Under the pieces are notes generated by a model. It searched no databases. It worked only from the letters and a program-made list of their open reading frames with translations, and was not told the origin of the DNA. The position numbers and the translations under genes are program-made. Shown piece after piece: positions 1 through 40,325 of a stretch of DNA of 40,325 nt. Numbering within the stretch: the stretch's first letter is position 1; each line of letters opens with the position of its first letter. Origin of the DNA: an uncultured Sphingomonas sp. (GTDB lineage Bacteria; Pseudomonadota; Alphaproteobacteria; Sphingomonadales; Sphingomonadaceae); assembly GCA_902806275.1 (NCBI GenBank), contig CADCVY010000106.1:1-40325 (forward strand). The letters run 5' to 3'.

Positions 1-192
1 CCAGACACAGCCGTCCTCTTCGGGGCCTTCGATCTGGAACAGGCTTCCTGCTCGGGTTCGTCATCCATGTCGCATTTATGTTGCATGGAGCCGCCGCGTG
101 CAGATGGGAAACGGCGGAAATCTGGGGAAAGTCAGCGCAACAGATTGCAACACGGCCGGGCTGGCAAATCTGGCTTAAGTTATTGAAAAGTA

Positions 193-267
193 TGGTGCCG
201 GATGCAGGATTCGAACCCGCGACCTTCGGTTTACAAAACCGCTGCACTACCCCTGTGCTAATCCGGC
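193..267 (-). tRNA. tRNA-Thr (anticodon TGT)
   Basis: Reverse complement GCCGGATTAGCACAGGGGTAGTGCAGCGGTTTTGTAAACCGAAGGTCGCGGGTTCGAATCCTGCATCCGGCACCA. 7-bp acceptor GCCGGAT/ATCCGGC, loop TTTGTAA (anticodon TGT), GGTTCGAATCC T-arm, encoded CCA. Confidence 0.95.
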
Positions 268-302
268 CCACTACGACTTGGACGAACTCGCGCGCATTTG
301 CG

Positions 303-1154
303 TCAAAGCACGCCGAACGTCCAGCCTTCTCCCGCCGCGACTTCGGGCCTCAGGCCTTGTGGCGCGAACGCGTTGGGCTCGCTGGCAGCAAGCGCGCGCA
401 TTCCGGCCGCCGTCACCAAAGCATCCGTCTGGTGATCGTTGGGCTCGAAGCGTAACCGCGCCGGCGGACTGCCGAGCGCTTTTAGAGCAACGTTGAGGTC
501 CGCTCTGCTGCGCAACTTCACCCCACTCAGTCCAGCGCGGCGCAGATAAATGCGGGTGTAGATTTCAACCACTGCGCTGCCGGCGGCGGGCAGCGGGTCC
601 ATTGGCCAGAGCGCCACTTTGCCGTCCAGCCGGTGCAACAGGCGCATGCCCGAGAAGCTCGCCTTGGCGACTTGCGCCGCGCCGATCGCGTCGTAGGCGG
701 AAGCCGTCTTGCGCCCTCCTTGCTCATTGAGCCGCGCGTCGCATTGCCGAAAGCGGACGAAATCGGATTTCACGCCGTCGGCGATGCCGAAGTAGAAATG
801 CCGGCGATGCACCTGCTCGAGGAAGCTGGCGGCGCCGAGGTCCTCGTCCTGGCATTTCGTGTCGACATAGGCCCAGAACTCGCGGGCCGTTGTCGGCACG
901 CCAGGCTCGCCCAGCAGGTACTCGCCGCGCTCGATCAGCGGCGGCGCAAAGCTGAAGTCGAAGCCGAACAAGGTTGGCTCCGTCGCGGCGCGCTTAATCA
1001 GCCACGCAAGCACTTCCTCGCGTGACCAGACGTGGCGCGGGCGGACCAAGCGGGGCGGGGCATCGCCGCGCGCTTCGGCGATGGCGATGCCCTTGTGTCG
1101 CTTACCCTTCGCGCCCGACCAATCGACCGCGACGCAAGCCGCGAAGCGGCTCAC
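303..1154 (-). CDS. hypothetical protein, RNase H-like fold/DUF429-like
   Basis: 283 aa ORF; N-terminal VAVDWSGAKG and 'FGFDFSFAPP' acidic motifs resemble RNase H-like proteins. ATG start overlaps the stop of the upstream gene at 1151. Confidence 0.65.
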   Translation of the reverse strand: MSRFAACVAVDWSGAKGKRHKGIAIAEARGDAPPRLVRPRHVWSREEVLAWLIKRAATEPTLFGFDFSFAPPLIERGEYLLGEPGVPTTAREFWAYVDTKCQDEDLGAASFLEQVHRRHFYFGIADGVKSDFVRFRQCDARLNEQGGRKTASAYDAIGAAQVAKASFSGMRLLHRLDGKVALWPMDPLPAAGSAVVEIYTRIYLRRAGLSGVKLRSRADLNVALKALGSPPARLRFEPNDHQTDALVTAAGMRALAASEPNAFAPQGLRPEVAAGEGWTFGVL

Positions 1155-2515
1155 ACCAGCGGCGGCTGGCCCTCGCCCGGCCCGCTCATGTCACCGGTAG
1201 GCGGCGAGGTGCGTGAGCGGCGGGCAGTCGGAGCAGCAGTCGGCGGCGCGTTGATCTGGCGCTCCGCCTTGTCGGCAGCCTGGTTGAGGATCCGCGCCGC
1301 CGCATCACGCCCGCCAAGGCCGAAGGCAAGGGCCGTCGCGACCGCCGCGGAGCCGAGAATCAGGCCGAATGCCAAGATCACGATCTCATTGGCGAGACCC
1401 ATGAAGGTCAGGCCAATCGCAGTGAACAAGGCGATGATCGCGTAGCGGACGATGGTCTGCGCGTAGCCGCCCTCGCCGGTGCTGCTGCCGACCAGGCCCG
1501 AGATGATCCGCGACAGCATGATGCCGACGACGATGATCAGGGTGCCGAAGATCACCTTTCCGGCCAGCTCCGTAACCTGGGCGAGGAACAGGGCAATGGT
1601 GCCACCGCCGAGCTGCTTTGCCGCTTCGATGGAAGCGATTAGGATGATCGCCACCATGGCCACGTTGGCCACCACCCGCGACGGCGTGGTCGTTGCGGGC
1701 ACGATGCCGGTCGACTGGATCGCCTGGTCGAAGCCGGTCGGCGGCAGGACCGCCTCGATGATCGACTTCAGGAGCTTGGCGGCGATGAAGGCGATGCCGA
1801 TCCACAAGGCGGCGCTGAGGATCCGCGGGATGGCCGCAAGGATCTGGTTGAGCATGCTGATCGCCGGGCCCGAGATCGCCTCGATGCCGAGCACCTGGAG
1901 CGCGGCAATCGAGACTGGGATGATGATCAGGGCGAAGACCAGAATGCCGGCCGCGCGCGCCAGAGACGCACGGGTTTGGGCTGGGCTGGTCGTCGTCGCG
2001 CCGGTGGTGCCGCCGGAACCGATGGCCGGGTCGCTCGCCGGAACCGGTGTGCGGTCGCTTCCGGCCAGGCCAACCTTGCCGAGCATACCCTCGACGTTGG
2101 CCGCGGTGAGCACCGCCTCCACCAGACGGCGGACGATGCGGGCGACGATCAGGCCGATGAAGAAAATCAGCCCGGCGCCGATCAAGCGCGGCAGGAACTG
2201 GAAGACCTGGGTAACCAGCTCGTTGATGGGAGCGAGGATCTGACCGATGCCGAGGAACTGCAGCGCAGCCATGATACCGACCAGCCAGATGATGAGCTTG
2301 GCAATAGTGCCGAGCTGTCGGCCAGCCGACTCATGCGGCGTGCCGCTGACATGTTTCTTAAGGGCTGGCGAGCGGTTGATCGCCTTGTCGAGCGCCCATT
2401 GCACAGCACGGGCAACAATCCAGGTGGCGACGAGGATCAGGATCGCGATGAGGATCCTGGGACCCCAATGCATCGCCTGCGCTTCCCAATAGGCGCTCTG
2501 GTCAACTTGGTACAT
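1151..2515 (-). CDS. mechanosensitive ion channel-like membrane protein (repeated TM-helix domains)
   Basis: 454 aa with multiple hydrophobic segments and repeated 'ILxxIPRIL/FLPRLIGAGLIFFIGLIVARIVRRLVE' units typical of the TM_helix/CmpX-like family. Confidence 0.75.
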   Translation of the reverse strand: MYQVDQSAYWEAQAMHWGPRILIAILILVATWIVARAVQWALDKAINRSPALKKHVSGTPHESAGRQLGTIAKLIIWLVGIMAALQFLGIGQILAPINELVTQVFQFLPRLIGAGLIFFIGLIVARIVRRLVEAVLTAANVEGMLGKVGLAGSDRTPVPASDPAIGSGGTTGATTTSPAQTRASLARAAGILVFALIIIPVSIAALQVLGIEAISGPAISMLNQILAAIPRILSAALWIGIAFIAAKLLKSIIEAVLPPTGFDQAIQSTGIVPATTTPSRVVANVAMVAIILIASIEAAKQLGGGTIALFLAQVTELAGKVIFGTLIIVVGIMLSRIISGLVGSSTGEGGYAQTIVRYAIIALFTAIGLTFMGLANEIVILAFGLILGSAAVATALAFGLGGRDAAARILNQAADKAERQINAPPTAAPTARRSRTSPPTGDMSGPGEGQPPLV

Positions 2516-2557
2516 GGCCGGCTGCTCCCTGTTTTCCGCCCGTAGAAAGATGCGGCC

Positions 2558-3904
2558 TTAACTCGTTTCGTCACCGGTTTGTTGCAACTCGGCGCGGCGG
2601 CGGGCCCAATAATCCAGCCGCTCGCGAATGCGCGCTTCAAACCCGCGATCGGTCGGCTGGTAGAAGCTCTGCGGCTGCATCGCTCCGGGCCAATAGTCGG
2701 CACCGGAGAAACCATCCTCCTCGTCGTGGTCGTAAGCGTAGCCTTTGCCGTACCCTGCTTCCCGCATCAGCTTGGTCGGCGCGTTGAGGATGTGGCCGGG
2801 GGGCTGCAGCGAACCGGTGTCCCTCGCCGACCTCCAGGCGCCTTTCTGGGCGACGTAGACCGCGTTCGATTTAGGCGCGGTCGCGAGGTACAGGCAGGCC
2901 TGCGCGATCGCCAACTCGCCCTCCGGCGAGCCGAGGAATTCGTACGCGTCCTTGGCCGCCAGGCATTGCACCAGCGCCTGCGGGTCGGCGAGGCCGATGT
3001 CCTCCACGGCCGCGCGGGTCAGCCGCCGAAGCACGAACAGCGGCTCCTCACCGGCAACCAGCATCCGCGCGACATAGTAGAGCGCCACCTGCGGGTCGGA
3101 GCCGCGGATGCTTTTGTGCAAGGCCGAGATGAGGTTGTAATGCCCCTCGCGGTCCTTGTCGTAGACCGGCACCCGGCGATGGAGCAGCCGGGACAGTTCG
3201 GCCGGGCCGAGCGGCTGGTCGATCTGGACTGAGAACAGTGTCTCCACCTGGTTGAGGAGAAACCGCCCGTCGCCGTCGGCGCTGGCGATCAGGGCCTGGC
3301 GAGCGTCCGTGGTGACTGGAAGGCGCCGGTTCTCGTTGGCTTCGGCGCGCGCGATCAGCGCCTCCAGCGCCGCCTCGTCCAGCCGGCGCAGGATCAGCAC
3401 CTGACAGCGCGACAGGAGGGCGGCGTTCAGCTCGAAGCTCGGGTTCTCCGTTGTCGCGCCAATCAACGTTACGGTCCCGTCCTCAACGTAGGGCAAAAAG
3501 CCGTCCTGCTGGGCGCGGTTGAAACGGTGGATTTCGTCCACGAACAACAGGGTTCGCTGCCCGGCGCACGGGGCGGTGCGCGCTTCGGCGAACACCTTCT
3601 TGAGGTCGGCAACGCCCGAGAACACGGCCGAGATGGCCACGAAGCGGAGCCCGACGGCATCGGCCAGCAGCCGCGCGATGCTGGTCTTGCCCGTGCCGGG
3701 CGGTCCCCACAGGATCAGCGAGCTGAGCTTGCCGGCTGCAACCATGCGGCCAATGGCGCCGTCTGATCCGGTGAGATGCTCCTGGCCGACCACCTCATCG
3801 AGGACCTGCGGCCGAAGCCGGTCGGCGAGCGGCGTCTCGGCCGGGAGCGCCCCGGAGCGCGCCGGGGGATCAATGGCACCGAACAGGTCCGTCATGCGCG
3901 CCAC
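2558..3904 (-). CDS. rarA: replication-associated recombination protein A (MgsA/RarA AAA ATPase)
   Basis: Walker A GPPGTGKTS, Walker B LLFVDEIHRFNRAQQD, sensor GATTENPSFELN, C-terminal PPGHILNAPTKLMREAGYGKGYAYDHD. Confidence 0.95.
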   Translation of the reverse strand: MARMTDLFGAIDPPARSGALPAETPLADRLRPQVLDEVVGQEHLTGSDGAIGRMVAAGKLSSLILWGPPGTGKTSIARLLADAVGLRFVAISAVFSGVADLKKVFAEARTAPCAGQRTLLFVDEIHRFNRAQQDGFLPYVEDGTVTLIGATTENPSFELNAALLSRCQVLILRRLDEAALEALIARAEANENRRLPVTTDARQALIASADGDGRFLLNQVETLFSVQIDQPLGPAELSRLLHRRVPVYDKDREGHYNLISALHKSIRGSDPQVALYYVARMLVAGEEPLFVLRRLTRAAVEDIGLADPQALVQCLAAKDAYEFLGSPEGELAIAQACLYLATAPKSNAVYVAQKGAWRSARDTGSLQPPGHILNAPTKLMREAGYGKGYAYDHDEEDGFSGADYWPGAMQPQSFYQPTDRGFEARIRERLDYWARRRAELQQTGDETS

Positions 3905-3948
3905 CTAAAGCGCGACGCAGAAGATTGCACCCGGGGCTTGCAAGCCAG

Positions 3949-3972
3949 GCTTCTAAGATATATCTAAGAAGC
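3949..3972. promoter_or_regulatory. near-perfect 24-bp palindrome upstream of PadR gene; candidate PadR operator
   Basis: gcttctaagatatatctaagaagc: symmetric except one A/A pair per arm; 11 bp upstream of the padR-like start at 3983. Confidence 0.55.
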
Positions 3973-3982
3973 ATCGAAGGAG

Positions 3983-4609
3983 ATGAGCATGGGTCATCGT
4001 TGGCATGGCTGCGGTCCGCGGGGCCGGTTCGAATTCAACATCCCGGAAGGCCTGTTCGCCATGCGCGGACGTCGCGGAAGTTGGGGTCCGTTCCATTTCG
4101 ATTTTGGTGACGAGCCAAGCGGGTTCGGCGGACGGGGTCGTGGACGGCGCCGCATGTTCGAGTCCGGCGAGTTGCGGCTGGTATTGCTGAAGCTGATCGC
4201 CGACGAGCCGCGGCACGGCTACGACCTCATTCGCGCGGTCGAGGAACTTACGGGCGGCGACTACGCGCCGAGCCCCGGCGTGGTTTACCCTACCTTGACC
4301 CTCCTTCAGGACATGGGCTTGATCGAGGAAGCCGCAGGCGAGGGCGGGCGCAAGCCGTTCCAGGTCACCAGCGAAGGGCGCAAGCACCTTGAGCAGAACG
4401 CGCAGGAGATCGAGAACCTGCTAGCGCGGCTCGAAGAGGCAGGGTCGCATCGCCGCCGCAGCCACCGTCCGGAGATGGGCCGGGCGCTCGCCAACCTCAT
4501 GACGGCGCTGCGCAACCGGGTCGCGCACGAAGGCTGGAACGAGGCGTTGCTAGAGGAGGTGATCGAGATCCTCGACGAGGCCGCAAGGCGCATCGAGCGC
4601 GTTAAGTAA
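3983..4609 (+). CDS. PadR family transcriptional regulator
   Basis: LRLVLLKLIADEPRHGYDLIRAVEELTGGDYAPSPGVVYPTLTLLQDMGLIEE is a canonical PadR winged helix. Confidence 0.93.
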   Translation: MSMGHRWHGCGPRGRFEFNIPEGLFAMRGRRGSWGPFHFDFGDEPSGFGGRGRGRRRMFESGELRLVLLKLIADEPRHGYDLIRAVEELTGGDYAPSPGVVYPTLTLLQDMGLIEEAAGEGGRKPFQVTSEGRKHLEQNAQEIENLLARLEEAGSHRRRSHRPEMGRALANLMTALRNRVAHEGWNEALLEEVIEILDEAARRIERVK

Positions 4610-4612
4610 GCG

Positions 4613-5782
4613 CTAGCGGCCGGTCATCCGCGCCAGCCGCTCGCGCTTGAGGATGGCGCGCTGGTAGTGGCGAATGACGGCCGAATTGATACGGTCCCAA
4701 TCCATCGTCTTGGCGAAGGCCAGCCCGGCCTCGCCCTGGCGACGGCGCAGCTCCGGGTCGCGGGCGTAGGCTTCGAGAGCATCCGCGAAGCCGCCGATAT
4801 CGGCAGCGTCGACCAACGTTCCGCTCTCACCGTCGCGAACGATGTTGGTGGTTCCGGAGGCGAGCGCCGCAAGCACCGGCAGCCCGCAAGCCATCGCTTC
4901 CAGCGTCACGTTGCCGAACGCTTCGGTAGTCGATGGGTTGAACAGCACGTCGCCGCTGGCCAGGGCGCGCGCGAGGTCGTCGCCGGTCTGCTCGCCGACG
5001 AATATCGCGTCGGGTAGCTGTTCTTCGAACCAAGGCCGGGCCGGGCCTTCGCCTATCACGAGCACCCGATGATGGAGCTCCCGCTCGGCAAAGGCCCGAA
5101 CCGCGTCGGCGAACACGTTGAGGTTCTTTTCCATGACAATCCGGCCGAGGAACACCACCACCAGCTCGTCGTCACCGATCCCGAGCGAGCGCCGCCAGCC
5201 CATGTCGCGGCGGCCGGAATTGAACTGCTCGCGGTCGATGCCGCGGGTCCACATGGCGATGTCGCGGTTCATGCGCTGGGCGCGAAGCACTGCCGCGGTT
5301 GACTCGGCCGGCGCCATCACCAGCTCGCAGCGATGGTACAGGCGGCGCAGCAGCGCGCGGACCGCCGGCTCGAACCATTGCAGGTGATAATAGGAAAGAT
5401 AGGTCTCGAACCGGGTGTGCACGGAGGCCACAGCGGCAACCTTGTTGCGCCGCGCCCACGTCACCGCCCGGTGCGACACGAAGTCGGGGCTGGCAATGTG
5501 CAGCACGTTCGGCCGGAACTCGGCCAGATCCTGACGGGCTCGGCGGGACAGGGCCACGGGCAGGCGATACTCGGACCGGCCTGGGATCGGCACCGCGGGG
5601 ATGCTGACGACCTCGCCGGTGGCCGGGAAGGCGGGCTCGTCCACCGTCGGCGCATAGATGCGCACGTGCACGCCCTGGCGCAGCAGATAGCCGACCAGCC
5701 GGTTGAGCGCCTGGTTCGCGCCGTCGCGCACATAATTGTAATTGCCCGAAACCAGGGCAACGCGGAGTTCGCTTGGTTGCAC
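4613..5782 (-). CDS. GT4-type glycosyltransferase family 1 protein (mannosyltransferase-like)
   Basis: VALVSGNYNYVRDGANQALNRLVGYLLRQG ... FLGRIVMEKNLNVFADAV ... NPSTTEAFGNVTLEAMACGLPV. The ORF track begins at 5950, but a GTG at 5782 (VQPSELRVALVSG) fits better and avoids overlap with the divergent gene. Confidence 0.88.
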   Translation of the reverse strand: MQPSELRVALVSGNYNYVRDGANQALNRLVGYLLRQGVHVRIYAPTVDEPAFPATGEVVSIPAVPIPGRSEYRLPVALSRRARQDLAEFRPNVLHIASPDFVSHRAVTWARRNKVAAVASVHTRFETYLSYYHLQWFEPAVRALLRRLYHRCELVMAPAESTAAVLRAQRMNRDIAMWTRGIDREQFNSGRRDMGWRRSLGIGDDELVVVFLGRIVMEKNLNVFADAVRAFAERELHHRVLVIGEGPARPWFEEQLPDAIFVGEQTGDDLARALASGDVLFNPSTTEAFGNVTLEAMACGLPVLAALASGTTNIVRDGESGTLVDAADIGGFADALEAYARDPELRRRQGEAGLAFAKTMDWDRINSAVIRHYQRAILKRERLARMTGR

Positions 5783-5830
5783 GGGGCAGCGCTGTAGCCA
5801 TGCGTCTGGTAAAGGCAAATTGGAGGAGAA

Positions 5831-6331
5831 ATGGCCGCTGAAGCGCCGAAGTTCGGCCTGCCGGCGATCGCGCGGCGCGATGCCCGCCTCTTCATTCTCG
5901 GCAGCTTGCCAGGCGATGCGTCGCTGGTGGCGGCACGATATTATGCGCACCCAAGCAATCAGTTCTGGCGCCTGCTCGGTCAGGTGCTCGGCGAGGATCT
6001 ACCGGCGCTCGGCTACGCGAAGCGGCTCGATCGGCTTGCCGCTAGGCAGATCGGACTTTGGGACGTGATTGCCTCGGCGAGCCGCCGCGGCAGTCTCGAC
6101 CAGGCGATCCGCGATGCCCAGCACAACCGCATCGATCACCTGCTGCGCGACTATCCCGACCTGCGCGCTATCGCCTTCAATGGTGCCACGGCATCGGCCA
6201 CTGGGCGGCGGCTGATTGGGGCGGCGCCAGCAGGCGTCACTCTGGTCGACCTGCCCTCGTCCAGCGCCGCGAACACCCGCAGCCTGGCCGAAAAGGCCAA
6301 AGGCTGGTCCGTGCTCGCCGGTTTCGTGTAG
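5831..6331 (+). CDS. DNA-deoxyinosine glycosylase (UDG superfamily, HDG family)
   Basis: FILGSLPGDASLVAARYYAHPSNQFWRLLGQVLG, AFNGATAS, LPSSSAANT motifs. Confidence 0.88.
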   Translation: MAAEAPKFGLPAIARRDARLFILGSLPGDASLVAARYYAHPSNQFWRLLGQVLGEDLPALGYAKRLDRLAARQIGLWDVIASASRRGSLDQAIRDAQHNRIDHLLRDYPDLRAIAFNGATASATGRRLIGAAPAGVTLVDLPSSSAANTRSLAEKAKGWSVLAGFV

Positions 6332-6370
6332 CCGTAGGAGCCTTCGCTTGCGCCGCGCGTAAACTCCGCC

Positions 6371-6676
6371 ATGATCGGCATGATGATCCCGGACGATGCA
6401 CAAACGGACGAAGACAAAAGGCTGTCGATGGTCGACGAGGCGCTCGTCGCCGGGACCATCGCCAACACCAACGGATTGCTGGTGATCCTCGCCAAGCTGG
6501 TCGCCAAGGGCGTGTTCGACCGCGCGGACCTGCAGGCCTTCTCCGACAGTTATTCCAAGCCGCTCGACCATGTCGGCATGCGCGAGAATGAGCTCGTCAG
6601 CCAGATGCAGGACCAGATGGAGTCCACGCTGGCCGAGCTGATGCGCTACCTTGTCGAGCGTGACCAGGACGACTGA
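6371..6676 (+). CDS. hypothetical protein
   Basis: 101 aa ORF with good coding character; no family recognised. Confidence 0.6.
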   Translation: MIGMMIPDDAQTDEDKRLSMVDEALVAGTIANTNGLLVILAKLVAKGVFDRADLQAFSDSYSKPLDHVGMRENELVSQMQDQMESTLAELMRYLVERDQDD

Positions 6677-6727
6677 TCGGCCCTAGCTCGTCGTTGCCCG
6701 TTCATCACGGCTGAGGTAGACGGCCGC

Positions 6728-7048
6728 ATGCGCAGGCTCGCTGCCCGATTGCTGCTGTTGCTTGCGGTGCTGCTGGCGCCGCTTGGGATGACGGCTGCCC
6801 CCGCACTGCCGATGGACCATGGATCGGGCGCGAGCATGCCCATGCAGCACTGCCCGGAGCAGCAGACACCCGACAGCACGAGCGGTATCGCTGATTGCGC
6901 CATGGCTTGTGCCGCCGCTCTGCCGACGTCTGGGCTTAAACCGCCCGGACGCGACATCCTCGCCAGTTCGGTCGAGGTTCCCTACACTGCGGCCAGGCTC
7001 GTCAGCCGATATCTCGAGATCGCAACGCCTCCGCCGAAGACATCCTGA
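6728..7048 (+). CDS. exported small protein with MDHGSGASMPMQHC metal-ligand motif
   Basis: N-terminal signal peptide MRRLAARLLLLLAVLLAPLGMTAAPA followed by Met/His/Cys-rich segment. Confidence 0.65.
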   Translation: MRRLAARLLLLLAVLLAPLGMTAAPALPMDHGSGASMPMQHCPEQQTPDSTSGIADCAMACAAALPTSGLKPPGRDILASSVEVPYTAARLVSRYLEIATPPPKTS

Positions 7049-7080
7049 AGACCCGAATAGCCATTCGAGCCTCAGGAGAT

Positions 7081-7329
7081 ATGATGATGATGACGTTGAT
7101 CATGGCTGCGCTCGCAGCCGCCGTCCCCACGGCCCCCCAGCAGCACGCAGATGCTCATGCGCAGCACGGGCAGCACCAGCACCGCCAGCCGGCCGAGCAC
7201 AAGGCGATGGACTGCTGCGACCAAAGCATGGCCGGTCATGCGATGGACTGCTGCAAGGACATGGCGGACGCCGGCAAGGCCAAGCCATGCTGCGCCGAGC
7301 ACGCCAAGGCCGGACACAAGCACAGCTAA
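7081..7329 (+). CDS. small Cys/His-rich exported protein, probable metal binding
   Basis: 82 aa; hydrophobic N-terminus, then HADAHAQHGQHQHRQPAEHKAMDCCDQSMAGHAMDCCKDMADAGKAKPCCAEHAKAGHKHS. Confidence 0.7.
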   Translation: MMMMTLIMAALAAAVPTAPQQHADAHAQHGQHQHRQPAEHKAMDCCDQSMAGHAMDCCKDMADAGKAKPCCAEHAKAGHKHS

Positions 7330-7384
7330 AGTGGGCGAGAGCGCCCGCCGCTGAGGCCGCGCTCCCTCACCGGGAGAAAATCAA

Positions 7385-9064
7385 GTGAAAACCAGCCTGT
7401 TTGCGGCTGCGAGCGCGCTTGCGCTCATCGGTCTGGCCGCACCCGCCGCGGCGCAGCATGCGCACATGCCGGGCATGCACATGCCGGCACCCAAGAAGCC
7501 GGTCGCTAAGAAGGCGCCAGCCAAGACGAAAGCCGTGCCCAAGAAGGCCGCTGCCAAGACGAGCCCCGCGAAGAAAGCCGCTACCCCTGCCAAGAAAAAG
7601 GCAGCGACCAAGCGTCCGGCGGCGGTCAAGAAGCCCGCTCCGGTCGCAGCACCATTGACCCATGAGCATCACGGCCCCGCGGCTGCTGCGCCCTTGGTTG
7701 CGCCTGAGCCGCATGATCACAAAGGTCATGTCGGAACCGCACCGGCCACAACGGGGCTCGACCAGCCAAGCGTCGCGCCCCCCGTCGCCGACCAGGGCAC
7801 GATGGGCCACTCGCAAATGGACCATTCCGCCACGGGCCATGCCCAGCCGGCGGAGCATGCCGGTGCTCACGGGGGCACTTCCGGTCACTCGAACATGGTC
7901 GGGGCGTTCGGTCCCTATTCGCTGAACCGCGAAGCGTCCGGCACCGCCTGGCAGCCTGATACGTCGGACCACTCGGGCCTGCACCAGACCCGCGGCGGCT
8001 GGGACCTGATGGGTCACGGCGTCGTCAACCTCGTCTACGATCACCAGGGCGGCGCACGAGGGGACAGCAAGGCGTTCGCCAGCGGCATGCTGATGGGCAT
8101 GGCGCGGCGTCCGCTCGGCAACGGCACCCTGCAGTTCAAGACCATGCTCAGCCCCGACCCGCTGATGGGCAAGCGCGGCTATCCGCTGCTGCTGGCCAGC
8201 GGCGAGACGGCCGATGGCGAAGAGCATCTGATCGACCGCCAGCACCCGCACGACTTCTTCATGGAGATGGCGGCATCGCTTTCGCAGAACATCGGGCGAA
8301 ACAGCAGCGTGTTCCTCTATGGCGGCCTGCCGGGCGAGCCGGCGTTCGGACCGCCGGCGTTCATGCACCGGGAGGCAATCATGGATTCGCCCGAAGCGCC
8401 GATCAGCCACCATTGGCTCGATTCGACCCACATCAGCTTCGGCGTGCTGACGGCCGGTGTGGTGCTCGACCGCTTCAAGATCGAGGCTAGCCGGTTTAAC
8501 GGCCGCGAGCCGGACCAGCATCGCTGGAACATCGAAACTGGGCCGCTCGATTCCGCGGCGGTTCGGGTCTCGTGGAACCCGACGTCCGAACTGTCGCTCC
8601 AGGGCAGCTGGGGCAAGTTCAAGGAGCCCGAGCAGCTCGAGCCGGGAGTGGACCAGAAGCGCTGGTCCGCCAGCGCGCTGTTCGCCCATGAGGTCGCGCC
8701 GAACTGGAAGCTGGCCGGCACCATGGCATGGGGCCGCAAGACCGTCGATCATCATGGCGAGACCTGGCGCGACGACGCCTTCGTCGCCGAAGCGGGCCTC
8801 AAGCATCGCGCCTGGACGCTGTTCAGCCGCGGCGAGATCACGGAAAATCGCGAGCTGCTCGACGACGAGGAAGAGCATGGCGATGCGTTCCGCGTCGGCA
8901 AGGTCTCGGTCGGAGCGGTGCGCGACTTCCGCTTGTCCGAGCACTTCTCGATCGGTGCCGGCGGGCTGTTCGCCCTTAACTTTGTGCCCGACGCGCTCGA
9001 GCCCTTCTACGGCAAGCGCATTCCGAAAGGCGCAATGGGTTTCGTGCGGCTCAAGCTCGACTGA
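7385..9064 (+). CDS. exported His/Met-rich protein with Lys/Ala/Pro-rich linker and probable outer-membrane beta-barrel C-terminus (copper-locus associated)
   Basis: Signal peptide MKTSLFAAASALALIGLAAPAAAQ; HAHMPGMHMP; KKAPAKTKAVPKKAAAKT tract; HSQMDHSATGHAQPAEHAGAHGG; then barrel-like alternating strands ending MGFVRLKLD. Confidence 0.78.
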   Translation: MKTSLFAAASALALIGLAAPAAAQHAHMPGMHMPAPKKPVAKKAPAKTKAVPKKAAAKTSPAKKAATPAKKKAATKRPAAVKKPAPVAAPLTHEHHGPAAAAPLVAPEPHDHKGHVGTAPATTGLDQPSVAPPVADQGTMGHSQMDHSATGHAQPAEHAGAHGGTSGHSNMVGAFGPYSLNREASGTAWQPDTSDHSGLHQTRGGWDLMGHGVVNLVYDHQGGARGDSKAFASGMLMGMARRPLGNGTLQFKTMLSPDPLMGKRGYPLLLASGETADGEEHLIDRQHPHDFFMEMAASLSQNIGRNSSVFLYGGLPGEPAFGPPAFMHREAIMDSPEAPISHHWLDSTHISFGVLTAGVVLDRFKIEASRFNGREPDQHRWNIETGPLDSAAVRVSWNPTSELSLQGSWGKFKEPEQLEPGVDQKRWSASALFAHEVAPNWKLAGTMAWGRKTVDHHGETWRDDAFVAEAGLKHRAWTLFSRGEITENRELLDDEEEHGDAFRVGKVSVGAVRDFRLSEHFSIGAGGLFALNFVPDALEPFYGKRIPKGAMGFVRLKLD

Positions 9065-9111
9065 TTGACTAGCAGGTTTCCAGCCCACATATGGCCGCCT
9101 CGCTCCGGCGT

Positions 9112-9187
9112 GGCCCCTTCGTCTAGCGGTCTAGGACGTCGCCCTCTCACGGCGAAAACACGGGTTCGAGTCCCGTAGGGGTCACCA
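9112..9187 (+). tRNA. tRNA-Glu (anticodon CTC)
   Basis: GGCCCCTTCGTCTAGCGGTCTAGGACGTCGCCCTCTCACGGCGAAAACACGGGTTCGAGTCCCGTAGGGGTCACCA: full cloverleaf, anticodon loop CTCTCAC, encoded CCA. Confidence 0.96.
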
Positions 9188-9281
9188 TTGCAATGGCATC
9201 CAGGCAGTCGGCAATTCGAAACGCCGGGTCGAGCTGAGTTGCGCCTTTCTTATCCTGCTGGCGCATCTCTGGCGCTTGTAG

Positions 9282-9959
9282 CTAGCGTTCCCGCTGCCTG
9301 GTCCGGAGACTGCTAGCGAGTCGCCGCGCTCGATTGAACATGTGGTCGCCCAGCGCGGCTGTCGAAATTCCGCTTTTCTGCCATGGCTCGATGACTCGCG
9401 CGATTGCTGGGATGTCGATCTGGCGCCGTGTTCCTCGGTCAGCATACCACTTCGGCATGGATCGCAAGGCGCCGCGCATATCGAACGTGGCGATGGTCCG
9501 GCCATCGTCGGATACGGCCGCAGGCGCCTTGAGCGCCAGGCCGATACCGGCCTTCAAGCAGGGGTCGAGGTTCTGCTGGCGGTCATCCAAAATGACGAAA
9601 TCATCGGGCTTGGCCCCAGTCATTCGCTGCGCGATGCTCAACGCGTATGTTTTGCGCAATCCGAACCGCGCGAGTTGCCGGATCTGCATGGTCGTGCACG
9701 CCTCGCGGAATAGATCCTCGGCGCCGATCAGGGCCAGGGAATCGTTGACCTCCAGTTCAGCGGCTTGGCAGATTTTTTCGGCTTCTCGACGGGACCGATG
9801 GGTGACGATGAACACGTGCTGCGCTGCCGCCGCGAGGCTTGCTGCCAATCCCTGGTGCAAGATCAACAATTCGCGTGTGGCGGGATCGTTTCGGTCCACC
9901 TCGATGACAACTACTCCGTCCAGGTCCACCAGCAAGATCGGCCGAAAGCCTACCGCCAT
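9282..9959 (-). CDS. HAD-like hydrolase
   Basis: PILLVDLDGVVVIEVD (DxD motif) and DFVILDDRQQNL. ATG at 9959 overlaps the end of the upstream gene (stop at 9950). Confidence 0.65.
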   Translation of the reverse strand: MAVGFRPILLVDLDGVVVIEVDRNDPATRELLILHQGLAASLAAAAQHVFIVTHRSRREAEKICQAAELEVNDSLALIGAEDLFREACTTMQIRQLARFGLRKTYALSIAQRMTGAKPDDFVILDDRQQNLDPCLKAGIGLALKAPAAVSDDGRTIATFDMRGALRSMPKWYADRGTRRQIDIPAIARVIEPWQKSGISTAALGDHMFNRARRLASSLRTRQRER

Positions 9960-10651
9960 AGATCGTATCCTGCGGCCTTTATCCACTTCCGGAAGCGCGC
10001 ATATTCAGGATTGTTCAGGGACCATGGATAGCGGTGGAGAATTCGGTGCAAGTGGATGTCCGGCTCGACCCCATGCAAGTTCTGGGAATCGAACTTGGTG
10101 GCCCAGCACATCACGGCGACCTGCACGTTCGCTGCCCCCTTGGCTAGCAGTCTGCTCCGGACATGCGCGACCGACGATCCGCTGTCCACGCAGTCGTCGA
10201 CGATGACAATTCGGCGTCCTTGAATGTCAAAGTTGAAATCGTCGCCGGGCCCATCCTCGATCTGGTTAAATGGGCGATCAATGCGCGCCCGAACCAGCCG
10301 GACCAGAAGCCGCCTCAGTGCCCGTGATGAAAATCGCGCCACTCGAGCAGCGAACCGGAACGGGCGTTTTATCCTGGTGCTCTTGCGCCTGACCCGGACG
10401 ACACGGCATTCGAGTTGAGCCACTTGCGCGGCAACAGCGGCTGGCAGGATCCCGCCGTTGGCAAGGCCGACGACGATGTCGGGCGGCGGCGAAAGCTGTC
10501 CAATGCGCTCGCCCATGGCGCGGCAGAGGTCCACCGCTTCTTCAACGGATACATATTCCTTGACGGTCAGTGCAGCGAACCGGTCAACGATCACGCCACT
10601 TGCAGGCGGTTCCGTTGCAGGCCGCGACGCGGAGCTCCTCGCGGAATCCAC
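9950..10651 (-). CDS. phosphoribosyltransferase
   Basis: PRPP loop RIVIVDDCVDSGSSVAHV and PPDIVVGLANGGILPA. GTG at 10651 overlaps the preceding stop as TAGTG; the longer ORF-track start at 10876 runs into the upstream gene. Confidence 0.8.
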   Translation of the reverse strand: MDSARSSASRPATEPPASGVIVDRFAALTVKEYVSVEEAVDLCRAMGERIGQLSPPPDIVVGLANGGILPAAVAAQVAQLECRVVRVRRKSTRIKRPFRFAARVARFSSRALRRLLVRLVRARIDRPFNQIEDGPGDDFNFDIQGRRIVIVDDCVDSGSSVAHVRSRLLAKGAANVQVAVMCWATKFDSQNLHGVEPDIHLHRILHRYPWSLNNPEYARFRKWIKAAGYDLWR

Positions 10652-11703
10652 TAGTTCGACCGCAGCACGACCTTGCCGGGATTCACCGGGCCGAGCGCGC
10701 GCGCGGACTTTGTGCGCAGGACACGGCTCGCTGACCCTTTGCGCTGCTTTCTGCCGCGCCAGCCTTGTGGCGGATCGATGGCGATGCTCAAGATAGTGAA
10801 CAGCCGCATCAACGACGGGAATCGGAGCTGCAGCCGTCGCCTGGACACCTGCAGTTGGGCCAACGTACCTCCGCAATATCGTTGAGGAATGTCAACGCCC
10901 AGCAAGGATCTGGCGCTGTTCAGTTGCACGTGCAACGCATTGCGGGCGCTGCCTTTGGGAAAGAAGGCTTCTAGGGCGGACCAGTCGACGCCTTCGTTTA
11001 CGAGACGCGGAATATCGACGAAGTGACGTGCGTCGATGAGGCCGCGCCAATAGTCCCCATCATGCAATTGGTCGTGCAGCACATAGAGCAGCAACGCGCA
11101 CGTCGGGTTTGGAAGCAGCACCGTTCCCGCCGGGGTTTCCAGCGGAGCACACAATGGTGCAACGCGCTCGTAGTGCACCTCAAGGATATACGGCTGGATA
11201 TTGGTGTGAAGGTCCACCATCCCGACATCCCAGGCTCGGCCCATGGTAATTGCATGCGGGGGGCCATGGAAACCCTGGTAGATTTGATATCCCATCCCGG
11301 TAAGCACCTCAGTGGCGCACTCCCGGGACTGGCCGGGCACGAGCACATCGAGATCGGACATCAGCCGGCCGGTCCCGGTGCCGCTTGCCAGCAGCGATGC
11401 CAGCCCCCTCATCACGATCGGCCGAACCCCCGCGGCATTCAATTGGGGCAGGAGTTCGCAGAACTGAGCGAGCAGTCGTTCGTTGCGCGCGGTAGCGCGC
11501 TGCAGAACATCGACGAGCAAAGGCCGCACGTTTGGCGGCAGATCCGACTCGAGCGTAGAGCCAAGCACGACGGAAGCGAGCGTCCCGATCGTCAGAGTCT
11601 CGCTTGCGAGTTGCAATAGCGCCTGCCAGTCGCGCGGCTTGCGCAGGTGACCCGTCAGGGCGTCGAGGAGCTCCTCGAACGTGCTTTCGCCTTTAGCCTT
11701 CAT
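10651..11703 (-). CDS. nucleotidyltransferase family protein (NTP_transf_5-like, PF14907 style)
   Basis: GVRPIVMRGLASLLASGTGTGRLMSDLDVLVP and VDLHTNIQPYILEVHYE; architecture of the uncharacterised nucleotidyltransferases found with PqqD/HprK-type modification loci. Confidence 0.78.
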   Translation of the reverse strand: MKAKGESTFEELLDALTGHLRKPRDWQALLQLASETLTIGTLASVVLGSTLESDLPPNVRPLLVDVLQRATARNERLLAQFCELLPQLNAAGVRPIVMRGLASLLASGTGTGRLMSDLDVLVPGQSRECATEVLTGMGYQIYQGFHGPPHAITMGRAWDVGMVDLHTNIQPYILEVHYERVAPLCAPLETPAGTVLLPNPTCALLLYVLHDQLHDGDYWRGLIDARHFVDIPRLVNEGVDWSALEAFFPKGSARNALHVQLNSARSLLGVDIPQRYCGGTLAQLQVSRRRLQLRFPSLMRLFTILSIAIDPPQGWRGRKQRKGSASRVLRTKSARALGPVNPGKVVLRSN

Positions 11704-12841
11704 TGTAGTTCATAAGGGCGGCAGCTCCGGCTGCCGCTTCGGCATAGTTCAGCTCAACGCACCGCGCGCCTTTCACCATCTGGACCGCGGCGCGGAAGAT
11801 TGCGGTGGAGCAGCTGCCGTCGGGCGAGCGCGCCTCGCTCAGCAAGTCGCTCAAGGCATCTTCGGAGGTCATGGGCCGGATACTTGTGTCTGCGATTTCC
11901 GAGCGGCGCAACCTGACGATCATCGCCACCTGGCAACTGGCTGCGGGCGGCTGCTTGGCAAGCGGCAAAAAGCGGACGGTCTGACCGTCGGGCCGGAGAT
12001 GGGTCGGGACCTCCGAAATGCCCCCGTCGGCGGCCCGCAACATCTCCCAGGTGCCTTGCTTGGCCGCGGGCGCGAAGGGGACGCCGGTCACTTGGCCGCA
12101 ATCGTCAACCAGCGTGACATCGTCCGCCCGGTACTCGCAGCCCGCTTTCCTGAGCGCGAGCGACAATGTGCTCTTGCCCGCTCCTGGAGGTCCCAGGATC
12201 AACACTTCGCCGTCACCCGTGCTGAGACAAGCAGCGTGCAGTGCAAAGAGGTAGTCGGCGGCACGGAGCACTTCTTCAAGGATCATGCCCTTCAGCTGAA
12301 CGGCGCCGCGGGATCGTTCAACGACCACCCGCCGGCGCGGATGTTCGCCAAGCAGGGCGAACTCACCGGCCGCCGACACGTAAAAGGTGCAATGAACATC
12401 CGGATCGTCGGTCAGCAGATGCGCGTAGGCTGGGCCGATCAATCGGAACATGTCCTCGCAAGCATAGACAAGAAGGATTGTGAGGCCTGCAACCGCGATT
12501 TTCTGGTGAGAATCTGTTCCGGTAGGGCCCGCGTTACCCTCGGCTTCAAGCAGGTTGAGCTGCGCCAGGCCCCGCAGAAGCGTTGCAACCCACTCGGAAC
12601 AAGCTGCTTGTTCGAGCCCTCCAACTTCGAGTGCGCTGGTCAGCTCTCCAGCTGTCGCCCCTCCAATCAGGCGCTGCGCCAGCAGCGCACTGCTTCCATT
12701 CAGCTCGTAGATTTGCTGCTGTCCTGCCGAGAAGAGCAGCGCGCGGTCAGCCAAAAACTCTACGGCAGTGCCGGCCCGGAGAGAGAAGCTGAGCTGATTC
12801 AGGACCGGCTCGACGTCCGCTGCCAACTTCTCAATGGCCAA
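11693..12841 (-). CDS. PqqD-like N-terminal domain fused to HPr kinase (HprK)-like kinase domain
   Basis: PqqD-like LFSAGQQQIYELNGSSALLAQRLIGGATAGELTSAL; kinase P-loop VLILGPPGAGKSTLSLALRKAGCEYRADDVTLVDD. TTG start; overlaps the next gene by 11 nt. Confidence 0.78.
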   Translation of the reverse strand: MAIEKLAADVEPVLNQLSFSLRAGTAVEFLADRALLFSAGQQQIYELNGSSALLAQRLIGGATAGELTSALEVGGLEQAACSEWVATLLRGLAQLNLLEAEGNAGPTGTDSHQKIAVAGLTILLVYACEDMFRLIGPAYAHLLTDDPDVHCTFYVSAAGEFALLGEHPRRRVVVERSRGAVQLKGMILEEVLRAADYLFALHAACLSTGDGEVLILGPPGAGKSTLSLALRKAGCEYRADDVTLVDDCGQVTGVPFAPAAKQGTWEMLRAADGGISEVPTHLRPDGQTVRFLPLAKQPPAASCQVAMIVRLRRSEIADTSIRPMTSEDALSDLLSEARSPDGSCSTAIFRAAVQMVKGARCVELNYAEAAAGAAALMNYNEG

Positions 12842-13245
12842 TGCTCCGGGATCTCGGCTGAGCGGTATCGCGGGCTACCATGGCGGCCTTGCCGGGCATG
12901 CCCAGAAATGAACGTCTGTTCGTATCGCTCTGAAGGTGGCGCAGGGTACCCAAGTGCGCGTCGTGTCCTCGAAATAAGTCGGCGCGCAGGTTATCGGAAA
13001 CCGATTGGAGCACAAGAGCAAAGACGCCGTAGGAGGTGTTGAGTGCGTGACGGGGTCGTGCTCTGCGGAAAATGCAAGCGATAAGTTCCAGTCGTGCAAC
13101 AAAGGCACGCTTCACGGATTACAGCTGTTTAATTTCCATTAAATGCTTTGACTCTTAACGGCTTCTGGCGGATGGTTCGAACCAGGTGAGTGACTCGTGA
13201 ACCGACTGGGCGCGTATTTGGCTAGTAATGGGGTAGAGAGATATC

Positions 13246-13632
13246 ATGGGTAAACACGATGACACTGCGGGCAATGTACGCCCCGAAGAGGCGGTGGACG
13301 AAAGCAGGCGAGCGTTTCTGAGCGTCTACGGCAAGGCCGCGCTGGTCGCTCCCCCCGTGGTGACGGCGCTGCTCGCGACCTCCATGTCGTCACCGGCCAT
13401 CGCGGCGAGTACTGGCGGCGGCGGCGGTGGCGGTGGCGGCGGAGCAGGTCCGCTTGGATTGGCGCTCGTTGGAGCCCAAGCCGGCATCGTGGCCGCTGCG
13501 CCCAGGGCACAACCGTTGGCCGTTTCGGCCCCCCCGGCCGCGCCGCCCATGGCGGCTCCGGCGCCGGCCGCAATCCAGGCTCCTCCTCCGCCGCCGCCTG
13601 CGGCCGCGTGGCCCGGGCCGGAGCGCGGCTGA
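13246..13632 (+). CDS. Tat-signal protein with poly-Gly and Pro/Ala-rich mature region
   Basis: Twin-arginine signal SRRAFLSVYGKAALVAPPVVTALLATSMSSPAIAAS, then TGGGGGGGGGGAGPLG and Pro-rich tail. Confidence 0.72.
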   Translation: MGKHDDTAGNVRPEEAVDESRRAFLSVYGKAALVAPPVVTALLATSMSSPAIAASTGGGGGGGGGGAGPLGLALVGAQAGIVAAAPRAQPLAVSAPPAAPPMAAPAPAAIQAPPPPPPAAAWPGPERG

Positions 13633-13690
13633 TCGCGCGATTGTTTAGGCAGGAAGCCGGCGTTCTTCCGCGTCACTGAAGGAGCGTCAT

Positions 13691-13972
13691 GTGGGCAGTT
13701 TCAGTCTCTGGCATTGGCTGGTGGTCATCGCCCTGGTGATGCTTCTGTTCGGGCGGGGGCGGATTTCAGGGACAATGGGTGAGATCGGCAAAGGCCTGAA
13801 AAGCTTCAAGGACGGTCTTTCCGATCAGGAGGACGATCGCCTTCGCCGCTACTCTGAGCAACGTAGTTCAGAAACCTTGCAAGGCACGTCGCGCACCGCC
13901 GGTCCGGACGAGGCGAGCAGCGCCCATGCGCCACCCCCACGCCCATCGCGCGACCACGGCGCGGGATACTAA
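13691..13972 (+). CDS. tatA: twin-arginine translocase subunit TatA
   Basis: [43 protein letters not shown]: canonical TatA TM, FGRGR hinge and amphipathic helix. GTG start. Confidence 0.92.
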
Positions 13973-13984
13973 CAGCAGGCGCCT

Positions 13985-14272
13985 GTGTTTGGGATCGGCA
14001 CGACGGAGCTTCTGCTCGTCACTACTCTCGCGCTGATTTTCATCGGCCCCAAGGATCTTCCAAAAGCGATGAGCGCACTGGGGCGCTGGATTGGCCAGGC
14101 TCGCGGCGCGGCGCGCCACTTCAAGACCGGGGTCAAGGACCTGATCCGGCAAGCCGAACTCGAGGAACTGGAGCGCAAGTGGCGCGAGGAGGAAGCGCGG
14201 ATTGTTGGTCCGCCTGCGTCGCTTGCTGACCAATTGCCTTCGCTGCCGCACGCTCCTCAGCCGGTTCCCTAG
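13985..14272 (+). CDS. tatB: Sec-independent translocase subunit TatB
   Basis: MFGIGTTELLLVTTLALIFIGPKDLPKAMSALGRWIGQARGAARHFKTG: canonical TatB. Confidence 0.93.
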   Translation: MFGIGTTELLLVTTLALIFIGPKDLPKAMSALGRWIGQARGAARHFKTGVKDLIRQAELEELERKWREEEARIVGPPASLADQLPSLPHAPQPVP

Positions 14273-14283
14273 CGGCCGCTGCC

Positions 14284-14424
14284 GTGAAGGACATCGACCA
14301 CACCAAGGCGCCGCTGTTTGAGCATTTGGTCGAGCTGCGCCGAAGGCTGCTCATCGGATGGCAAGCCGACGACTTGTTCCAGGCGCCGAACGCGCTCAGC
14401 AAGCGGGCTGACATCAGCGGGTAG
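14284..14424 (+). pseudogene. tatC: truncated tatC (N-terminal fragment only)
   Basis: GTG ORF VKDIDHTKAPLFEHLVELRRRLLIGWQADDLFQAPNALSKRADISG*. The first ~24 residues match the TatC N-terminus, then similarity stops; no TatC TM helices follow. Confidence 0.85.
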
Positions 14425-14497
14425 TGACCACTCGGCCATGCGTCGAGGCGCGGGTCACCTTCAAGCAAGTCGCGAGTCTATCGGCTGGAATCATCTC

Positions 14498-15616
14498 TCA
14501 TTCTGCCGGCGCTGGCTGCAGTCGCCCCCGCCTTTGACCCATCGACCGGCGACGCTTCCGTACATTCAGCCACATGATGATGCCGGTGACCGCCAGCGCG
14601 GCGGGGATGATGCCCCCGACGGAGATGACGATCTGCCACAGCCGGCCCATGCCGGTGCCGTCGTGGATCCGGCGCATCAGCCGCGCCGTCGTTTCCGGCG
14701 ATCGCGAGCGCGGCGGCTTGGCGGTGCCGGTGGCATCGAGCACAGTAACCTCCGCAGAGCCGCCGGCGCGGCGGTAAGACAGCTTCCACTCGCCGGTTGG
14801 TGCAGTCGGCCAACTGACCTGCGCGATTGGGCCAGGCGCGTGAGGTTCGGCCGCGGCAAGCACCTGCTCCGGTGTCATGCGCGTTGCCGCCAGGGGCGGA
14901 GCAGCCATGCGGCGCATCCGCTCGGTCGGGCTCGGGCCGACCGGATCTCCAGCCAGGGGCCCGAAGAACGCGGGAAAGGAAATCCAGGCGCCGGTCAGCG
15001 ACAATACCGTAAGCGGCAAGGCAATCCAGAAGCCGCCCTGGTGATGGAGGTTAGCGCTGGTCGTCGGCTGGCGCCGCCAACCCAGCCCGCGGCGGAAACC
15101 TCCCTTGAGCGGCCACCACAGCCATAGCCCGGTCAGCGAGGAAAGCAGCATCGCGACTCCGATCCAGCCAACGATCTGCCGCCCGACGCCGGGCACCATG
15201 AGCGAACCGTGCAGCACGTGCATGACATGGACCAGCCCTTCATTACTGGCGCTGCGGTCGAGCACAGCACCGGTGGTCGGGTGGAGGTGGAAGAGGGTCC
15301 GGACCGGGCGCCCGCCGCCGCTTGCCGGACGAGCAAGCGTGGCCGCAATCGCGCCCCCCGCTTCGGGGTAAGCGAGGCTGAGCAGTTGCTCGCCCGGACC
15401 CGCATTTCGGCGCGCGGCAGTGGCATAAGCGGACGGTGGGAGGCTGACCAACGCCGACACACGGCGCTCGGGGTTGAGCGCCTCGTCCAGCCAATCGTGC
15501 CAGACCAGGGCCGAGCCGGTCAGCGAAATGGGGATGATCAGAAGGGCGAGGGTCAGGCCGATCCACTTGTGGACCTGAAACCAGAACTGACGAAGACGCT
15601 GCTTGGGGAATCGCAT
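14498..15616 (-). CDS. PepSY-associated TM helix domain protein
   Basis: FWFQVHKWIGLTLALLIIPISLTGSALVWHDWLDEALNP and LMRRIHDGTGMGRLWQIVISVGGIIPAALAVTGIIMWL. Confidence 0.88.
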   Translation of the reverse strand: MRFPKQRLRQFWFQVHKWIGLTLALLIIPISLTGSALVWHDWLDEALNPERRVSALVSLPPSAYATAARRNAGPGEQLLSLAYPEAGGAIAATLARPASGGGRPVRTLFHLHPTTGAVLDRSASNEGLVHVMHVLHGSLMVPGVGRQIVGWIGVAMLLSSLTGLWLWWPLKGGFRRGLGWRRQPTTSANLHHQGGFWIALPLTVLSLTGAWISFPAFFGPLAGDPVGPSPTERMRRMAAPPLAATRMTPEQVLAAAEPHAPGPIAQVSWPTAPTGEWKLSYRRAGGSAEVTVLDATGTAKPPRSRSPETTARLMRRIHDGTGMGRLWQIVISVGGIIPAALAVTGIIMWLNVRKRRRSMGQRRGRLQPAPAE

Positions 15617-15619
15617 CGG

Positions 15620-16790
15620 CGGCCGTTAGGCCAGTTGCGAGCGGTTCTCAATAAGCTGCGCTTCGGCGTTTCCTGCCTGCCGGCGCTCACCCAATTTTCG
15701 ATGATCGCGGCGATCCGCGGCGCCGCCTGGCCATCACCGAAGGGAAAGGCGCGGAGCGACATCGCCGCCAAGGCAAGCGGATCCGTCAGCAGCCGTTGAA
15801 CTGCAGACACAATGCGGGCCGCGCTGGTGCCGATCAGGCGGGCATTGCCGGCCGCGATCCGCCTCCGGCCGTTCGGTCTTGTCGCGCAGGACCAGCAATG
15901 GCGTTCCGAGCGCGGGGGGCTTCTTCCTGGATGCCCCCGGAATCGCTGAGGATCAGGTCGGCTTCGCGCATTCGCCAGACCAGCTCGGCATGACTGCACG
16001 GCTTCAGGAGCGCGAGGTTGGGGGTTTCCGCAAGCTCGCGGCGCATGGTCCCGGCCACATGGGGGTTCGGGTGGAGCAGCAGGTCTATCCGCACGGACCC
16101 GTGCCTCGCCAGCTGCCGCACCGCGGTGGCGATCGACTCCAGCCCTTCGCCCCAACTCTCGCGCCGATGACAAGTGACCAGGAGGCGCGGGACGCCGCCG
16201 TCGTTGAGCGTCGGTCGCGGCAGTCCCGCTTCCAGCGCCAGCAATGCGTCGATTGCCGTGTTGCCTGTCACGTGGATCTCCCCGGCGACAGCCTCGGCGC
16301 GAAGGTTGCGTGCGGCGGCTTCGGTGGGGAGGAACAACAGGTCGGCTTGCCGGTCGATGGCGGTGCGATACTCGTCCTCGGGTCACGGGAGGCGCTGGTC
16401 GTGCGTGCGAAGGCCGGCTTCGACATGGCCGACCGATACGTCCGCCGCGAAGCCGGCGAGGGCCGTGCCCATCGCACTGGAGGTGTCGCCCTGCACGACG
16501 AGCATCTCCGGCCTGACGCAGCGCAGGTGCGGCAGGATGGCAGCAGTGACCTCGCGCACATGCCGGTGCGGATCGGGTCGGCCGCGACAATTCAGGTGCA
16601 GCTGCGCGAAGTCGGCCAGGCCGTGTTCGCCAGCGTCAAGCTGCTGCTGGCCAGTGAGAACCAGCAGCGGCGTGAACCCGCGCAGTCGCAGAGCCCGCGC
16701 AATGGGCGCTGTTTGATCGCTTCAGGCCTGGTGCCGACCACCAGCCAGATGTCGGCGGAGCGCAGTTTCCCCCCTAGCTCGGCGGGAGCA
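15620..16790 (-). pseudogene. wecB: UDP-N-acetylglucosamine 2-epimerase (WecB/MnaA) pseudogene
   Basis: WecB motifs distributed over several minus-strand frames: VVGTRPEAIK | APIARALRLRGFTPLLVLTGQQQLD...VVQGDTSSAMGTALAGFAADVSVGHVEAGLRTHDQRLP*PEDEYRTAIDRQADLLFLPTEAAARNL...DLILSDSGGIQEEAP | ALGTPLLVLRDKTERPEA | IAAGNARLIGTS. Confidence 0.9.
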
Positions 16791-16831
16791 ATCTGCCTCC
16801 ACTATGGAGCTAGTGCAAGTGGCTGCGAACT

Positions 16832-17113
16832 TTAGCGGAAGTTGTCGGCGTAGGCCTGGAGCTTCAGCCGGACCGGCGGCGCCGGCACGACGTGGAAGTC
16901 GAGGCCGTGCTTCTCGCAATAAGCGATCGCCGCGTCCTGCGTCGGGAAATTCATTCGCACCTGAGGGTTGGTGTCGCCCGACCCGTTCCAGCCTGTCAGC
17001 GGGTCGGGTCGCATCGGCTCCGACCGCTCGAACTCCAGCAGCCAGGAACCGGCATTGGCCTTGCCGGACTGCGTCGTCTTGCGCTCGAGTTCGGAGATGC
17101 GGGCGATGGTCAT
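16832..17113 (-). CDS. ETC complex I subunit (NDUFS4-like)
   Basis: MTIARISELERKTTQSGKANAGSWLLEFERSEPMRPDPLTGWNGSGDTNPQVRMNFPTQDAAIAYCEKHGLDFHV. Start moved to Met at 17113. Confidence 0.9.
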   Translation of the reverse strand: MTIARISELERKTTQSGKANAGSWLLEFERSEPMRPDPLTGWNGSGDTNPQVRMNFPTQDAAIAYCEKHGLDFHVVPAPPVRLKLQAYADNFR

Positions 17114-17144
17114 GAGCGGGGAGTGGCGCAGGGTGCGGGCAAGA

Positions 17145-17366
17145 TCAAGCCGGCGTCGCGGCTTCGGCCGCACGCAAGTCGCGCCGGGCCTGGATCCGCT
17201 TCCAGATCTTCTCGTGAAAAAAGAAGGCAACCGCGTTCGCGCAGGGTTCGATCAGCGTGATCAGCCCCGCAATCTCGATCGAACCGGTGATGATATAGCC
17301 AATGGTGAACGCGACCGTGAGGTGGACCGCCAAATAGGTGAAGGTCTTGATCAAATCGATGCTCAT
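17145..17366 (-). CDS. DUF2061 domain-containing membrane protein
   Basis: LIKTFTYLAVHLTVAFTIGYIITGSIEIAGLITLIEPCANAVAFFFHEKIWKRI. Confidence 0.85.
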   Translation of the reverse strand: MSIDLIKTFTYLAVHLTVAFTIGYIITGSIEIAGLITLIEPCANAVAFFFHEKIWKRIQARRDLRAAEAATPA

Positions 17367-17421
17367 GCCGCTTCTATTCCCACCTAGGTCTCACCTCAGA
17401 ACGCCTTGATCGTGGAAGCGT

Positions 17422-19863
17422 TCAAGCGCCTGACGCACGTTTCGTCCGAAGCGTTGCAGCCGCGTTCGCGGGGTCGTCGGGCCAGGCGTGCTTGGGATAG
17501 CGCCCCCGCATTTCCTTCGCCACTTCGCGCCAGCTCCCGGCCCAGAACGACGGCAGGTCTTGGCTGGTCTGGATCGGCCGCCCGGCGGGTGAGGTGATCG
17601 CCAGGGTGAGCGGAACCTGGCCCCGGGCAAGCATGGGATGCTCGGCCAGCCCGAATAGCGCCTGCGCCCGCACTTCGACGATCGGCCCGCCGTCTACGCG
17701 GTAGTCGATCGGGTGCCGACTTCCGGCCGGGCTGACGAATTCGGCGGGCGCCAGCTGCGCCAGTGACCGCTGGGCGGGGTAGGGGAGCAGCGCTTCGATG
17801 GACGAGCGGAGCGCCCCAGGCGCGATGTTCGACAGCTTGCGCTTGCCCGCGAGCAAAGGGGAAAGCCACTCGTCCAACCGTTCAAGCAAGTGGACGTCCG
17901 TGAGCGCGGGGATGGATGAATCGAACCGATGCGCGAAGGCGCTGCGCTCGCGGGAGGCTAACGTCGCTTCATCCCACGGCAGCAAGGCGAGCCCATGCTG
18001 CCGAATGCCGTCCAGCAGCGCGGCCTGGACCGCTTCCGGGTCGGGGTTCGGGTCGGCGGCCGACTGGAGGCGGATGGCGCCTAGCTTGCGGTCGCGGGTT
18101 GTCAGGACAGTGCCGGTAGCCGGATCGAACCTGATCTCGTGCCGCTCCTCGATGCGATCGCCGAACAAATCCATTACTGCCGCTTGATCGATCGCCGCTG
18201 CTGACAGGATGCGCGCACCCGACGCATGACCGGCAACCTCAGCCACTGCGAGCCATTCGCTGCGGGCGAGGGGCGACGTCGGGTCGAGCCGGAAGCCGCG
18301 GCCGCCGACCGACTGCCAACTTTCGCCGACTGGGTCGCGGCGGCGGGAGAGACGGTCCGGAAAGGCAAGGGCAATCGCATGTGCGATGCTTCCGCCAGTG
18401 CTGGCAGGCGGGCCCGCCTGGTCGGACCAGCGCTTCGCCAGCCGCCGCGCCCCTTCGGCGCGGGGTGATCTGTCCCCTCGCCAGCGGCGCAGCCGCAGCT
18501 CGAGGTCTGGATCGTTGCCGCCCAAGCCACGCTCGCTGAGCAGCGCCGCAGCTTCGGCCGCGACGCTCCCGAAGCCGCGCCGAGCCGCTTCGATCAGCAT
18601 GTGCGCAAGCCTCGGCTCGAGCGGCAGGCGAGCGATAGCGCGGCCGTGATCGGTGACCCGGCCCCCGGATAGAGCGCCAAGCGCCGTCAGCCGCGCTTGC
18701 GCGTCGGCGCGGGCCGGCGCGGGCGGTGGGTCGAGCCACTGGAGCCGTGCCGGATCGGCTTCCCCCCACAACAGGCAGGTCAGCAGCAGCGACGAAAGGT
18801 CGGCCTCGCCGATCTCCGGCGGGTCATGGGCGGGCAGCGCGGCCGTGGCGGCTTCCACCCACAAGCGAATGACGACGCCCGGCGCCTGCCGCGCCGCACG
18901 GCCCGCGCGCTGCGTAACTGCCCCCCGGCTGGCGCGCTCGGTGACTAGCCGCGTCAGCCCGGCACCGCGGTCGTAGCGGGGGCGGCGGGCAAGGCCGCTG
19001 TCGACCACGATCCGCACGTCCGAGACGGTGACGCTGGTTTCGGCGATGCTGGTCGCAAGCACGAGCTTGCGTTTGCCCGGCGGCGGCGCAGCGAGTGCGG
19101 CGCGCTGCTCGCGTGGGTCGATGGCGCCGTGCAGGCGGTGCACCAGCACATCGTCGGGCAAGCCCGACAAGGCGGCCGCGGTGCGCTCGATCTCGGCGAC
19201 CCCCGGCAAGAAAGCGAGCAGCGAACCGTCGTGAGCAACGAGCGCCTGGCGGGCCGCGCGGGCGACCTGGTCCTCGATGCGGGCGACCGGGTCGCGCCCA
19301 ATATGATGGACTTCGAGCGGGAAGCTTTTGCCCTCGCTGACGACACGCGGCGCATCGCCCAGCAGGCGCGACAGGCGCTCGGCATCGAGCGTCGCCGACA
19401 TAGCAACGAGCCGCACGTCGGGACGCAGCGCCGAAGCGGCATCGAGCGTCAGCGCCAGCGCGAGATCATTGTCGAGACTGCGTTCGTGCACCTCGTCGAA
19501 CAGCACGGCCGACACGCCGGCAAGCTCGGGATCGGCCTGTAGACGGGACAGGAACACGCCGTGCGTCATCGCGATCACGCGGGTGCTCCTTCCGGCCTTG
19601 CTGTCGAGGCGTGTCTGGTAGCCGAAGGTTTCGCCGGGCTGCTCGCCGGCCTGTGTCGCCATGAACTCTGCGGCAGCGCGTGCGGCCAGCCGCCGAGGCA
19701 CCAGCAGCAGCACCTGCCCGGTGCACCAAGGTTCAGCGATCAGAGCCGGGGGCACCCCGGTGGTCTTGCCGGCGCCCGGCGGGGCGATCAGCAGCGCCCG
19801 CGTGCCTTGGCGCAAGGCGGCCAGCAGGTTGGCAAGTACGGCATGGATCGGCAATGCCGTCAT
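17422..19863 (-). CDS. hrpB: ATP-dependent helicase HrpB
   Basis: LLIAPPGAGKTTGVPPALI, DEVHERSLDNDLALAL, QRAGRAARQAPG, HrpB C-terminal PSFWAGSWREVAKEMRGRYPKHAWPDDP. Confidence 0.95.
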   Translation of the reverse strand: MTALPIHAVLANLLAALRQGTRALLIAPPGAGKTTGVPPALIAEPWCTGQVLLLVPRRLAARAAAEFMATQAGEQPGETFGYQTRLDSKAGRSTRVIAMTHGVFLSRLQADPELAGVSAVLFDEVHERSLDNDLALALTLDAASALRPDVRLVAMSATLDAERLSRLLGDAPRVVSEGKSFPLEVHHIGRDPVARIEDQVARAARQALVAHDGSLLAFLPGVAEIERTAAALSGLPDDVLVHRLHGAIDPREQRAALAAPPPGKRKLVLATSIAETSVTVSDVRIVVDSGLARRPRYDRGAGLTRLVTERASRGAVTQRAGRAARQAPGVVIRLWVEAATAALPAHDPPEIGEADLSSLLLTCLLWGEADPARLQWLDPPPAPARADAQARLTALGALSGGRVTDHGRAIARLPLEPRLAHMLIEAARRGFGSVAAEAAALLSERGLGGNDPDLELRLRRWRGDRSPRAEGARRLAKRWSDQAGPPASTGGSIAHAIALAFPDRLSRRRDPVGESWQSVGGRGFRLDPTSPLARSEWLAVAEVAGHASGARILSAAAIDQAAVMDLFGDRIEERHEIRFDPATGTVLTTRDRKLGAIRLQSAADPNPDPEAVQAALLDGIRQHGLALLPWDEATLASRERSAFAHRFDSSIPALTDVHLLERLDEWLSPLLAGKRKLSNIAPGALRSSIEALLPYPAQRSLAQLAPAEFVSPAGSRHPIDYRVDGGPIVEVRAQALFGLAEHPMLARGQVPLTLAITSPAGRPIQTSQDLPSFWAGSWREVAKEMRGRYPKHAWPDDPANAAATLRTKRASGA

Positions 19864-19873
19864 AAACTGCCGG

Positions 19874-20887
19874 TCAGTAGGCGCGGGCGATAGCGAACTC
19901 GACGGCTTCGGTCAGCGCCGCCTTGGCCTTGCTGGCGGGGAACATGGCGAGCGCATCGATGGCGCGCCGGCCGTACTGGCGCGCATGCTCGATGGTGTCG
20001 GACAAAGCGCCGGTGTCGCGCATCAGCTGGATGGCGTGGGCAAGATCGTCGTCGGAGACGCGTTCCCCGGACATTGCCGCGCGCCAGAAATCGCGGTCGC
20101 TGTCGCTGCCGTGGGCGTAAGCCAGGATCACGGGCAAGGTCATCTTGCCGTCGCGGAAATCGTCTCCGACGCCCTTGCCCATCGTCTGGCTGTCCGACGC
20201 GTAGTCGATCGCATCGTCGGCGAGCTGAAAGGCGATCCCGAGGTTGCGGCCGTAGGTCTCCAAGGCCAGTTCAGCGTCCTCGCTCGCTTCGGCCACGACC
20301 GGCGACACCCGGCAGGCTGCGGCGAACAGCGCCGCCGTCTTGGCGCGGATGATGGTCAGATATTGCTCCTCGCCGGTTTCCACGCGGCGCTGCGCGGTCA
20401 GCTGTTCGACCTCGCCCTCGGCGATCACGGCCGACGCATGGCTGAGGATCCTGAGTACGCGCAAGCTCCCGTCCTCGACCATCAGCTCGAATGCTCTGGA
20501 GAACAGGAAATCGCCGACCAGGACACTGGCGGGGTTGCCCCAGATGAGGTTGGCAGTGCGCTTGCCGCGGCGCGTGCCCGAGCCGTCGACCACATCGTCA
20601 TGGAGCAGGGTCGCGGTGTGGATGAATTCGACAGCGGCGGCCAGCTTGTAGTGGCGCGTGCCAGGATAGCCGAGCAGCCTGGCACAAGCGATCGTCAGCA
20701 TCGGCCGCATCCGCTTGCCGCCACCGGCAATCAGGTGTCCCGCAAGCTCGGGAATCAGCGCCACTTTGCTCTGCATGCGGTCGAGGATGGCGGCGTTGAC
20801 CCCGTTCATGTCGGAGGCGACGAGCGAGATTAGAGCCTCGAGAGACGGCTCGCGCTTGGGGCCGAGCGGATGGATGCTAGCGGTCAC
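19874..20887 (-). CDS. polyprenyl synthetase family protein (octaprenyl/decaprenyl diphosphate synthase type)
   Basis: GGGKRMRPML, LLHDDVVDGSGTRRGKRTANLIWGN, FQLADDAIDY motifs. Confidence 0.92.
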   Translation of the reverse strand: MTASIHPLGPKREPSLEALISLVASDMNGVNAAILDRMQSKVALIPELAGHLIAGGGKRMRPMLTIACARLLGYPGTRHYKLAAAVEFIHTATLLHDDVVDGSGTRRGKRTANLIWGNPASVLVGDFLFSRAFELMVEDGSLRVLRILSHASAVIAEGEVEQLTAQRRVETGEEQYLTIIRAKTAALFAAACRVSPVVAEASEDAELALETYGRNLGIAFQLADDAIDYASDSQTMGKGVGDDFRDGKMTLPVILAYAHGSDSDRDFWRAAMSGERVSDDDLAHAIQLMRDTGALSDTIEHARQYGRRAIDALAMFPASKAKAALTEAVEFAIARAY

Positions 20888-20960
20888 GGCGCTCCTCTAG
20901 CTGGAGCGCGCTTTCTTTCCTAGCCGATCACTACCCGGCTTGGTTGCCGGTGCGGCGTAG

Positions 20961-21066
20961 AGCTTGGCTGTAGCGGGGCCCACCGGTCGAGCAGCTTGCC
21001 CTTGACGTTGAACTAGCGGCCCTGGTCGTCGAAGCCGTGCCCGATGGTGGCGCCGATGTAGCTCAC
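20961..21066 (-). pseudogene. remnant of M13 family metallopeptidase
   Basis: Minus-strand translation [29 protein letters not shown] resembles the M13 HGFDDQG region, with an internal TAG and loss of the HExxH spacer. Confidence 0.65.
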
Positions 21067-21284
21067 GAGGGACCTACGTCCACATCACCGATCCGGGCGC
21101 GATTTTGACAACAACAGCTGGAGACGGCGATGTCCCCCTGACCGCGTCGCCGCACGTCGCTGGAGGTGGTGGGCATAGTCGGCAGAAGAACGAACCGGGA
21201 ACTCATTGCCGGACCGGAATGGATGATCCGTCGGTGCGCGAAGCTGGTTTGAGCTTGCTCCTTCACCGCGCTAGTGCCGAGTTG

Positions 21285-23534
21285 GTGACCGACAAGCCGA
21301 ACAAAGCAGACTGGCAAGCGCTCGCCGAGAAGGAAAGCCGCGGGAAGGTTTTGGAGCGCGAAACGCCCGAGGGCATTCAGCTAAAGACCGTCTACGGCCC
21401 CGAAGACGCTGCCGGGATCGACAGCGGCTACCCCGGCCTGCCGCCCTACACGCGCGGGCCCTATGCGACGATGTACGCGGGGCGCCCGTGGACCATCCGC
21501 CAGTACGCCGGCTTCTCGACCGCCGAGGAGTCTAACGCTTTCTACCGCCGCAACCTCGCCGCCGGCCAGAAGGGGCTCAGCGTCGCCTTCGACCTCGCCA
21601 CTCACCGCGGCTACGACAGCGACAATCCGCGCGTGGCCGGCGATGTCGGGATGGCCGGCGTGGCGATCGACAGCGTCGAGGACATGAAATTGCTGTTCGA
21701 CGGCATCCCGCTCGGCGAGATGAGCGTCAGCATGACCATGAACGGCGCGGTGCTGCCGATCATGGCCTTCTTCATCGTCGCGGGAGAAGAGCAAGGGGTT
21801 GACCGCGCGCAGCTCACCGGCACGATTCAGAACGACATCCTGAAAGAGTTCGCGGTCCGCAACACCTACATCTACCCGCCCGAGCCGAGCATGCGGATCG
21901 TCGCCGACATCATCGCCTTTTGCGCAGCGGAGATGCCCAAGTTCAACTCGATCTCGATCAGCGGCTACCACATGCACGAGGCGGGCGCGACGGCGGTTCA
22001 GGAGCTCGCCTACACGCTCGCGGACGGCATGGAGTATGTTCGCGCGGCCCAAGCCAAAGGGCTCGATATTGATGCCTTTGCGCCGCGGCTGAGCTTTTTC
22101 TTCGGCATCGGCATGAACCTCTTCATGGAAGTGGCCAAGCTGCGCGCCGCGCGCACGCTCTGGGCGCGGATCATGACCGAACTCGGGGCGAAGTCGGAGA
22201 AATCGAAGCTGCTGCGCACGCACTGCCAGACGAGCGGCGTGTCGCTGACCGAGCAGGACCCGTACAACAACATCGTGCGAACCACGGTCGAAGCGCTCGC
22301 CGCGGTGCTCGGCGGCACGCAGTCGCTGCACACCAACAGCTTCGACGAAGCGATTGCGCTGCCGACCGACTTCAGCGCGCGGATCGCGCGCAACACGCAA
22401 CTGATCCTTGCGGAGGAAAGCGGGGTGACGGCGGTCGCCGATCCTCTTGGCGGAAGCTGGTATGTCGAGGCGCTGACCCGCGAATTGGACGAGAAAGCGT
22501 CGGCGCTGATCGCCGAAGTCGAGGCGCATGGCGGAATGACCAAGGCCGTTGCCGAAGGCCTCCCCAAGCAGCGGATCGAAGAAGCGGCCGCCGCGCGCCA
22601 GGCCAAGGTGGATACCGGCGAAACGGTGATCGTCGGCGTCAACCGCTACCGGCTGGAGAACGAGGCCGAGCTCGACATCCTCGCGGTGGACAACGCCAAG
22701 GTCCGCGCCGGGCAGATTGCACGGTTGGACCAGGTGCGGTCCGGACGGGACGAGGCGAAGGTGCGCGCGACGCTGGATGCACTGGAGCAAGGTGCCAAAA
22801 ATGCCTCCCGGAACGGGGAGGGGGACCATGCGCACCATGGTGGCGGGGGCGCGCCACGCGCAGAACTCCCTTCGTCAGTTGCTGGCGCAACTGCCACCTC
22901 CCCGTCCCGGGGAGGATCGAATTTGTTGGCCGTTGCCATCGAATGCGCCCGCGCCCGCGCTACGCTTGGCGAAATTTCCGACGCGCTGGAACGCGCGTTT
23001 GGCCGCTACGGCACCAGGCCCGAACCAGTACGCGGCATCTACGGCAAGGCTCGCGACGACACCCGTTGGCGCGCCGCGGTTGAAGGTACCCGTTCCGTGG
23101 AACAGCGCCTCGGCCGCAAGCCCCGCATCATGGTCGCCAAGATGGGCCAGGACGGCCACGACCGCGGCGCCAACCTCGTTGCGTCCGCCTTCGCCGACTT
23201 GGGCTTCGAAGTGGTCTCCGGCCCCCTGTTCCAGACGCCGCGCGAGACCGCCGAGATGGCGGTCGAAAGCGCAGTCGATGTGGTCGGCGCGTCGTCGCTC
23301 GCTGCGGGCCACCGCACGCTCATCCCCGAGCTGATCGACACGCTGCGCGACATGGACCGCGCCGACATCAAGGTCGTCGCCGGCGGCGTCATCCCCGCGC
23401 AGGATTACGCGCTGCTGCGGCAGGCCGGCGTGGCCGCGATCTTTGGCCCGGGCACCAACCTCGCCGACGCCGCCGACGAAGTGCTGCGCCTCCTGGGGCA
23501 CAACCGCCCGCCGCTCGACGAGGCGGCAGAGTGA
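21285..23534 (+). CDS. scpA: methylmalonyl-CoA mutase (fused catalytic and B12-binding domains)
   Basis: [62 protein letters not shown]-terminal [19 protein letters not shown]12 motif. GTG start ([10 protein letters not shown]) preferred over the ORF-track start at 21105. Confidence 0.95.
22803..22922. repeat. palindromic repeat element inserted in frame in scpA (120 bp)
   Basis: Hairpins cctcccggaacggggagg and cctccccgtcccggggagg at the two ends; bounded by AAT at 22800-22802 and AAT at 22920-22922. Resembles the intergenic element at 31074-31197. Confidence 0.8.
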
Positions 23535-23749
23535 AGGCAGCCTTATTCCTAGCGGCATCCGCGGCGTACGCGGTCGTCGCTACTTCATCTATTTGGCCGT
23601 CGTCTTGCAACGGATTGGGTCCGGACAGTCCGATCCCTTGCAACTATGCTGCAGACCAGCAGTCGTTCAATTTTGCAGTGGGCGCCGTTGTCTTCTACGC
23701 CATTTCAAGCGTCCGTTTCTGGTGGCCTCGCAAGCATTCAAAAGGCTGA
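23531..23749 (+). CDS. small hypothetical membrane protein
   Basis: 72 aa, two hydrophobic segments; start overlaps the scpA stop and ORF ends 1 nt before pccA. Weak. Confidence 0.45.
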
Positions 23750-23750
23750 G

Positions 23751-25895
23751 ATGTTCAAGAAAATCCTGATCGCTAACCGCGGGGAAATCGCCTGCCGGGT
23801 GATCCGCACGGCGCGGCGCATGGGCATCAAGACGGTTGCGGTCTATTCGGACGCTGACGCGCGCGCGCCGCATGTGCGGATGGCGGATGAAAGCGTGCGG
23901 CTGGGGCCGCCTCCTGCGAGCGAAAGCTACCTGAAGGCCGAGCTGATCATCGATGCTTGCAAGGCGACTGGCGCGGAGGCGGTGCACCCTGGCTACGGCT
24001 TCCTGTCCGAGCGCGCTAGCTTCGTCGAAGCTCTCGCCGCCGAGAACATCGCCTTCATCGGCCCGCCGCCGAACGCCATCGCGGCGATGGGCGACAAGAT
24101 TGAATCGAAGAAGCTGGCGCGCGACGCCGGCGTCAACATCGTGCCCGGCTGGCTCGACGACATCGCGACGACCGATGAAGCGGTGAAGATCGCCGGCGAC
24201 ATCGGCTACCCGGTGATGATGAAAGCCTCGGCCGGCGGCGGCGGGAAGGGCATGCGCCTCGCCTGGTCGGAGCAGGACGTGCGCGAAGGCTTCGAGGCGA
24301 CCAAGCGCGAGGGGCTGTCGAGCTTCGGCGACGACCGCGTGTTCATCGAGAAGTTCGTCGAGCAGCCGCGCCACATCGAGATCCAGCTGCTCGGCGACCG
24401 CCACGGTAACATCCTCTACCTCAACGAACGCGAATGCTCGATCCAGCGCCGCCACCAGAAGGTGGTCGAGGAAGCGCCGTCGCCGTTCGTCACGCCCGAG
24501 ATGCGCCGCGCGATGGGCGAGCAGGCGGTCGCGCTGGCGCGGGCCGTCGGCTATTATTCGGCAGGCACGGTCGAGCTGATCGTCGCCGGCAACGACCCGA
24601 CCGGCAAAAGCTTCTACTTTCTCGAGATGAACACGCGGCTGCAGGTCGAGCATCCTGTGACGGAAGAGATCACCGGTCTCGATCTCGTCGAGCAGATGAT
24701 CCGCGTCGCCGCGGGCGAGAAGCTGGCGTTCACGCAGGCGGACATCGGCATCGACGGCTGGGCGGTCGAGACGCGGGTCTATGCCGAAGACCCGTACCGT
24801 GGTTTCCTGCCGAGCACCGGGCGGTTGGTGCGGTATGAGCCGCCAGTGCAAATCGCGTGCGCTAGCGCGCAATCCGAAGAAAGTTTTGGCACGCGGAGAC
24901 GCGGAGACGCGGAGGATGTCGGCGGTTCTTCCTCTCCGCGTCTCCGCGTGTCCGCGCGAACGGATCAGGATAGCCGCTCGCGCGGCGGTGCGGAGGTTCG
25001 CACCCGCATTGACGGCGGCGTGACCGAGGGCGGCGAGATCAGCATGTTCTACGACCCGATGATCGCTAAACTGATCACCTGGGCGCCGACCCGTGAAGCG
25101 GCGATCGACGCGCAGGTCGCGGCGCTCGACGGGTTCGTCATCGACGGCATCAGCGACAATGTCGATTTCCTGTCCGCGCTGATGCAGCACCCGCGTTTCC
25201 GCAAGGGCGACCTCGCGACCGACTTCATCGCCGACGAATATTCGGAAGGGTTCGAAGGCGCGCCGGCAGAGCCGCAGCTGATCGAGGGACTGGCGGCGAT
25301 CGCGGCCATGATCGGCCTCGAGAGTGATGCGCGCGCAGGGCAGGTCAGTGGCCAGCTCAACGGCACGCTCCCGACCTCGCCCGAGCGGCTGGTGCGCATT
25401 GCCGGCCGCGACGTGCATGTGGCGTTCGACGGCTGCGATGCCGTGCTGCTTGCGAATATCGATGGAGACGACCGGCCGCCGATCGAGCTGCAGGGCAGCT
25501 GGACGCCTGGCCAGCGGCTGTTCGCCGGAGTGCTGGACGGCAAGCCGATCAAGGTTCAGGTCCAGCGCGTCGGCCGCGGCTGGGAGCTGACGACGCGCGG
25601 CGCGCGGCACAAGGTGCAGGTGCTGCCGCCGCACGTCGCCGAGCTGTCGCGGCACATGATCGAGAAAGTGCCACCCGACCTGTCACGCCTGCTGCTCGCG
25701 CCGATGCCGGGACTGCTGACGCGGCTCGATGTCGCGGTCGGCGACAAGGTCGAGGCGGGACAGGCGGTCGCGGTGATGGAAGCGATGAAGATGGAAAACA
25801 TCCTCCGCGCAACCAAGGCGGCGACGGTGAAAGCGACGACGGCGAAGGCTGGCGACAGTGTTGCCGTTGATCAGGTGATTGTGGAGTTTGAGTAG
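23751..25895 (+). CDS. pccA: acetyl/propionyl-CoA carboxylase alpha subunit (biotin carboxylase + BCCP)
   Basis: MFKKILIANRGEIACRVIRTARRMGI, MKASAGGGGKGMRLAWSE, RECSIQRRHQKVVEEAPSP, biotin site VMEAMKMEN. True start 23751. Confidence 0.95.
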   Translation: MFKKILIANRGEIACRVIRTARRMGIKTVAVYSDADARAPHVRMADESVRLGPPPASESYLKAELIIDACKATGAEAVHPGYGFLSERASFVEALAAENIAFIGPPPNAIAAMGDKIESKKLARDAGVNIVPGWLDDIATTDEAVKIAGDIGYPVMMKASAGGGGKGMRLAWSEQDVREGFEATKREGLSSFGDDRVFIEKFVEQPRHIEIQLLGDRHGNILYLNERECSIQRRHQKVVEEAPSPFVTPEMRRAMGEQAVALARAVGYYSAGTVELIVAGNDPTGKSFYFLEMNTRLQVEHPVTEEITGLDLVEQMIRVAAGEKLAFTQADIGIDGWAVETRVYAEDPYRGFLPSTGRLVRYEPPVQIACASAQSEESFGTRRRGDAEDVGGSSSPRLRVSARTDQDSRSRGGAEVRTRIDGGVTEGGEISMFYDPMIAKLITWAPTREAAIDAQVAALDGFVIDGISDNVDFLSALMQHPRFRKGDLATDFIADEYSEGFEGAPAEPQLIEGLAAIAAMIGLESDARAGQVSGQLNGTLPTSPERLVRIAGRDVHVAFDGCDAVLLANIDGDDRPPIELQGSWTPGQRLFAGVLDGKPIKVQVQRVGRGWELTTRGARHKVQVLPPHVAELSRHMIEKVPPDLSRLLLAPMPGLLTRLDVAVGDKVEAGQAVAVMEAMKMENILRATKAATVKATTAKAGDSVAVDQVIVEFE
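24883..24960. repeat. palindromic element inserted in frame in pccA
   Basis: Perfect 17-bp inverted repeat cacgcggagacgcggag (24890-24906) / ctccgcgtctccgcgtg (24934-24950). Encodes GTRRRGDAEDVGGSSSPRLRVSAR within the biotin-carboxylase region. Outer boundaries uncertain. Confidence 0.75.
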
Positions 25896-26143
25896 CTAAT
25901 TATGTGGTGAAATTGGCAATTCTGGCCGTCGTCTCGGCTGTTCAGTCGTCACCGTGATCCCGGTTCGAACGCACGCAGTTAAATATGATCAATACAGAGA
26001 ACCGCGGCCTTAGACCTAGACGTTCAGCGCACTGTTTCGGAGCATGTACCTAACCCCGACCGCGCTTGCGCTCATTGCCGTGATCCTCGTTCGCTCTTGC
26101 AGCCGGAGTTTGGATCATCCGCGCGGGACGGTAGATCCGAACC

Positions 26144-27823
26144 TCAACGGTTCCTCAACTCCACCCGCCTGAGCTTGCCGGTAGCAGTCTTCGGCAGCGC
26201 GTCGACGAATTCAATGTCGCGCGGGTATTTGTAGGGGGCGATCTGGTCTTTGACGAACGCCTTGAGCTTGTCCATCAGCTCCTCGCCGCGCTCGGCGAAG
26301 CTCGCCAGCACCACGAACGCCTTCACCTTCTGGCCGCGCTCCTCGCACGGCACGCCAATCACGGCGCATTCGGCGACGGCGGGGTGTGACAGCAGGGCAT
26401 TCTCCACTTCCGGCGCGCCGATGTTGTAGCCGGAGCTGACGATCATGTCGTCGCTGCGCGCGAGGTACCAGTAATAGCCGTCGGCGTCGCGGCGGTAGGT
26501 GTCGCCGGTGAGGTTCCAGCCGTCGCTCACGTAATCGCGCTGGCGCTCGTCGTCGAGGTAGCGGCAGCCGGTCGGGCCCTTGACCGCGAGGCGGCCGGTG
26601 CCCTCGACCAACGGTTGGTTGGCGGGGTCGAGCACTGCCGCCGTATAGCCAGGCACCGCCTTGCCGGTGGCGCCCGGGCGGATGTCATCGCCACTCGCGG
26701 AAATGAAGATGTGCATCATCTCGGTTGCGCCGATGCCGTCGGTGATGGCGATGCCGGTGCGATCCTTCCACGCGCGCCAGGTCGCCTCGGGCAGGTGTTC
26801 GCCGGCGGACAGGCAACAGCAGAGGGTTCTGATTGCGTCCCCTAAGCCCGTTCGTGCTGCGCTTGTCGAAGCACTGCCCTTGTTTTCTTCGTCCGACGAG
26901 AAAGGCAGCCCTTCGACAAGCTCAGGGCGAACGGGTTGGGGTTCGGTTGCAAGCATCGCCTTGTAGGCGGTCGGTGCAGTGCCGAGGTGGGTGACGCCGA
27001 ACCTGGCGATGGCCTCCAACATTGTCGGCGGGCTCGGCTGCTCGACCGTGCAGCAAGCCGCGCCGGCGCGGAGCGGAAACAGGAAACCGGCGCCGAGCCC
27101 GAAGGTGAAGGCGAGCGGCGCGCTGGTCATTGCGATGTCGCCCGGCTGCATGCCGATCAGGTGCCTGGCAAAGCTGTCGCATGGCGCCAAGACGTCGCGG
27201 TGGAAGTGAACGCAGCCCTTGGGCACGCCGGTGGTGCCGCTGGTGAAAGCGATCAGCGCCGGCTCGTCGCGGCCGGTGTCGACCGATGCGAGTGGCTGCA
27301 AGTCCGCAGTGCGCGTCTCGAGTTCGCCCCGGCCGTAGTCGCCGTCATACTTGATCACATGCTTGATCAGATGCGCCTGCTCGGCCGCCTCGCGGAAGTC
27401 GCCGATGAAGCGGCTGTCGACGACCGCGTGGCTGATGTGCGCACGCTCGATGACCGTCGCGATCTCGCCGGGGCGCAGCAGTGGCATGGTCGCGATGACA
27501 ACGCCGCCAGCCTTCAAAACGCCGAGCCAAACGGCGAACATCGTGTAGGTGTTCGGGCCGCGTAGAAGCACGCGGTTGCCGGGAATGAGTCCATGTTCGT
27601 CAACGAGCAGCCGTGCGATGCGGCCGCTAAAGTCGTCCAGATCGGCATAGGTCCAGCGGCCATGCGCGTTGACTAATGCAAGCGCGTCCGGCGCGCCGCG
27701 TTTGAGCAATTCCGCCGCAGCGTTGAGCCGCTCGGGATATTGCAGTTCGGGCAGGTCGAAGCGGAACTCGGGCAGCAGCTCCGGCGGCGGCAGCCGGTCG
27801 CGGACGAATGAGTCGTAGGTCAC
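26144..27823 (-). CDS. AMP-binding acyl/benzoate (2-aminobenzoate)-CoA ligase family protein
   Basis: LIAFTSGTTGVPKGCVHFHRD, GDTYRRDADGYYWYLARSDDMIVSSGYNIGAPEVENALLSHPAV, LPKTATGKLRRVELR. Confidence 0.9.
   Translation of the reverse strand: MTYDSFVRDRLPPPELLPEFRFDLPELQYPERLNAAAELLKRGAPDALALVNAHGRWTYADLDDFSGRIARLLVDEHGLIPGNRVLLRGPNTYTMFAVWLGVLKAGGVVIATMPLLRPGEIATVIERAHISHAVVDSRFIGDFREAAEQAHLIKHVIKYDGDYGRGELETRTADLQPLASVDTGRDEPALIAFTSGTTGVPKGCVHFHRDVLAPCDSFARHLIGMQPGDIAMTSAPLAFTFGLGAGFLFPLRAGAACCTVEQPSPPTMLEAIARFGVTHLGTAPTAYKAMLATEPQPVRPELVEGLPFSSDEENKGSASTSAARTGLGDAIRTLCCCLSAGEHLPEATWRAWKDRTGIAITDGIGATEMMHIFISASGDDIRPGATGKAVPGYTAAVLDPANQPLVEGTGRLAVKGPTGCRYLDDERQRDYVSDGWNLTGDTYRRDADGYYWYLARSDDMIVSSGYNIGAPEVENALLSHPAVAECAVIGVPCEERGQKVKAFVVLASFAERGEELMDKLKAFVKDQIAPYKYPRDIEFVDALPKTATGKLRRVELRNR
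26848..26935. repeat. palindromic repeat ('PVRPELVEG' type) inserted in frame in the CoA ligase
   Basis: Arms cccgttcgtgctgcgcttgtcgaagcactgcc (26848-26879) and ggcagcccttcgacaagctcagggcgaacggg (26904-26935): 27/32 complementary positions. Minus strand encodes PVRPELVEGLPFSSDEENKGSASTSAARTG. Confidence 0.85.
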
Positions 27824-28212
27824 TCTTCCACCACCGCAGTCGCTTCGATTTCGACCAACGCAGCGGGCTCAACCAAGGACTTCACTTCGACCAGGGCCAT
27901 TGCCGGATAATTGCGGCCCATGACCTCGCGCCACGTCGCGCCCATGTCGCCGAGCGATGCGCGGTAGGAAGCCATGTCGATGACGTAGACCGTTAGGCGC
28001 ACGATATGTGCGGGCCCGGCGCCGTCCTCGGCCAGGACGAGAAGGACATTGCGCAGTGCTTGGGCGAATTGCTCGACCAGATTGGGACTCCGGAACTGCT
28101 GCTGGTCGTCCCACCCGATCACCCCCGCCGTGAAGATGGTGCGCCCACGCGCGCTGATGCCGTTGGCGTAGCCGCTCGGCCGCGCCCATCCGGATGGCTG
28201 CAGCACCTTCAT
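27820..28212 (-). CDS. RidA family protein
   Basis: MKVLQPSGWARPSGYANGISARGRTIFTAGVIGWD ... QALRNVLLVLAEDGAGPAHIVRLTVYV ... YPAMALVEVKSLVEPAALVEIEATAV. Confidence 0.88.
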   Translation of the reverse strand: MKVLQPSGWARPSGYANGISARGRTIFTAGVIGWDDQQQFRSPNLVEQFAQALRNVLLVLAEDGAGPAHIVRLTVYVIDMASYRASLGDMGATWREVMGRNYPAMALVEVKSLVEPAALVEIEATAVVEE

Positions 28213-28309
28213 CAACCCTCTCCCAACACCTTGCCCGACAGCCATCCACCTCCAAAGAACAGAAGCGGCGCGAGCAGGCAGCCGCAGCCGATCTGGCTGA
28301 GCAAGTCCC

Positions 28310-29452
28310 TCAAGAATTCGGCTTCAAGAGGTCGCGGGCGATAATCTGCCGCTGCACTTCGCTGGCGCCCTCGTAGATTCGCAAGCTGCGGATCTCGCGG
28401 TACAGTTCCTCGACTTTAACCCCCTTGGTCACGCCCGCGCCCCCGTGCAGCTGCACCGCGGCGTCGACTACCGCCTGCGCGCTTTCGGTCGCGTGCAGCT
28501 TGGCCATGGCGGCCGCACGGCGGTTGCTGATGCCGCCGATGTCCTGCTGCCAGGCGGCGCGGTAGACCAGCAGCGCGGAGGCATCGACCGCCAGCGCCAT
28601 GTCGGCAAGCTTGGCCTGCGTCACCGCATTGTCGGACAGCGTGCCGCTGCCGAGCCGCCGGGCTTGCGCGAAACTGACGGCGTCACCCAGGGCGCGCCGG
28701 GCAAAGCCGAGCGCCGCAGCGCCCACCGTTACCCGGAACAAGTTCAGCGTCTCCATGGCGATGCGAAAACCTTCGCCGGGTTCGCCGACAATGGCTTGGG
28801 CGGGCAGGCGCACATTGTCGTAGCCGATGCGCCCTAGCGGATGCGGCGCGATGATGTCGATGCGCTCGTTCACCGTGACTAAGTCTGCCGGAACAATGAA
28901 CGCCGACAGCCCGCGCGAGCCTTCGCCTTCGCCTGTCCGCGCGAACGTCACATAGAAGTCGGCGATGCCCCCGTTGGAAATGTAGTTCTTCTCGCCGACC
29001 AGCACCCATTCGTTGCCGTCGCGCATGGCGGAGGTCTGCATGTTGGCGGCGTCCGACCCGGAACCGGGTTCGGTCATCGCGAAGGCGGCAATGGCTTCCC
29101 CGCTGGCGACGCGTGGGAGCCACTCGCGTTTCTGCTCGATGGTGCCGAACAGGCTGATCGGGCCCGAGCCGAGGCCCTGCATGGCGAACGCGAAGTCGGC
29201 GAGGCCGCTGTGGTAAGCAAGCGTCTCGCGCGCGATGGCCAGGCTGCGAACGTCGGGGCGCGTGTCGGCGCTGGCGACGCAAAGCTTGAGGAAGCCCGCG
29301 GCTCCAAGTTCCCGGACCAGAGTCCGGCAACGGTCGTCCAATTCGCCCTCGCTCGCCGGCATCGACTCACACCAGCGCGCGAGGTCGTCGGCGAGCTTGC
29401 GGTGCGTGGGTTCGAAGAACGGCCAGGAGAGGAAGGTGCGATCCGCCATCAA
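28310..29452 (-). CDS. acyl-CoA dehydrogenase
   Basis: [80 protein letters not shown]. Confidence 0.93.
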
Positions 29453-30258
29453 TTGCCTTCAAACACCGGGGTTCGCCTGACGGCGAACGCCTTATAAGCG
29501 CGGTGAAAATCCTTCGTTTGCATGCAACGCGCCTGCGCGCGCGCCTCCGCCTCGATCGCGTCGTCGATCGACAGGTGCCATTCGGCGTCGAGCTGCTTCT
29601 TGGTCAAGGCGTGGGCGAGGCTCGGCCCGCTGGCGAGCTGCGCGGCGAGCCTCGCGGCGTCGCCGTGCACGTCGTCGACGATGCGGTTGAAAAACCCCCA
29701 CGCCAGACCTTCGTCCGCGCTCATCGAACGCCCGGTGTAGAGCAGCTCGGCCGCGCGACCGTGGCCGACGATCCGCGGCAGGATGGCGCAGGCGCCCATG
29801 TCGGCGCCGGACAGGCCCACGCGGGCGAACAGGAAGGCGGTCTTCGCGCCCGGAGTTGCGAGCCGCAAGTCGCTGGCCATAGCGATGATCGCGCCGGCGC
29901 CCGCGCATACGCCATCCACGGCGGCGATGATCGGCTGCGGGCAGGCGCGCATGGCGCGGACCAGATCGCCGGTCATGCGGGTGAAGGCGAGCAGCCCGTC
30001 TTCGTCCATCTGCGTCAACGGCCCGATGATCTCGTGGACGTCGCCGCCCGAGCAGAAGTTGCCGCCGGCGCCGGCCACCACGATCGCCTTGACCGCCGGT
30101 GCCTCGTTGAGCGCCCAGAACGTGCTTCGCAGCTCCTGGTAGCTGTCGAAGGTCAGCGGGTTCTTCCGCTCCGGCCGGTCGAGGGTGATCGTCCCCACGC
30201 CATTATTGTAGGCCCACAAGAAATGGGTCGGCGCAAATGTTGCCGGATCGAAGATCAC
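29449..30258 (-). CDS. enoyl-CoA hydratase family protein
   Basis: [95 protein letters not shown] start at 30258 overlaps the SDR stop. Confidence 0.9.
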
Positions 30259-31034
30259 GCGGCGGTGCCGCCGTCGATTGTCACCGCGGCCCCGTTGACG
30301 TCGCGGCTCTGCGGCAGGCACAGGGTCAGGATCATGGTTGCGATCGCATCGGGGTGCACCAGCCGCCCACTGGCGTTCATGTTGGTGATCGCGCCGCGCG
30401 CCTGCTCTTCGCTGCGGCCGGTGATCTCGGATACCCGTGCCACCGACTGGTCGGTCATCGGTGTGTCGACGTAGCCGGGGCAGACCGCGTTCACGGTGAG
30501 GTTGGTCTTGGCATATTCCGCGGCCAGGCTGCGCATCAGTCCAAGCAAACCGTGCTTGGAAGCCGCATAATGCGCCGCATACGGAACGCCGCGCAGAGAT
30601 GCGACCGAGGCCACGAACACCAGCCGCCCGCTATCGCTCTTCAGCAGGTCTCCGATGGCCGCCTGCGTGCAATCGAAAGCTGCGGTCAGATTGGTGGCGA
30701 TGATCCGGTTCCAGCCGTCGCGAGTCATCTTGTGGAAAGGCGCGCTTTCGGCGATGCCGGCGTTGACGATCAGCAGGTCGACGGGGCCATTGGCGGTGCG
30801 CGCTTCGTCGAAGGCGCGGGCGACCTGCTCCGGCTCGGTCACGTCGCATTGGACCACGGTCCCGCCGATCGGCTCGGCGGTCTTCTGCAGAGGCTCCAAT
30901 CGCCGCCCGCTGAGGCTGATCTTCGACCCCGCACCATGAAGTTGCGCTGCGGCGGCAGCGCCGATGCCGGTGCCGCCGCCGGTGATCAGGGCATGGCGCC
31001 CCGCGAGCCAGTTTCCCTGCATGGCGTGAAGCAT
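30255..31034 (-). CDS. SDR family NAD(P)-dependent oxidoreductase
   Basis: [61 protein letters not shown]. Confidence 0.92.
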
Positions 31035-31073
31035 TGGCGGAAGGGAAAAGGCGTGGCAATGGCGACCGCAATT

Positions 31074-31197
31074 GTCCTCCCCGCGATTTTGCGGGGAGGG
31101 GGACCAACGAAGCTGGTGGAGGGGTTATTCGTCGGTTGCTAAGAACCCCTCCACCGCCTTCGGCGGTCCCCCTCCCCGGCAAAGGCCGGGGAGGATG
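31074..31197. repeat. intergenic palindromic repeat element (CCTCCCCG...CGGGGAGG type)
   Basis: Three nested hairpins: cctccccgcgattttgcggggagg, gtggaggggtt/aacccctccac, cctccccggcaaaggccggggagg. Same architecture as the scpA insert. Confidence 0.85.
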
Positions 31198-31211
31198 AAG
31201 TAGGAGAACAC

Positions 31212-32324
<1,113 letters not shown>

Positions 32325-32377
32325 TCGCGCCGGCGCAGCGCGTCTAAGTTGCCATTCGCAACTAACAGGAGGGCTCC

Positions 32378-32749
32378 TTGTTCAGTCACGTGATGGTCGG
32401 ATCGAACGACGTCGATCGCGCAAAATCCTTTTACGACCGCCTGTTCGAAAAGGAGGGCAGGGCCGACGACAAGGGTCGGGTCGCTTACCGGCGCAATGGC
32501 TCGGTATTCATGATCTCACGCCCGATCGACGACCAAGCCGCGTGCCACGCCAACGGCGGCACCATCGGCTTCAACTTCGACACGCCCGAGGAAGTCGACG
32601 CATGGCATCAGCGCGGCGTTGAAGCCGGCGGGCAGGCGATCGAGGACCCGCCTGGCTACCGCGAGAACGCCTTTGGCAAGCTTTACCTCGCCTACCTGCG
32701 CGACCCGGATGGCAACAAGCTGTGCGGGCTGCACCGGCCGCAGCAGTAA
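32378..32749 (+). CDS. VOC family protein (glyoxalase-like)
   Basis: FSHVMVGSNDVDRAKSFYDRLFEKEG ... YLAYLRDPDGNKLCGLHRP; TTG start. Confidence 0.9.
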   Translation: MFSHVMVGSNDVDRAKSFYDRLFEKEGRADDKGRVAYRRNGSVFMISRPIDDQAACHANGGTIGFNFDTPEEVDAWHQRGVEAGGQAIEDPPGYRENAFGKLYLAYLRDPDGNKLCGLHRPQQ

Positions 32750-33592
32750 GTGGATACGCTTTCCGACTTGAAGGCGCATGGCGGCCAGCAACTGGTGGTC
32801 AAGCACGACAGCCAGGCCACGGGCACCGCCATGACCTTCTCCATCTACCTGCCGCCGCAGGCGGATGGCGGCGGCAAGCTGCCGGTGCTTTGGTACCTGT
32901 CTGGCCTGACCTGTACGCACGCCAACGTCACCGAGAAAGGCGAGTATCGTGCCGCTTGCGCCGAGCACGGGCTAATTTTCGTTGCGCCCGACACCAGCCC
33001 GCGCGGCGAGGGCGTGGCCGACGATCCGGCCGGCGCCTACGACTTCGGGCTCGGCGCAGGCTTCTATGTCGATGCCACGGAGGAGCCGTTCGCCCGCAAC
33101 TACCGCATGTGGACCTATGTCACCGAGGAGCTGCCGGCGCTGGTCGCGGCGGAGTTTTCCGTCGACCTTGGCCGGCAAGGGATTACCGGCCACTCGATGG
33201 GCGGTCACGGGGCGCTGACCGTGGCGCTGCGCAATCCGGATCGCTTCGGCAGCGTGTCGGCGTTCGCCCCGATCGTCGCGCCGTCACGGGTGCCATGGGG
33301 CGAAAAGGCGCTGGGCGGCTATCTTGGCCAGGACCGTGCCGCTTGGCGCAAGCACGATGCGGTTGCCCTGATCAAGGATGGCGCCCGGCTGCCCGAGTTG
33401 CTGGTCGACGTTGGTGAGGCCGACAACTTTCTGGAGCAGCAGCTCAAGCCTGAGTTGCTCGAGCGCGCCTGCGCCGATGCCGGGGTCCCGCTGACCCTCC
33501 GGCGCCAGCCCGGATACGATCACAGCTATTACTTCATTTCGACGTTCATGATCGACCACGTGCGTTGGCATGCCGAGCGCCTGAGGCGGTAA
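32750..33592 (+). CDS. fghA: S-formylglutathione hydrolase
   Basis: MTFSIYLPPQADGGGKLPVLWYLSGLTCTHANVTEKGEYRAACAEHGLIFVAPDTSPRGEG; ITGHSMGGHGALTVAL; YDHSYYFISTFMIDHVRWH. GTG start. Confidence 0.95.
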   Translation: MDTLSDLKAHGGQQLVVKHDSQATGTAMTFSIYLPPQADGGGKLPVLWYLSGLTCTHANVTEKGEYRAACAEHGLIFVAPDTSPRGEGVADDPAGAYDFGLGAGFYVDATEEPFARNYRMWTYVTEELPALVAAEFSVDLGRQGITGHSMGGHGALTVALRNPDRFGSVSAFAPIVAPSRVPWGEKALGGYLGQDRAAWRKHDAVALIKDGARLPELLVDVGEADNFLEQQLKPELLERACADAGVPLTLRRQPGYDHSYYFISTFMIDHVRWHAERLRR

Positions 33593-33705
33593 TGGCTTGA
33601 GATGTTCCCAGTGCCCGCATGTTCCCCGGACATCCTGCTCACTGTCACCACAAGCTTCAGCATGCTCTACTCGACAACTGTACACGGCAACGGCACCAAA
33701 GTGGA

Positions 33706-33985
33706 ATGATGTTCAGCGTCCTCCTCGCCGTCGCGGCTGCAACAGCGCCGATCCCCCACATGAGGACCGACTGCTGGTCGAATTACTATGACACGCCGAA
33801 GAAGGGATTGGCTGCGGGAGAACTTTCGGTGGTGGTGGCCGATCTTACGGTTAACACGCGCGGCTATGTCGACGGCTGCACGGGGCGGGTTTTTACCTGC
33901 AATCCCTAGACGGGCCTTATGTCTGCAGCCGCCTCAAGTCGCGCGCGGCGTTCATACCCGCCCTCTGGATTTCCGAAGGTAGTGC
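33706..33985 (+). pseudogene. frameshifted small protein resembling a TonB C-terminal-type domain
   Basis: MMFSVLLAVAAATAPIPHMRTDCWSNYYDTPKKGLAAGELSVVVADLTVNTRGYVDGCTGRVFTCNP* continues in another frame as SLDGPYVCSRLKSRAAFIPALWISEG (cf. 'TCRLLKRRARYTPA'). Confidence 0.5.
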
Positions 33986-34195
33986 GCAGCAACGCGGCTG
34001 AACCCGGGCTATAATTGATGGTCTGCTGCCCCGTCGATCGCCCGCGGAAGCAGACGCACTTCATACTCATTGCGCATATTTGCTTCGGACAGCGGCCGTT
34101 CGCCGCCATTAGCTAATCTCCCTTTTGACAGCCATAAGCGATCTGCGCGCCGTCGGCTGCCGCGCTGATGAGGAGGCCCCCTGAACAAGATCCTG

Positions 34196-37030
34196 ATGCG
34201 GACCATCCTTGTATCCGCAGCGGCCTTGGCTGAAGCCTGGCCGCCAAGCGCCGCCTGCGCAGAGCAACTGGCGAACCAAGGCGGCACCAGAACGGCGGCC
34301 GATGCCGGCGAAGCTCAGCTGTCCAATGCTCGGTCGCAGGATCAGGCGATCGTGGTCACCGGATCGCGCATCCGGCAGACCAATCTCACCTCCACAAGCC
34401 CGGTCGCCACGCTGACCCGCGAAGACATCCAGCTCGACCGGGCGCTCGACATCGAAACCGTTCTCACCAAGCTTCCCCAATTCAGCGGCAGTTTCGGATC
34501 GACGAGCAACGGCGCCGATGTCAGGGGAGCCGCGACGCTCGACCTTCGCGGGCTAGGCCAGAACCGCACCCTCGTGCTGGTCAACGGCACCCGCGCCGTG
34601 CCGTTCGGGTTCCGCAACTCGGTCGACGTGAGCTCCATCCCCGCAGCTCTGATCCAGCAGGTGGAGGTGCTCACCGGCGGCGCGTCCGCTGTCTATGGAG
34701 CCGACGCGGTGGCGGGTGTCGTCAACTTCGTCCTGCGCACCGATTTCAGCGGCGTCGAGGGGCGCGCGATCGACAATGTGTCGCAGGACGGCGACGCCGG
34801 GAATCGTGGCGTGGACTTCACCGCCGGCACCAATTTCGCGAGCGGACGCGGCAACGTCACGGCCTTCGCCGGCTGGTCGCGGCGCGACGGGCTGCTAAAG
34901 GGGGCGCGCCCGTTCGCGTCGCCCGAGCGCAACGATGCCGGCATCATCACGGGCCGAGCGCCCGGAGGCACCTTCACCCGGTCGGACAACCTGCCGGTGT
35001 TCAACTTCGGCGGGACGCTCAGCCCGCGCTTTGCCTTTGGCGAGGACGGCGGCCTTACCCCTGTCGCGCAAGCTGACCAGTTCAGCGCGCTCGAATCCCT
35101 CGTCCAGCCGGCGGAGCGGCTCACGGGAGCTTTGTTCTTCAAGTTCAATGCGAGCGCTGGTGTCGAGCTATACGGCCGGGCGATCGCGGTCCGGCTGGAC
35201 ACCAGGGACCAGCTCACTCCGGCCAGCGTCTCCACCAGCTTCCTGGTTCAGCGCGACAATCCGCTCATCACCCCTGAACTGCAGCCGGTCCTCGCCGGCG
35301 CATTCGATCGGACGCGCACGGGTGAAGCTGGCGGCAGTCAGTCCTTCCTCGCCACCGCCTCGCGCTCTTTCCCCGAGCTCGGCATCCGCGGTTTCGATAC
35401 CAAGCGCACCTCCGTGCAGGGCCAGATCGGCGCGCGCGGGAACCTGACACCGAAGGTGCGCTGGGACGTGTACGCCCAATATGGGAAGGTGAGGGAAGCT
35501 ACGGCCGTCCTCGGAGAGGGCATTGTCGCGAGGCTCAGGCAGGCGGCAAACGTGACCGCGGATGCGCAGGGCCAGCCAGTGTGCGCCGACCCGTCCAACG
35601 GCTGCGTTCCCGCCAGCCTGTTCGGGCCCGGCTCCATCAGCCCGGCGGCCGTCGCGTTCATCGCTGCACGCATCAAGCAAGGCCGTAACCGCGGCCAGTT
35701 CGTCGGCGCAGCAACGCTGACCGGCGACACAGGAGATTTCCTGACGCTTCCGGCCGGTGCGATCGATTTCGCGCTGGGCGCCGAATATCGGCAGGAGAAG
35801 GGCAGGGTCTTCTTCGACGAGGCGATCAACCGCGGGCAGACATTGAACCAGGGCATGCGGCCCGATTTCGGCGGCGGCTTCAACGTCCGGGAGGTCTTCG
35901 GCGAAGTCCGCGTGCCGGTCTTGGCAGGCCTCCCCTTTGTCGAGCGGCTCGACTTGGAGGCGGCCTACCGCCTCTCCGACTATTCCACCGCAGGCCGGGT
36001 GGACGCCTTTAAGCTGGGTGGCAATTTCGCCGTCAGCCGCAGCTTCCGGCTTCGCGGCGCTTACCAGACGGTGGTGCGCGCGCCGAATATCGGCGAGCTG
36101 TTTGGGGCACCCGGCAGCCTAGCGCTCGCCGGGCGCGCCACCGACCCGTGCGCCGACCTGGCTGCGTCCGGCGCTTCGGCCGAGGTGTGCCGGGCAACCG
36201 GAGCGCCCGCTGCGCCTTATGTGCAGGACCTGACCGGAGCGCTGTTCCTGTTCGGCGGCAACGCTGAGCTGGAGCCGGAAAAAGGACGGACCTACGCGCT
36301 CGGCGCGGTGCTGACCCCGGTATCCCTGCCGGGACTCAGCATGACCGCGGACTATTACGACATCCGCATCGACAACGCGATCGGAGCAGTGCTGCCGCAA
36401 GCAACTTTGGACACTTGCTACGTCATTGTCGCGGACGCGTCCGACCCCTTCTGCTCTCGGATCAGCCGCGGCGCCAACGGTCAGCTGACGGCGGTGGACA
36501 GCTCCGACGTCAACGTGGCCCTGCTCCGGGTCGAAGGAATCGACATCAGCGCACGCTATGGCGTCGCCCTGGAGGCCGGCCGGCGCATCATGCTGGATTA
36601 TGCCGGCGATGTTGTCGTCCGCCAGACCCAGAAGAACGGCGCCGCAGCCGCGACGATCGAATGTGCCGGCCGCTTTGGTGCAACCTGCGGCCTCGAGACG
36701 CGACGGGCGCTTCCCAAGTACCGCCACCGGGTCAGTGCCGGCTTCGCCAGCGGCGACTCTACCTTGCTCGGCACCTGGCGGATGCTTGGCCGCGTCAAAG
36801 ACGACAGCCCGACCGTGTTCGCGACGGAACGGATCGGATCGCAGCATTATGTCGATCTCGCGGCGTCACACCGGGTGACGGAGGTGCTTACCCTCGTGCT
36901 CGGCGTTGACAACCTGTTCGACCGCAAGCCGCCGCTCGCGGGCACGAACGCCGCGGACGCCAACACCTTCCCGGCAAGCTATGACGTGATCGGGAGGCGC
37001 TTTGGGGTGTCGGTCACGCTGCGGCAGTGA
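34196..37030 (+). CDS. TonB-dependent receptor
   Basis: IVVTGSRIRQTNLTSTSPVATLTREDIQLDRALDIETVLTKLPQ, VLVNGTRAVPF, QVEVLTGGASAVYGADAVAGVVNFVLRTDFSGVE, C-terminal VIGRRFGVSVTLRQ. Confidence 0.95.
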   Translation: MRTILVSAAALAEAWPPSAACAEQLANQGGTRTAADAGEAQLSNARSQDQAIVVTGSRIRQTNLTSTSPVATLTREDIQLDRALDIETVLTKLPQFSGSFGSTSNGADVRGAATLDLRGLGQNRTLVLVNGTRAVPFGFRNSVDVSSIPAALIQQVEVLTGGASAVYGADAVAGVVNFVLRTDFSGVEGRAIDNVSQDGDAGNRGVDFTAGTNFASGRGNVTAFAGWSRRDGLLKGARPFASPERNDAGIITGRAPGGTFTRSDNLPVFNFGGTLSPRFAFGEDGGLTPVAQADQFSALESLVQPAERLTGALFFKFNASAGVELYGRAIAVRLDTRDQLTPASVSTSFLVQRDNPLITPELQPVLAGAFDRTRTGEAGGSQSFLATASRSFPELGIRGFDTKRTSVQGQIGARGNLTPKVRWDVYAQYGKVREATAVLGEGIVARLRQAANVTADAQGQPVCADPSNGCVPASLFGPGSISPAAVAFIAARIKQGRNRGQFVGAATLTGDTGDFLTLPAGAIDFALGAEYRQEKGRVFFDEAINRGQTLNQGMRPDFGGGFNVREVFGEVRVPVLAGLPFVERLDLEAAYRLSDYSTAGRVDAFKLGGNFAVSRSFRLRGAYQTVVRAPNIGELFGAPGSLALAGRATDPCADLAASGASAEVCRATGAPAAPYVQDLTGALFLFGGNAELEPEKGRTYALGAVLTPVSLPGLSMTADYYDIRIDNAIGAVLPQATLDTCYVIVADASDPFCSRISRGANGQLTAVDSSDVNVALLRVEGIDISARYGVALEAGRRIMLDYAGDVVVRQTQKNGAAAATIECAGRFGATCGLETRRALPKYRHRVSAGFASGDSTLLGTWRMLGRVKDDSPTVFATERIGSQHYVDLAASHRVTEVLTLVLGVDNLFDRKPPLAGTNAADANTFPASYDVIGRRFGVSVTLRQ

Positions 37031-37205
37031 AGGTTTCGCATCAATCCCGCCTGCGGCCTTGCGCCTGAATAGTGACCCTACGCGAGGGATCGCACCTCAA
37101 AAAACATCGATGTTCTCAGCAGCCCTTTCTAAATAGTGGTCGCTCAACTGATCGCTTTAACAGATCGCAATAGCCACAAGCACTCCGCACCGGTAACATC
37201 TGACC

Positions 37206-38117
37206 ATGGCCGGAGAATATACACGCTCGGCGCAAACGGGAGCGGCTGAGAACAGCATCTCGAGCACCGCGTCCGCAAGGTGCCGCTTATGTGGCGGACG
37301 CGCCGACTTCTGGCACCGGAAGCGTGTGCTGAAACGCTACGAAGTGAATTATTATCTCTGCTCCGGCTGCGGATCGCTTGAGACCGAGACGCCTTACTGG
37401 CTTGACGAGGCTTATAACGTCTCCGCCATCGGAGACGACTTGGGCGCCGGCCAGCGAACGATCGATCTGATGCTGAGAACCTCCGCGTTGCTTGACCGGA
37501 TTGCGCTGCCGGCGGGGGCAGAATGCATCGACTTCGGGGGAGGGATCGGCCTGTTCACTAGGCTTATGAGGGACAGGGGCTTCAACTTCTTCTGCTTCGA
37601 TCGCTATGCCAAACCCTTTTTCAGTGACCGATACAGCCTGACGACGATGGCCGCGAGGTCGCCGGAAGTGGTGACTGCCTTCGAGGTCATGGAGCACTTT
37701 CCGGACCCGGCTCAGGACCTCCAACAATTGTTCGAGATGCGCCCAGCGTTTATAGTCGCCACGACCGAGCTTTTCACCGGCCAGGACGCAAGCTGGCCAT
37801 ATCTCGCTGAGGGAACCGGCCAGCACGTTTTCTTTTACAGCCCCAAAGCGTTGGCCGGCATCGCTGGGAGATTTGGCTATTGGCTCGCGCTGGTCGGCGG
37901 GCTGATCGTGTTCGTGGGCAGAGCTGAGATTGGACGCCTCGGCATGACGGCCGATAGTCTGAGGAACACCCTTCAGACGTTGGCGCGTGACAACATGCTG
38001 ATGCGTCACGGACTCGCTCTCTTCGTAAGACACCAGCGTGCGCCCTACGAGTTCATCCAGCGGGAGGTTGAAGCCGCAAGGCTTCTTTCGGTCGACCCAG
38101 CGTCGCAGGAACGATAA
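37206..38117 (+). CDS. class I SAM-dependent methyltransferase with N-terminal Cys4 motif
   Basis: CRLCGG...YYLCSGCGSLET zinc-ribbon-like motif; CIDFGGGIGLFTRLMRDRGFNFFCFDRYAKPFF; VVTAFEVMEHFPDP. Confidence 0.85.
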   Translation: MAGEYTRSAQTGAAENSISSTASARCRLCGGRADFWHRKRVLKRYEVNYYLCSGCGSLETETPYWLDEAYNVSAIGDDLGAGQRTIDLMLRTSALLDRIALPAGAECIDFGGGIGLFTRLMRDRGFNFFCFDRYAKPFFSDRYSLTTMAARSPEVVTAFEVMEHFPDPAQDLQQLFEMRPAFIVATTELFTGQDASWPYLAEGTGQHVFFYSPKALAGIAGRFGYWLALVGGLIVFVGRAEIGRLGMTADSLRNTLQTLARDNMLMRHGLALFVRHQRAPYEFIQREVEAARLLSVDPASQER

Positions 38118-38301
38118 GGCCGCTCGAAGGGGGGAGAATGTACCGTCCCGGCCAGCCTACTGAATGGTGCTTGGCAGAGCCTGCATGACGTCAATGCTTA
38201 CCTTGAGCGAACGTGTGTTCTCGCCAGCACTGCCCTCCCGAAGATCCTCAAGCGATGTGAGCCAAGTTCGCACTTGGCCGCGGTAAACTGGTTAGCTTCA
38301 G

Positions 38302-39945
38302 TCATGTCTGAAGCTCGGCGAGTGACTTGCAGAATTCCGCGTAGACGTGCTCGAAGCGCTTCGGAAAAAGCGCAATGTCGAGATAGTAAAGCGTTGGTCG
38401 ATAGCCGGCGCGCTCCCGCTGGCGCCGTCCATAGGCCATCAGGTCGGCTGCATGGTCGCCAAGTTCGGTGGTTAAGCCAGCCACAACGGCGAAACCGAAA
38501 TTGTCGAACAGGATCATCGTCGGCCAATCTTCGGCGATCCGCTTTAGCAAGCCGCGCCACTTGGCCTCGTCGGCCGCCGTCATTGTGTGAGCTTCGAGCC
38601 ACAAGACCGGCTTCTTCGCGGTCAGAAATTCAAGCTCTGCGGCAAAGATGTCCTGATCAAACCCATCGGTGTCGGTCTTGACCAGCGCGACCTCGTTGGC
38701 CCCGGTGAGCGGGCCTAACCGCACGCCCGGCCCCGTTTCGACCAGGCCCGCTGCGGACGTTCCCGCGGCACTGCCGGTGCCGGCGCCAATACTCACTTGC
38801 CCAGCGACTCCGCCGGTTCCAACAAACCCCCAGACGATACGCGTGTTTTGGAACAGGTGCGGCAAGAGCATGCTGTTCGCCCAAAGATATTTTGCATAGC
38901 TCAACGATGCTTCGATCGCGATTGCCGGCATCTGTGCTCCAGCCAGCCGCGCCAGCGCCACGCTATCGCCGATATTCGCCCCGACATCGATGAACATCTC
39001 CTTCGGAGCTTCAGCTGAAATCATTCGCGCTAATTCGGGAAGGCGCCGATCGTAGAGCGGATGAATCGCGCGAAAGGATTGCAGCGGATGGTCGCTCGGT
39101 GCGGCGAGCTGGCACTTTCTCCCGCTCTGTTGAATTTCGAACAACGTGTTTCCGGGGAGCGAGGAAAGGATAAAGGCGGGGGGGGCCTCATTCCGCAGCG
39201 CGGGAAAGATCGATAGCACTCCGTCGTGGCCTTTGACCGCAGCATTGAACGCGACGTGCTCGCACGTCTCCTCGCCATGCTCGTCGAGCCCCGCATAAAC
39301 GCCGCGCAATGCCGCCGCCCGCTTGTAGATTGCCAACCCCCCGAAAGCCGAATCCACCGCGATTGGCGCTGCCCTTGGCGCAATCGGGATCTGTCGTGTG
39401 CACAAATGGCGGTAGATGGCTTGAGCTTCGCCAATACGTGCTTGGTCCTCGCGGACCCGCGCCCAGCAGTCGTCTGGCGACCATCGAGCGTGCCGCAGCG
39501 CCCACACGTCATAGTAGAACATTCGCGAGTTGGCGAAAACTCCGCAGCGCTCGTCGCGCGCCCAGAGCCAGCGTCGTGCGGCGGCAAAGGTGGAGGGCTC
39601 AATCGGCCGGCAATTTACGTCGTCAAAGTCGAGCAGAACAAGGTCGTCACACTGGTCATACTGTGCTTCGCCAACCGCGCTCAGATAAAGATTTCGCGCG
39701 GCCGCAATGCGCTCGGTGCGCCGCGGAAGCCTTGCGGCAAGCCCATCAGCCTCGATTAGCCGGACGTGGGGGCGCGGCGCGGCATAGTCGCGAAGCACAC
39801 GGCGAGTATCGTCCTCGGAATCGTTCTCGACGATGATAAGGTCGAAAGCGTCGTAGGTCGCGCCAAGCGACTCGACGTTAGCAAGCACTCCCTCGAGGAA
39901 CGGCGCACAGGAACGCGCGCAGCCGGCGAAGACAGCTTTAGCCAT
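38302..39945 (-). CDS. bifunctional: N-terminal GT-A-like glycosyltransferase + C-terminal FkbM-like methyltransferase
   Basis: N-terminus FAGCARSCAPFLEGVLANVESLGATYDAFDLIIVENDSEDDTRRVL ... LVLLDFDDVNC; C-terminus EMFIDVGANIGDSVALARLAGAQMPAIAIEASLSYAKYL ... LVKTDTDGFDQDIF. Confidence 0.8.
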   Translation of the reverse strand: MAKAVFAGCARSCAPFLEGVLANVESLGATYDAFDLIIVENDSEDDTRRVLRDYAAPRPHVRLIEADGLAARLPRRTERIAAARNLYLSAVGEAQYDQCDDLVLLDFDDVNCRPIEPSTFAAARRWLWARDERCGVFANSRMFYYDVWALRHARWSPDDCWARVREDQARIGEAQAIYRHLCTRQIPIAPRAAPIAVDSAFGGLAIYKRAAALRGVYAGLDEHGEETCEHVAFNAAVKGHDGVLSIFPALRNEAPPAFILSSLPGNTLFEIQQSGRKCQLAAPSDHPLQSFRAIHPLYDRRLPELARMISAEAPKEMFIDVGANIGDSVALARLAGAQMPAIAIEASLSYAKYLWANSMLLPHLFQNTRIVWGFVGTGGVAGQVSIGAGTGSAAGTSAAGLVETGPGVRLGPLTGANEVALVKTDTDGFDQDIFAAELEFLTAKKPVLWLEAHTMTAADEAKWRGLLKRIAEDWPTMILFDNFGFAVVAGLTTELGDHAADLMAYGRRQRERAGYRPTLYYLDIALFPKRFEHVYAEFCKSLAELQT

Positions 39946-40165
39946 GGCGGTCCCTAGTGCAGTTCATTGTGGGAAACAGAAGGCTCGCATCGCCGTAAGA
40001 GTATAAACGGTAGCTGACTTCGAGCGCATATGGGTAGGCCACTTCCACTCCCAGGCTACTTCCGCAAGCACGAACATCCGGAGAATTCCTAGACCCTTAC
40101 CAAGCACCGGTGCCTGAAAATGCGGATGCCGACGCAGGGATGGCTCCCGGGCTGCCATGCGTCGT

Positions 40166-40325
40166 CTAGAAGACGAAGTCGGCTCCGGTGAGATTGGCTT
40201 GCCCCAAGAGCACGATCCTCATGTCGGCTGCTTTGTCGCCGTTCACGTCGAGGAACACACTCGTGTATTCTTAGCAGCATCATAGAGGCTGTAACCTTCG
40301 CCGGCAGCGCCACTGAAGCTTTTCA
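40166..40325 (-). pseudogene. C-terminal end of an RTX/type I-secreted protein, frameshifted and truncated by the window edge
   Basis: Minus strand: KSFSGAAGEGYSLYDAAKN then, after a frame change, SVFLDVNGDKAADMRIVLLGQANLTGADFVF*, resembling the 'DVNGDGxADFxIxLxGxxxLTAxDFVL' termini of serralysin-type proteins. Confidence 0.6.

Follow-up and report, generated by a model that had tools for sequence, protein, structure and literature searches.

Palindromic repeats of different families lie in frame within the same protein loops across sphingomonad genomes

The window analysed here is a whole stretch of 40,325 nucleotides (contig CADCVY010000106.1) from an uncultured Sphingomonas sp., whose assembly comprises 1.62 Mb in 114 contigs and is 72% complete. 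Three neighbouring genes were studied: scpA for methylmalonyl-CoA mutase (21105..23534, plus strand; an open reading frame with MM_CoA_mutase and B12-binding domain matches), whose real start probably lies further downstream, near 21285; pccA for the propionyl-CoA carboxylase alpha subunit (23751..25895, plus strand); and a gene for an AMP-dependent CoA ligase (26144..27823, minus strand). Among named relatives, Sphingomonas segetis was the closest that a search with scpA found (82%). The first-pass annotation had proposed that each gene contains an in-frame inverted-repeat element of a different family, with intact domains downstream. Inverted repeats were indeed present and in frame in all three genes and ranked among the strongest local inverted repeats of the window, and Pfam and solved-structure matches showed intact domains on both sides of each insert. 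A search of positions 20500-32500 against Rfam gave no match at the gathering score.

The insert in scpA is a B-family palindrome (CCTCCCCG) at about 22800..22919 on the plus strand, with arms at 22807-22833/22885-22911, and encodes a peptide of about 40 residues. The ligase gene carries an A-family palindrome (PVRPELVEG...STSAART) at 26839..26944 on the minus strand, with core arms within 26847-26935 (26847-26881/26901-26935, 35 nt, 83%). As a correction to the first-pass annotation, the insert in pccA (24849..24995, plus strand) is composite, with a CGCGGAGA hairpin nested within a decayed HPRESGDP-type palindrome. The nested hairpin, which represents a third family, C (CACGCGGAGACGCGGAG; peptide about TRRRGDAEDVGGSSSPRLRVSAR), occupies 24890..24958 on the plus strand, with arms at 24892-24914/24934-24956 (96% complementarity) and perfect 18-nt arms at 24890-24907/24933-24950. 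The nested arrangement is better kept in G005/L116 than in the window. Compared with dinucleotide shuffles, the DNA folding z-scores were -5.2 for scpA, -5.1 for pccA, and -7.3 for the ligase gene.

In alignments with orthologues from sphingomonads and other alphaproteobacteria, the majority of sequences lacked the inserts, as the first-pass annotation had anticipated. The scpA product contains a 41-residue stretch where most orthologues have about 4 residues, pccA has 59 codons instead of 15–16, and the ligase gene has 45 codons instead of 14. All three inserts are predicted to lie in loops. In the AlphaFold model of the pccA product, the sole long low-confidence segment (residues 369–412, between strands 359–363 and 417–422 of the biotin carboxylase C domain) corresponds to the insert, and in the ligase model the insert corresponds to the longest low-confidence segment (residues 293–324), between two helices. 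The scpA insert is placed between two helices where the mutase domain ends. In an alignment with the human mutase, which has only a few residues there, it falls downstream of the catalytic domain and ahead of the B12 domain.

Different low-complexity inserts were found at the same places in scpA and pccA of S. segetis and L039, and in pccA of L032. Because these relatives carried differing inserts at the same places, we then compared the pccA neighbourhoods of same-genus genomes. Sixty genomes were searched for this neighbourhood, and same-site alignments covered about 50. Among the same-genus loci, the pccA loop following LPSTGRLVRYxPP contained 15 different inserts, including HPRESGDP...SRLRGNDE, the same with the nested hairpin (the window and G005), VIARSEATKQS...LLRSARND, PVRPEPVEG...STSSARTA, several CCCTCCC/SPLEGEG types, and a CTCTGCG version in G054. 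At the scpA loop, seven loci had the B family and four had the A family, read in other frames; the ligase loop carried the A family in four loci, one of them in reverse order. An insert at the scpA site was also visible in the alignment of L165. On a tree built without the insert columns, we counted at least 14 state changes for pccA, at least nine for scpA, and at least three for the ligase gene, with losses included and families labelled by eye. Across the genus, these sites hold either unrelated peptides or no insert. This pattern points to tolerance rather than selection, so that of the two options left by the first-pass annotation, tolerated or selected insertion, only the former was supported. 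Long inserts were also seen at the scpA hot loop of L016 and L030, which are from Erythrobacter-group genomes. The L016 insert is a non-palindromic stretch of 36 residues (folding z -0.2), which indicates that the scpA loop accepts other peptides and is tolerant in general. In L153 (G034), the pccA match stopped near residue 289 in a short open frame, possibly through a frameshift that has nothing to do with the insert site.

Copies of the elements elsewhere in the window's own genome, sampled by pattern, were found for two of the three families. The A family occurs at about 14 places and the B family forms nine hairpins; no second copy of the pccA (C) family was detected in the 72%-complete assembly, and this family is multicopy in five relatives. 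The A-family copies are mostly intergenic: about ten places are not clearly within genes, and four copies lie in frame in the genes for the ligase, valS, sufC, and the linker of a 2-oxoacid dehydrogenase E2 subunit. This distribution bears out the suggestion that normally intergenic palindromic repeats have been inserted in frame. Within the window, an intergenic double palindrome of the CCTCCCC type, related to the scpA insert, lies at 31075..31195 (no strand assigned) between a minus-strand gene on one side and a plus-strand gene on the other.

The genes valS and sufC are normally essential, and their inserts, along with that in E2, speak against the notion that acyl-CoA or other metabolic genes are special targets. 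The valS insert was lacking in the other genomes read at that position, except for G036, which carries a different family there, and G054, which retains a short remnant. A CCCTCCC-type insert (LPLPGGEGGASAPEGEG...) was also observed at a second, different valS site in G019 (L306). For sufC, nearly all genomes gave one strong match, and the gene is single-copy in the window's genome. Palindromic inserts of about four kinds occupied the sufC loop in six surveyed genomes: the A family (the window's genome and G025), an A variant (G015), CCCTCCC types (G012 and G005), and a CGTCATCACGGGCTTGAGCC type (G003). In the E2 linkers of L287–L290 (G008, G009, G025, and G007), we observed decayed PVRPE...STSLGT-like stretches, which suggests old insertions drifting to ordinary linker sequence. 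At the loci of the three original genes, their own families (130 genes) contained 32 inserts, against none for 16 other families (238 genes); this comparison takes genomes as independent and is phylogenetically confounded.

No stop codon was found across the site in any of 71 pccA, 56 scpA, and 27 ligase loci, all 71 pccA loci being read through; the loci, some overlapping or duplicate (partly duplicates for pccA), were read in one frame, which partly guarantees the lack of frameshifts, and frameshifted copies could have been missed because reading required one open frame. The inserts at the sufC site were likewise free of stops. Full-length inserts, in a set comprising all but L030 scpA, L141 pccA, and L156 pccA, folded with z-scores between -2.2 and -9.6 relative to dinucleotide shuffles. 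Nearly all were far more stable than their shuffles, and a few were just weakly so (about -2.2 to -2.7). Two empty sufC sites had z-scores of -0.2 and -0.6.

The supply of elements differed among genomes. A-family arms were patchy, numbering a score or more in some genomes and none in many complete ones. The A family occupied one of the three sites in six of nine A-rich genomes and in one of about 44 others (Fisher p 2.4e-5, with genomes taken as independent, kinship ignored, and phylogeny thus a confounder). The variant at the site also agreed with the host genome, as for GCTCACC in G009 and CTCTGCG in G054. Since family supply tracks the host genome and the insert-bearing gene families are fixed, supply appears to come from local amplification and place to be set by the gene. 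Mobilisation by RAYT was not supported: Y1_Tnp (PF01797) was found in three of 61 genomes, and neither in G000 nor in G057, although A-family inserts occupy two sites in the latter.

The presence and frame of the inserts, their absence from orthologues, same-site recurrence, family supply, and predicted loop position are established here, and they are probably best explained by non-autonomous REP/MITE-like elements that insert broadly and survive only where a copy is in frame within a permissive protein loop. Short palindromic repeats of this kind (about 60–130 bp), belonging to several families, would amplify in individual sphingomonad genomes and insert widely, presumably by transposition. 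Most gene-borne copies would be purged, and those that are in frame, stop-free, and in a flexible, solvent-exposed loop would be kept. Since the frame is retained, a kept copy would be translated as a disordered peptide of 20–50 residues, leaving the enzyme fold intact. The same loops of pccA, scpA, CoA ligase, sufC, valS, and the E2 linker may be hit repeatedly by whichever family is active, because few loops would be tolerant enough. Such loops would sometimes receive one element inside another and sometimes be emptied again through deletion.

An unlikely alternative is selection of the inserts for some function at the site. Coding hairpins of any family would then be recruited at fixed protein positions, with the hairpin being useful at a fold boundary (for example, in ribosome pausing or mRNA tuning) or the flexible peptide serving as a linker; we consider such recruitment improbable as well. 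Unlike families have just a strong hairpin and the site in common, and three neighbouring genes were hit while 16 neighbouring families were not, which would fit this reading. However, most genomes lack an insert, neither sequence, length, nor orientation is conserved, one scpA-site insert is non-palindromic, and sites decay and empty. If recruitment were nonetheless true, palindromic repeats would repeatedly supply essential enzymes with regulated insertions.

Slightly less probable still is a sequence-specific DNA target or hot spot, which would explain same-site re-use without protein tolerance. The insertions are bunched within a few codons of one another and one element is nested in another, as a hot spot would predict, but the exact insertion nucleotide varies inside each loop, the flanks differ between the hit genes, and unrelated families occupy the same loop. 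It is very unlikely that RNA excision or ribosome bypassing eliminates the inserts before or in the course of protein synthesis, so that the protein lacks them. Known ribosome-bypass elements are strong hairpins inside conserved enzymes, which the inserts resemble; yet no insert read at the sites contained a stop, and keeping the frame would be needless for a bypassed segment. An assembly artefact, which a metagenome-derived genome in many contigs might invite, is ruled out because inserts of the same kinds occupy these sites in genomes that are near-complete or a single contig (G057, G009, G049, G017, and G015) and in the S. segetis YJ09 assembly, and chance inverted repeats are practically excluded by folding z-scores far from chance.

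Under the favoured reading, that of broad insertion and survival in permissive loops, an oddity known mainly from Rickettsia becomes a natural experiment replicated within a single genus, in which loops of pccA, scpA, CoA ligase, sufC, and valS have been independently invaded by different repeats. These loops form a naturally made map of the positions at which foreign peptides are tolerated in proteins. It is now testable how selfish repeats turn into protein sequence, which loops accept insertions, and whether an acquired peptide or hairpin has ever gained a function.

The Rickettsia palindromic elements (RPEs; Ogata 2000/2002) are a fair analogue, as had been suggested. As described in PMC10969869 and PMC3733652, RPEs comprise several palindrome families that lie in frame in unrelated genes as well as in intergenic regions. 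Our inserts share these features and a presumably preserved fold, being in-frame palindromes in otherwise intact protein genes that are missing from orthologues. They differ in that the hosts are free-living sphingomonads, that the A, B, and C sequences, judged by appearance, belong to families other than the RPEs, and that unrelated families recur at one loop. MITEs and ERIC/RU elements are also small, non-autonomous, inverted-repeat, intergenic elements that are at times fused in frame with genes (PMC10969869, PMC2759123). Our elements resemble them in small size, inverted arms, presumed non-autonomy, and intergenic plus some in-gene copies; no parental transposase or target duplication was identified for them.

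CGTC/GTAG-tagged REPs lie within open reading frames of many bacteria, and CGTC families are common in alphaproteobacteria (Di Nocera 2013; PMC3733652). S. alaskensis and E. litoralis were reported to have REPs within tRNA synthetase genes, and at roughly one site of recB, X. campestris and X. oryzae carry REPs that differ from each other (PMC3733652). The HPRESGDP (CGTCATCCCCGC) and VIARSEAT (CGTCATTGCGAG) palindromes begin with CGTCAT and look CGTC-like by eye, whereas A, B, and C, also judged by eye, have no clear CGTC (or TGTC/CCTC) tag with a short stem-loop; moreover, few of the genomes here encode RAYT. In the open-licence literature, we found no paper matching the insert peptide strings and none relevant on sphingomonads, and an earlier description elsewhere is possible. 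In-gene REPs are already established, both as RPEs and as CGTC/GTAG REPs (PMC3733652). What appears to be new is the scale and convergence, with about five families recurring at fixed loops of at least five genes within one free-living genus.
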